Source: Polytrichum commune (taxonomy: Eukaryota > Streptophyta > Polytrichopsida > Polytrichales > Polytrichaceae). From it: 64,000 bases of DNA. The stretch is taken from assembly GCA_950295325.1 (NCBI GenBank), contig OX485804.1, forward strand, positions 64,076,533 through 64,140,532, read 5' to 3'. Below the pieces are notes generated by a model. The model worked only from the letters and a program-made list of their open reading frames with translations, had not been told where the DNA came from and searched no databases. Below are positions 1-64,000 of this stretch, one piece after another (position 1 is the first letter of the stretch; the number at the start of each line of letters is the position of its first letter). The position numbers and the translations under genes are program-made.

Positions 1-368
1 AGAGTGATGGAAATCAGGCTGAAAGCATGCATGACGTTGTTGGAGATGGGGCAGAGAAAGATGTCTCTAATTTCTTGTCATCGGATGTATTGTTGCCTGA
101 AGTATTGCCAGAAATGTTATGCGAAAACGCGACCGTTGGTGATGCGATTGACCAGCAAGAACTGACAGATCCTGATGACAAGATCTTCAAAGCCCTAACC
201 AAGGATGCTGTGACGGAAGGTGTGAGACTGGCAACAGAGCAGCATGTGGCTCGGCTGCGGGCTTACGATGAATATCTGGCGGATCCAAAGGTCTCTCCAC
301 ATATGAAGTCTCAGGTCATGCGAGCGAAGTCCGCTCTTCAGAATTTTTATGATTTGGAATTTCAGTGA
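1..368 (+). CDS. 3'-terminal exon of an unrecognised gene (partial)
   Basis: An open frame enters from the left edge (S-D-G-N-Q-A-E-S before the first in-window ATG at 27) and ends at TGA 366-368. The visible 121 residues are acidic in the first half and helical and charged in the second, ending in ALQNFYDLEFQ. No signal peptide, membrane segment or metal-binding motif is seen. The frame has no upstream stop in the window, so the ATG at 27 need not be the start; this is more likely the last exon of a longer protein. I do not recognise the family. The following 300 bases are probably 3' UTR. Confidence reflects good coding character but no homology that I can name. Confidence 0.4.
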   Translation, partial: SDGNQAESMHDVVGDGAEKDVSNFLSSDVLLPEVLPEMLCENATVGDAIDQQELTDPDDKIFKALTKDAVTEGVRLATEQHVARLRAYDEYLADPKVSPHMKSQVMRAKSALQNFYDLEFQ

Positions 369-2339
369 AAGGAACGAACTCTGCTGCAATTCCCCCCTAT
401 CAAATCTCACCTTGCCACTCTTCCATCTTTTGACCATTAACTGCTTGTGGCCAAAGTAATGCAGGTTCCAGTACATGCTAGTGGCAACACATGCTTTTGA
501 AGACGAGACCGTTTGAACTTTCTCAATGGCCTCTGAATCATCATCCTGTCAAAAAAGTCACGGCCACAATTTAGTGTGAGCAGGGGCACAACAGAAGACT
601 GGCTTCACAGCCCAGCATGTATGTGTAACAGATTCGTCACCCAATTTGCAGCGAGGATATTAAGAAGCTGCAAGTCAAGGAGGAAGCCAACATTGGAGGT
701 GACACCTCATTGGTGTTAGGTGAAATGACAAAATTCATGTGGCTCACAGATTCTGAAGTGGAATTTCCTGAGAACACTAGCAATTGGAGATAAACCTTTA
801 TCAAATCTGCATGCTTCAACCTACCTTCTTCCCCACAAAGTTGACAAATTAAACCTAAAAATCTCCAAGAGCATAGAATTCTGGAATTATAATGTCAGGT
901 TGAAATGCAGCGGAGGTGTTGTACTGCCTCCCTTTGGACATCCATATGTATCTTTCTCCTCTCTCAAGCATTGGAGCTTCCATGTACATGAGTTCCTTTG
1001 TAGACCCCTGCGTTTGCATGTTTCTCCTTTGCTGTCTGTAGATTTTGTTGACGCGATTGCGGTATTTTTGTTTATGCAGATGTGGTCTGGTTGGCCCATG
1101 TCGGTTGCCACCTTCACCCTGGTTACAACAACTTTGGGACATACATTTTTGAATCCTTTCATAACTGTTGTTGCACCTTTCATAACATGTGATTATGCAT
1201 AAACTTATTCCCCAAGAGTTGGCGTGCTCACCAAATCTTTCGAATGTGCTTATGTCATGAGTGTGGCATTTTAGTACTTGAGATGTGCGTGTGTGTCTTT
1301 GAGCATGTCCATATCAGTGTTGAACTGGTAATGTTTTGTAATCATCGAGGAGGAGGCTTATAGCCTCTTCCCGAAATGCCGCACTCTGGGGCGCCCACGT
1401 CACCTTAACCTTTGTTAGGGTTAGGGTTTGTTCTTTTTCATACCACTTGGGTATGTATAATGAGGATTTCACATTTTTTTGATACCAACAGGATATGGAT
1501 ATTTGTGGATACGTTTGTTTTCCAATACCATTCGAGTATATATACCATGCAAGTTCTTTTGTATCTAGCTGAAATTCCTTTAATATCAATATGATTACAA
1601 TGGTATCAACCCAATAATAGCTCAAGTATAGGAAGATTCTCTCACCTATCTACCCACCAAGTTCCAATGTTTGATTGGTATTACAATTTTGGTTAAATTC
1701 TTGGAACCCCTTATTGATGTTGATTGTTGATACCACACATTCCCATATACACCAGCTCAACATTGGTCCATGGTACATTGGTACAATTGCAACATCCTCC
1801 ATTTTATGATTGAGAAGAGTGAGATACATGCACCTAATACAAATATTCAAAAGCTCACGTAACCCATATAGGTTGATAGTCGGTCTGGCACAAAAAAATT
1901 CTAAAAACAAATGTCAGATTATTTTGAAAAAATACAAGACAAAATTTGCGGGAATTACTTCAATTTACCTTATGCTTTGGTTGGAGTATGGTAAACTCTC
2001 ACACTACACAAGCTTGTGTATAGTTAATGATTCATTATAAATCATTATATAGAGGAGGGGTTCGCATTATATTTTAAGTTGTCCTTAATCATCACAAAGA
2101 ATATGGGTTAACATGAAATTGCAAGATTATGTATTGAGAGCTTGGTCTACGTCCTTGATATATTTTCGGACCTCAATTTCACATAGAAGATACAGTTATT
2201 TGGAATTGTGTTCAACTAGAGAAAGTTGGTACATGAGACAAAGTATTAAACACATGTTGAAGTAATGTCCCACACTATTTTGCTTGTACATTGATGAACT
2301 TGAAACATATTTGGACGAGATCCACAAGAATTATTTGTG
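369..2339. other. Gene-free stretch
   Basis: No convincing gene is seen. The open frames on both strands (for example 855-1202) are short, overlap each other and match no family I know. A short TTAGGG/TTTAGGG-like run lies near 1417-1431. The end of the stretch (from about 2340) grades into the LINE remnant. Confidence 0.4.
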
Positions 2340-3530
2340 TTTACTTAACACAATGGTCAACATTCTTCTTTATGTTGTTCTCCTCTCTAAATTTGGAGCA
2401 AGCCTATAAAGACTTTTGAAGAACATATATGAGTTTTGCACTTCTTCTGGCCATGAAGTCAATTTATCTAAGACTGAAATAATGATATTTGGCTGCAACA
2501 AAAGGAAATCAAATGAAGAGGCATTTTACGTAGACAATGACCCAATTGACACTATTCATGAATACAAATGCCTTGGGATTGATTTTTATTCACATGGATA
2601 CTTCGAGCCATCTAGTAAAAGGTGAAGAATTGCAGATATGAAAGCCTTGATGAGCACTTTTAGGAAAGAAGTGTAGTCGCAATCACATGTTGGGAACTCA
2701 AATCCCATTTATTCAAAGCTTTGTTGCTTCCAACTTTCACATATGGACTTAAAATTTGGGGAGGCGACTTGAAAAACCCTCATTGGAAGGTTTTTGAAAA
2801 GGGCATGAAGATGCATATAATATCTCACGTCAAAGTGTGTTCTTTGACAACCTATCATATTTTGTGGACCGAATTTGGAGAACTTCCCATAGAATTACAT
2901 GCTCTCAAGCTCACTATAGGCTTCCAACCATAGCTCGCCCATCTATCCCCCTCTTGGTTAGTCAAATAAAGCAACCTCGCTTTCCTGACACCTGGCTGAA
3001 CAAGGATTTAACACCTGGCACAAATCAAAAACCATGTGGAAGACTTCATGGGGTGTATGTCATTTGGACACCTATGACAACCCAACCACATCTAAAATAA
3101 CATATGATGGTATTTAGGAGGCCTCTTTTGCTAAAGAGTGGAACTCTTCCCATCTCTCATGAAAGAAACTAGATTACCTCCACCTCAAGGATTTTCTCAA
3201 ATATGAATGTGACAATACTTGAAGCAACCATTGACACCACCACAACTCAAGGTCATTGCCGTTTACTGCACCTCGAACCATAGATTAGCCATTGAAAATG
3301 GACGATGGTCAACCACCCCTATCTTAAAGATACTAGACTATGTCATTTTTGCTCCTATAATGTAGTTGAAAATGAGGCACATTTTGTGTTGGAATGCCCC
3401 CTGTATAAGCCCATTGGAAATAAGTTTTCATCACTATTTGAGAATGTAGTCCTAAGGAGCCTCAAGTCTTTCTTTCAATTGAACCACCGAGCTCTATCTC
3501 ATGGAGGCTACCACACTCCGCAACTCTAGA
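2340..3530 (+). pseudogene. Decayed LINE ORF2 fragment: reverse transcriptase to zf-RVT
   Basis: Three frames read in order like the second half of a non-LTR reverse transcriptase. Around 2416-2625 are EVNLSKTEIMIF and YKCLGIDFYSHGYFEP (the segment after the catalytic YxDD). At 2721-2933 are LLPTFTYGLKIWGG and the thumb-like region HVKVCSLTTYHILW. At 3305-3529 is a zf-RVT-type knuckle, CHFC...ENEAHFVLECPLY. Frameshifts and stops separate the pieces. The catalytic YADD itself (about 2380-2410) is no longer readable and no endonuclease is present. It is an old, 5'-truncated copy. A second piece of the same family lies at 52105-52236. It is unrelated in sequence to the long LINE at the right end, which has a different RT and knuckle. 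Confidence 0.75.
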
Positions 3531-4658
3531 GAATTAGTTGGTTTAAATCATCATGGTAAGCAAGCACAATCAAGTATATGGAAAAAGTGCTTCAATATAC
3601 TAAAACCATAAATGTTTTGGTCAAACACCTAAGAGTAGTAGCAAAATGTTGTCTAAATTGGAATTTTTTTCATCGCACCCTCTATTGTTGTGTTAGGTAC
3701 TCAAATACAGAATACCAAGATAAGATCTTCAAAACTTATCCTTAAAAAGTACTACTCAAAAGGTACTGGCTAAATCCGGTTTTGGATGTAGATTTCATGA
3801 CCTTCAATTTTTGAAGTTGGACTTTTTTCATATTCCTTGAATTCATTATAAACTTGAGAGCACCATTACAAAAATTTGTGGGAAAAGATCAATTTAATGT
3901 AACTTTATCATGCTTTAAACAAAATTTAGACAATTATGTGTTCAATATATCTACTTGCATACTACTGGCACCATCTTCTAAAATAAGTAGACTTTTTCTT
4001 GAAAAACAAATTTTCAACAAAAATTGCTTGGCTTTGTAGATCAATATGTTTTTCAAATGTAGATGATTTTTTCCTTCACAAAATTCAAAGTTAGTATATA
4101 GTTTTGAATCGCTTTCACTCAAACCTCTACAGGGTAATGGAGTTGTGTACTTGACCATGCTTGCACCTCATGATGTACTTTCAATCCCATTAACCTTTTT
4201 GGCAACGTGGACTTTTAAATCAATTTCATATCATTGGATACTTGTGAACTAGCCAGAATTATGAAAAAGCCATAGAAAAATTGTTGGAATTTTTGAATTT
4301 TTATTTGAAAGTGCCGGACCGACTTTTGCCACTTTAAATACTTATCCAACACAGCTATGCCAGACTAGCCATCAACCTATAATCTACACAAGAGATACAA
4401 TGACCCAAAACCATGGTAACATGTTTTATGATATTTAGTGTACACTATTTGTGAAGAGTTCCAGTAGATTGTTTACAACCCTAAATTTGTTGTGTCCACT
4501 AATTGTCAAAATTATTGACAATTTGTCAACGTAAGTAAATTTTGAAATGAATAAATGTTTTACATATTGAAGATTAGTGCAAATAGGGAGAAATGAGGAG
4601 TTAGGTGGCAGCTTAAGGTTAATCAGGAGACTTCCAAATGTTGGTCAGAAGGAGAAGA
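3531..4658. other. Gene-free AT-rich stretch
   Basis: Only short overlapping frames without recognisable domains. The last part (4600-4658) would be the 3' UTR of the minus-strand gene that follows. Confidence 0.4.
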
Positions 4659-5675
4659 CTACAAATTAAAGTCATTACTACTAATACTAATACTACCACT
4701 ACCACCACCACCACTAAGCGGTAGACCAGATAGGCTTTGCCGATCAAAAATGGAGCAATCACCATGAGCAACTCTACGATGGTACGTAAGTTGTGGACGT
4801 GCAATCCTTGTCTCTGGAAGTATTGTTTCTTCCGATTTTGCTGTGAAGAGAAAAATTGGTTCCGACTCTTTCACATCAACAGCCTTTCTTGACTTCCTGT
4901 TAGGTCGCGGGCCGTTGGAGTTGGGTTTCTTGACAGGGATGGAGTTTTTGATTGGAGCAACTACAATCCTCTTGTGTTTTTTGGGCACCGGTTTCCCATG
5001 ACGCGCATCGCCTTCGAGGTTCACTTGATTGTGTGGCCGAAATGTATGCAAATAATTCGTGTCACTTGCTTTCGTTTGGGGTTGAAGGCGACGAAGAATC
5101 GGCTTCTTCCAATGACTTCTCTTGGCTCTCCAATAATTGTACACGGCTTTGATTTCATGTGCCTTCTCTGATACATGTTGTAGTTTTTGTTGTGCAAGGT
5201 TTAGGTCAAGACATGTTTGCATACAATTCTCGTCAACATTTTTGTGTTCTTCAGACCGGATTTGGAAATCCAGTAGCTCAAGTTCATACAACAGTCTCTC
5301 AAACGTGTCATCATTTATGAGATTCAAGTCTTTGTTGAAATTTGTGAGCCAATCTTCGTCACTATCATCCAAGTCATATTCACAGAACTTTCTGGTTTCA
5401 CATCCATCTTGGTTTTTTTGTATGTATGAGCATGGTTGTATGAATGAGGCTGTGTATATTTTCTGATACAATTCTGACACCACAACGCTAGGGATCGGTA
5501 CATTGCTTGTTTTCTTTGTAGTGTTTAAATCCCTGTATTGCATCTCAGTATTACCATCATAAAATGTATATTTACGAGAATTCAAAGTTGGGTGGTCAAC
5601 TTCCTCGCTGGTTACAAAACGTTCCAATTTTGTTCTGATATCAATACGACGGGATCGAATGCCTCTTTCTGACAT
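4659..5675 (-). CDS. Enhancer-of-polycomb-like (EPL1/EPC) protein, intronless
   Basis: A 338-residue protein in one uninterrupted frame. EPC-family proteins are subunits of NuA4-type histone acetyltransferase complexes, where the EPcA region links the catalytic subunit to the nucleosome; the protein is expected to be nuclear. Visible hallmarks: the basic N-terminus (RGIRSRRIDIRTKL, residues 5-17), IPSVVVSELY (61-70), the acidic block EYDLDDSDEDWLTNFNKD (99-116), LLYELELLDF (128-137) and the strongly conserved YWRAKRSHWKKPILRRLQP (181-199) with DTNYLHTFRPH after it. The C-terminus is basic, then serine/glycine-rich from a CCA/CTA-type simple repeat. I chose the ATG at 5675; the frame is open further upstream but has no better ATG. 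The length is on the short side for plant EPL1 proteins (from memory usually above 400), and the lack of introns is unusual, so a retrocopy is possible. Family call is firm; functional status is not. Confidence 0.8.
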   Translation of the reverse strand: MSERGIRSRRIDIRTKLERFVTSEEVDHPTLNSRKYTFYDGNTEMQYRDLNTTKKTSNVPIPSVVVSELYQKIYTASFIQPCSYIQKNQDGCETRKFCEYDLDDSDEDWLTNFNKDLNLINDDTFERLLYELELLDFQIRSEEHKNVDENCMQTCLDLNLAQQKLQHVSEKAHEIKAVYNYWRAKRSHWKKPILRRLQPQTKASDTNYLHTFRPHNQVNLEGDARHGKPVPKKHKRIVVAPIKNSIPVKKPNSNGPRPNRKSRKAVDVKESEPIFLFTAKSEETILPETRIARPQLTYHRRVAHGDCSIFDRQSLSGLPLSGGGGSGSISISSNDFNL

Positions 5676-6969
5676 CTTGACCTGACTTGAATCCCATGCA
5701 AGAAACTCCAATGACTTCGATGAGCTTCAGAATTACTCCCCCTTGAATCGATTATTTTTCTCATAATCCTTAAATCTTGAATAGTGAAAGGCATCATTTT
5801 CTAAGAAAGAAAAATAGAATCTGTTATGTCCTTGTAATTGTCATATTTGATGGCATTGGGCAGTCTGACAAGTCTGATTGTCCTTCAATAAACTTATATT
5901 TTGAGCATAAAGTAAAATTATCTTCTAAAATAATCAAAAGTTACATGGAAGTAAAGTAAAGTAAAGTAAAAGTATGCTACGCGTAGCTTTGTCCATGAGG
6001 AATACACCCAAAAGTAAAATATGAAGCAGTTTTTAATTTTGTCACAAAATACATATGTGAGACACTTAAACCCTAAACAATTTGAGGCTTCACCTCAATG
6101 AATGAATTATTGTTAAGTATGATTTTTAAACCTTTGGAGGTTGAATTTCCTAACAACCTTATGGTTGGATCCAAAATTGTTATCATTGGTCTCAATCAAA
6201 TTAATTTGAAAAAAAATTCAAAATTAGTTATAATCCAAGTCTGATTAATTTTTATGTAAGTTCAATCATAATCCAATCTAAGTGATCAAAATTGTTAGTT
6301 AAAAACATGTTTGAAACTAGAAAAGTATATCATGTTAAGAAATTTCCTGTGTAGTAAATCTCCAACAAAATAAAGTTTAGGGTCACTGAGAAGGAGTATT
6401 TCAAAAAAAAAATTGAACCCTTGACCAACCTCCATTCTATTTATAGAGGCATTATATAAATGTCTATTACGCATGGATAGAAGAAAAAGGAAAAGGATTC
6501 CAAAACAAAGACAATGTGAGGCTAGTAGATGAGTTTGGAGAACTGTTGAAGCCAAGTTTGGGCCTCCTACTACCTAATCCCTTATTTTAAACTGTAAAGG
6601 ATGGGAAGACGTTGATTTCACACTTGAGTTTGTGATGGGTTTTGCTTAAACCCTAAACCCAGGAGGATCTTGAGAAGAAACAAGGAAGAAAAATTACTCT
6701 TCAGGAATGCAACTTTATTGAAGCGAGGATTTATGCATTTGCACCAAAAAAAATCCCAATCACAAAGCCGGTGTCATTCTTGATCTTGAATGGCATACGA
6801 TGCTGCTTGAGTTTAGGCCTCATTGGGGATTTTTTGGTGGTAGGAATGCCAGGTATACACACAATGGTTTAAGTTTGAATACAGGTATTCAAGAGTATTT
6901 GATGATATTTCGGGCATTAATGATGTTCAATTTCCAAGGTCTATCCATGTTCAAACTTCATTAATGACA
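5676..6969. other. Upstream region of the EPC-like gene and gene-free AT-rich DNA
   Basis: Probable 5' UTR and promoter of the minus-strand gene, then AT-rich sequence without supportable genes. A telomere-like AAACCCTAAACCC run lies near 6645-6658. Confidence 0.35.
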
Positions 6970-7663
6970 TAGCATGTCAGAATAGCATATGATCATGGGT
7001 GTGACATGTGGTTGTCGATTGGATGTCGAGAGAAATCTTGCCAATTCAGATGATCATTTGCTATGAATTGATGGTTTCCTTTCTGGTGACATTCTTCTTT
7101 CGGATCCTGTTCTCCCTCCTGTTGGATGGATTTGGTAGCAAGCCCAGTTCAAATCCTTGGAGGTCTCGGTTGCCCCTAAATGCTCCAAAACCTAAGGTGG
7201 GAGATGTATGCATAGTCAATCTGATAATGGAAGAGGAAGACTGTTTCTACAATTGGAACCAACCAATTTCTATAATTCTAGAAATTGGAAGCTATGTGGT
7301 TATTTTGAGAGATGAAATGATCTCAAATGTTTCAGATCTAGCATAGTTGTGAATATATGACTAATCAACCACTGTGCTGTTGAAAATTTGGCAGGATGAG
7401 GGAAATTGTTGGCTCAAAAATTCAAGGACAAGGAATATGTACAGGGGAGACGATTTTAACAAAGGATTATCTCATAATGACCTCCTTCACCAGTTGTTCC
7501 ACAGGAGCTTGCATAACATGTTTTGAATGGTCTGGAAACGTGTGCTGCATCCCATCACCAGCTCTTTCACTATGAGTCTTCTTTGTCTTGTTGAGATTTC
7601 GCTGGACATAGATGGTGCAAAAAACTGTCACTTCATGCACTATATTTATGTACTATTACTATA
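6970..7663 (+). pseudogene. Degenerate inverted copy of the promoter and exon 1 of the 12.9-15.1 kb gene
   Basis: Read on the plus strand, this segment matches the minus strand of about 14918-15615 along its whole length. Shared blocks include GTCGATTGGATGTCG (near 7013), GGAGGTCTCG and CTAAATGCTCCAAAACCTAA (near 7160-7193), CACCAGTTGTTCCAC (near 7488) and GAGTCTTCTT at the splice-donor position (near 7573). The counterpart of the start codon is lost, there are indels in the coding part, and the donor GTGAGT has become ATGAGT. It therefore cannot make the N-terminus of the protein. It marks an inverted partial duplication about 7 kb from the source gene. Confidence 0.7.
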
Positions 7664-7693
7664 GTGGTAATTTTTTTTAATATTTCTCATTAG

Positions 7694-7790
7694 CAAAAAA
7701 ACTTTGATCCCTTGCAACTTCTAAATTACACATACTTAATGCACCAAAGTATGTGTAATTTAGAAGTTGCAAGGGATCAAAGTTCTTTTG
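7694..7790. repeat. Near-perfect 44-bp-arm hairpin
   Basis: The arm 7694-7737 and the arm 7747-7790 are reverse complements with one mismatch; the inner 38 pairs (7700-7737 with 7747-7784) are perfect. The loop is 9 bases (AATGCACCA). The arms are AT-rich with a GATCCCTTGCAACTTC core. It could be a small foldback element or a young hairpin-RNA locus; no longer terminal structure or flanking duplication is evident. Confidence 0.85.
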
Positions 7791-7799
7791 ATAGATGAA

Positions 7800-10080
7800 A
7801 TAAAACAATAAAGGGAGCCTTCGGTTAAGGTGGTGAACATTCTCAAGATCAGTGCACTTACTATGCAACATTTTAGGGTGTTGGTTTTCGGTGGTGTAGT
7901 TGTTTTAGGATACTCTACCTTGGGTAGGACTACTTATGGGGTTTTTTGAGTTTCTGGTAGATGGGGGGATTCTTGAACAGGGATTATTGCTCCTCATGGC
8001 ATGATAAGAGTCATCCTTTAATTTGATGGATCTTTCTTCTTTGGGAGTTGGTTGCCTATGATTTTCCATTGGTTGTTTTGCACACAAGATCAATAACTTC
8101 TTTCCACTTGCAGTGCATGCTTGGAGGCAGTGGTTGAATTTGAATGAAGAGCAACTTATTTCAGTTCATTGAGGGTCAAGCTCATTATAGCACCTCTTGG
8201 CATGCCAAAATGAGTTTGAACCTCAATGGAAAGATATATAAAATTCTACTTTCAAACCTCCACATTACTTTACTTCCGAGCATGCCTCAAAAACTTTCCC
8301 AACATGGAAGATGATGTGTGCAAAACCACCAAATCTCAAACATATGTCTAGTTAAGTTAGGGGATCTATATGACAAAATATCTGCACACTGATAATAAAT
8401 AGGATATTGACTTGAGCTCCGATTTGGATCACAAGATTGGAAGAGGTTAGGCATGATGTATAGTGGATATCTTACGAGTAGGAGCTGATGTAGCAGATTC
8501 GAGTGGGGAGGATGCTGCGAAAATAGGCTTCCCAATACAAGCATGATTGAGTACCGATCGGCGTTCGTGCTCGAAACAACAGATGACTTGGCAAAGAATG
8601 CTTCCCGTGGCTCCCAACTTTGCATTTGCTTGTACAAAGTATAGGCGGGTTCCACCAGCTTCAGCTGCCTTTCGTGACTTCCATCACGTGCCGGACCCCA
8701 TCTTCTTCTTCCCTTTGATTGTTTGCTCTCCCAATTACATTACTCCTCAAAACTCCACTTGTTCTGAACCATCACGAGATATTCTGCGATGTAAACAAGT
8801 ACAACAACTTCTAAAGTTGTGATGCGTTGAGATTTTTCTTCATGAAAAGCTGAAAGTAATATATGCCTGCTTGCACTCCGCGGACAACCCCTCTCTTGAA
8901 TCATCAACTTTGATTACTCTCAGAGAGTTGCAAACTCTGCAGCTCTCGTTCCCGGCTTCGCTTTTCCCTCTGCCTGCAAATCCATATCAACTAATGACCC
9001 ACCCAAAAAGCATTCACCACAACCACAATTGCAAACCAATGGCCACGAAGCCATGACCAGTCAACCTTTACATCAAATTACACATCCTTCCTGTAAAAAA
9101 ATCTCCCAAAGAAATTGCCGCAGATTACAAACCATCTACAAATCCCATAGTCATCTTGGAATCTCAAAATAATTACACTAGTGCGAAACGGCATATCCCA
9201 AAACATAAACTTCCTCCACAACCATTAACAGTGTAGTCAAAGCTCACCGGCACCGTAACCACCCGTAGGAATCACTATTGATTGCACATGCATCCTGTGA
9301 CAAAAATTCCCGGATTTCCATCACAAATTGATACAAATCGTGTAGGACTCCTATTGTCATCCCATCATCCTATTCACATGAGCGAGATGTGCGCTCACTT
9401 TGCGCTTCCAAAGGGAAAGATCGCAAACAAAGTAAAAGACAGGACCTAAACTCAAGCACAGAAATCCATTGAGCACCACGTAAGACAGTGAAGCTGCGAG
9501 AGGCCACCTCGTAAACGACATCCTCGCTCGTTAAATCCTCCTCCCTCAGATTTTTTAATTCCGTCCAAACAAAATTTCGGATTTAGGGTTTAAGCCTTTC
9601 TGTCCCGGGGTGCGTGCAATGCCACACCCTTCCCTCGATTTCACCATCAAGTGCTCTACATCGGGAAGCGCCTGAGATACTCGCCAATCATAATTTCGAG
9701 GTAACCCGCACAAAATGGCTAGGACCCAAAAGCTTGCGAGCCTTCCATTCGGAGAACCTAGGGTTTAGGGTTTAAGGATGCTGGGCGAATTCTACTTTTT
9801 TTTTCTCATAATGGGCCAATCTATGATCAGGTAGGGTAAGTGGGTCTTAAACGGACATTTTTACACCTACTTTTGGTAGGATGTGAAACACGTAATTAAC
9901 TTAAGGTGAATATGAGCCTTATTTGGTTGCTTTTTGATACTTGCTACCTTTAAACTACTCAGATTCATAAGGGTGAAATTTTTGTGTGTCCACAAATGTA
10001 TCTAAAGATGTCAAGATTAATCCCATAACGTTTTGGACCTAATCTCCACATGTGATAAATCTTCAAAAATCTACCAACAC
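7800..10080. other. Gene-free stretch with unassigned open frames
   Basis: Frames at 8287-8655 (-) and 8547-8822 (+) overlap on opposite strands and neither resembles a family I know. The GC-richer part at 9240-9780 has the look of a 5' region but no gene can be supported; it ends in a TTTAGGGTTTAGGGTTT-type run near 9760. Confidence 0.35.
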
Positions 10081-10087
10081 TGAGCCA

Positions 10088-10330
10088 TGCAAGGTCCAGG
10101 GAGATTTTTTAGCATAATTGGTCAAAATCCTAGTGTTTCCAAGTCCAACCGTTTACATGTTGTAATCTTTCGGGTCTTCTTCATTAATTTGAGGTATATT
10201 CTATAATTTCCTCTAAAATGATGGGTAATTTTTCTCAGTCTTGAACTTCAACTGGTTATTTTTCAAACTCGACCGGTTCATCTATAACTAGCAATCGGTT
10301 CTCCTTGTTCATTGGAGCCATAAGAAGGTG
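10088..10330 (-). repeat. CCGGTT-rich dispersed repeat, copy A
   Basis: One of about six related copies in the window (others near 18752-18905, 33400-33612, 41540-41720, 43328-43490, 47645-47830). In the orientation of the 33.4 kb copy, the signature is ATGAACCGGTTGAGTTTGAG, a second CCGGTTGAAGTTCAAGA about 25 bases on, a TTAGAGGAAWTT stretch, then a CCGGTTGGACTTG / ACACTAGGATC block. No coding capacity. Class of element not determined. Confidence 0.6.
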
Positions 10331-10369
10331 ACATGGGTTTCCCCAATTAGAGCTTAGAATAGTTAACAA

Positions 10370-10700
10370 AGTTTGAGCACATAGTCCAATTTTATTTTTT
10401 TACGGATGTCTTTTTAGTATCCACACCTAACCACACACCACTCGAATATGGGTGTCTAATTAACATAAGTGGTTGAGTTAGGCATGTTTAACTTAATGCA
10501 AGATGATTGACAAATCCAAATTGTCACTCTAGCCATTTTTCTCAAAAGAATCTTTATTCTTTGTTGAATTAAAGATTATTGTGCTTATTAAATGGTCATG
10601 TAGATCATCCCAATTATGTTGACTATGAAGTCTAGAATGATTTAACAAATTCTGAGCATGTAATTCAATCTCTATTGAACATTTTCTTTTTTTGGGTGCC
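10370..10700 (-). repeat. AT-rich dispersed repeat (GTCAACATAATTGGGA family)
   Basis: Two adjacent or partly duplicated copies. On the minus strand they share the string GTCAACATAATTGGGA and a segment reading GATTGGACTACATGCTCAAA with at least six other places in the window (11225-11450, 22940-23150, 30170-30310, 47110-47260, 48500-48800, 49000-49250). No protein-coding signal. Confidence 0.55.
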
Positions 10701-10712
10701 CCTTGTCGAGTG

Positions 10713-11121
10713 CACGGGTAGATCACTCCATTGTCAAGTTGAACACCACGTGCAACCAAAAAACATCTTCTTTTGGTAAGTTGCACCACCAAAATGGGTC
10801 AAAATTTTATCAAATTTTTTTCATGAGTAGATATACACAATACCTATGACATAGGTAAATGTGGTAACTAAATTTGATGATTTGTTTTTTTCATAAAACA
10901 TACCGTTTCTAACTAGAATGACACAAAATTGAACTAAAACATTTATTAAAAAAAATCAAGATGACTAAAAATTTCAAAAAAATATACCAAAGATACTATC
11001 AATGGTTATGTATGTGTAGAAAAAAATCATAAATTTTAAAATTATATATGGCATGTAATATAGGGGTAGCAAACTTTGTCCGCACGTGGTGTCAACTTGA
11101 CAATGAAGTGACCTCCCCGTG
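10713..11121. mobile_element. hAT-type MITE, copy 1
   Basis: 409 bp with roughly 39-bp terminal inverted repeats. The left end begins CACGGGTAGATCACTCCATT, the right end (reverse complement) begins CACGGGGAGGTCACTTCATT, and both end their arms in CACCACGTG. It is flanked on both sides by the identical 8 bp GTCGAGTG (10705-10712 and 11122-11129). The 8-bp duplication points to a hAT-superfamily transposase in trans. A second copy over 95 percent identical by eye lies at 45317-45726. Confidence 0.92.
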
Positions 11122-11129
11122 GTCGAGTG

Positions 11130-12125
11130 GGCCTTAAAGGGACACCCCTAGCACTTTGTGTAATTTGGAGGACCTGCAAAGAGAGAGGAGATGTTGCATT
11201 AGGTAGGGAGGTTCATACATGAGATTGATTTAATGGAAGCAACCCTAATTTCGTTACTTACCTTTATTGGACACATATATTTGAGTGTGGGTAATTATAG
11301 ACATAAAAATGGACCCAAAAAGCTTGTGTTTAAAAGAGATCGGAGTCTTTGGACTACATGCTCAAAATCTATTAACCATTCTAGGCTCATAGTCAACATA
11401 ATTGGGGGGACGTATAGGATTGGTTAGAAAGAAAGAGAACCCTCATGTTGATAATGAGTAACATACTCAAATGAGCTTCAAACATTATGAGAAAAATAGC
11501 TACAGCTAGAACCTAAATTGTTGCTTCATATAACCTACAACCAACAAACTAAAAATACAAGGAATGACAACCAACACATATGCATCCATGTAGAAACTAT
11601 GTGATGAGATACTGTGTTTGGTTCAAACAACTCAATGTCATAAACTTAACTTATTGATCATTGTTGTTAATGATACCCAAATTTCCCAACTCTTTCAAAT
11701 TTTCTAACTTAATAGAGTTATTTATAAAGTAAACAGACGAAACCATGGGTAGTCCCAAACCATGAGTTTATGAGAATTAACACAAAGTCACTCAAATTTT
11801 CTTAATGCTTAAACTATCATCCACAAGGATAGGTGTCGGATTATTAAATACCGGCTTTGTAGCTTGTCCTTCTAGGATGGGTGGGCCAAGCTAGCCTTGC
11901 ATAGGTCAATCCAGGATTTAGGATAGCAAGTCCCATGTGCATACTCCCTTTTAGATCATAAAATTCCCTCAAAGTCTAAGATGTGAGAAAAAGAGGTCCC
12001 AAAATTTGCACCCAACTATCAAAATAGGCTCCAAAACACGATGAGCTAGCAAGCTCTTAATAGAGAGTTTTCTCAAAGATTAAATCCACGATCTCATCCC
12101 TCTTTGAGGGACTTTGCAGATAACT
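11130..12125. other. Gene-free stretch with one dispersed repeat
   Basis: A plus-strand copy of the GTCAACATAATTGGGA repeat family lies at about 11225-11450. The remainder is AT-rich and shows no supportable gene. Confidence 0.4.
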
Positions 12126-12223
12126 TTAGTCTTCCTCCAGTTCTTTGAGCACAGCATTCCTTTGCTTGTCACTAAAATCATCTGGCCTTCTCTGAAGCTT
12201 CACATGCACCCTGGCTTGGGCAC
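12126..12223 (-). CDS. Possible last exon of an unrecognised protein
   Basis: After a possible acceptor (...GTAAGTAG at 12224), the minus strand encodes about 32 residues with good coding character, VHVKLQRRPDDFSDKQRNAV then LKELEED and TAA. It lies about 700 bases downstream of the coiled-coil gene stop on the same strand. It could be an alternative end of that gene or a remnant of another; I could not link it to other exons. Confidence 0.2.
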
Positions 12224-12928
12224 CTACTTACAGGACTTGATGCAGGACGAGTTGGAACTGCAGTGCTAGGAAGCATGAAGTACACATAGAAATCCATACA
12301 ATCCCTTAAACCTCAAACCTTTGGGGGGGTTTAAATAAAAAGAATGTGTTGGCTTAAAAAGATTTGTTGTAAAACATGCCAATTTCAATCCCCCATCAAT
12401 AGTTTCATGCAAATCAATTACTTTCTGCTCGAATTCAAGTCAATTTCGGCTTCTGGAATAGAGAGGCGCTCAACTCCCCATCCTCAAACTTCAACATGTA
12501 TAACTGATAAAGACATGAATTCAAATTCTGAAGCTCTGGGGATTACAAGTGGTATACCAATTTTTGGATTTTAGTGCGGACCTCTGTGTGTGTAAAGTAT
12601 TCAGAGTGCACACTATGAGATGCCATGATAAATTGAAGCATATTCATGTGTCACCAAATCAATATCATAAAAAGTGTGCAGTATACACTAAATTTCATAC
12701 ACAGCGTATTAGCCGAAAACACCAAACATAAACAGCATGTGTGATCAGTGACCCATTCTTGGAAGTTGAACCCAAAAAGTTCCAAGTATAATGTACAACC
12801 TCACACTGCACAAAAACCTGCAGTAGTTAGTGGGCATGAGGAAGCGGCAAAATTTGCTAGCCTGAAACATAAAGTCTCAATTTGCCGACCACCAGAACCT
12901 CCACCATGACTTTGATTGGGGTGAATCT

Positions 12929-15136
12929 TCATCCTTTCTGCTGGCCAATCCCAACTCCATGCTCTCTATCCTTTTTCTGCCACAAAAGAAATAATGTGTC
13001 ACAGAGATGCTCACACAATACAGAATCTAGCATAAAGAGTTTAGAGAACTTCTACATAATAAAGTGTTCTTGTGATGTAGTACACATACTCAAATGAAAC
13101 TGCATGGAGGTGCAGGAGTTACTACGATCAGAAGAGTGACTATTTATAATACATCACAACATTATCATTGAGGAGATGCCTTTTTGTGTGCTCCTGCTAG
13201 AGTGTAAACTTACTTGGTATCATACAAGCGACCATGTATACTCCAGCGCTGGCGAAAACCCTCAACACCCTCTAGCCCACTGGCAAGAATCAATTTTCTG
13301 TTGACAATAAATACATCCCACATTGCACATGTTAAGGTCAACCTCCGCATAAAACTCATAGAGGAGATAGGTACCCAAGTTCAACTCCTATAGCATGACC
13401 GAGACTACATGTGTGATACCTAGTACGTGGGGTTAATATAGCTAAAGTTAGGTCCTAAAGATAATAGCTGCACATAATTTTTGGCATGCATTACTCACAT
13501 AGCTATGAAGTATCCAAAAACTAAATTAGTTCTTGGAGGCAAAACCTCCACCACAAACTTCCAAATGTGAAATAGATTACATTGAAATTACACCTAGTGG
13601 TGTATAACATAATTCTGCTGTATTTATTCTATTGTATTCATAATATACTTTGCCAGATTAGTACTATAATGTGGCATATAATACATGAAAAAAAATCAAT
13701 AATTCATTTATTATGACATTAACTGAAAAAAAATGACATAATTCAATAGTTGATCTTTTTAACATGATAATTTTGCCTCTGATAATTTGTGATGAGTCAA
13801 TGTGTTGGGCTGTAGGGCAGACATGTATACACTGCTGATTTCAGTGCTTGTAGGACTTCCACATGTGATAGGAAATCACAGCCATGTTGCTGGCTAGCAC
13901 TTCATCACACCCTTAAATTATTCATGTGTGCATGCTTCATTCACAAATTGACATTCAGTCATTAAAAGATAGAACTGACTAACCACATATTGTAACAAGG
14001 TAGACACAAGCTCTAATGTACCATCCAAAACATAGCAATATCAACTTCATCCCAATACATTACAGGCTGAAATACCTTCCATACTGGACCTTGTTCAGGT
14101 CATTTAAAACTTTCTGAGTTGACAGACAAATTTCAAGAGGTCAAACCTTTCTAGAAGCTCAGCCTCAGTGTTGAGCTGTGCTTGACGTTCTCGCGCTGCA
14201 GGTTCAGGCATTGTCCGTGCCAGTTTCTCTTCTGCTTCTTGTATCCTTTGTCTCAAATCTGCATCCTGTTATTTTCCCCATTTCTTGATATCCACTTAGC
14301 CTCCACAAAAATTATATATCTATTTCTTTGGCTCATCACAACAGTGGCAACTGAGTTTCTGATTGATATGTGCTCAGGTTCTGTGAGTTTATTGGAGAAT
14401 TGAAACACATAAATCGTTTTTAAGTTTCATTCGTGGTCCACTCTGGGTCTGATATTATTTGGAGTTAGCATGGTTCTTACAGATTAGTGTATGTACTGAA
14501 AAGATTGCATTGCAAATTGGAATCAAAGAAAAAGAATAGGAAAAACATGGGGATGGTACATAAGAATGGAAGGTACCCGTTGCTCAGAACATCGACGATA
14601 CAAAATAATATGGTCTTGACAGAAGGGTTCAATGTCATTCAAGTGGAGACCTGTAAATGCCACACCATTCAGAGGTTATTGAGCATCTAGCTGTCTGAAA
14701 ACTCTCCCCTGTGTTGTTCACTTCCCAACATCAATAAGAGGTTCACTTGAATACATTTGCACACACGTAACTAGGTCCACTAAAGTTATCCTCTAACTCA
14801 CCTTATGGTTGGGAGATGGTGGTTTTGCATACATCACCTTCCGTATTGGGTAAGTTTTTCGGTGCATGCTTGGAGGTAGTGTGGGCGTTTGAATGAAGAA
14901 CATTCTATAATAATAGTACACATACATAGCGCTCAAAGAGACAGTTTTTCACACCATCTACCTTATAAGGAAATTCTCCAAGACGAAGAAGAAGACTCAC
15001 AATGAAAGAGGCGGCGAAGGGACGAAGCACAAGTTTCCAGACCATCCAAAACATGTGATGCAAGCTCCGGTGGAACAACTGGTGAAGGGGGACCCATCAT
15101 GAGATCATCCCCCGTCAAAATTGTCTCCTCCGCCAT
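12929..15136 (-). CDS. Plant-conserved small coiled-coil protein (function unknown), five exons
   Basis: Exons by splice-site reading: 15136-15001, 14650-14577, 14265-14147, 13297-13214, 12977-12929; the phases join exactly through the first four. The 153-residue product begins MAEETILTGDDLMMGPPSPV, then PPELASHVLDG. Exon 2 carries NDIEPFCQDHIILYRRCSEQ with a CX9C-like cysteine spacing. Exon 3 is a charged helix (DADLRQRIQEAEEKLARTMP). Exon 4 reads ILASGLEGVEGFRQRWSIHG. I recognise this as a family widespread in land plants with no assigned function (from memory, not a search). In the last exon the zero frame stops at TGA 12929-12931. One extra base near 12959-12961 separates it from a frame that would run to 12877-12879 and end KSWWRFWWSAN, which resembles the Trp-rich tail of the family. 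A 1-bp frameshift or sequence error is therefore likely. Exon 1 has a degenerate inverted copy at 6970-7663. Confidence 0.75.
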
Positions 15137-15639
15137 ATTTTGCTTGTCCTCTAAATTTTTGAGCTAACAATTTCCCTTATCCTGCGAAATCTCCAACAAC
15201 ACACAGTGTGATTGATTAGTCACACATTTACAACTATGCAAGATCCAAAACCATCGAGGCCATCTTCATCTTTCAATTTAAACACACAGCTGCAAATTCC
15301 TACAATTTTCTATTGCAAGGGGGGTCGGCCCAACCAAATCTCCTCTTCCATTATCACGATGAGTTTACATACATCTCCCAACTGTCTTAGGTTTTGGAGC
15401 ATTTAGGGACAATCGAGACCTCCAAGGGCTTGAACTGGACTTGCTAACAAATCCATCCAAACAGGGGAGAGAAGACCAGGATCCCAAAGAAAAATGCCAT
15501 CGGAAAGACAACCATCATCTCGAAGAAAAGGATCAACTGAATTGGCAAAATTCCAATCGACATCCGATCGACTACATACTCGGTTTTTCAGAATTGCTCA
15601 TCTGACATGCCATGGCATTGTTGATTTCCAGACATGCAT

Positions 15640-18171
15640 AGAGCTTTGAATTCTGACACTATTACATACTCTAACGCACAAAAAACCTACACACATGAAT
15701 GAGTTTCCTTCACAATTCTACACAATGCAATCCTAGGTCGCTGGCCATGTCCACTCGAAAATTGCACTAATTGCTCGTACTTTCAGTAACAAAGGATCCC
15801 AATATATCATCAAATGCTCCCGAATCCCTGTCTTCAAATTGCAAACCATTGTGTGCTTACCCGGCATTCCCACCACAAAAAAAAGCGTCAATGAAGCTTA
15901 AACTCAAGCAGCAGAGTACGCCATTCCACATCAAGAACGACACCGGCTTTGTGGTTAGCAACTTTTTTATGAAAAGCATGAATTCTTGCTTCTCATATCC
16001 TCCCTCGGCTTCTGCAATCCGATCAGGTTGTATCCATCCCGTAAGAGAATTGATTCTTCCTTTGTTTCGTCTCAGGCACCTCCTGGGTTTAGGGTTTAAC
16101 CCCTGGAGGATGTGGGGTCTCATTATACGGCCATGTGCACAATTTATATGAGCTTCACCTAGTTCAGAAATCATATTTTATATATTATGTGCTATAAATC
16201 TCATTATATACATTGTCTAATGTCAGGTAGAAATTCAAAGTATGCATACTAGACATCGATGATCAAAATAGAACATAGATATTTGCATTCAAGGGCATCA
16301 AGTTTGCATATTTGAACCTAAATTTTTCAATAACGTCAAAGTGTTTAACTTGTTCAAATAACACACTAAAGGATGCGTCGATTTTAGATAGGGTCCCTAT
16401 TGACATGATTAGCAGAAAAATGAAGTATGTAGCTCAAATTGGCTTGGACATGTCCAAGTTGGGCCTCTTAGGTGCTTTAGGGGTTAAGCAAAAACCCTGC
16501 ACCAATTGAGGTGTGAAACCAATGTTTTCCCATCCCCTACAACTTAAATGAAGGATTAGGCAGTACATTAGCTAAAATTGTTCATTACAACCATCCGTGG
16601 TGACTTGCCCATTGCAAGATATGGCCAAAAGTTGCATCAAAAATCATTTTGGTTGTTAAGCAAAGTTTTTTGGTTGCGGTTTTTGGACAATGAACAACCA
16701 AAACCCTTTGGTTGATATCTGGAATGATTTATTTATGCACTTTCTTGTTGTGTGTCGCAATGGCCAGGTCACAATGGAAGGTTGTAATGAACAGGTTTTC
16801 TCGTGGTAGGAGGCCCAACCTTGCCCTCAACAATTTTCCAAATTCATTTACTAGCTTCGTCTTGTCTTTGTTTCAAGGAACCTTCTTTTTTGTGTCTATG
16901 CATGCCAACCCCTTTTTCCCCAAAAAATTTCAAGAAAGCCTAAACAACAACAACCATTGAAGTGATGAAGCCGTATATGGATGATGTCAAGCATATTTTT
17001 ATCCAAATATGAAGAAATTCATCTCAAAATGGTCATTTCATCTCAAAACTATGGTTTTGAAATATTTCAAGCAATTTCATCCATGAAAAATCATGGTACA
17101 TTTTTTATTGTTTTTTAGATATTGAAAATATTATAGTTTGGTAGTAAAAAAAAACATAATGCAGCCATAAATTGAATGGACTTTGTCAAGGGTTTAATTT
17201 TTTTTTTATTGACCTTTGACATGGTGAATCTTGCTAGTTTCAAGCATGTTTTGCAACTCACAATTTTCACCACTCAGAGTTATGATTGGTTACATAATAA
17301 TTGAGTGAACTTAAGTTATAATTGATTCTTAGAAATTCATGTAAATAAATTTGATGGAGATCAATGACCCAAAAATAAATAAAAATTTAGACAAAGGATG
17401 TTAGAAAAGTCATCATGAATCACAACTTTGATATGTAAGCACCTCTATGTTGGATCAATCCACAAACACTAAACCATAAATTATGGTCAAGGGTTATTTT
17501 GTCATAAACACACCGACACAAGCAAGGTCATGTCAAATTCTTTGACCATAAGACTTACAAGAGATCATAGGATTTTGTTAAGGTTAACCTTGACAAAGTT
17601 AATGATTGTACATGTTGCAAATCATTGAAATTCTATGGGTCAAAAATCCCTAACAATAATCCCAAAAACTAGGGCATAGGGGCTTGCTCATGCTCGTGAC
17701 ATTGTCCCTGGGCTAGCCCCGTCAAGCTAATATCTTGATGACTAAGAAGACGAACTTCACCCTCAAAGGGATGAATATGATGAGAAAACTCTTAGAATTC
17801 CATGCACATATAACATACATTGACATAAGGATGCAACAATGACCAACTCTTGTAATGCATGATTATCCTAGGGGGAGGGGTAACTCCACTTGTAGGGATA
17901 TTATGAACCCGTCATATGATAAAAGGGTCATTTCAACAAGGCTATGAGATAAAGTGCATATTCATGGGATAATCCATATATGTGATGAAGATTCTTAGAA
18001 CATACCAAAAATATATTCTCAAAACAAATTTATAGTACCCTATATTTTTGTGAGTGTTTCATAAGTCTAACTCCTTTGGATTTTATTTCACTCTATATAT
18101 TTTTAGCATGGTTCCAAAAAAGTGACTTCCCCAAGAGGACTATGACCTGAACAATGAACCGAAGAGCCATC
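15640..18171. other. Gene-free stretch with unassigned open frames
   Basis: A 126-codon plus frame (15771-16151) overlaps a 105-codon minus frame (15857-16174). Neither shows a domain I recognise. A TTTAGGGTTTA-like run lies near 16088. From 16.2 to 18.1 kb the DNA is AT-rich without supportable genes. Confidence 0.35.
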
Positions 18172-18737
18172 CACTACACTAAATTGTCTAATTAGTGTGG
18201 GTTACTATTTGGAGTTACATGTTGGTATAACTTTTTAACTAACATCATCGTCTATAACCAACTAAAGTCATATCATATTCTTTGGCGTTCATACTAACTA
18301 CAATAAATATGGTATTTTATGTCACTATGGTAACTTTTTAGATGACACTTTTTATGAATAGTTTACAAATACTGTCATGGGTGATGGATGAGTTCATCCA
18401 TTGGTCAAAACCCTACTTTCTCTTGTCAACAGCTTGTGATGAATATATTTTCATGAATGATTGAATTTTGGATGAAAAATCACTTGGTAACACTGTTAAT
18501 CTAGAATCCCCCCAAAAGTTTACAAGGAATGACAAATAATGTTGGGTTAACATTTAGTGTTGGTGACACTATACGGGGGTTTACAATTAGTATCAAGCAA
18601 GGACATTAGAATAGATGACACTAAATATCATAATTAGTGTTATGTTATTTGGGTAAGAAATGAGACTCCTGGTAAAATGTTATAGCAATGTGAAACTCCA
18701 AATGGTAACCCACACTAATTAGACAAAATAGTGTAGT
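18172..18737. mobile_element. MITE-like element, ACTACACTA family, long copy
   Basis: Terminal inverted repeats of about 59 bp. The left arm starts ACTACACTAAATTGTCTAAT and the right arm, reverse-complemented, starts ACTACACTATTTTGTCTAAT; both continue TAGTGTGGGTTACYATTTGG. Roughly 85 percent arm identity by eye. No coding capacity, and no clear target duplication. A shorter relative lies at 43057-43285. Confidence 0.75.
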
Positions 18738-18751
18738 TACAAATACACCGG

Positions 18752-18905
18752 TTAAGTTCACAAATAACCGATCATTTTAGAAGAATCTACTGAATATGAT
18801 ACAAATAACAATGAAAACCCAAAAGATGTCAACATGTAACCGGTTGGACTCAGAAGCACTAGGATCTCAACAGATTATGCCCAAAGATCTCTCCGGGAGG
18901 ACTCT
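18752..18905 (+). repeat. CCGGTT-rich dispersed repeat, copy B
   Basis: Same family as 33400-33612: CCGGTTAAGTTCACAAATAA, then GATCATTTTAGAAGAATCTA, then AACCGGTTGGACTC and CACTAGGATCTCAAC. It begins 15 bases after the MITE end. Confidence 0.6.
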
Positions 18906-19893
18906 GTTGCTGCAACTCAGAATTAACATGAAAGATGTGTACAGATGTGATAGCTAATCTTGTCTAAAAAAAACCAGGATGAAGGTAGGTCAGGTGGAAA
19001 TCAGAGCATTTCCTCAAGGTGAAGAATTATACTAGGGGTGTAGTAAGTGATCCTGGGAAAAATCATGAGAACTTTGAACATTCAGATGAAAATTGAGCTC
19101 CCACGTGCGATATAAAGGTTTGCAACAGCTTACCACTTCTTGGCGAGATTTAATTGAAATAAATTCTTTGATTGAGATACCTGATCGTAGTCTCTCAAAC
19201 TCAATGGAAACTGGGCTGTTTGACTCCTGCTTGACTTAACAGATCGGTGTGCAACCCTATTTATCGAACTTGGTTACCCAGTCCACAGAGTGAAGACAGA
19301 TCGAATTTGAGATCTCTGTAATATCCAGAAAGTAAATTTGATTTTGCTGACTAGACGAAGGGCATGTGCCTGTACTCCAGATCACCCTGAATTTTGCGCC
19401 GGGGAGCGTCTATTCAAACCACCGAAACTCGGTCACTATGTCACTATACTGCAACAGTCCACGATTATGAGAATGTTCATCATGGTCCTTCATACTCCAT
19501 GTGGAGGGTGAAAGTGTAACAAAGTGAATGAGATAGATCATTTCTAGTCAAATTCATAGCTCTCAAACTTTGGGTTGGACAAATCATGCAAAAATGCCAC
19601 ACGATTTGAGACCTTTTCCATCCATAGTCAGTGCAATCGCTCCAATGGGAACCTCACCTCACCTCAAATAGATAGATCATGCACAAGAAGATTAATACCT
19701 GGAAAGACATGTGTGGTGTGTCTGATTATGTATACCTTGCATTGTGGAAAAATGTTACAAGAAGGAAGAAAAAAGCTCCAATACTTAACAATTTTAGAAT
19801 CTTTCGTTTGGACCACTTTGTAAGAGGAATACAAAAATGAATAACTTGGTGATCGTATGCTGGAATACATGACAACCACGTGGAGCAACATGT
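18906..19893. other. Gene-free stretch; 3' flank of lumazine synthase
   Basis: No supportable gene. The right-hand few hundred bases are expected to hold the 3' UTR of the minus-strand lumazine synthase gene. Confidence 0.4.
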
Positions 19894-22356
19894 TCAGGCT
19901 TTGTTGTTCGTGCCAGCACCAAGATGATGCTGAAAGAGTGAGGCCATCTCTATCTGCAGAGTCCAACGACAAGGTGTCAGAACTTATGTCTACAATGTCG
20001 TTCAATAACCGAAGCATTGGCAACATGATTCATTAAATTTTCATTTTATAGTCTCAATAACCAATATAATTTAGAAGAGGCTTGTGCATACCGCAGTAAG
20101 TGCACATTCAGCACCTTTGTTGCCAGCTTTCCCACCAGCTCTATCAATGGCCTGCACAAGAAACAAAGTGGATATCATTTACGCCATTTCAATGCAAACA
20201 TGTTGTAGGTTCTCAAAAGGCCAACACTTTAGCATCAGGCAGAGATTCTTGTGACTGTAGATGACAAATATTATCCATGGACAGAATTGAGTGAGAATTG
20301 AGCTTCTCCAACACAAACTCTCCGTGAACTAGAATTGATAAGCAGACTTTGATCTTTCATTCTAAGCATCAAGCAGAATTCAGCTGTGTACCTGTTCCAT
20401 ATTCTCAGTCGTAAGCACACCAAATATGCATGGGACATCTGCCACCCGCCACCCAACAATATACCAGTGTGTTAAATGGTAGCTTTTTGCCTAGATATAC
20501 CACAGGTGGCCTCTAATCTTGACACCAATCAGCAGTTTTTCATTCAGACTTCAAGAGCCGACTAAACATACTTAGACCAGAATAGTACTTTACAAGTTAA
20601 GTTTGAAAAGATGCTATGTCATAAGTTTCAACTCTACTTTGTGTTCAGTCTCATATTAATCTTCTTCACATACTTTCAGTAATTCCAACTTCATATTTTT
20701 CTTTGATGGTGTGATATTAAAAAATGGGATGAAAGTTTGAGAAGTTCTCACTTGACTTCAGGCTTGCTGACATAATTCCAGATGCAGCCGAGTTGGCAAC
20801 AGCATCATAATGGGTAGTGGCCCCCCTTACCTGCAACATTGTTTCAATACTATTCAAATTTCCACAAAAAAAAAAGGCTGCAATTTCTACCTCACAGAAA
20901 AACCACATCCAGTGAATCATCAGGGCTACGATTTCAAAAACACCAACAAATTGCTTACCACAGCTCCAATACATAGCACAGCATGGTACTTCTGCGATAG
21001 TGCAAGCTGCTGTGCAACCACAGGTATTTCAAAGCTTCCAGGCACCCAAACAAGCTGCACTTTGCGACATCCCCAATGACAACCACATATCACTCACATC
21101 AGAACTCTCCAGGTAATGAGAATTAGGGTATAGGGTTTTTTCTCTTCAAGAATATCAGAAGCCTTGTAACAGTTGACATCCTTCTCATGTACAACCCTTC
21201 ACACTGTCTCAATTGCAAAGTCAAGTTACCACTCTACACAAACTGACTCTAATTACACTCCCTGTACTGTTTGGCAAACAGTGTCACGTTGTTATTGAGA
21301 GAGGATAACTTACTTCAACATCTTCCTCCCGTACTTGATATTTGTGGAAGGTTTCTAAAGCCCCCGCTAGCAGAGGCCTGGTTATAATTTCGTTGAAGCG
21401 GCCGACAACCTGAATGCGAATACGTCATATTGACCCTTAAGTGTCTAAGAGACCCAATCTGGGCCTCTCCAAGCATGAAGACATGTATTTGAGCTACATA
21501 GCACATACTTCCACTTTTAGCCAGCTGTGTGTCAAAAGTGCCCCTATCTAACATTACCTCAACTTCATCATCTAGTGTACTTTTCAGATCAGTTGAATAC
21601 CTTAATGTCATTCAAGATTTGGGTTCAAACACACAATCAACCTGAGTGCCCTTGGATGCAAACACATACTTAGCATTTTAATCATCAATGTCACGTATGA
21701 GCATGTTCTTATTTTCTCCTTGACATCTAATATTGTACCAGATAAAGTTTCACATAAACATATACAAGATATGATTTTTAGACTTGGTGAGGCCGTAGAG
21801 ATTATGTATATGTGTCGTGCATTGAGCCCATGCGTCCTCTAAGCATTAAGCGATGAAATCTTTGTTTAGTGCAATTGTAATGGAAATCTCTGTTCAGTGC
21901 AAGAAGAGGGAACGTACCACAGCAAAGCGTAGTCCCTCGCCCCTCATGAGGGATCCAGTCATTTCTTTCACCGCTGCTGAGACCTGTACTACATTTTTCC
22001 TCTTGAAAGGCAGCCGCAACGGCGATGATGATGCCCCCTGACACGAAGAACTCCCTGAGCACTCATTCCAGTCAGATACATTGTTTGTGCTCGAAAACCC
22101 TAACCAGGTCGTAAGCAGACACCAATGCAAACAACGCATTATTCAACCCCATCCTCTTACAACACCTAAAAAACTCCTAAAAACATTTCGTAGAAGAGAG
22201 GGATGCAGTGGAATAATAATCACCTGCGTTGAATTGTAGAGAAGTTCCTCGTAACGCGACACTGGAGGTAAGCGTGCGATGAGGCCTGGCGTTCACCGCC
22301 GAGGGAGCTACGCTGGAGGCGCTCCAGCATGTCTTCAACAGCATCGATTCTGCCAT
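19894..22356 (-). CDS. 6,7-dimethyl-8-ribityllumazine synthase (plastid-targeted), eight exons
   Basis: Catalyses the penultimate step of riboflavin synthesis, condensing 5-amino-6-ribitylamino-pyrimidinedione with dihydroxybutanone phosphate; plant enzymes act in plastids. Exons: 22356-22224, 21976-21918, 21409-21314, 21054-20959, 20830-20752, 20438-20392, 20151-20092, 19953-19894. All are GT-AG and in phase, giving 209 residues and TGA at 19894-19896. Residues 1-44 are Ser/Thr/Arg-rich, lack acids after residue 3 and look like a transit peptide. Core landmarks: [34 protein letters not shown] (98-111), [17 protein letters not shown] with the catalytic His135, [15 protein letters not shown], and [13 protein letters not shown] with the phosphate-binding Arg174. 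The C-terminal tail after [10 protein letters not shown] is nine residues longer than I would expect. An alternative first exon starting at ATG 22139 is possible, but the two-exon leader fits family structure (AAVKEMTGS) better. Family certain; the leader is inferred. Confidence 0.93.
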
Positions 22357-22499
22357 CGCTCCAATCCCTCTGTTCACTCAAACGCCGCTCAAGCAACTGC
22401 AACACACAATTACAAGCTGAAGCTTTGCATTAAAAGATTCCGAAATGCTTATCAAATTCGTGGTGAAGCTCGAATCTTCGGAGCCTGGCTATGACGGAA

Positions 22500-22625
22500 G
22501 CTTGAAACATGAGAGAGATAGAGAGAGAGGGAAAGAACGGCGTTCTCATGTCACATTCCCAATGAGAGAGAGAGGGGAGAGAGTGAGAGGGGAGAGAGTG
22601 GTAAAGAACGGCGTTCCCATGTGCT
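22500..22625. promoter_or_regulatory. GA-rich tract with tandem duplication upstream of lumazine synthase
   Basis: About 150-270 bp upstream of the start codon are dense (GA)n runs and two copies, 71 bp apart, of AAAGAACGGCGTTCYCATGT (22532-22551 and 22603-22622), each with the palindrome AACGGCGTT. (GA)n tracts are common in plant 5' UTRs and promoters and bind GAGA-type factors. The regulatory role is inferred from position only. Confidence 0.45.
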
Positions 22626-22629
22626 AAGT

Positions 22630-24439
22630 GTTGGTACTTTCATTGTTGGTATGAATAGCATTTTCAATGAATAGGGCCAGGATGAACAATGCTTCCTAAA
22701 TCTTTTGGTGGCACCAATTTCATAGCGTGAAGAAATTTAGTATCACCTCCACTAATTTCACACACTCATTATTAGCCCTCCCTCAAAAAGTGGGATAATC
22801 AATGTAATTTAAAATGAAGCACGTGCACATACATGAGGCCGTTGCCCCACCATTGCCAACCATTATAGAAAGATGCGGGACCATGGATGCAACGGGATAA
22901 GACAACACAATCACTCTTTAAGTTGCATTCTTGACCTTTGAGGTATGTGGTATATGGTCACTCTTCTCAATCATATGTTTATGTTTGAGTGGTAGATAAT
23001 CAAACTTATAGTTGGAAACGGAGACCAATTTGAAATATATGTATTATAGTGAGATTGGATTGTGTGCTCAAATTTGTAAACAACATTCTAGGTTCAATAG
23101 TCAACATAATTGGGAGGGTGTATGAGATTAGTTAAAGAGAAAGAGAATTGTAACATACCTCACCTCCTAACAAAGCACTTTAAGATTGATTACAATTACA
23201 ACATGCTCAATGCAAAACATATCACAAGAATATGGGATAATTTATTTAATATAAAGGTTCGCCACTTAACCAAAAGACAAACACAAATACAAATACAAAT
23301 ACAAACAAAACTTGTGTTCACTTTTTCTCAAGCTCTATATATGTATAGTATCTTATAGATATTTTTAAAAATGAAAAATTATTTTGTTCTATAAACAATA
23401 TCAATATATAGCATTATTTATATACAATACTATTTTTACTTTATAATCTAAATTCGCCCCTAATTTGTGTGATGCATGTAGCAATTGTATGAAGGAGGAG
23501 CACGACAAATTGTACTGTTTGGGTTTCTCCCCATTGGATGTCTTCCTGCACATCTAACTGTCTTTGGCAATACAAGACAAGAAGGTTGCATGGAAGACAT
23601 GAATGAGGTTGCAAATGCATACAACATGCATGGACCTCCATAGTGCAATTCCTAGGATCCAGTCAAGTTTGCCAGACGTCCACTTACTATATGTGGATAT
23701 GTTCTCATTACTCTATGAAGCACTCAACAACCCAATGAAATATGGTGAGTAACTCTTTCACACGATTCATTAGACTCCACATCCTAATTTTATGTGAGCT
23801 CAATTTGCAGACCAAACAAATTAAAGATGGGCCTAATATATGTAACATTTGAGGAATTGCATGTGTATGGAATTAGATGGGACTAGATGGTTTAATTTGA
23901 TCCCATCATAACAAGGAATTTTTTTTTTGTCGTCGTAGCATATAGATTAAAATTGCCATAATCACTGGCTGTTCTCCATGCCTCACTTTTGAAACCATAG
24001 AGACTCCGGCAACACCAATATTTTAGAGTGACGATGTGTTCTACGAGGTAGGGTCAGTCCCCAAGGTGGCAAATCTTCCTTTTAGAACAATTGTTTCTAA
24101 ATCACTTCTTATACTTCTACTGAGTTGATGTATTTTTCTTTCACAAAGAGGAGAAACATTCTTGGAAAGACGACATTCAAAATAATCCATTGATATGATT
24201 TGAGTCCATTGATCAAAGAAAAAACTCTGCACTCTCCAATGTAAATTTTAAAATCAATTAGAAATAACATTTTTAATACATTGGTCACCATTCAGACCCC
24301 TAAGCGTTGAATTTTGCTTCTAAAAATATATATTTAAACTATTAAAAATTATAGTCTCAAAAATTGCTTATAATACGAAAGTAGCTCCAAAATAATACTT
24401 CTTAGAAATGGTTTAGCATCTCCAAACCAAGTTCTAAAG
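22630..24439. other. Gene-free AT-rich stretch with a dispersed repeat
   Basis: A plus-strand copy of the GTCAACATAATTGGGA repeat lies at about 22940-23150 (TAGTCAACATAATTGGGAGG near 23097). A CAAATA short-repeat run lies near 23280-23310. No supportable gene. Confidence 0.45.
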
Positions 24440-24717
24440 ACAGTGATCTATGCAAGTGCTACAAATAGTTGCCATATGTCCTAGCACATGACGTTGATTT
24501 TGTAAGAGGCCAAAGATATTCTACTTTATCAGTATGGCTTGGTTATGGCTTAAAACATAATTCATGGGAGCCTTCAGAGAATTTAAATTCAGAAGTGCTC
24601 AAGGAACATTGGGATACTAAAGCTTGGTCTAACTTAGGGCAAGCATGGCAAGGTGTTGTTGATGTTGGTATGGTTCCTGATATGAATCGTCGCAGAAAGT
24701 GTAGAAAACTTTCATAG
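24440..24717 (+). pseudogene. Chromodomain remnant of a Ty3/gypsy-type retrotransposon
   Basis: The frame reads VWLGYGLKHNSWEPSENLN followed by SEVLKEHWDTKAW, the C-terminal half of a chromodomain of the kind fused to integrase in plant Ty3/gypsy elements. The preceding aromatic-cage strand is damaged (RGQRYSTLSVW). No integrase, protease or RT is seen upstream and no long terminal repeat was recognised. A basic tail (MNRRRKCRKLS) ends the frame. A host chromodomain exon is the alternative, but no splice context supports it. Confidence 0.6.
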
Positions 24718-25917
24718 TGTTGCTAATCTAGCTGTGGTTTAGGGTTTTAAGATTCAGGATTTAGGATATAGGGTAGAAATACCATAACCCGTTAACCACC
24801 CTCTAGCCATGCACTAGACCACCGTCATAATGGTGAAGTGCCATTTCTAAAACCGATCATGGCTTGGCAGCAACATCAATGCGTGCACACTAAGTGTAGC
24901 CAATAAGAGTCAAGTGTTAATGTACTCATGAGGTAACCGATTTAGGCGATGTTCTGTATGGAAATGCATATTACCGTGTTTGGTGTAGGAAGAATCTAGT
25001 GAACGAGAAGGAGTTTGGACAACTTTTCACTTTGAAAAATTGTAGCATTTTTTGTGTAGGGCAAAAATATATGAAACAACTTGCATTCCTCATGAATTCT
25101 TCTCGTCTATCTTTAAAAATTATGTCATGATTGTCAGATTAGATCTTCAATGCGAATAGCCTTATTCATGCCATGAGTCACCCAACCATGAGATAAGATA
25201 AAAGAACCCTTACTCTTGCACAATAGCCCTTTATATACCTCCCCACAATGCCCGGTTGTCTTAAGTTTAACTAAAATAAAGGCATGTTCATTATTAGCAA
25301 CTATAATGAACTCTACTCTATGCTTTTACTTTAAACTTATTTTGGACTACCGTTATCTTAAGTCTAGTCAACATGTACCAATAATGACCCATGTTACACT
25401 AAGGCTCCTTGATAGCCTTGCTCACACTACTAGTGGTACTATGGCTCCATAATAACCTTGTTCACCCTACTAGTGCATTACGGTTCAACCAAGACAACGA
25501 TCCACTTTCAACCAATAGACCCTTGGAAGTGAAATATGTAGTGCTCACTATTATACAATGATCCTGCTGTCACCTGTACACGTGCATCTAACCTCCACTA
25601 TGATTCCCCTCCCCTCCGCCAACACTCTACCAGATCGAAATTCGAATTCGGGGATTCGACAGATTAAGCTTGGTGTCAATTAGCAGGTAAGACATGCCGG
25701 AAACTATTCAAGTAGGCATGTAGCTCGGAGATGAATGTGAAGCCACTACTTGGAAGGTGTAACATTATACATATGTGGATAGTAAAAATAGGTCGGACTG
25801 CAGAGGAGCTGCTTCCAATGTGGTTGGTAAGAGGTTCACAGACTTCTATCAGTCAAGAATGCTTGCAGGTCTAAGAGTAATTAAGAACCCCCATTTTATG
25901 TCGACTGGCTGCGAGTG
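24718..25917. other. Gene-free stretch; 3' flank of the UGT gene
   Basis: No supportable gene. A short tandem duplication (CTTGYTCAC.CTACTAGTG) lies near 25420-25475. The right end is 3' flank of the glycosyltransferase gene. Confidence 0.4.
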
Positions 25918-28900
25918 CTAGGGTTTAGGGTGTTTCATTCGGAGCTCATCAACAAATCTTTTGATGCTCCTCTCCACTGAACCACCTTCCCCAAGTGCTG
26001 CCTTGACCTTGTCACGCAGCTTTTTGACGTTCATTCTGATAGTTACCCCTTCAGGTTCCTCCATCATTTGTCGAGCCGCCCGCTCCACTTCCTCCTTTGT
26101 CACCGTCCCATCCGGTCCTTTGTGTATCTCAATGGCGGCCTCCCAATTGTTAACAAGCAGCCTTTATCACATTCCAACAACATGAGGTTTACACACTTGT
26201 CAGTTTGACATTACTTTCATCAGGAACAACATCATCCTCGTAAGCACTTAACCAAACACAATCATCTACACTAGGCTGGATCAATTTGCGGTGCACTTTG
26301 GTATTCCAAAGTCTGTTCAAGGGTGAAGGATGATATATATGGGGTTGCCACGCACAACTTGAGCTCAAGCTCAAGCTTGCCAACTTTGGTGGCCGAGGTC
26401 GTGAAATTTGAGCCCTTAGATGTAGCTAAGATGGTGGAATTTCGTCTCAAGGTTTCAAGTCTGATGCAAACTATTGAGTTCAAGTTCGGGCTTGAGCTTG
26501 AACATCAGTCCACGAATATGAGGAACCAAAGCTCCACCATTTCAGGCACATGTACGGGTTCAAATTCTGTAACTTAGGCGCCGACCAAATTTGCAAGCTT
26601 CAGCTTGATTTCAAGCTGTGTTTGTAGCTGGGCCTGATACTCTGAACAGCTGATTGCAACAAGCATGCCCAATGCTCTAAATATATTGCAGACAGGTGCC
26701 CAACCAAGACTGATCAATTTTGAGTATGGGCTGGACATCCTAATCCACATACATGAGAGACAGAATTGAGTAGCAAAGATTTCCGACTGGCCCTGCTTCA
26801 GACCCTGAAGAGCATAGTATTGTACTTTGGTGCATACTTGGAGCGAGGAAATCAACAATCTTTTCATTGGCTGTTGTCATTGTGCGTTGCATCCTCCTTG
26901 CACGATACAGCCATACCCGGCACCAACACTTCGGACCAGTAGTCATACATGTGAAGCCCTCAAATGTATGACTTTGGTACACAGTGTTGAACCTTATTTC
27001 AAGCCCCAAAATGACTTCGACGGTACACATGAGCGCATGACTTTGACGGTACACTTGAGCGCTCGTTTCAGGTTTATTGTTGGTTTTGAGAAACAAAAGA
27101 AAGAAAGATGGCTCTGAGGTTGCCACCGGCGTGAATTATAGTGTACTTCGTTTTCGAGTTGGTCTGAGTTTATAGGTGATCCCGAAACGGGCATCGTAAA
27201 GATTAGAGGGTCCCAAAAGACTGCTGCCTTGTTTTGAAGAGCCGGCAGGTATCTCCCCAAAGGCAACCCCTACATTCCCACATGGTTAGTGGAAATTACC
27301 TGGTTCACCTGGAGGACCCCCAAATCACCCATCCAACCACTATTTAGGCGGCTTGACCTTGGAGTTCCCATGAGATCCAAGTTAAGGCCTTGGGTTTAAG
27401 CTACCCTTGCAGGTTTTGGGTATACTTGTAACCTTGGTATATTTGTGAAGGAAGTAGTAGGAAATTAATGTACCTGCAGATGAGTTTCTGGTCTGCTTGA
27501 ATGGGCCATGCTAAGAGAGGCAAACCTCGGCAGATGCTCTCTTGTGTGGAGTTTAGCCCACAATGAGTCAAGAATGCACCAACAGCTGGGTGCGACAGAA
27601 CGGCAATCTGGGACACCCAACCCTGCTGCACAAACCCATACCCTCCTTCTCTGTTAGCCTTGAATTCCTCCGGGAGCAGCGGAGGAAGTAAACATTCTTC
27701 TCGCAATTGGCCACCCTCCACCTCACTTCGGGGCCGGCGACACACCAGGAGGAACCTTTGATGGCTTGCTTCCAAGCCCAGAGCCAGCTGATGAAGTTGT
27801 GGGATCGGCAGAGCCGCAATGCTTCCGAAATTTACATAGATCACGGAACCACATGGCTGGCTGTCCAGCCATTGTATGTATGTAGGTAATGCTCCGTCGT
27901 CTACTATTTGATTCGATCTGCTCAAGCTTTCGGTGTTCAGAAGGGCCAAGTATGCATCGTGCACTAGCGGTCCAATTGGCAGTATGTTTCGAGGCTGAGA
28001 TCCCTGCAAAACTTTATTCCATCGGATCAAATTTTATGGAGGCAAATTGTGTACACACAACTAGTTTGTTTTTGCCAACCCGGATCCCATGAGAACTCCG
28101 AGATTAAGCTCTCTAAGGCCGGAATGAGTACTCGGATGGGTGACCTTCCTGGCACTTGATGTATGGTGTGCACCCACCACGAATGGTTCACCCAATCATA
28201 GTTGGGATATCTAGGTAAACTAGATATTTTCAACCAACTCTGTGGGAATCTAGGGGCTTATCCTTTGGGGGAGATAAGTGTCAAACGGCTTGTCCACACC
28301 CATTCAAGGTATTCACCTTCGAAAGGAGGAGGTAGTCTTCCTGGGCGTTCTAATTCTGGTCATGCATGTTTCAGGATTACATATAGACTTAGACCAACTC
28401 AAAATTGAAGGAACACCATAATGCACGTCATTGGCAACATCACAAACATCTTTCTTTAGTGTGGTTTTGCTTCAATTAACCAAGTTAGTAAGTATCTTCT
28501 TCAAGAAGACCTCACTTCTGCATAGTGCAATCATTATAAGTTTGCACTTGAACCATGTGCCTGGGGAATACTTAACTTTTGTCATGACATGGATCCCTTG
28601 GTTTTATTTCCTTCTACTAATATGTTTTTGGTACGGGAGAGAGAGGGGTATTTCTCAAGATTGAAAGGATGCAGAAAACCAAGTTGGTTTCGATAGTTGC
28701 AGGACTATTGAAAGTTTGGAGTGAAAAAGAAGAGTTAGACTAAAGGAATGACATCGGACCTTTTTTGACATAATGAAGGTGGTGAGTGGTGTTTACCTTC
28801 AAAGAGCGTTGGCATGGGTAAGGATAAGAGGTCAGGACATCAATGCAAGAAGGCTCCATTTCATAGAATGTGTTCATCAACACCCCAGCGGATTCCAAAG

Positions 28901-31056
28901 CAGATTGGGCATTGCCATAGACCATCTGCTTAAACATCCAGCGATTGGAAGCGAACACTGTCGGCGACAAGTCCCCAAAGTGCAAGGGAGATTCTACCCC
29001 TGGGATCTGCACCAACTCCGACAACTTGGAATTCTCCACAGGCAATCTCCCTTCGGCGGCAAGTGTGGGCGAGTATAAGAAAGTTGCTGTGTGTATAGCT
29101 GCTGATGTGTTGAAGCTGTATCTTGGTATGTTGAAGTTGTCAGCCACCCGCTACATGAAACACAAGCATGAATCACAACCGCTTAATTCCTGATTTCCAA
29201 AAAATCAAACATGTGACAATTACAGGATGGGGTTTTTTAAATGGGGACACCAACAACAAAATTAGCACATAGAATAAAATATAAATACAAACAGAACAAA
29301 AAAATTTCATTTAACCATGTAAACCATCATGAGGAAATGACAATTGCAAGTGACTTTGAAGCTAAATGTGGATAGTTATCCATAAACGAGGGAAGATGGA
29401 TGGTTCCCAAATGGATTAGTGACAACAACATCTAGATGCTTGAGAAATACAAGGAGGTTGTGTGCACACATTTAGGAAAGCAATTGTAATTTTCAACGTG
29501 ACCTTTCCTTTGCACTAGTGCAATCACAAGTTTGCACTTGAGCCATGCAATCTCGAAGTACTTTATTTTATTTTTAGCACTTGGCATCTTAGATCTCGTT
29601 GCAATGTCGTGTCTTCATCGGACACGAGTACATCGAATATAGACCATAGCAATCAACTTTTGCAATATGGTGAGCACCACGTTTGGTATTGTGTACGTGT
29701 CGTCCTACTATGTGCTGCAACATGACTCTTCACATACAATACCTAGTGTAACATGATGTGGATGTTGTGGACCCCTTGGTGTTGTATTTTGCTTTTGCTA
29801 AACCTTTTAGGCATAATAGAGGGGTACTACTAGTGTTGATGAATCAAGTGTCCCAACGGGACCCCACAACAAATAAGGACATAGCCACATTGATTGACTT
29901 AGATTAACAACCATGGCAGGATTGCTTGTTGCGAAAATTATAGCATCCAATTTGCAAGCTCCCAAGGGATCATTATATAAACTCCTCTATGAGTTCGAGT
30001 ATATTACTCACAAAGATGCAATAAAGGAGACTCACCTCAGTGGATGATACAAATCCTATTGTATCTGAACAAAACTACATGGAATCAAGTGAATGGCATT
30101 TAAGGTATGCAGGTGTTCTTCAGTTCCATTTCTTAATCAGCACCTAGATTTGACTGGTGTGTGGTTAGGTTAGGATCAAATAACAAACACTATAAAGACA
30201 CATGTTTAAATGAGATTGGACTGCGTCTTCAAATTTTATTAACTACTCCAAACTCAATAGTGAACACAGTTTGGAGGACGCTATGAATTCAGTTAAGGAA
30301 TCCAAAACCATGCACCTCCGGTAACCAAAACTAAATCAAGGGAGATCCGATTTGGAATCCGATTGTTGTCGATGCTTCATCACAGAGACGCTAATGCAAC
30401 ACAAGTTCCATTGTGTTCATCTAATTGGTAGAAGTTGGAGAACATGAGACACGAACCGAACAACACCCACATACCTCACAATGTTTTGTGCACAAAGCTT
30501 TTTCACAGATCTATGAGCTCCCTGGAGGTCACTCAAACTCTTCAATTTCTTCCACGGTTAATCTCAAATGGAAAGAGGTGCCTGCAGCAGATGGTGATGA
30601 CGAATATGCCAGGATGATCCAGAAAGCTGGATGGTGCCAGAAGAAGAAAACTAAGTAATCAGAATTTGGACTTGCCTGAGTCCAACCGAGGAATACGTCG
30701 CTGATGATGCAGGTTGGGGCAGGTGCGGCCCCATCAGCAGCACCGAGGAGATTCCCCAACACCGTTTCCAGCTCGCCTTCCAAGCTTTCAATGTGGTCGA
30801 AGTATGGCAGCCCCAAGACTCGAGTGGTCGCGGGACGGACGCCCAGATTCACGACCGGAAGGTTGATTGCACGGAGAGCTGCAAGCTGCTCATCCTCCAG
30901 AGACTCGAAGATGTTGAACATGGTGAGGCGGACGCCATGCGAAAGCAACTTCCTTGCCAACTGAATCGCTGGCCGTGTGTGGCCTGCGGAGGGATATGGC
31001 AGAATCGCCACATGGATATTGTTACAGTCACCACTTGTTGATGCAGGTTCACTCAT
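25918..31056 (-). CDS. Family-1 UDP-glycosyltransferase (plant UGT), four exons
   Basis: Transfers a sugar from a UDP-sugar to small acceptors in the cytosol; the acceptor cannot be told. Exons: 31056-30676, 29150-28797, 28003-27474, 26161-25918. All phases join, giving 502 residues, a normal UGT length. Exon 1 has HVAILPYPSAGHTRPAIQLA with the catalytic His26, and CIISDVFLGWTQ with the partner Asp120. Exon 2 starts RVADNFNIPRYSFNTSA. Exon 3 has SVIYVNFGS and the 44-residue PSPG box (374-417), from GWVSQIAVLSHPAVG through FLTHCGLNSTQES to WPIQADQK. Position 22 of the box is Leu where Trp is usual in glucosyltransferases; the last residue is Gln. Exon 4 supplies LLVNNWEAAIEI and VTKEEVERAARQMMEE. 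Intron 1 uses a GC donor (CAG/GCAAGT). Intron 1 carries a dispersed repeat, intron 2 a 5S-derived sequence. The start is the first ATG in a frame open upstream. No disabling change is seen. Confidence 0.9.
28052..28175 (+). pseudogene. 5S rRNA-derived sequence (5S pseudogene, Cassandra-type LTR or SINE3-like)
   Basis: From 28081 the plus strand reads CGGATCCCATGAGAACTCCG, then an A-box-like AGATTAAGCT and ACTCGGATGGGTGACCTTCC, ending GTGTGCACCC near 28175. This is the backbone of plant 5S rRNA with its internal polymerase III promoter boxes. The first 30 bases are poorly conserved and there are substitutions throughout, so it is not a functional 5S gene. Single copy, inside UGT intron 2 in the antisense direction. 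Plant Cassandra TRIM elements carry 5S sequence in their LTRs; I could not find a second LTR or primer-binding site. Confidence 0.75.
30170..30310 (+). repeat. AT-rich dispersed repeat copy in UGT intron 1
   Basis: Shares GAGATTGGACTGCGTCTTCA and CTCAATAGTGAACACAGTTT with the family best seen at 22940-23150. The copy is more diverged than that one. Confidence 0.5.
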
Positions 31057-31487
31057 TTTTCCACCTCTACTCTGTTTCACCAACTTCGTGTGCCCAAGCC
31101 GCTCACGCTTCGCAGCTTCAATCTCCTGAGATTCAAATTCAAACCAAGTCGGGCTAACATCATCTTCTTATGACTGATCACTTTGGGCTCGTAGCAACAG
31201 AACATGAGTACAAATTGTGGCGTTTTTAGTTTGCAACGACACGAGGATTATTGAATATCTTTGGTCAAGTTTGGCATATCGGCCATTTTTACCAACCAAA
31301 AGCTATGGCTAACCCATCATCACGAAGCCAGCAGCTAAATAACGACACGCCGTTCTCAATGTGATGCAGAAATACGCCCCCCCCCCCTTTTGCAACGCCA
31401 ATTCCCAACAGCTTTTTGCAATGGAATTATGCCAAAGTGTTCTGCAACAATTAATAAGTATGCAACAGTTTCGGAGCTGAACCTTCA

Positions 31488-31736
31488 ATGTCCTCGGAGT
31501 ACGTTTCAAAAATACATAAACCTGCTTCGCTATTAGATTCCAGCTTTCAGACTCGGAGCACAACACTCAGCTCACCAGCGCGACGTCGAACCTCCTGCTT
31601 CTCACCTACTCCTCCCTCTGCCACTGCTAAGATGGAATCCGGATCTCGCATCAGGTACATTAATTCAACGCTCCAGAGAGCAGTCTTCGCACACGGCCAC
31701 AGAGTCGTCTTCAGTCGATCACCACGGCGGATATAA
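31488..31736 (+). CDS. Possible small basic protein or first exon
   Basis: An 82-codon frame rich in Ser, Arg and Thr without acidic clusters after residue 5, looking like an organelle-targeting leader. It lies head-to-head with the UGT gene, 430 bp away. An in-frame ATGGAATCCGGATCTCGCAT followed by CAG/GTACAT near 31655 could also be a short first exon. No homology recognised; a poly-C tract follows at once. Confidence 0.2.
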   Translation: MSSEYVSKIHKPASLLDSSFQTRSTTLSSPARRRTSCFSPTPPSATAKMESGSRIRYINSTLQRAVFAHGHRVVFSRSPRRI

Positions 31737-31739
31737 ACT

Positions 31740-31762
31740 CCCCCCCCCCCCCCCCCCCCCCC
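31740..31762 (+). repeat. Poly-C tract (23 C)
   Basis: Uninterrupted run of 23 C followed by ACCCCCAC. Shorter C runs lie near 31375 and 48596. Such tracts are prone to length error in sequencing. Confidence 0.9.
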
Positions 31763-32779
31763 ACCCCCACGAACTTCTCGGGGGAGGACTATTCGGGTCA
31801 GGGGCAGCCGCCCCTCAGATTTTCTGGACCCGACGGAAAACTGCTGTCCGCCCGCCCGACTTTGAAAAAAACTATTGTGCCTGCATTCTTGAAGGCCACT
31901 TATCAACAAATCCCATATTGAGCGCACTTCATTTTTAAGGTCTCAAATCTAATATATATGTTCACTTCCATTGAGTAAATAAACAATCGATTGGATTTCA
32001 TTTTCAAAGTGAAACTGCTAATAAAGGATGTAATTAACTTAGAAGTTAAAAATATTACGGAATCCTCATTAGCACTGAAGTATGATTTTTGTGACTTACA
32101 ATGAAAAGGGTCTTTGTCATTCTAAAATGGAACTAAAATTAATGATTTATTTTTAATAAGTTCAAAATTATAGTCTAGTTAATACCTTCTACTTTCACAA
32201 AGTATTCATATGCATTTAAATTAATTAAGTGTGATTGATATATTATCCTCTAAATTGCGTTGTACATACAACCTAGAGAGGTTGTATTGATCCACCATCT
32301 TAGCCTGCAGCAACAGCATTCTCCATCCAGCTCGTGATCCAGCTAATATTTTGCGATGCTAATTATGTCGTCACTCCACGTATGTTGTTTCAATGTTAGG
32401 GCATGTTCACGCGTTTGAGTGTGACAAGGACAAACCCACCCAAACGTAGAGGAAATCTAGTGGGGTAGGATTCGTATGTGCCAACTAGCGACTCCCATCT
32501 TCTAAAATCCGTGTCCATCTACTAACCTCCTCCTCCAAGTAAAAACTTGTTACTTTTTAAAACCGGTCTTCAAAGCCTTCAGTGACCGACACTTGTAAGT
32601 TGAAGATTCTTTAATGAACACATGAAAGTCTAGCAGCTCGTGCCCATGGCGCTCCGTATTCATGCCCATGGTTGGATGGTGGGTTATGCTTAAGAACATG
32701 CGAACACCACCAACGCATTGTTCTCTAGAATCTAGTGGGCGAGTGGCCTACATGAAAACTCACCCATACTGTACTAATT
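31763..32779. other. Gene-free AT-rich stretch
   Basis: No supportable gene or clear repeat recognised on either strand. Confidence 0.4.
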
Positions 32780-33318
32780 AATGCCCCCTTCCCACCTGAC
32801 TTTAGCTAAGACTAAAAGTGTTTCCTAAAAACCGGGTAAAGCTCCCTCGGTTATAGGGGAGGCATCCAGCTATCCCAATGCACCTACAAGAACTTGCTCC
32901 GGAGATTTTTCAAGTAGGTTTTAGTTAAGTAACTTTCACGCATGTTCATTGTGTTATCTACCAAGCAATGACATGTTGGGTAGTTTTTGTCCCATCCCCA
33001 AATGCCTTACTACTCACCTATCGTACCATCGGTTTTTGTTGATGGAGCTCCTCGTGCCCTCATAGCTAATACTAAAAAGCAACCAATCACAAGGGCAACA
33101 GGCAACACTTTTAAAGCTCCTATATTCTTGCCTAACGTTTAGATACCTATGGGAGGGAGGGTCGGTGCTTGAGGCTTAAAACCTCCACTTGTAAGCCATG
33201 CCACATCATTTGCCAACTAGGCTGGGCACTAGATACATGTCGATGGTGTGAAGGCCGGGTTGTTAATTAGAACCAACTTTTAGTCTTAGCTAAAGTCAGG
33301 TGGGAAGGGGGCATAATT
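32780..33318. mobile_element. MITE-like element with 40-bp terminal inverted repeats
   Basis: The left arm 32780-32819 (ATGCCCCCTTCCCACCTGAC then TTTAGCTAAGACTAAAAGT) is repeated as its reverse complement at 33276-33318 with essentially no mismatch across about 38 bp. The interior (about 455 bp) has no coding capacity. Target duplication not resolved. Only one copy in the window. Confidence 0.8.
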
Positions 33319-33399
33319 GCACACTCTATAGCAACCAGATTATCACATAAGTAATCCCTCGAGCGCCACAGCAAAACCTCAATCAGGTACTATGATCAG

Positions 33400-33612
33400 G
33401 GAGAACCGACAGTTAGTTATAGATGAACCGGTTGAGTTTGAGAAAAAACCGGTTGAAGTTCAAGACTTTAGGAGAATTGCCGATCACTTTAGAGGAATTT
33501 ATGGAATATACCTCAGATTAATATAGAAAAACCGAAGGGTGTCATTATGTAACCGGTTGGACTTGCAAACACTAGGATCTCAACCGATTGTGCCCAAAAA
33601 TCTCCCCGATCA
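33400..33612 (+). repeat. CCGGTT-rich dispersed repeat, copy C (fullest)
   Basis: Begins near GGGAGAACCGACAGTTAG and ATGAACCGGTTGAGTTTGAG, then AAACCGGTTGAAGTTCAAGA, TTAGAGGAATTTATGGAATA, GTAACCGGTTGGACTTGC and CACTAGGATCTCAACCG. Used here as the reference for the family. No coding capacity or terminal structure recognised. Confidence 0.65.
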
Positions 33613-33888
33613 GTGATCAGGTAGTCTGAGACTTGAGTCAGTAATGATTCTCAATGACAGAATGTGGTCAAAGTGCATGTAGTCTCATTAAATCATCGCC
33701 ATAATTGATTTGACTCAACAAAGAAAGAAAGAAAGAGAGATACAGTAACAGGAGAAAGGGATGTGGTGAAAGCAGTCATGAAATGCACATGAGACTCATC
33801 ACTGGGGTACTCTCATCACAGTGCCCACTGTCATGATCTTTTGTACAAAGTGGTCCCATTCTCTGTACAGCTGAAAGAGAAGACACGT

Positions 33889-34146
33889 CCAGTCGGCTGG
33901 GGATTCGTGGCCCTCACTAAAAATCATCCATCCAAGATATCGTGGATGAAGTGGCTCCAATAAAAAAAGCCCCCCTATGGGGTTGAGGGCCAATTCATTC
34001 GAATGTGACATCACTAGACTAATTCGGGGCCTTTGACTTTATTTCCGGAATCAAATTGCCCAAAAATAGCCATTTAGATGATTCCTATGTTTTTTCATCC
34101 GCACGGATGATTTTTAGTGAGTGCCACGAATCCCCGGCCCGTCTAG
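33889..34146. repeat. Inverted repeat pair with about 38-bp arms
   Basis: GGGGATTCGTGGCCCTCACT then AAAAATCATCC (about 33889-33930) is repeated inverted as GGATGATTTTTAGTGAGTGC then CACGAATCCCC (about 34104-34145), with one or two mismatches. About 170 bases lie between. Possible foldback element. Confidence 0.6.
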
Positions 34147-34706
34147 TCGGCCGGCTTAGGTTTCGCAACAGCTCCGTATTCTCAATTCGAAGCCCAAGGC
34201 AACAGACTTTCGTCTTCATGAATCAAGGTTTATTTAAGTGGTTCTAAGCAGCGATTTTTTTTCACTTTTTACTGGGGGGTGAAATGGCTATTATAATGGT
34301 TTTCTACATTGCAGTTTCGGCTATGTGAACATGTAAGGAAATTGTAAACATTGCGATGAAATGTGTGGTAGAATGAAATTGCCACTATCTAAAATGGATA
34401 GTAGAGAAATACAAATGCGATACTTGTTGTGATGCCTTTTGGAAGTTTAGCTAAGTGAAAAATAAAAAATATTGCAAGGCCACTATTGGAACAAGGAAAT
34501 GCAGCAGTAAATATGCGAAATTACATCCCACAAATTACGTCACAAAAAATTTAGGAGGAAACCACTTCTTTATTTACAATGGCATGCATCGCCAATAAGC
34601 CGTATGAGATGTAGGCTCTTAAAAGTAGAAGTTATATAAGATCCTTGTATTCTAAATAGTTATGAAGAAGTGGGAAAAACCCCCTAAATGTCTCATTCTA
34701 TGCAAA

Positions 34707-35860
34707 TCAAACACCAAGTGCATATAGGCCGCGCTTCGGCTTGCAAACTCTCCAATCTGAAACGACATCCTTGTACGGGAATGATGTCAATGTGTAATGT
34801 TTTTGTGCAAACATTGTTGTAGCAAGAGGTAAATGTTCAGTTAAGCGGTTGCGGAGTTTGTTCTTCAAGAAAGAAACATTGGAAAATGTTCTTTCGTCTT
34901 CTACGCTCCCAAGAACCTACAAAATGGATGCAAAGAGACAAAGTCAGTAAGAAGCCAACTTGCATTCAAAAACATGAATACAAAAAGCATGAGAAAGTTT
35001 AATGAAGTAACATATTTTCAAAATATAACCCCTTACCTGGATCATCGCATTTTCTTGAAATTTGTACCAAAACCATCCTAAACCAGTGAGAAACAAGACA
35101 TCATCAAAAACATATCCTCAAAATGCCAAAAAAACAACCGGAAGGGCCTCAAATGAGGCCCTCAAGAATGAGTACACGTCAAGACTTGAAAAAGAAAAAA
35201 TATCACACATCAATTGACATGTTAGAAATTGAAATGACACATGCTTAGAAATTGGAAATTGAGGCGACATTTTAGAATAATCTTAGCCCTCAACCCTCAG
35301 CCAATGCATTACTCCCCAAAAAATACAACCAGGGTTTAGGGTTTAGGAGGTACCTTCTTTTCGGAAATTTTCGCTTCTTTGTTGGAGGTTCACGTGAGGT
35401 TGGTAGCAATTGGGTGTCTGATTGCTCATGGAAGCCATCAAAGTTGTTGCTACCACCATTTGAAGGCGCATCGACAGTGAATGGGGACCCACTGATGTCC
35501 AATGCATCAGCCTCAAATGGAGCAGGTACATGCAGTGGGGTGGGAGAAAAAATGGTTGCAGACGCGGTTGAAGAGATCTGGACAACCTCTTGCATTGCGG
35601 CAGTTGATAATTCTCCCCTAGGGGTGATTATCAACACCCTCTGCTTGAAGGAGGGACGTTTTCCAGATTCTCATGCAGGTGTCATTGCCATAGTAGAGCA
35701 ACTGCCACCTACATTCACTGCAACTGCCGGAGCAGGGGACGATGCCCCGGATGCAGGTGACATGGTGGAGGGATTAGCTGGTGTCGCCATGAGAAACGCC
35801 GGAGTAGGGGATCGTAGATCCACAAGCGACCACACAAAACCAACTCCCAGGTAGCCAGGC
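34707..35860 (-). pseudogene. Internally deleted hAT-like transposase gene
   Basis: The last exon (34916-34707) reads VLGSVEDERTFSNVSFLKNK then LRNRLTEHL, the C-terminal hAT dimerisation region, ending in TGA. A 41-base exon before it (35077-35037, GT-AG) adds WFWYKFQENAMIQ. Farther upstream a proline/serine-rich N-terminal exon (about 35855-35345) starts MATPANPSTMSPASGASSPA and carries a nuclear-localisation-like PTKKRKFPKR, with an in-frame stop between the two halves. The catalytic core that should lie between is absent. It differs in sequence from the hAT element at 37.4 kb. The link between N- and C-terminal parts is inferred from order and strand. Confidence 0.5.
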
Positions 35861-35884
35861 GATGTGGAGCGGCGAGGCGAACAC

Positions 35885-35995
35885 CAGGCGGTCACACAAA
35901 CTAGATCAAGCAAAGGCGACGACGCCAATGCACACACAACAGGCGATCACAGAAAACCAGATCGGGCAAAGGCGACGCCAATGCACACACAACAA
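35885..35995 (+). repeat. Imperfect tandem duplication, unit about 55 bp
   Basis: Two neighbouring copies share GCAAAGGCGACG and GCCAATGCACACACAACA with GGCGRTCACA before them. They lie upstream of the hAT-like remnant in a locally GC-rich segment. Confidence 0.7.
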
Positions 35996-35999
35996 TTGC

Positions 36000-37412
36000 A
36001 CATACCACTTCGGAAAACAACAATGCACGTACATGTTGATTGCAGGATTCCATAAATAATATGTCGCCACTCCCAGCTCTATAACGCCCACTCCCTATAC
36101 CCGCACCCATCCTCATCCTCATTAGTGCATGCAGTGAGAATTGTGCACAAACCCTACCTAAAAAATGCCTAGACTTCAATGTGGCTCCAAGCCTCCAACT
36201 CTGACGGCCTCAACAGAACAACCATGCATAGCATTGTCTATCAGATCTGGACTCTGGACTCTGGAGAGAGTGGACAATGCACAAGTTCGCCGCGAATAGA
36301 ACCAGCGGATGAATCTGCCAATCTGCGAAAGGGCTTCATCCATATGAACAGGTGGCCGCGAATGGCCAGGAGCGACGTGGAGAATCCGGCGACATAAGGT
36401 GGCGGAGTGGAGGGATGGGCCGCCGATGTGTAGGGTCGGCGAGGTGACCCAACGGCGACGTGACGGAATGGGCGGGAGGTGGGGGCAGCATGGAGGAGCT
36501 TTACTGCTTCTACTCATGGTAGATTTGGGCGATTTGGGGACACCTAGATTTGATTATTCTAATAGGGAATTTTGTGGCATCATTTGGGATATAGCATTAA
36601 ATGCGAATAATCGTCCAAATAAAATTCGTTGGTTCTAAGAACATAGCTTGCTTGTAAAATGGCCCTTTGACTAAGGGCTTTTATGATTTACCGTGATTCA
36701 AATTCGGACTACTAGATTGTTCACTTTGTAGCTATTGTTGAGGCATCTATAACCGATAAAGTAAGAGAGTTTGCATCTATTTAGGAAGGAAAATTGTGGG
36801 GAATTGTTTTTCTTGCAAAGAGAAACAAATCTAAAAAGAATGCAAATTTTTTAATTTTTTCCATGAATATGAAAATTGCTACAAGTTTTGAAGCAATAAA
36901 GTTTAGGGTAACACATAGTCGATCTATAGGTTAACCCATATCTAAATTGTCCATAATGACCCTAGTGAGCGGTTAAATGACTTGATCGACTATGGATGTC
37001 TTGACCTTATATGTTTAGCTACCCACTACTAATATGCCTCAAATCTTGACCCCTAAACGCTCAAGCCTTTTTGCTGAAAAGTTATGTTATATAGCATACT
37101 GGACTTTGTTTTCTTAGAATCCAACTATACGGATGTGAACTAGACTACAATATATTCTTGCTGAGAAGATTGGAAGTCAATCGAACCACATTTGCAGGTT
37201 GACATATGAAAAGGGCCATCATCCAGGGGGTAGCTAGAGAAAATTATGAGATTTTTCGCTTCATGACCATTTCTGTCATGCCACAAATTTTTAAAAGTTG
37301 GAAAGCTTGCCATAATAAGTTATGTGTATGATAAATGAGTTACACTTAAACAAATCGGGGTTTCTTGAGCAAAAATAGATGAAGTCCATCATCCTCAAAG
37401 TTGGAGAGGCCA
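36000..37412. other. Gene-free stretch, GC-rich then AT-rich
   Basis: 36.0-36.5 kb is GC-rich with overlapping frames on both strands (for example 36176-36517 minus) but no recognised domain; it may be promoter or 5' part of the hAT-like remnant. After 36.6 kb the sequence is AT-rich with nothing supportable. Confidence 0.35.
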
Positions 37413-37489
37413 CATGAGGCAGGGGTGTTTTTTCACAAGGTCCCTAACATGTCTAGGGACATGTTCATAAAAAAAAAACATTTCCAATA

Positions 37490-37549
37490 GACGGGTTCTT
37501 AGAAAATGAACCAGTTTTGGGACGTGTCAAATTCACTTTGGACGGGTTC
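37490..37549 (+). repeat. hAT left subterminal motif cluster
   Basis: GACGGGTTC occurs at 37490-37498 and 37541-37549, with TTTTGGGACGTG between them. The same motifs recur near the other end (41914-42000: GACGGGT three times and TTTTGGGACGTG), in the same orientation. Likely transposase-binding sites by analogy with other hAT elements. Confidence 0.6.
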
Positions 37550-37836
37550 TAAAAATAACATTTTTTAAATTTAAAAAAATGGTACAAATATCAATTACGT
37601 TATGTCATATATGACATGTGAATATAAGCATAATGCAATCAAACCACTAATACCCAATTAAACTATCAATCTTGAAGTGCTTGATTCACTTGCATACATT
37701 AATTCATCAACCACAAAATTTAGAACCTTTTTAACATAATGTCAAATATTACAATTGAAGGTAAACTTAGTAATTGAATAAGAATTAGTATATATAAACA
37801 TGTTAAAAAGTTAAAAAATAAAGAGCTACTTACCCT

Positions 37837-40242
37837 TCAAAGAAGTGGATGAATTCTCCTATTCTTCATGTTTCTCCAAACAAGCATCACTGCATTCCAA
37901 TCAATGTATTCAACTGGAATATTTGCACATGAAATGCGCATCAAAGCATCCAAAGTTTCCAACTTCAAACATGTATGTAGATGACTTTTGATTAGGTTTT
38001 GTTTAGAAAAACCCCTCTCACATATTGCAGTGCTCACTAGAATCACCATAACTCTCCTCCACAAGTTACTCAAACCAGGCCAATTGATTGACCACTCTGG
38101 AGTGGTACATGCAAACTCCCAAGCTTCAAATAAAAACTTATTTGGGATCATCTCTCTCATGGTCTCCACCATCTCCAAACACTCACCCCGATACCGATCT
38201 TGTTCTTCTTCAGAAGTCTGAAACTTCACAAACAACCTTTCCAACCACTCTTCAGTAATACAAGTTCTCTCATCATCATTTGCGAGATAGAGATTGGAAC
38301 TAAAGAGCTTGCATGTATTGAAGATGCCTAAGTCTAGAAACCTGTTATTCAATGCATCCACCACCCTTTGTACATACTCTGCCCCAATGAATTTGCACTT
38401 TTCAATTGTACCAGGTCGCTCAGTAACACTCCCCAAATGCATTGCATAGGTTCTCTGGCCACCATCTGCAAGTGGATACACCATCTCCATAGAGGTTGCA
38501 CATGTCTCTAAAAATGGCCACAATACCTTTGAACCTCTTTCAAATGCTGCACCTCTAACTGTAAGAAAACGTCTACTCAAAACTGTAATACAAATGTTCA
38601 AGTGGCCTCCAATATGAGTAATATCCACATGGTCACTTTGGAACAACTTATTGAGTTTATTCAACTCAGTAAGAACATCCACAAGTAAACGTAGAAAAAA
38701 CTGGAACTGAAATGATGTCAGTTTACGATACCATGTTGGTACATCTTCACGAAAAGCTTGTAAAAACATAGGCATACAATCCAAAATCCGTTGCATCACT
38801 TGTCCACGAGATAACCATCGCACTCCATGTATGTGAAGAACAACTAATGGATCCATAGCAAATTCCAACATTAATTGATCAAACTTTGTCCGCCTCAATG
38901 ATGACCTTCCCACCCATGTGTATGCAAAGTTGGAGAAGTCATCCAACACATGTAGCTCCGGTGATGCCTCAGCTCCATCGCTAGCTGCAAGGGCATCCCT
39001 AAACAAGCAAGGGGACTAATTCATGAATATATTGCATTAAAAAAAATTAACATAAAATTAAATCTTAAAATGGAAGACTCACCTATGTGCAATACAATGC
39101 ACATTAATAAGTGTTGGTACATCAGCACGAAGTCTGCCTGCTAGTCCTTGTCTCACCCCAATCATAGAAGCCGCTCCATCAGTAGCTAAAGCCACCAGTT
39201 TCTCAAGAGGCCACTCCAACTTCTCCAATAAGTCCACCACATTCTTATAGAATATCTCACCTGTGGCTCGAGGAACACTTGACAATCCTACAAACTGCAT
39301 ACGTGGAGGCCCCAAGCCACCACGAGACAGACTGCAAACATACACAATCAAATGTTGCTCTAGACTACGATCAGTTGATTCATCTACAAGGAGAGAGATC
39401 ACTGGTGAATCTTTAACTTCTAAAAGATCAACTTCCCTCAAATGTTGTGAAATGGCCCACACAAAATCATACGTAGTTGGTCTGCTAGTATAAGCACCAT
39501 ACTCATCATTGACAGGCATGTCTGGAGCTCTCAGATGTCTAATTATCTGACACATATTCTCATACTGATTGATAGCCCTATCATTAACTACCAAATGATA
39601 CAATATCTTCATACAACATATAATTCTAGCACTCTCTGCATCAATAGCATTTACCACATGTCTAGCCATGGCAATTGCCTTAGGGTTATCTCTCACCGGT
39701 CTCCACCTCAGTATGGCATGAGAATGAAGGGTTGAGCCTTCATGCTCCTTCACGGCTGAAAGCTGCAACGATTCACAACCCTCTCTTTTGGTCCCCCATC
39801 GTGTGTTTTGACCACATGCTTAACATGTTGCACACTTCATGTAGGGCTTTTGGCTAGGCAGAGCAATGTGCATCAACCAAGGCCTTCCTTGGCGCCATAT
39901 GGGCATAAACTTCCTCCTCCTTGGAGGCCGCCCTCCACCACCATGGCCTGGCATGTGTACTCCTACACTATCCTCATCATCTGCACTATCATCTGGCTCA
40001 TCCTCCTCCCCCATCTCAGTGTCCTCCCTAATTTGATCATGTCCCTGAACGTCACCTTGCTCTTCCTCGACATTAGGAAAACCATGTGGGGAACCCCTAA
40101 CAGACGATTCTGACAACTCAGGCAATTCATTCCTCCCATCACTCAAAGTTTGAGAAGAAGAAGATGCCCTTAACATATGGAGAATGCTCAATTGCCGTGC
40201 ATCTCTTCTCTGTCTGCGTACAGCAGACACATGCAAAGACAT
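37837..40242 (-). pseudogene. hAT transposase, DUF4371 / ZNF862-like, one premature stop
   Basis: Two coding exons, 40242-39083 and 38998-37837, split by an 84-bp GT-AG intron (38999-39082) that keeps phase inside HCIAHR/DALA. A probable upstream intron ends in TTGCAG just before the start region. Order: acidic N-terminus; zinc-finger-like segment (YMKCATC, then ...KREGCES, H-X-H); DUF4371 part; DDE core with LLVDESTD and ALATDGAASMIGV; VRWLSRGQV; C-terminal dimerisation region with the third acidic residue in STAICERGFSKQN. All three catalytic acids are present. A TAA at 39820-39822, inside the zinc-finger segment, is the only break seen; otherwise the frame is intact to TGA at 37837-37839. 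Either a very young pseudogene or a read error. Confidence 0.85.
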
Positions 40243-41539
40243 AACTGCAACACATATTAAAAACACTTCAATCGCCACTCATATGAAATATAAAAACCTT
40301 AATTATGTGACTTAACACCAACCTATATTCTATGTTAATTTCTTGCTCTTCTAGACATTAGTTGACTAACACTTGGGAAAAAATAAAAACAAAAAGTTAG
40401 CGAATGTACCTTCTCCTCAGGGTTGCTCCACCCTCCAAGCTCCAAGCTCCACCTCCAACAAGTCAGCTCCCTCATTCATACATTGGTGACATGTGGTTTA
40501 AGAGGAAACAATCCCTGTCCAGTGTAACCCAACTCAGCATGCAACTTTGATTGGGAGGAAATTATATTGAAGACTAAATTGATTGGAAATAAAATGAAAT
40601 TGATTGGATTGATTGGAAATGAAATGAAATTGATTGGAAAGAGTCTTGTAAACATATAAGTCAAAGTTCCACCTTCTGACACTGCAATATCCCATATCCT
40701 TTGCCAGCAGCATTTTCAATCATTCTTGCTGCAGCTGCACACACCGTAAACCAGCTTGAACTAGTTTTGAAGGCTCCGACTCAAATCTCAGACAATGCAG
40801 AAAGATCTGCACACAAATGAGAACATTCGATCAGGGCAAGAAACTGTGCAGGAAGTTTCACCTTAAGTAGGAGCTTGTCACCCTTAAGTTATACTCACCT
40901 TTAAATGTGCCAACCAGTTCAAACCAGAAGATTCGTTCTACAACCTCAAAACCAAGCTCGCAAATTTGGTTGGGGGGCCAAGGTGAACACTTCATTTGGA
41001 TTCTTGCTGCATGAAATGAGATCTGGAGCTTTGGTTCGAGTGCAATCTTGAACTTGCAGGACTAAAGTAGGGAAGTCAAGTGTGCAAGGGGTTTAGGGTG
41101 GCACAGTCTAAATTTTTATATGTTGGATGGAGAAGAGGTGTCCTCATATGTGATAATTTATCCGTCTCTCTAAACTTGCAGATCTTGGAACATCGGACTT
41201 GAAAGTGTCACAATTTCTTCATCGGAATCGTGATGGGGCTTGAGACTTGAACCTGCAAAATCAATCCACCTAATAAATAGACAACGCTTGCACTATCCTT
41301 GCAAAGACAACGCTTCCACCATCTTAGGCACATGTAAGGCTCAAATATCTACTCATACATTGACCCAACAACTTACAAGCTCAACCCTGCAATTTGCTAG
41401 GGTTTAACTCGAATTGACAGAAATTTCCTGCACAGCCCTCGAATCTGCACTCAACCCACAACAAAAGAGAGGAATAAGACTCTCAAGATTTAGGATGCTA
41501 ATGAATCGAACATATGCAACTGAAAGCTAAAGCAACTGA

Positions 41540-41720
41540 GAGACCGGTGAGAGATAACTTGATTGCAGTCGTCAAATGAACCGGTTGAGTTTGAGAAAAC
41601 ACCTGTTGAAGTTCAAGATTGCAGGAGAAGATTGTTCCAGCGGCACTCTTCAACTTCTTGAATTCGAGTTAGTTTCAAATGAACCGGTAGAGTTTGAGTG
41701 ACTGAGTCTAGTTCAGTTTC
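41540..41720 (+). repeat. CCGGTT-rich dispersed repeat, partial copy D (inside the hAT element)
   Basis: ATGAACCGGTTGAGTTTGAG then CTGTTGAAGTTCAAGATTGC, matching the first third of the 33.4 kb copy, with a second half-copy at 41675-41700. Confidence 0.55.
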
Positions 41721-42033
41721 TCTGAACTAGTTTGTGGACAAACAAACAAAATGGGGCAGTGGCAGGCTGGCAAATTGGTAATTATAATAGAAAAAGCAGA
41801 AATGAATGAAGATAGTAAGATACTATTGTTTCCAAGTGGCAAGTGCACCAATCACATGCCAACATCTTTCGGGTTATCTTTATCGATTTGTTTTTTCCTT
41901 TAACCTTTTCATGGACGGGTTGGTTTTGAAATTACCGGTTTTGGGACGGGTTGCAATTTTTTTTTGCCTTTCAATTCGAGGTTTTGGGACGTGGACGGGT
42001 AAAAACTTTGTGAAAAAACAGCCCTGCATGAGG

Positions 42034-43056
42034 GCATTTTGGGAGATTTCCCCAATTTCATGGAGCAAGCAACATGAACACTTATTTTTTCCCAAATCCA
42101 TCCGGTCAAGTTGTGCACAATTGTCACCATCTTCTAAGCGAAAAAATTCCCACCCAAATTGGGCTCTTATATTTGGCTCCTACATTTGGGCAACACATGG
42201 AATCGCCTCCCAAAACAAGCAATGCCAACCTAACAAAAAATCTTACATGCTTGGAGTATGAGGTTTTTTAATGTTATTTTGGCCCGCACGATAGTGGGCA
42301 CCACCCTACACTAGCAGATTCCTTCCATCCACGTAGATTACCACTTAGTGGATCGCAAACCCCATCAAAATATTAGGTGATGACCCATTTCGGGTTGCAT
42401 GAGCATTTAAGGGTTAATAAAGGTGGCCATGAACACTTCCGGTCATACCTATCCACACAAAGAACTTTACATAAGGCCTTTGTGGCCCTCTCATCTTACT
42501 CTTTTGTCTATCATCTTGAGGCTCTTGGTGGCTATGGCTCTTGGCTTGTGAATTATGTGATTGTGTTTTGAGGAGTTTTCGATTTTGTGTTCTTAGTGGT
42601 GCGATCCTTCATTTGTGCTCTAGGAGCTTTTGTAAATGGTTATAATACCTTAGTGTTCCCTCTTAATCTATTAGCTTAAATCTCTCTCTCTTTCTCTCTC
42701 TCATAAGTATTAGAACCCATTGTTAGGTTCTTATTTTAAATCAATATGAGATCTTTTAGTTTCATGACTTTGAATCATTCTTGGACTTCTCTTAATTTTG
42801 TAATTATATATATATATATTTATTTATTTATTTATAGAGCTAACTTTTTAAAACTTTTACAAAGTTTGAACTTCCTCTTTTCAGAGGCCAAATCTTTTCA
42901 ATATAGTGTTCCCATATCCTTCCACTTGCTCTCATCATGGATGTTTTCTTTGCTTCCGGACGCCCCTTTCATCTCACAAGATTCTTCAATGCCCAAGAGA
43001 AAATCCAACCAAATTTTTACCCATACGATGGTGGTCTTCCGTGTTGCACAAGGGCA
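42034..43056. other. Gene-free stretch with simple repeats
   Basis: Short frames only. CT-rich (TCTC)n near 42680-42705 and a (TA)n(TTTA)n microsatellite near 42805-42838. No supportable gene. Confidence 0.4.
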
Positions 43057-43285
43057 TCACACCTTTTGTGTAATTAGTGTGGGTTACCATTTTGAGTCAC
43101 ATGTTGCTATAACTTTTTACCAACATTACCATTTTTTTACCAACTAACCAATATCATTTACTTTGGTGTGCATACTAGCTATTTATGTTAGTTGGGTAAA
43201 AAATGATATTCTCAATAAAAAAAAATGTTATAGCATTGCATAACTCCAAATGGTAATCCACAATAATTACACAAAATAGTGTAGT
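43057..43285. mobile_element. MITE-like element, ACTACACTA family, short copy
   Basis: The left arm reads TTTTGTGTAATTAGTGTGGG then TTACCATTTTGAGTCACATG. The right arm reverse-complemented reads ACTACACTATTTTGTGTAAT. Relative of 18172-18737 but only about 229 bp, so the interiors differ by a deletion. The left outermost bases are diverged. Confidence 0.65.
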
Positions 43286-43327
43286 CCTAACGTCTATTCT
43301 GAATTCACAAAGCATGTGTTTGAGGGC

Positions 43328-43490
43328 ATTCAGCCAATGGCCGGGGAGTCCTAGTGTTTCCAACTCTAGCCGGTTACTTGTTGTGATCTTTCAGTTTAAT
43401 AATTTGAGATATATTCCACAAATTCCTCTAAAACGAATCGTTATTTTCATGAATCCTTGAACTTCAATTGATCATTTTTCAAAGTCATGC
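43328..43490 (-). repeat. CCGGTT-rich dispersed repeat, copy E
   Basis: Reads on plus as GTCCTAGTGTTTCCAACTCT, AGCCGGTTACTTGTTGTGAT, AATTTGAGATATATTCCACA and CTTGAACTTCAATTGATCAT, the reverse of the 33.4 kb reference with substitutions in the CCGGTT core. Confidence 0.6.
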
Positions 43491-45308
43491 CCCGATCACA
43501 CCAAACTTTCCTTCCGGTTTCAATTGTGTAATTGAGGGCCTCTATAGAGCGTAATTGAGGCACACTTCAAAATGTGGAAGGCATTTGCAAGTCCAGCATA
43601 AAATGTCATTCTCTCTGAGGCCAAATTATATTGGCCTGTAAGGTGCTTTGCATACTTATCTAGTAATTCTTCCTTAAGAAAAGTAAGTCCTACATGAAAC
43701 ACACATAGTCATCTAAAATCAAGATATATGCAACGAACATGAAAATGCTAAGGCCCATGCTCCCTCGTCCTAGGCATGAGAATAAAGAACATGTTGTGCA
43801 TTTCAACAAAACAATAACCTAAATTTGAGTGTTTGCGACAAGGTTTCCATTAAACATGGAATTTCTTTTACTTAGAAAGGACGAGAGAAGATGTCAAAGG
43901 GTTAACAATGTCAATGGAATGTTAAAATATGAAAACAATGGTCAAATTCTAGCTATTTTTCACTATAAAAGCATATCAACATTTTATGTGTAATACTTGT
44001 GTCTCTTGGTCCCTTAGGGCAAATCTTCCTAACTAAGACTCCGTAGGGGTTGTTTACGTGGTCCAATAACATACCAAGGGACCACTTGAAGTTGATTGTG
44101 CCCCCACTTTCAAGTTGGTTGTCTAACCTCTTTTTTGGCCCTTTCCAATAATGGATAGGGTACCCCATTCGTGTGTAGGGTTATCATGTTTATTGGAAAT
44201 ATTTTGGGACACACGATATACGAGGAAGCCAACACTAAAGACATCATGGATGATATTGTGAGTGCACATTATATTCCAACTTACATCATATAACATTACA
44301 TGTCTATGTTGTAGGCCACATTATTCAATTGGATGAAAAATAACGTACATTTGGAAGACTTCCAACAAAGTGAGATTCAATTTATACTCACCCTACCTGG
44401 ACGGTTGCAACTATTGTATATTTTAAATAAAATCTCCAATTTTTTTTTTGATATTATCACTCCCCTAGAAACTTCATTGCTATATATATAGTATTTTTTT
44501 AAATCAAGTAAAAAAAATGATTGAAATATTGATGAAAATGAACAAACAGTATGTATTATGATGACACAATCATGATAATGGTTAAAGCTACGAATCTACC
44601 ACAATGATACAAATCATACTCCAAGGTAATTTCCAAAATAAATGAACCAAACATTATTACATCATGACTCACTTAAACAACATCATATCATACTTGTAAC
44701 TCGAACACCTCTAGGTTCACCAAGTCAAAACACAATATCTAATAATAAATTAAATAGGAAAGATTGGGAAGAATGCAAATCCATACAAACTCAAATACTA
44801 AGCATGTACTAAAGCCATGAGTGTAAGCGTCTTGAAGAAGGGAGATCATGCAAGGTTACATAGAAGTGAATATGAACTCGTTGAAAATATCTTGATGTGA
44901 TAAATTATGCTTGCATGTCAAAAAGACAAGAAGTGCGTTCTCCCTTTTCACGTGGACAATGTTGGGAGCTAACTAGCATGCAACAAAAGGCCACCTCAAC
45001 AATAGTGCACGGACGTTATGGCACTCATTGGAGCCACGTCACATCTAAAGGTGGCATCTTATTGTCTTCATAAAGAAAACTTCAACGAAACCACATGTTT
45101 ATAGTAGAGTTCATCTAGGATTTTGTCAATATAAACAAACCACAAAAGAATTTTGAATCAGTCGCCTCAAATGATTGTTCACACATGAATATAGGGCCAT
45201 GGTGGTTAGTGATTGTAGTTTACTTTCTCTGATTTCATGCTTCATAGTTTAAGGTCGTTGATTGCAACCACAAACAAAACATGTGTGATTAGCAACAATA
45301 TGAAGTGT
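43491..45308. other. Gene-free stretch
   Basis: AT-rich; the open frames are short and unrecognised. Nothing further supported. Confidence 0.4.
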
Positions 45309-45316
45309 AGTAATTG

Positions 45317-45726
45317 CACGGGTAGATCACTCCATTGTCAAGTTGAACACCACGTGTGACCAAAAAAAATCTTCTTTTGGTAAGTTGCACCACCAAAATG
45401 GGTCAAAATTTTATCAAATTTTTTTCATGAGTAGATATACACAGTACCTATGACATAGTTAAAAGTGGTAACTAAATTTGATGATTTGTTTTTTTCATAA
45501 AACATACCATTTCTAACTAGAATGACACAAAATTGAACTAAAACAATTACTAAAAAAAATAAAGATGACTAAAAATTTCAAAAGAGTATACAAAAGATAC
45601 TATCAATGGTCATGTGTATGTAGAAAAAATATCATAAATTTTAAATTTATATATGGCATATAATATAGGGGTAGCAAACTTTGTCCGCACGTGGTGTCAA
45701 CTTGACAATGAAGTGACCTCCCCGTG
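45317..45726. mobile_element. hAT-type MITE, copy 2
   Basis: 410 bp, nearly identical to 10713-11121 along its length. Same terminal inverted repeats (CACGGGTAGATCACTCCATT ... CCCCGTG). Flanked by a perfect 8-bp duplication AGTAATTG (45309-45316 and 45727-45734), different from that of copy 1, so the two are independent insertions. Confidence 0.92.
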
Positions 45727-45734
45727 AGTAATTG

Positions 45735-47640
45735 AGAGTGATTTAGTTAACTTTCCTTAGTTTGATTTTGTTTGTAGTTGTTGTCGCAAGGGGAGAGGAC
45801 TTCAAAGCCAAAGCATTGGAGGAGGATTGCAAGAGAAGACATGTATAAGATAAAATTTATGCTTGAATCCATAAATCGATTGTCTCCATTCCATGGGTTG
45901 CAATAGCACATTGAGGGATGATAACTGAGGTCAAATATACTCTTGAACTACAACTTCACCTTTGTCGTGGATTAATAAATTGAAAGTTTGATTGAATGTG
46001 GGCCCAAAATTGCAACCGTTACAATTTACCTCTACCGGTAAATTATGTGGGGATGGGAAAATAATGTGGATGGAAAATGTAATTATGGACCAAATTGATT
46101 ATTTCTTATGATGAAAATTAGAGTTGATAGAAAGTGAAAACCTTGCAAAATGCCTATTTTTCCTCAATACCCTATTTTTGTGAACATTACAAAATCCTAA
46201 TCTTAATTTTGTGGCTCTTTCAGTTGAAATGGCTAAATCATCCATGCTAAATGTAGGAAGAATAGAGTGGCCCACATTAGATCTTTGAGGAAGTTTTGCT
46301 ATGAATCAACAATTGATGTGGTCCATATTAAATTAAGATTTGGATCTATAATTGTATTATTGGATTCAATGTGGTCCCCAATATTTAAATATAATTAATA
46401 TGTTGATAATCACACACACCTTGACAATAGTGTACATATTGTGTGTAAACTGCACTTGTCTTATGATTGAGATCGCAAAGATTATCCTCCAAAGACATCA
46501 CTTGGGGGTTGCTATTTCATAAGCAAAATGATATGAGCCTACTTTTGTCAAACCACTTAGCCATAGATTTTTAGAGAGCTCTAACATCATTATTATAGGA
46601 GGCCATAGGATTTTGGACTAGGTTGCCCAAAAAAATATTTCAACATGCCCACCATCTTATACATGTTCATCTCCATGTGAAACAACACGGAACATGGAGT
46701 CGTGTTTGTGGAGGAGTTATTTTTTTTAATTTAAAAAAAATGTCACAAACACAATGAAATTGGAGTGGGAAGTGAAAACCTAAACTTATTTATTTATATA
46801 TATTTTTAAAACTATATAACCGATGACATGATATCGGATTAGAAGCCATGAGAGCAACGAGTCATCCACCTACTCGAGTTGATTATTGGACATTGCCAAT
46901 AAGCTCATGGACATATTATGAAAATTATGGATGATATTATGCCTCCATAAATGAAAACTTGACAAAATTTTATAACCATTATGCTCTTGGATGAATGATT
47001 AGTTATGATTTCAAGAAGATGCACATGACTCTCTATTGAAGCACAGTAATTAACAACACACGCAGAAAGGCATAGTCCATGGCCAACAATGACCACATAG
47101 GCAATAAGGTAGACAACCCTTATTGAAATACTTTTCTTATTAGGACAAATGTATTTGATTGGTATGTGGTTTGTGTGGCTCCAAGAATGGATACCAAAAA
47201 GACATGTGCTTTAGAGAGATTGAAACGTATTTTATACAAGCATTTTCTTGATCCCATGTCTCACCTTTATAATACTTTAACTTAGACTAGGGCAAGTAAA
47301 TTAAAATGACAGAACATTGATGTGAATGGGAACCCATTCGTCCTTGGTGTAATTATATTTTACTAAGTTTCACAACGAAAATACTTCCTTCCTTTTGGAG
47401 AGTGGGCTCCATTTAGACCAAGGTTGACATAAGGTAGATGGGTCTTCAATGGCTTCTGCATAGACACATTGAAGCTAGTTCCATTTTTGTCATATAAAAG
47501 GACAAAACCAATTCGTAGGACACATTTGTGTTATTTAAGAGAAAGCCTAGTCATTTCTAGATTTGCATATGCATCCGGGAATGAATAGTGGCCTCTGTCT
47601 AGGATGCAAATGCAAACCCAGGATAAACTGCCACCCATCT
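45735..47640. other. Gene-free AT-rich stretch
   Basis: No supportable gene. A diverged piece of the GATTGGAC...dispersed repeat family lies near 47110-47260. Confidence 0.4.
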
Positions 47641-47644
47641 GGCA

Positions 47645-47830
47645 TTGCCTTCAATACTAACTCTTGAATTTCCTCTAAATTGATGGATAATTTTTTGAAG
47701 TCTTGAACTTCAACCAGTTGTTTCTCAAACTCAACTGGTTCATATGTAACTAGAGATTTTTCAAAAGTCTCAAACCTCAGCCGGTTATTTCTCAAACCCA
47801 TCTGATTCATATGTAACTAGTTGATACTGG
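47645..47830 (-). repeat. CCGGTT-rich dispersed repeat, copy F
   Basis: CTTGAATTTCCTCTAAATTG, CTTGAACTTCAACCAGTTGT, TCAAACTCAACTGGTTCATA, followed by a second half-unit with AGCCGGTTATTTCTCAAACC. The unit is partly tandem here. Confidence 0.6.
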
Positions 47831-50134
47831 AGAAAAGTAGTAGGTCAAAGGTTTAAAAAGCTCTTGTCGTATTACATATAACTCTCCTTGCGACTCTCTC
47901 ACATACGCAAGGAAGTTCAACATGTTGTGTGCACTTTCCATCCGTTTCCTCCATACACGGACATGAGTAAGAGCTTATCATGCATTTGCATTCGCATTGC
48001 ACATGAAAAAGTGCAAACGCAAGATGAGTGGGCTTGCTCTAAAAGGACAAACTAGGTATGATGTAGTAAGACAAGACCACATGAAACTTGGCCCCAACAA
48101 AGTTTGGTTGTCCTCCAATTATCAACATGTGGTCCTCTCCTATGACTGGCTATAAACCCTTCACAAGTCACTCGTTTAATTTGGACCCCAAGATAGGCCT
48201 GTCAAATCCAAGTCCAAGGCCAAACACTATATGTATTGCTAGAGGGAGATGGGACTTAAATGGTTACTTTTTTCCAACTAGCCCACATCTCCTAGGATAT
48301 TAAACATGAGATTATTGTAGAAGGCTCTCTATTCCAACACAAAATAATTATCTTCCTCTCAAAAAATTTCATGTGTCATGTTCATATTTGCTAGGACCCA
48401 CTTGCATCCCATGTGGAAACTACATTCTGGCAAAGATAGAGATGAAATAGAGAACCCTCTACGGGTAACACGAGATGGTTAGCAAATCCAAATACATGAT
48501 GTAGGGACTTTCCCAATATTTTTTGGAGCTCATATGAATACTCTATTCTCTATCAAAGTGAAAAATTCCGTGCGCTTTAATTGATCATAAAGATCCCCCC
48601 CCCCCCAATTATGTTGATTATTGAAACTAAGAATGGGTATATGTTTTGAGCACGTAGTCCAATCTCTTTGGAACACATGTCTTTTTGGTATCCGTTCTTG
48701 GAACCACACCACATGCCACCCAAATATAGGTGTATGATTGAGATGTGTAATTGAATTGGGCACGCCTACCTAAGATGAAGGGCTCTCAAATTGTGTGGCC
48801 AACCAAGCAAGGGCAGAGAAACCTTGGGCTTTAGCAAGAGTAAGGTAGATGGGTGTTTGAATGGTTATTTTATTATTGTGAATAGACCACTTCTCCTAGG
48901 ATATGAAAAAAAGGAGATTTATATGAGATGGCTAGAAAATCCAAATCAAGACCATAACCATTTTCCTCATCATAATTTAAGCTCATATGAATACCTTATT
49001 CACTATGACAGTGACAAAATCCTTTTTTTTTTTTTTTAAATGATCATATAGGTTTCCCAATTATGTTGACTATTGACCCCAAAACGGTTAACAAGTTCCG
49101 AACAAGGAGTTCAATCACTTTATAACACATGTTTTTTTGAAAGTCCAATCTTGACTCCAAATCTAATCACACAACACTCAAATATAGGTGCCCGATTAAG
49201 ATAAGTAATTGAATTAAGCACATCTACCTTAAGAGGATGCCAATGAAGAGCAAAATCGGGAAGGTGACTCCAAGGTGATGATGTGGTGGTACAACCCAAT
49301 GTTAAATTGGTGCCACACGTTCCCAAGGTCAACCCCACTCATGAATCGATCGAATTCTCGTGTGTTTCACTTCCTTTAGGGTCTAACTTCGAGGTAATCT
49401 TTGGACCAACATCAAAAGTCCTATTTGGTACGTCAACCTATTGTGTGCCCAAATGTTGGGAGAGAGATGAAATAGTTGGGTGGCAAAGGCATATTGAAGA
49501 TGCATGTGATGTATTGTCCGAGTCTAGCAAAGCACTTGCATCTCTTTGCATGCATGCATGCATACATACATACATACACACACACACATATATATATATA
49601 TATAATTTTAAGAAATAAAAATAACCAAGAAGGGATTTTGTAATGTATTAGTGTGAAACATCTTGTGGGAGGATGGGCTCGAAGATTGTAAGTTAGTGCA
49701 TGACTAAGTCTTTGGTATGGCTAATGGTTTGAATGTTTAAGCGAATGTTGGTTAGAATGATAGGAGAGCAAATGGAGCCCAGTCACTTAACCCTCACATA
49801 CCCAAGTCCAAATCACTCTTAAATCCCCTAAAAATGAGGATTGGATTTGGATATTCGTTAGATGAAATCTTGGAATGACATTTGACATCCAATGGTTTGG
49901 ATGGGTGGGTATCATAGTGAACAAAACCTCCCCAAAAATCCTTACTATACACATGTCAACAATTTTAAATTGTAATGAGAACATACATTGAGGGCATTTT
50001 GGACAACTTAAAAAAATGAAGACAATGTGAAAAGGAAAAGAAAAGAAAAAGAATCTTGTTTGTTGATTATTGTTGCATGTGAGCTTGTAGCAAGTAGGGA
50101 TTTGGACCCCCAAATAGGTAGTCTACGCAACATT
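47831..50134. other. Gene-free stretch with dispersed repeats and a microsatellite
   Basis: Minus-strand copies of the GTCAACATAATTGGGA family lie at about 48500-48800 (with a 12-13 C run near 48596) and 49000-49250. A compound microsatellite (TGCA)n(TACA)n(CA)n(TA)n spans about 49548-49605. No supportable gene. Confidence 0.5.
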
Positions 50135-50136
50135 TA

Positions 50137-51665
50137 CAGTGACTCTGAAAACTGAGTCAGTGACTCACTACATTAATTTTCACACACAATGCCAAGCAAA
50201 TCAAGACAAAAAATACAAACTTTCTTTTATGCAAATTAATACCCGTAGTCTAGTACATCATTTCCAAAGTCTCATGTCTATTGTAGAATTGTACACATAG
50301 AAACAATGATTTGAAGAGGATTATATACATTGACTCAATTTTGTAACTTTCATCAACCTAAAGATCAACAATTTGTCCACCCTCCTTTAGAAGCTAAAAC
50401 AACTTGGATACGATTGGGCATGCTCTAATAACACTTTTGACATTGCTTAGGAGTGATGGATGGAAAGAGCTTGCACACTCTCCCATAATTGAAGCATTTC
50501 TTTGGCCGGTGTTGGATGCTCATTTAATTTTTGTTTTACAAGTGCTCACACATGCTCCGTTGGATTTAGGTAAAGTGATTGAGGAGGCCAAGTAAGTACA
50601 TCAAAATTTTGCATTGACAAACATTGCTTGACTAGCTTTGCAATAGGTTTCGGATCAATATCATGTTGAAATATGGCACGAGAAAGGTTGAAACAATACC
50701 ATTCAACTGTTTGCATGACCGCATCTTGAAGAATGCTAAGATACAAAGATTGTGTCATCTTCCCCTCTATCTTGCACATGTAACCCATGCCACATGAGGC
50801 TATACAACCCACACAAAAATTGCACTACCTCCATGTTTAATTGTTTGACTCACATGATGAGCTTGTAATTAAGGTTCTCCATCCTTCACCAAACACGAAG
50901 CGCAACCATCAAACTGAAATCGATTGATCTTAGTTTCATCACTAAAAATCACCCTATACCAATCATGGATAGTCTAATCTTGATGACATTGAGCAACAAC
51001 TTCTTTTGCTTCTCTAATGACCCAAAACCTGCTTCATGAAGTGCATGTGTTGGTGCTTACTATCACATTCACATGCTTACTCAATGCATTTCTCACGTCT
51101 ACATCATTATCTAGTCCACCAAATGTGATGGTTGTTATGCACGCTCATCGTTGAGTAGGGGTTATGCTTTTTGGGCGCCCTCCTCTTGAAGGCTCCACAT
51201 GAGGAACAAACTCTCTACACATTCTAGAGGATGCAGATTGAGGGATACCCAACAATTTTGACACTTCACATGTGCTACGCCCATGGTACAAGAAGGCTAT
51301 AGCATTCAACCTTCTTCTCCTCTTGTAATGCTCTCATGGGCAAAGAAAACCTTTGAAACTATAAGAGAAAATTTCCTACTGGATCACACTATTAACCAAA
51401 AGTGAGAGGAAGAACCCTAGGGGGCACTATGAACTTATTCTTGCAATTGAGGGTGAGTTCCAAAACTAAGTCAATAGACCTAAGTTCATTTGAAATGTAA
51501 TTTTTCTCTTGTTGCAACAGTTTTCAAGCTAAAATGGAAGGATGATAGCCATCTTGGTTGCGCATCTGAGCCAATTTACAGTTTAGCAAAAAAATCAATG
51601 CTCTTTTAGATATGGCTTCCCAAAAATTGTTGTTTTGTTGATTGACTCAATTTTGAGGGTCAATG
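50137..51665 (-). mobile_element. Tc1/mariner element (DD34E), degenerate
   Basis: 1529 bp between TA dinucleotides (50135-50136 and 51666-51667). The left end is CAGTGACTCTGAAAACTGAG and the right end, reverse-complemented, is CATTGACCCTCAAAATTGAG. The inside holds a broken transposase on the minus strand. Length, TA flanks and catalytic spacing all agree with Tc1/mariner. Confidence 0.85.
50358..51360 (-). pseudogene. Tc1/mariner transposase pseudogene
   Basis: Order on the minus strand: helix-turn-helix region with CEVSKLLGIPQSASSRMCRE and GGRPKSITPTQR; first catalytic Asp in VIFSDETKINRF; second Asp in IFQHDIDPKPIAKLV; third residue Glu in LNPTEHV. There are 34 residues between the last two, a DD34E signature. 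Several in-frame stops and shifts break it (for example after SITPTQR and before the SDET motif). It is not expected to be active. Confidence 0.8.
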
Positions 51666-52104
51666 TAGATGCTTGAGGCTATATGGAAAATGGTTATGTG
51701 TACACATATATGGGAGTGACCTTCTTCAAGAGGATTTCTTAAACTCTACTACTTTCAATTGACAAAATTGCTAGATTCCTTCATTGCATTTATTTTAAAT
51801 TGGTTAAATTACCCATAAATGTATATTATAAGACTATATACAAATGAATTTTGGATTTCAACCATATTTTGGATAGAATAGGCTCCTTCATTTTTGTCTT
51901 GAGCCATCCCAACACCATCCTTTAAACATGTCCTCACTGTTCTGAAGTTCCAAAATGTACAATACTGTAAGATGATTCCTATTTTATTATTTTTATGCCA
52001 ATAGATAATTTCCACGTGGAATTTGAGTGAAAGTTTCTTTTGAAATTGGAACGTTGTTGACTATCCCTATCTCTAGAGATAATTTATTTTTCCAATTATG
52101 TTCT

Positions 52105-52236
52105 TATAATGTATTGAAAATGAGGTACAACTTTCTATTTGGAGTGTCCCTTGTATATTTCCATTAAGAATGAGTTTCAATCATGATTTCAGAATGTCAT
52201 ATCAGGGAGTCTGAAGTCTTTCTTTCAAGAAGAAGA
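52105..52236 (+). pseudogene. Fragment of the 2.3-3.5 kb LINE family (zf-RVT end)
   Basis: Aligns directly with 3358-3482: TTGAAAATGAGGYACA, CCCYTGTATA, AATGAGTTTCAATCATGATT against AATAAGTTTTCATCACTATT, and CAAGTCTTTCTTTCAA against GAAGTCTTTCTTTCAA. It ends where the long LINE begins, so that LINE seems to have landed in or beside this older copy. Confidence 0.65.
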
Positions 52237-52395
52237 AAGAAAAGAAAAAATACGCCCGTATATTCAATACCGGCGTGACTTGTTGAGCCCGTTGGTCAAA
52301 TGCTAATCAGGGGTACCCTGATGGAGCATAGGATTACTTCCCCCGTTAGGGGGTGGGCTCTTAAATGATTTTAAGTGAGTTTAGGTAGCATTTTG

Positions 52396-55300
52396 TTATG
52401 GGGGTATGGGAACGGGGGTTTGTTTGTTATCTAGTTTTCTTTTGTTGAGGATAAGGTATGTGAGATATTTGATGGCGTTGTGGTGTATGTTCTTCATGAG
52501 CGTCTTGATGCTCTTGGTTGGTATTTTTAGGTTGGCTAGTTTTTCGATGGATTTTTCGTGAATGGCTCCTCTAACCCCTGCGGTGATGGTTATAAGGGGG
52601 TTGGTTTTCCAGCCTTGGTTTTGTATGGCGTTGATGAGTGGATCGTATTTGGCGTGTTTATGTAGTATAGCTTGTTCAGGGAATCTGTCGTGGCAGTATG
52701 TGAATTCTATGAGTTGGATTGTGGTCGCGGGGGATGGTCGTAGCGGTGTTTGGGATTGGTTTGGGGCACCGATGATGCATAGTATATCTGGTTTAAGTTT
52801 AGCGTGGCATTGGCATGGTGGTAGCGGGCATGTGCATTCTAGGAGCCAGTCGGGGATGGTGCGGTCCGGGGATGTGTTATTTATTCTTCCGGCGTTGGTT
52901 AGTGTGTAGAAGCGGGTATGTTTATTGGCTTGTAGTGTTTGTGTGATGAGGTGTACTGCCTTGTCATGTCTAGAGATTCTAAGTCCTTTTAGGTAGGGGT
53001 GTTCACATAGTGATAGGAGGTGTGGCCACGTGTCCCTATCATGTCTTTGGCATAGTGTGCAATTTGGGTTTTGGTGCGTGTTAGGCCAAAACATATGTTT
53101 TCTATGATTTCCCATGTATTGGGCATATCTGAATTTTAAGGTCTGGGATATTTGAGCGTCTGTTACGTGTTCGTTTTTCCAGAAGTGATTGGAGAGTTTG
53201 TGGTTGATTTGGTCGTTATTTAGCCATTTATCTACATAGGGGAATTTGTGTTTGGCTAGTGTGGCTTCTTGGTTTTTGTGTGTTTTTATTATAGTGGTGT
53301 GGAGGTTTCTGATGGCTCCATCATGTGTGGCGGTCGGGCAACTGGCTAGCCAATATGGTGTTGAGTGTGCGGTATGTATGCGTGGTGTGTTTTTTGGTTT
53401 TGTTTTTAGGTTACCTTGGTTGGCTAAGTTGTCGGCAATTTCATTGCCGATAATACCTGCGTGTGCGCGTACTTTGTGTATGTGGATGGTGTATGGTGTC
53501 CAATGGATATGGTGGACTATGGCTGTTATCAGTAATTTATCTGGGTGGTGGTGTTGTGATGTTGGGTGCCTAATGTGATTATTGATAAGGTATATGCTGT
53601 TTAGGCTATCGGTGAATATGTGGGTGTCTATTTTGGTGGTGCGGATGGTTTTAATAGCAATGAGTATGGCATTGAGTTCCGCTCTAAGGATGTTTTGGTA
53701 TCCCGGTAGTCTTTCGGAGATTTGGATGTTGTTGGGGTTGTATATGCTGGAGCCTGTTGTGTTGCCTTCTACTTGTCCTTCCGTGTTGATGGTTGGAGGG
53801 ATAAATGATCCGTCCGTGTACATGCATTGTTGTGGATGAAATTTTAGTGGGTGGATGTCGTAATATTTCATTGGGAGAGGTGATGTGGTATGTTGTTCGG
53901 TGTGTTGGGTTGTTTTGGGGGCATTTATCCATGTTTTGGAGAATTTAACTTTATATGGTGTGGTTGTGGGGGTGATTGGGTGGGTGTTTATATGTATGTT
54001 GAGTGTTTTTCGTAGTGTGTTTTGGAGTTCTTGTGGGGTTTGTATGTTTGTTGTGGGGAATTGTTGGTTGTGTATGCATATTAATGATGTGAGAGCCGGT
54101 TCGGTATATTGGTAATATTTTGGCCATTCCGGTGTGGGGTTATATTGTATAGAGTGTGGTGGTATGGTGGCCATTATGTGTGTGTCTGGTTGATGTGTGA
54201 TAGGTAATTGTTGTGGGGTCCAATCTTTGTGGTTGACTATAAGTATAGTGGTGGTGCTGGTGTTTTCTTTGGCGGCCATTCTAGCCCAGTGAATGGCTTC
54301 TAATGTTGATTTATGGTCTTTGGGAAAGGCTAGTCCTACCCCGTTCCATCGGGAGGATAGTGTGTGTCCTATTGAGCCAAATATTATATCTCGTGTGTGG
54401 GGTGAATTATATTGTGTGATTTGGGTGGGGCATGTGAGGGGGGTCGAATAGTATGCGTGTGTGATGTTGAAGGATTCTATTAGTATTTTGGTGATGCCGT
54501 GGGGTAATGTGTGGTGTAGGTTAGTTGGACTTATATTTTTTGGTTTTTTCTTGGGGAGTATGGTGATGTATCTTTGGATGAGCCAAAGTATTTCGGTTTC
54601 GAAGTCTTGTGGTGGGGGTTGAAGGAATGTGGTTAGGTGTGGGAGGTTGTTTTGGGCAAATTGGTTCCATAACCATTGTAGTCTATCGGTGTTGAGGGAG
54701 GCTATGAAGTTGCCGTCTTGGTCGTATATATTGGATATTGCGTCTTGTATTTGTATGGTCAGTTTGGTGGTATGTATGTCTTTATCCGGGTTCCTTTCTT
54801 GTGTGGATATTTTAAGGTTGTTGATTTGGAGGGGGGGATGGATGAATTTATTGTCTTTAGATTGGGAGTATGTGTCATGGTCTTTGTATCTTTGTGTGGT
54901 TTGATGTTTTATCCTTGTTATGTGAAATTGGTTTATGAGTAGTAGGTTGTGATCTAATAGGATGTTATCCGGGTGGAGGAGATTTTCTTCTAGTCTCCAT
55001 TGTTGTGTAGTGGTGGCAAGGGATTTCCATTGGCATAGGTATGCTCTTTTTATGGCTTGTGCCCCCCATTTATCTTTTCTAGTGATGTTTTTTTTCTTAA
55101 TGATGGATTGGATTGCGCGTCCAAGGGTGGGCTGTGTAGAGGGGATATGGTGGAGTGGTGTGTTTGGGTTTGTGTTTGGTGGTTGTAGGGGTTGGGTTAT
55201 ATGGGGTGTGGGAGTTGGTAAGGTAGGGAAGAGTGTTTTAATGTGTTGTAGGGCTACTTTGATGTTTTTGGGGATTTGTTTGTATCGATCTTGGAATTCG

Positions 55301-57414
55301 TCCGGGGTGAGGATGTCCATGGTATTTGGGTTTTGGATTTGTGCTATTGTTGTGATGCCGAACATATATAGTTTGTTTAAATGTTTTTGGATTGCCGATT
55401 TGGTGGTAGTTGAGAGGTTGGCGTATGATGAGGTGTTTCGCCATGCTTGTTCTAGGGGTGTTTTTTTAATGGGGAACGCGCGGTTAGCGGTGGTGACGTG
55501 AATTTCGAATTCTCTCTCTAATAGGAATAGTGTTCTAGTTATTGGTGATCTTAGACATGCTTGTTGTTTTAGTTTGGGGAGGTGGAGGGAGCCCCCGTAC
55601 ATGGCGGCTATGTATTTGACGAGTCCTTGATATATGATTCCTAGTTGACCCGGGTCGTTGAGGGCTTGTAGTAGTTGTTGGCCTATAGTGTGTACATAAT
55701 TCGGGAGAAGAGATGTTACATTTATGCCAAAGCTTTCATGTGGGAGGTGTGTGAGGATATTAGCGGAGCTTCTAGGTATATTACATATTTCTTTGGTTAC
55801 TTTGCTAATTATTTTATCGAGTTTTTGAATGTCCGGTTTGGAGAACGGAACGGCGTAGTACGCATAGGCTATACGAGGTTTAATTACGGTGTTGAGGATT
55901 TTTATTTTTTGTTTGAGGCTAGCCGGCGAGAGGGTGAGTAATTTGCATTGTTGTTTGGCTTTTTGGAGTATGATTTCTTTTTGGAGATTCCATTTAAGGG
56001 ATGTCATTAGGTTAATTCCGAGATAGGTGTATGGTTCGTTTTGCGTAAGAGTTGGGAAGGTTTTGGTTTTGTAAGTAATGTTATGGGATTGGATAAATGC
56101 TTTAAATATGGTGGGTTTAAGTTTGGATTTATTAGGGCATCCGGTGATGGCGCACTTCGAGAGATTTAGATCCATATAGGACCATTCGGCAAATTTTTGT
56201 AACTTTAGTATTTGCGGTTGAATGTGTTGGATGTTGTCCGTGATGATTGCAAGGTCGTCGGCGTATGCGGTAGTTGTGCACGTGGTTTGAGATGTAGTGA
56301 AATGATAGCCTAGGTTGTCTTTCTCTAACCATCTAAGTAGTGGTTCTAGGAAGATTAGGAATAGATAGGGACTTAAGGTATCACCTTGTATAGTCCCTCG
56401 GCTAATTGAGATTGGGAGAGTAGTTCCAAAGTGGCTACCGGAAAAGATTGTGGTGGAATTTTCGTATATGTTACCAATGATTTTTACCGCGTCTAGAGGG
56501 AAGCCTAGGTCTTCCATTATGGCAAGTAGCCTCGCATGATCGATTGAGCCGAAGGCGTTTTTGAAATCTATATAGGTTAGGTATATATCTTTATGGGTAA
56601 GTTTGGCGTCTTCGAGGGCGGCGGTGATTGTTTGTATTTGCCTTGCGGTATTCCGTTGTGGGCGAAAGCCCTCTTGACTAAAGTGGAGTATCCGATGTTG
56701 TTCACCGTAGCTTGTTAGTAGGGATGTTATGGTACTAGTAAAAATTTTATAGATAGTGTTAGCTAGGGCGATTGGTCTATAGTTAGCGAGGTGTATCGGA
56801 TCGTATTTTTTATGTAAGAGGATGGTTTTGCTTTGTTTCCAATAGGTTGGTATTTCTTGTTGGTTATAACATTGTTGGAAGAAGAGGAATAGTAACTCTT
56901 GCCATTTTGACGGTAGAGATTTGAGGATGTCGTTTGGGATGTTGTCGGGTCCGGGGGCTTTCCCGCATGTGAGTCTCTTAAGGCAATTGTCAAATACTTC
57001 CCGGGTAAATTGTTGGGTGATTTGGGCGTTGTGGTGGCCTCTTTTTTCGAGGACGATGCCGTTGTGGGTATGCCGTGGGTATTTTCGGATGGCACATTGG
57101 CATACGGTTGGGTGGTCTGTAGGGTCATCACAGAGGGGGGCTTGTCTCTGGAATGAAATTTGTTGGGTGTGATATATTTCGCTAGCTATGTTGGTTGGGT
57201 TAGTTATAATGTGACCTTGTGTGGTTTTGAGGCAGTCTAGGGTATTTGTGTTTATTGGGTGGAATATTCGTTTGTGTATGGTTTTAGGTTTGGAATTTAG
57301 TAGGGATCTATATTTTTTGATGGCATTTCTGCAATTAAGTGTTGTTTGCTTGGTGGTTATTTTATGGGCAGCAATTTTGGCGTTTTTACTGATGGTGGCT
57401 ATTTCCTCTATCCA
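52396..57414 (-). CDS. LINE ORF2, reverse transcriptase - RNase H - zinc knuckle part
   Basis: An uninterrupted run of about 1672 codons follows the TAA at 57415-57417. The first ATG is at 56517, but RT motifs lie upstream of it in the same frame, so it is not the true start. RT: CGKAPGPDNIPNDIL (about residues 150-164), YRPIALANTIYKIF, TYIDFKNAFGSIDHARL (about 282-298), SRGTIQGDTLSPYLF (339-353) and catalytic YADD (384-387). A long middle segment has no assigned domain (SSRWNGVGLAFP, AIHWARMAAK). RNase H at about 1197-1335 has YTDGS, RAELNAI, FTDSLNS, HKVRAHAG and NEIADNLA, so all catalytic acids are kept. The C-terminal knuckle reads CTLCQRHDRDTWPHLLSLCE. TAG/TAA end at 52396. Confidence 0.93.
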   Translation of the reverse strand, partial: WIEEIATISKNAKIAAHKITTKQTTLNCRNAIKKYRSLLNSKPKTIHKRIFHPINTNTLDCLKTTQGHIITNPTNIASEIYHTQQISFQRQAPLCDDPTDHPTVCQCAIRKYPRHTHNGIVLEKRGHHNAQITQQFTREVFDNCLKRLTCGKAPGPDNIPNDILKSLPSKWQELLFLFFQQCYNQQEIPTYWKQSKTILLHKKYDPIHLANYRPIALANTIYKIFTSTITSLLTSYGEQHRILHFSQEGFRPQRNTARQIQTITAALEDAKLTHKDIYLTYIDFKNAFGSIDHARLLAIMEDLGFPLDAVKIIGNIYENSTTIFSGSHFGTTLPISISRGTIQGDTLSPYLFLIFLEPLLRWLEKDNLGYHFTTSQTTCTTTAYADDLAIITDNIQHIQPQILKLQKFAEWSYMDLNLSKCAITGCPNKSKLKPTIFKAFIQSHNITYKTKTFPTLTQNEPYTYLGINLMTSLKWNLQKEIILQKAKQQCKLLTLSPASLKQKIKILNTVIKPRIAYAYYAVPFSKPDIQKLDKIISKVTKEICNIPRSSANILTHLPHESFGINVTSLLPNYVHTIGQQLLQALNDPGQLGIIYQGLVKYIAAMYGGSLHLPKLKQQACLRSPITRTLFLLEREFEIHVTTANRAFPIKKTPLEQAWRNTSSYANLSTTTKSAIQKHLNKLYMFGITTIAQIQNPNTMDILTPDEFQDRYKQIPKNIKVALQHIKTLFPTLPTPTPHITQPLQPPNTNPNTPLHHIPSTQPTLGRAIQSIIKKKNITRKDKWGAQAIKRAYLCQWKSLATTTQQWRLEENLLHPDNILLDHNLLLINQFHITRIKHQTTQRYKDHDTYSQSKDNKFIHPPLQINNLKISTQERNPDKDIHTTKLTIQIQDAISNIYDQDGNFIASLNTDRLQWLWNQFAQNNLPHLTTFLQPPPQDFETEILWLIQRYITILPKKKPKNISPTNLHHTLPHGITKILIESFNITHAYYSTPLTCPTQITQYNSPHTRDIIFGSIGHTLSSRWNGVGLAFPKDHKSTLEAIHWARMAAKENTSTTTILIVNHKDWTPQQLPITHQPDTHIMATIPPHSIQYNPTPEWPKYYQYTEPALTSLICIHNQQFPTTNIQTPQELQNTLRKTLNIHINTHPITPTTTPYKVKFSKTWINAPKTTQHTEQHTTSPLPMKYYDIHPLKFHPQQCMYTDGSFIPPTINTEGQVEGNTTGSSIYNPNNIQISERLPGYQNILRAELNAILIAIKTIRTTKIDTHIFTDSLNSIYLINNHIRHPTSQHHHPDKLLITAIVHHIHWTPYTIHIHKVRAHAGIIGNEIADNLANQGNLKTKPKNTPRIHTAHSTPYWLASCPTATHDGAIRNLHTTIIKTHKNQEATLAKHKFPYVDKWLNNDQINHKLSNHFWKNEHVTDAQISQTLKFRYAQYMGNHRKHMFWPNTHQNPNCTLCQRHDRDTWPHLLSLCEHPYLKGLRISRHDKAVHLITQTLQANKHTRFYTLTNAGRINNTSPDRTIPDWLLECTCPLPPCQCHAKLKPDILCIIGAPNQSQTPLRPSPATTIQLIEFTYCHDRFPEQAILHKHAKYDPLINAIQNQGWKTNPLITITAGVRGAIHEKSIEKLANLKIPTKSIKTLMKNIHHNAIKYLTYLILNKRKLDNKQTPVPIPP

Positions 57415-57417
57415 TTA

Positions 57418-58122
57418 GGCTAAATTTGTGGTATTTGTAGGGGGTGGGGGGATGGTTATGTTGGTGATGAGTTGGAGGGCTTTAATGTCGGGGTGGTTGC
57501 CTATGCTATCGGATGGGTGTTGGCATGTTACTCGGATTGCCTTGCGAATGCTATGGTGTATGGTGAGTTGTTTTTTCCAAGCCTTTTGTTGTGTGCGGGG
57601 GAAGAACCCGCCTTGAATTCTTGCTCTATGCGGGAGTGGGGGTGTAGGGTACGTCATGCATGTTTTCTCAATGCATTGACTTAGGGAGTCAATGATATTT
57701 TTAAATTTGTCTTGTGTGTTCTTCCATTGTGTTTGGGTGAGTTGGACTTGTTTTAGTGTGTTAGTGAGTTCGTCTATTGCTAGGTTTTGTGATTCTAGGA
57801 AGTTGATATGAAGTTTTTGAAGGTTGTCGGGGGATATGGGGCATGTGATGCGGGGGTTGGTTGTAGGGGGGTGGGGTTCTTTAATTACTATGTGATTGGG
57901 GGTTAGACTTAGGTGGACTGGGTAATGGTCGGAATTCTGATTGAGGTTGGTGATTGTATGACTTAGGAGGGTATTTTGGTTTGGGAGGTTGGAGTAGAAG
58001 CCATCTATATGGCTGGTTGAGGTGTAGTTATTACCTCCTTGTCGTGTGAAGCTAGAGTTGTTGTTAATTACCTTGAGTCCTAAATTTGTTATGAAGTGAG
58101 CCCAGTCTTGGTCGTTTTGAGT
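57418..58122 (-). pseudogene. LINE ORF2, C-terminal endonuclease part and linker
   Basis: This piece is in the same frame as the RT part and open from the homopolymer at 58123-58132 to the TAA at 57415-57417. It holds the last endonuclease motifs SHIDGFYSN and NSDHYPVHLSL, the catalytic SDH of APE-type nucleases, then a linker with HRARIQGGFFPRTQQKAWKK. Upstream, the rest of the endonuclease is in another frame, one base away; downstream, only a single stop separates it from the RT. Ancestrally these three pieces were one frame. Confidence 0.85.
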
Positions 58123-59882
58123 GGGGGGGGGGAGGGGATCCCGTTGTGTGTTCTACCTTTAAGTAATATGTCACGGTTGAAATCTCCGGCTAGGATGATG
58201 TGGTGGGTGGGGTGTTGTGTTAGTATGTTTTGGATTTGTTGTTGGATTTCAAGTATGAAATGTACGTCTTGAGGATGGGTTGGCATGTACATGTTTAGAA
58301 TGAGTAGTGGAGTGAGCGGTTTGTTTTTTATGTTTATGACTTGTAGGTAGGGTGAGATATGACTTGGGATTGTAATTTTGGAGATGTTTTCGTTGTTGTA
58401 AATAAGTTTGGGTATCATGGTTAAGATGCCTCCCTTGGCATGGGTGGGGCCGGCGTACTTGTTGTGCTTGTGGTTTGTGTCGTTAGAATTATTGTATAGG
58501 ATTTTGTAGTTGTGTAGTTTCTTGTCGATATATGTGGTGGATTTGAGTTTGTGAAGTTTAGTTTCTTGTATTAGGATAATGTGTGGGTTTGTGTGGAGTG
58601 AGCGTGTGAGTTCTTGGATTCCCGGAAGGCTGGAGCTAATACAACCTGTGTTCCAGGTGATGATGTTTAGTGTGCTAGTTTGGGGGTTAGTGGTGGTTGT
58701 GTTAGGGGGGGTGGATTGGCGGGTATGTGGGTGGGTGGGGGTGTGGTGGTATCCTTTGATTTTATGGGTGCATTTGAGAAGTTCTAGGAGTATTTTTTGT
58801 GGGAGGTAGGGGGCATCTTTTCTTAGGTTTGTGAGGTTGGCGGGTGTTCCGTTGGCTATTAGTTTGTTAATATGTTTGTATGTTTGGGATATGGTGTTGG
58901 GGGGTGTGTCGTGTACGGGGTGGGTGGATATGGTTTGTATGTTAGGGAGTGTATTTGGTTGTATGTTTTGTAATCTTCTTAGTATGGCGAGGCATCTTGG
59001 GTCTAGCTTATTGGTCATTAGGTGGTTACATTTTTGTGGAATGGGACTATATGCGATGATGAATGCGTATAGTTGGTGTTCTAGTGGGTATTTGGCTAGG
59101 AGCGAGCTATGGTTGGTTAGGTGGGTTAACTTTGGAGGTTGATGGATTGTACGTGTATGGGTGAGGTGTGGGGCAAATAAGTCTTCTAAGTGTTTGTATT
59201 GTGTTTTGAGGGATAGGGTGTTTGGTATGAAGTATTGTTTTTGCCGTAGGGTATAATTGGTGGGGAGGTTTCTAAGGATATGTGTGAGTGGGCCCGGGTT
59301 GGTTTCTATGTCTCCGCATAGGGCTAGGAGTGTGGTGTTATTCCATGAGTAGTATTTTGTGATTTTGACTTTAGGGGTTTTTAGATGAGTGTGTGTGAGG
59401 TGGTAGAAGTTGCCTATGTGTAATGTGGGTTGTATAGGCGGGATGGGGTGGTAGGGTATGTTCGTATATTGTATGTGATATGTGTGGTGGTTTGAGTTAT
59501 GTGGGTTGTTATGTTGTGAGGAGGTGATTGAGGATTTATGGTTGAGTTGAGGTAGGTGGTGTGGTTGTGTGTGGTTTGGTTGTGTGTGGTTTGGGTGTTG
59601 GTGGCTATGTGTTGTTGTTAGGTTTTTGTTGTGTTGTGTTGGTGTTGGTGTGTTGTGATATGTTTGAGGAAATGTGAGAAGGATGGCAACAATTATTATT
59701 ATGGTTGTGGTGTATGTGTGGTATGTGGTTTTGTATCCTTTGAAGTGTGTGGGAGAGGTGTGGTTTGAGTGATTGTTGTTTGTATTGATATTTGTTGTTG
59801 GGGTTTGTGATTGGCGTGTGGGTGTTGTTGTTTGTGCGTGTGGTATACATTTGATGGGCAAATTTGATATGTGGGGAAGATG
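58089..59882 (-). CDS. LINE ORF2, N-terminal region with 2A-like motif and APE endonuclease
   Basis: Open from after TGA 59883-59885 to TAA at 58089-58091. No ATG occurs before the 2A-like motif; the earliest near-cognate codon is TTG at 59861, used here for numbering. Residues 1-170 are Thr/His/Asn/Pro-rich with one hydrophobic stretch (TTTIIIIVAILLTF, 51-64). Residues 178-191 read LLALCGDIETNPGP. Residues 192-395 form a helical region of unknown role. The APE-type endonuclease starts near 397: IITWNTG (Asn404), IQETK (Glu433), AKGGILTMI, NMYMPTH and AGDFNRD (Asp560, Asn562). The frame leaves the endonuclease at the C10 run; the remaining motifs continue in the neighbouring frame. ORF1 ends 190 bases upstream. 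Confidence 0.9.
   Translation of the reverse strand, partial: HLPHISNLPIKCIPHAQTTTPTRQSQTPTTNINTNNNHSNHTSPTHFKGYKTTYHTYTTTIIIIVAILLTFPQTYHNTPTPTQHNKNLTTTHSHQHPNHTQPNHTQPHHLPQLNHKSSITSSQHNNPHNSNHHTYHIQYTNIPYHPIPPIQPTLHIGNFYHLTHTHLKTPKVKITKYYSWNNTTLLALCGDIETNPGPLTHILRNLPTNYTLRQKQYFIPNTLSLKTQYKHLEDLFAPHLTHTRTIHQPPKLTHLTNHSSLLAKYPLEHQLYAFIIAYSPIPQKCNHLMTNKLDPRCLAILRRLQNIQPNTLPNIQTISTHPVHDTPPNTISQTYKHINKLIANGTPANLTNLRKDAPYLPQKILLELLKCTHKIKGYHHTPTHPHTRQSTPPNTTTTNPQTSTLNIITWNTGCISSSLPGIQELTRSLHTNPHIILIQETKLHKLKSTTYIDKKLHNYKILYNNSNDTNHKHNKYAGPTHAKGGILTMIPKLIYNNENISKITIPSHISPYLQVINIKNKPLTPLLILNMYMPTHPQDVHFILEIQQQIQNILTQHPTHHIILAGDFNRDILLKGRTHNGIPSPPPLKTTKTGLTS
59289..59330 (-). other. 2A-like ribosome-skipping motif
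   Basis: Codons for LLALCGDIETNPGP. It matches the strict core D-x-E-x-N-P-G-P, with the Gly-Pro pair (59294-59289) where skipping would occur, and the hydrophobic Leu/Ala/Cys-Gly context usual upstream. If active, the ribosome would release a protein of up to about 190 residues and restart at Pro191 to make the endonuclease-RT protein separately. Known in some animal and trypanosome LINEs; activity here is untested. Confidence 0.9.
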
Positions 59883-60072
59883 TCACTTTATTTATAAATA
59901 AATAGAGGCTACATATAATTTGTATGCTAGTCGCCCATGCATGTGCTATTGCCGTACTAATCATGTATGTAGTGTTGGTCTTTGTGGAGACTTGGTGAGG
60001 GGCTTCGGTATTGGGCTCCCGAAAAGCCCGGTGGCACTCCATGTGTGTTGGGTTCTCCCGCATAGGCATTGA
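59883..60072 (-). other. ORF1-ORF2 linker with overlapping stop/ATG
   Basis: The ORF1 stop is followed at once by an in-frame ATG (TGATCAATGCCTATGCGG). That frame (MPMRENPTHMECHR...) stays open to TAG at 59605 and overlaps the 2A/endonuclease frame by about 280 bases, so a single +1 shift would join them. The linker also holds a short GGGCT/AGCCC stem near 60005-60030. Confidence 0.6.
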
Positions 60073-63000
60073 TCATTGGTACGTTGGATGCTTGGGGAGT
60101 CTTGCTATGTTGGTGTGGTGTGGATCCGGTGAGGTGGCGGCGAGTGTTTGCATAAGGTTATGTATGCGATTGTTGGAATGTTGAAATTCCACGGCCATGG
60201 CACTCATGATGTTGTGGATGTTCATTGCATGAGTCTTGAGCGTGTCCGTGGAGGCTTCTACTCTCTTGTCCGTGTTGAGGTTAATATTGTTGGTGAGAGT
60301 GGTGAGCTTACCGTCAACCGTCTCCACCAACTCCTTGATGGTTTTGGTGAAGAATTTTTCGGATACCAATGGTGATGAGGCGGCGGTGTTGCTCATGGCT
60401 TGGGCCTTTTGTGCAATGACTTCTCGGACCGGGGCATGTGCTAAACGGATAGCCATTTGGTTTGGGTCGGTGCCGTCTATGCTTCGTTTGTGGGGGATGA
60501 AATCCACTCTCCGCCCTAGGATGTAGGTAGACTTTCGTATCCATTCCGTGTAAACGGCCGCATTCAAACATTGAATGTGGCACCAACCGGCTTGGCGATC
60601 GTCTTCTTGGTTGGATTGGTGTCCGAAGGTGATGCCGGTGATGTTCTCCTCCCCGAAGAGCCGCTTAAGTGCTTTGGTGATGGACGATTGGGATTCCCGT
60701 TGCGGTAAGTTATTGGCTACAAGAGTGGTACTAATTCTAAGTTCCGAAAGATTACCTATATCTTTGTCCTTAGTGATGCTCACTCTTAGCCTTTCGGAAC
60801 GGTAGGTGAGCCCATTGTTGAGGATTTCATCTCTTGCCTCTTCGGTGGTGAGGGTGATGAAGGCGAAGTCCTTCTCCTCGTCCGCCTTAGTAAGTGATAG
60901 AATTTCGACTTCTCGGCCTTCGTAGTAGGATTCGCTCATGACGGTACGGAGTATGTCTATTGCCGTGCTACCTCTTAGTGATGCGCCCTTGAGATGAAGT
61001 CTCATGTTCTTGGCCTTCGTAATGAGTTCAAAGCCCTTCTCTACCTTGCCTATGATGCGTTCACCGTCTCCCATTGTCATTACAAAGGCGCGTTCTCCTC
61101 GGAGAAGAGCTAATCCGTCTCTCTTTGGGTGTTGGAGGTGGATTTTAAGAAATCCGGTCCAATTCCTAGTTACCGTGTTGATGCCTATATCAATCGGGTT
61201 GGTGTAGGTAGAGCCTAGGGGAATGCTCATGTGCCTTAGCCTATCCATGCATGCGGACTTGACTTCTTGTCGGCTAAGTGCTTTGTGATCTCCGTCAAAT
61301 CTAATGGTGACATGGAACCCTTCGGCGAGGCCCGTATCTTGTGAGACTTTTTCGTACATGGGTATTTGGGTAAAATGAAGATGTTGGCCGGGCACCGCGT
61401 CGGGACGTTCGTTGGGGTAGAGAGTTTGTGTTGTCCGTGGGAAGGCGCGCCGGAGCGATCGGAATTCTTGTACTTCGGTGATGGGTGTACCAGTGACGGT
61501 GAACTCTTCATCCGTGCGTTTTTCTTTTAACTCTTTCTTACCTTTTTGGAGTAAGAGGGCCTCTTGCATGTGGAACCCTATCCACATTTGTCCTACCATG
61601 TCAATGCCAAGGGTGTTTAGTCTCTTGGGTTTTGAACGTGAAGTGGGCGGTGTGGACTTACTTGGGATTGTCGGGGTGGATGTGACGGAGTAGTCCGTGG
61701 CTTTCCGTCTCTTGGTGTTTTGGCTTTCCGAGACGTCCTCTAACCGTGGGTTACGGTATGCCAATGTTGGTGGTGTGCTTTCTCCGATTTGGACGGTCTT
61801 CCATGGGGTTGTTTGTGCCGCTTGTATGGAATCTCCTCCCAATGACACTTGGAGGGAGCTACCTCCGCGTTCCGGGGACACATTCTCGAGTTGGGCATCC
61901 ATGTCGAGGTCTTCATCGGTGCCAAAGTCATGTGAAGGTTGTGATTTTTGAGAGACCGGCGGTTGAGCTGAGACGTGTTGCCGGAATTCATGGTACTTGG
62001 TCTCGAGTGACGGCTGACGGTTGGTCGGCTCCATGTTGTCTTGGTGACGGGACTTGCTTGCTGGTCCCAAGGGCTTGCAGGGATAAGACCGTTGGGGGCT
62101 CGGTGGTGTCGTATCCTCCTCTTTGCTTGCTGTGCTATGGCCGTTAGTCGCTAGGGGGCTTCTCCTTGGGTCGTGGCCGTTAGCCTCTAGGGTGCTGCTC
62201 TTCGAGTGGTGGTCGTTGGTGTCTCGGTGTAGTGTCTGTATGCGAGCGGGGTAGAGTCTTTGGGCGTCTGCACCTGTAGAAAGCGAGGTTCTTGGTTTGT
62301 GAGTGTCGGGTCTGTTAGAGGGGAGAGTGCTTTGTGTAGAGCCGTGGTTCTGTAATGTCGCTCTACTGCTGTAGGAGATGGAGAGGGGTGTATGGATTGT
62401 GTCTTGAAAGCATGAAAGTTTGTGGTGTGGGTAGCATACCTGTTGTGTGTGCTGGCCGTCGGTGCTGATGTGGTAGTGTGTGGGTGCAGGTGCGGCTTGT
62501 ATCCTGGCGAGCGGGGGGTGACTGTCGAGTGGGTGGTGTCTGTGTCTGTCCGCGGTAGGTTGTATGTCGGAGGAGTCACCTGTAGATGGCATAGCGGGTG
62601 GTAAGTAGGAGTGGGAGTTATGTATGAGATATTTCTGTAGTGCATATATGGTGTTGTGTAATCTGTAAAAAGGAGAAGTTGTGTGTGTGGGGTTCGAGGG
62701 GCTTACTGTAGTGCAGCTGCGACGTCCGTGGGTGAGGTCTGTGTTTTCGGGGATGCTGGTGGTATTGCTGGGGGTGGCATGGCCGATTCTGCTCTCTCGT
62801 TCGTCGGACGATGCCCTACGATGGTGTTGCGGAAATGATGTAGGGGGAAGAAGAGTGCTCTGGGTGTGGTGCGGCTGCGACTGCTTCGGTGGGTGGATGT
62901 GTTGTGGCGAATGGGTGTTTTGAGGAGAGGAAGAGAGGGGTTTAAGTAGGTTGTTTATGCTTTGTGAGTTTCCGTTTTGAGCGTCTGTATGTGTTGGGGG

Positions 63001-63732
63001 GGGGGGTGAATGTTGGCGGCATGTGGGTATGTGTATTCGGCTTACAGCCGATTGCAAATTGTGGTTTGTGTGAGCTATGTGTGGTTTTTTTGGAGTGTGT
63101 GTTCGGTGGGTTGGCGGCATTTCATTGTCGTATGTGTGGTATGCTCCTGGGATAGTCGCTTGGTGAGCTGTGGTGGGTTGTGTCAGTTGTTGAGTGGCAG
63201 TTGTGCTTGCTGGAGTCGGTGATAGCTTCTGTCTGTTTTGGGTATATATGTATGAGTGTGATTGGGGGTATAGGGATTCGTTGTGAGGGTATTGGTGGGT
63301 GGATTGTATGAGGTGTTGTAGCAAGTGGTATGTAGGTATTATGGGGGTAGGATTCGGTTGGGGGCTTTGTGTGGGAGGTCTGCATTTTCTGTGTGTTACT
63401 GTGGTCATGGTCCTGGGTGTCTTCTTCGCCGAGGTGGTGGAGCAGTTGCGGTGTGCGGGGGGTTTCTCTGTGGGGGGGCATTCTTCCGTTACAAGGTCTG
63501 GTTCGGAGCGATTGGTGGTTGGAGGGGCGATCTGTCGGTGGGCGAGTTGTGATCGCCAGAAGCCAGGTATGGTTTTCTGTATGGGGGGTTGGGTGGTGTC
63601 TTTGTGTAGTATGATCTGTGTGTGGAGTGGTTGCGCCTGTGATCTTGTGTAGGTTGTATTCGGTCGTGATGTGATGCTTTGTGTGTTTTTGTTGTTGTGT
63701 GGGGGTTTTAAGGTTTGGGTGTACCTTTGCAT
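60073..63732 (-). CDS. LINE ORF1 protein (1219 residues, RRM-like)
   Basis: Starts at ATG 63732 and ends at TGA 60073-60075, with no break. The N-terminal half (about 1-600) is low-complexity, rich in Thr, Pro, His, Ser and Gln. A basic stretch near PKRLNTLGIDMVGQMWIGFH opens the ordered half. Two segments look like RRM folds: one ending FAFITLTTEEARDEILNNGL, the next LVANNLPQRESQSS ... GWCHIQCLNAAVYTEWIRKS ... ILGRRVDFIP. The C-terminal 120 residues are helical, suggesting self-association. No CCHC knuckle was found. LINE ORF1 proteins coat their RNA in the cytoplasm; that role is inferred. At 1219 residues it is far longer than usual ORF1 proteins. The unbroken frame argues for recent constraint or a young copy. 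Confidence 0.85.
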   Translation of the reverse strand: MQRYTQTLKPPHNNKNTQSITSRPNTTYTRSQAQPLHTQIILHKDTTQPPIQKTIPGFWRSQLAHRQIAPPTTNRSEPDLVTEECPPTEKPPAHRNCSTTSAKKTPRTMTTVTHRKCRPPTQSPQPNPTPIIPTYHLLQHLIQSTHQYPHNESLYPQSHSYIYTQNRQKLSPTPASTTATQQLTQPTTAHQATIPGAYHTYDNEMPPTHRTHTPKKPHIAHTNHNLQSAVSRIHIPTCRQHSPPPPTHTDAQNGNSQSINNLLKPLSSSPQNTHSPQHIHPPKQSQPHHTQSTLLPPTSFPQHHRRASSDERESRIGHATPSNTTSIPENTDLTHGRRSCTTVSPSNPTHTTSPFYRLHNTIYALQKYLIHNSHSYLPPAMPSTGDSSDIQPTADRHRHHPLDSHPPLARIQAAPAPTHYHISTDGQHTQQVCYPHHKLSCFQDTIHTPLSISYSSRATLQNHGSTQSTLPSNRPDTHKPRTSLSTGADAQRLYPARIQTLHRDTNDHHSKSSTLEANGHDPRRSPLATNGHSTASKEEDTTPPSPQRSYPCKPLGPASKSRHQDNMEPTNRQPSLETKYHEFRQHVSAQPPVSQKSQPSHDFGTDEDLDMDAQLENVSPERGGSSLQVSLGGDSIQAAQTTPWKTVQIGESTPPTLAYRNPRLEDVSESQNTKRRKATDYSVTSTPTIPSKSTPPTSRSKPKRLNTLGIDMVGQMWIGFHMQEALLLQKGKKELKEKRTDEEFTVTGTPITEVQEFRSLRRAFPRTTQTLYPNERPDAVPGQHLHFTQIPMYEKVSQDTGLAEGFHVTIRFDGDHKALSRQEVKSACMDRLRHMSIPLGSTYTNPIDIGINTVTRNWTGFLKIHLQHPKRDGLALLRGERAFVMTMGDGERIIGKVEKGFELITKAKNMRLHLKGASLRGSTAIDILRTVMSESYYEGREVEILSLTKADEEKDFAFITLTTEEARDEILNNGLTYRSERLRVSITKDKDIGNLSELRISTTLVANNLPQRESQSSITKALKRLFGEENITGITFGHQSNQEDDRQAGWCHIQCLNAAVYTEWIRKSTYILGRRVDFIPHKRSIDGTDPNQMAIRLAHAPVREVIAQKAQAMSNTAASSPLVSEKFFTKTIKELVETVDGKLTTLTNNINLNTDKRVEASTDTLKTHAMNIHNIMSAMAVEFQHSNNRIHNLMQTLAATSPDPHHTNIARLPKHPTYQ

Positions 63733-63894
63733 GCCTGTGTTGATGTCTGCCGTGGCATGTGGACGTTCTGTTCGATCTTCTTCGTGGCCGGGGTGGGTCG
63801 AGTGGGTGTTGGGCCATACGGCATAGTGTTGTTGTCTTCGAGGCGGTGGAGGCCACGGTTGTCTGCGATCGGCATTGGGTGTCGTCGATCTGAT

Positions 63895-63966
63895 GGAGAG
63901 CGTGGTTGGCGTCGACCTCGGGGTGCTGGTGGAGAGCTTGGGTGGCGTCGATCTCGGGGTGCTGGC
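63895..63966 (-). repeat. 36-bp tandem repeats in the LINE 5' region
   Basis: Units 63895-63930 and 63931-63966 differ at about five positions (GGAGAGC.T..., TGGCGTCGAYCTCGGGGTGC). A partial unit follows at 63967 and a fragment precedes at about 63877-63894. Some LINE promoters are built from such repeats; the array continues toward the window edge. Confidence 0.75.
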
Positions 63967-64000
63967 GGGTGGCGTTGGAGGTTGGTGCGGTGTGTTAGTG

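Follow-up and report, generated by a model that had tools for sequence, protein, structure and literature searches.

Putative StopGo (2A) sites, single and in rows, in a Dualen/RandI-like LINE family of Polytrichum commune

Introduction

Natural StopGo (2A) sequences have been described mainly from viruses. For mobile elements, Odon 2013 and Heras 2006 are said to describe 2A-like sequences of animal APE-type LINEs and of the trypanosome L1Tc/ingi elements. The LINE family presented here shares with these elements a DxExNPGP-type motif that precedes the APE endonuclease in the same frame, and differs from them in its plant host and its C-terminal R2-like motifs; its tandem sites and its H, Q or K at the E position are described here for the plant family.

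In domain content the family recalls the Dualen/RandI LINEs of green algae, which are described as holding both APE and PD-(D/E)XK nucleases (PMC3636483, PMC4640811). The likeness covers APE, RT, RNase H, R2-like C-terminal motifs and a non-poly(A) tail; such a tail is noted for RandI, which a 2013 table places under green algae, not flowering plants (PMC3747384). Our family is unlike the algal one in its plant host, in a PCIF1-like stretch and in that no cysteine protease was found; its 2A sites are described here for the plant family.

Two further systems combine comparable parts. Some picornaviruses have several 2A-NPGP sites (PMC11512398) and share with our elements several StopGo sites per open frame, whereas here the carrier is a LINE and the modules are stacked ORF2 starts, some of different lineages. 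Sea urchin NLRs have N-terminal 2A signal sequences, and membrane targeting of the unskipped product is reported for them (PMC4981915); there as here an N-terminal hydrophobic sequence accompanies a 2A, although in our family the hydrophobic segments lie apart from it across a long linker.

As for plants, 2A sequences are reported to skip in plant cells (PMC4981915), and a 2026 survey found plant viruses to show no evidence of StopGo use, though StopGo works in plants (PMC12846837). A full-text literature search, which did not reach the main LINE-2A studies, returned no 2A in a plant LINE. To our knowledge no natural StopGo has been described from a plant before. LINEs with 2A have been described before; what appears to be new is a plant LINE that uses it, and does so with stacked sites and in mosaic elements.

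Results

The window, a 64,000-nucleotide stretch of Polytrichum commune DNA, encodes on its minus strand, at 59289-59330, the peptide LLALCGDIETNPGP, which the earlier note had read as a 2A-like site. The translation bears this out: the core DxExNPGP is present as DIETNPGP, in agreement with the 2A pattern (D/G/C/N)(V/I)ExNPGP, and the preceding LLALCG, claimed as the right upstream context, is of the L-rich kind with (A/S/C)G as the last two residues ahead of D; a viral survey divides such hexapeptides into classes, one of which was tested and active (PMC12846837). From the end of the motif to the APE domain there are about 210 residues, close to the 200 or so proposed.

D[V/I/M]ExNPGP occurs once in the window and in none of 100 shuffles. 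Across the genome searched (407.8 Mb in 64 contigs, nearly all of it in seven contigs of 42 to 78 Mb), a narrow pattern with S, P, T or A at p15 has 201 matches against 0 in the reversed control, and D[V/I/M]xxNPGP has 460 against 5. Used as query, the 376 residues after the motif match at least 110 places, and each of the seven large contigs has some of them. A chance match, or contaminant DNA, has practically no probability left: nothing was found in its favour, the counts already refute it, and the homology on every large contig and the target-site duplication of the window copy, described below, speak against it too. Chance and contamination were accordingly rejected on the genome counts, the shuffles and that duplication.

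The site belongs to a LINE copy that occupies 52229-64000 (-) and reaches its 5′ end 538 bp past the window (window-equivalent 64538). Its 3′ end, located at 52229 by comparison with two near-identical copies, follows a T/C-rich tail; directly after this TTTTTTCTTTTCTTTCTTCTTC tail comes TTGAAAGAAAGA, at 52217-52228 (-), the 3′ copy of a target-site duplication that recurs exactly before the 5′ end. Because a perfect 12-bp duplication thus stands at both ends, we regard the window copy as a full-length insertion of 12,310 bp. Its order is ORF1, leader, 2A, a conserved stretch, APE endonuclease, RT, PCIF1-like stretch, RNase H, CCHC finger, RHD motif and a PD..E..K block. Across 52229-64000 (-) the coding strand is strongly A/C-rich (A 0.37, C 0.34, G 0.13, T 0.17), which sets it apart from the remainder of the window; this composition may account for the long opposite-strand open frames there.

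ORF1, without a Pfam match, runs over 60073-63999 (-), open past the window end, and stops early (60073-60075) by comparison with its relatives. ORF2 starts at ATGATTAG (59957-59964, -; ATG at 59962-59964), which overlaps the frame of the original ORF1 stop as ATGNNTAG, an overlap common to the better copies L055, L056, L074 and L075; L053 belongs to a second subfamily and has its first in-frame ATG some 100 bases past the ORF1 stop. The proposed N-terminal leader with a hydrophobic segment is borne out by two of them, MISTAIAHAWATSIQIICSLYLFIN at 59890-59964 (-), in another frame than the 2A of this copy, and TTTIIIIVAILLTF at 59670-59711 (-). Best 19-residue Kyte-Doolittle means for stretches in or near the leader start are about 1.4 to 2.2 in the window subfamily (L020, L034, L044, L046, L056, L074) and weaker, 0.33 to 1.41, in the second (L053, L058, L063, L065, L067, L068, L070). 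A conserved context ending in ..YYSWNNTT (59331-59456, -) leads into the 2A, directly followed by a conserved region without a Pfam match (58662-59288, -) that is the start of the predicted downstream product. Next come the APE-type endonuclease (58173-58661, -; PF03372, E 4.4e-7), which goes on in another frame at 57415-58152, the reverse transcriptase (56008-56802, -; PF00078, E 4.5e-32), the PCIF1-like stretch (54352-54612, -), weak here with an E of 3.7e-5 under the curated cut-off, RNase H (53413-53829, -; PF00075, E 4.2e-14), the CCHC finger and RHD motif in R2-like order (52966-53061, -), and a PD..(26 residues)..E..K block that is a candidate restriction-like endonuclease core (52648-52791, -), before the ORF2 stop, TAA at 52396-52398 (-).

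The description of this ORF2 as otherwise well kept holds only in part. The window copy has at least four breaks: the early ORF1 stop at 60073-60075, an ORF2 start and a 2A in different frames, a frame change in the endonuclease at 58089-58152, and an in-frame TAA at 57415-57417 (-). In L053 with the adjoining L073, ORF1 is open and a 2919-codon open frame includes the same DIETNPGP and ends at the ORF2 stop. A 2A in a single open frame with protein on both sides is seen in L053 with L073 and in the arrays treated below, the leader of the window copy being frame-shifted.

That a LINE of a plant carries a 2A-like site before its endonuclease was correctly seen; the element is not the usual plant L1, and its site is often one of several. 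By its domains the LINE appears Dualen/RandI-like rather than a typical plant L1, since it joins an APE endonuclease, an RT nearer R2 than L1, an RNase H and C-terminal R2-like CCHC/RHD/PD..E motifs. The APE match (PF03372) is above the cut-off in both the window copy and L053, and RT (PF00078) and RNase H (PF00075) are present by Pfam. When the RT was compared with PDB entries, none of them a plant L1, R2 reached 87 bits and human L1 ORF2p 47; in place of the poly(A) tail and L1-type RT of plant L1 elements we thus find a T/C-rich tail and an RT that scores nearer R2 than human L1.

The C-terminal order CCHC, RH(D/N), PD is one that we take to be R2-like. Fourteen C-terminal stretches were fetched, L086 and L087 giving no match, and L077, L081, L082, L084 and L088 were left out of a nine-row alignment in which, at 43-84% identity to the window, CCHC, RH, D, E and K are invariant; among 14 aligned rows the D of PD is absent in L077 and L088. 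Against the R2 structure the C-terminus gives an E of 0.22, over the finger/RH part only; a Pfam search for a C-terminal restriction-like endonuclease gave no match, and a single-sequence fold of this region has a pLDDT of 31.6. Because of the missing D in two of the 14 rows and the low-confidence C-terminal fold, we do not assign full Dualen/RandI membership. In RT phylogeny Dualen/RandI stands between the early RLE and the APE groups, and a cysteine protease domain is one of its features; Pfam gave no match to one in L053/L073, where a divergent domain could escape. A scan for relatives in viral contigs found none.

Between RT and RNase H, the PCIF1-like stretch is clearest at L073:3591-3977 (C1:40948591-40948977, +), with PF12237 at E 1.8e-12, above the cut-off, and PDB PCIF1 at E 5.9e-4. 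PCIF1 is the cap m6Am methyltransferase, with NPPF as its catalytic motif. At the NPPF position L073 has HPPN and the window, read by eye, FPKD, so the stretch is probably inactive; in the literature text searched, no PCIF1-like domain in a LINE was found.

Beyond the LINE, the window holds a UDP-glycosyltransferase and, at 37837-39819 (-), hAT-like transposase remains in two adjoining open stretches. The genome has 58 chlorophyll a/b-binding matches, which together with the UDP-glycosyltransferase mark it as that of a plant, and at C5:1751760-1846160 fourteen uninterrupted light-harvesting gene matches of equal score lie within about 95 kb. A moss is likely, given that 8htu and 7xqp, the best ordinary PDB matches for the light-harvesting protein, are moss entries; the top match, 9vfj, is a larger LHCI chain.

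The earlier note had named related copies in the same genome without the motif at this site as grounds for refuting its reading, and we find the opposite: NPGP stands in 34 of 40 copies, including L019, where it sits in another frame than the downstream match. These 40 were fetched from the at least 110 matches (rows 2 to 42 by score, one left out in which the match begins 22 residues later), picked by homology downstream of the motif and regardless of the motif itself; being the best-scoring rows, they lean towards well-kept elements. The six losses read NPGS (L022, L049), NPGA (L024), NPGQ (L050), NLGP (L040) and, in L023, a scrambled site; L022, L023 and L024 have no stop within the matched stretch. 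Nine further rows of the second subfamily, 38-41% identical to the query, keep NPGP in seven and have NLGP in two. Over 41 aligned rows (L019 and L052 misplaced there by frame choice or coordinates, and their sites read separately), conservation amounts to 37 to 39 rows for each of G, D, I/V, N, P and G, and to 35 for the last P. The 73 NPGP sites of the fetched loci, whose amino acids are fixed by site selection and whose third bases are free, are spelled in 26 ways at the DNA level, and every base is found in third position in the G codon as well as in each of the two P codons.

Among 63 D..NPGx motifs from 49 loci, p12 is D in all, even though the pattern also allowed N and G, and p14 is E in 28, Q in 20, H in 12 and K in 3. 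In the sections of the viral survey that treat p14, H is over 95% active, E14Q is credited with 56% or 26% activity from earlier studies, and for K no test is given (PMC12846837). Between related copies (23 pairs, non-independent, 21 of them with leaders), the leaders have a pN/pS of 0.67 overall, or 0.40 if the five pairs of at least 80% identity are taken alone; the ratio is 0.48 for the 56 codons surrounding the 2A and 0.27 for the 37 that follow it, a pattern that fits a leader translated and loosely constrained.

Several observations count against StopGo: p14 is E in only 28 of the 63 motifs, Q being partly active in those studies; NPGP is lost in six of the 40 copies, three of which have no stop in the matched stretch, and the sample leans towards well-kept elements; constraint around the 2A is weaker than after it; and the window 2A is out of frame with its own ORF2 start. 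The peptide might instead form a junction, structural or cut by a protease, where the ORF2 enzyme begins, with NPGP kept incidentally, as would suit a core E that is often replaced, even by K, and a region after the motif that is more constrained than the codons surrounding the motif, several columns there being as invariant as NPG. Yet the best-kept residues, G, D, I/V, N, P, G and the last P, are those on which StopGo depends. The L-rich (C/S)G context agrees with a viral class that was tested, p14=H is among the variants known to be active, and the module is repeated within single frames; we judge such a junction improbable. The motif is, we think quite likely, a working StopGo site, and the plant LINE family to which it belongs is Dualen/RandI-like and carries an APE endonuclease.

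The site is often repeated. Fifteen of the 40 copies have two or three D..NPGx motifs within the 1.3 kb fetched upstream (L013, L024, L025, L026, L030, L032, L033, L035, L039, L041, L042, L045, L047, L048 and L050), and L074, selected for its site cluster among the first 100 of the 460 genome places listed, has four sites in one open frame of 841 codons. Over 17 loci (the 15 plus L074 and L075), 19 of 21 gaps between sites are divisible by 3; a single stop occurs in the 2937 codons of the in-frame gaps, compared with 286 in the 5874 codons read in the two alternative frames. L054, L055 and L056 denote copies already represented as L025, L031 and L041, and the gap count, module tree and selection test were run without them. 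The array loci are partly related; if relatives, grouped by motif and spacing, are counted once, 14 or 15 events remain, and every one of these has at least one in-frame member. For both out-of-frame gaps, those of L042 and L045, a relative with the same arrangement is in frame (the L030 type, and L041, 98% identical). In L036 (C6:12965952-12967372, -), a deletion has seemingly fused two 2A sites, leaving GDIQPNPGPISHITKNPGPP.

In the loci read, an internal 2A is followed by an ORF2-start remnant of a few to 60 or more residues, by eye, and then by the next leader and 2A. A tree of 77 modules has few columns, and we use only its starred forks, which pair internal modules with the final modules of other elements: the internal module of L013 with those of L031/L038/L043, those of L039 and L050 with L051/L052, the second module of L035 with the finals of L074 and L075, and the second module of L074 with a group containing L027, L028 and L034. 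The label L023_F1 is wrong, marking an internal motif some 500 bases before the scrambled final site of L023, and its fork with the first module of L035 is excluded; the entry L036_F1 derives from the fused site. Exchange also extends to whole 5′ parts. L074 (C1:66444000-66449000), with its row of four sites, and L075 (C1:13718600-13722000), with a row of two, are chimaeras of a window-lineage ORF1 and an L053-lineage ORF2: their ORF1s are 56% and 76% identical to that of the window and 29% and 26% to that of L053, whereas at the ORF2 start they share 48% and 52% identity with L053 and 32% with the window, and whole 5′ parts have therefore been exchanged between lineages. On these comparisons the internal 2A modules read as former ORF2 starts, some from other lineages, stacked by 5′ recombination, and we infer template switching in reverse transcription as the simplest route to the exchange.

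Discussion

For the window subfamily these features suggest the following order of events. ORF1 would be translated first, and ORF2 would begin at the ATG overlapping its stop (ATGNNTAG), probably by termination-reinitiation. Ribosomes would next make the leader with its hydrophobic segments, and with the last leader residues in the exit tunnel the leader would be released at NPG/P; a new protein would then begin with proline and hold the endonuclease, RT, RNase H and C-terminal domain. Membrane targeting of the unskipped product, by analogy with the sea urchin NLRs, is possible. The 2A would thus set the N-terminus of the enzyme whatever precedes it. By 5′ recombination one ORF2 start, made up of leader, 2A and a remnant that can reach 60 or more residues, has repeatedly come to stand in frame ahead of another, and rows of two to four have formed.

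The sites may skip and their rows nevertheless be neutral recombination debris without function, which we hold to be possible at a little short of even chances: the internal modules do resemble truncated ORF2 starts, some of other lineages, and some arrays (L042, L045, L050) already hold frame breaks or a stop. Set against debris are the 19 of 21 joins in frame and the single stop in all of the in-frame ones; open frames alone could come from inherited coding DNA, in-frame joins could not. These joins fit tolerance through skipping and are no proof of benefit. We give an even chance to StopGo serving as a modular joint, by which captured 5′ ends, even those of other lineages, would be tolerated because each 2A frees the enzyme from whatever precedes it, in-frame rows of up to four sites would arise, and the 2A would drive mosaic evolution, making this the first natural StopGo polyprotein in a plant.

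As a high-copy plant LINE family built on StopGo, these elements would supply hundreds of naturally varied sites, including those with H, Q and K at the E position. StopGo in the family would add a translational step to plant retrotransposition, and the family would show a recoding signal making a mobile element tolerant of chimeric 5′ ends.
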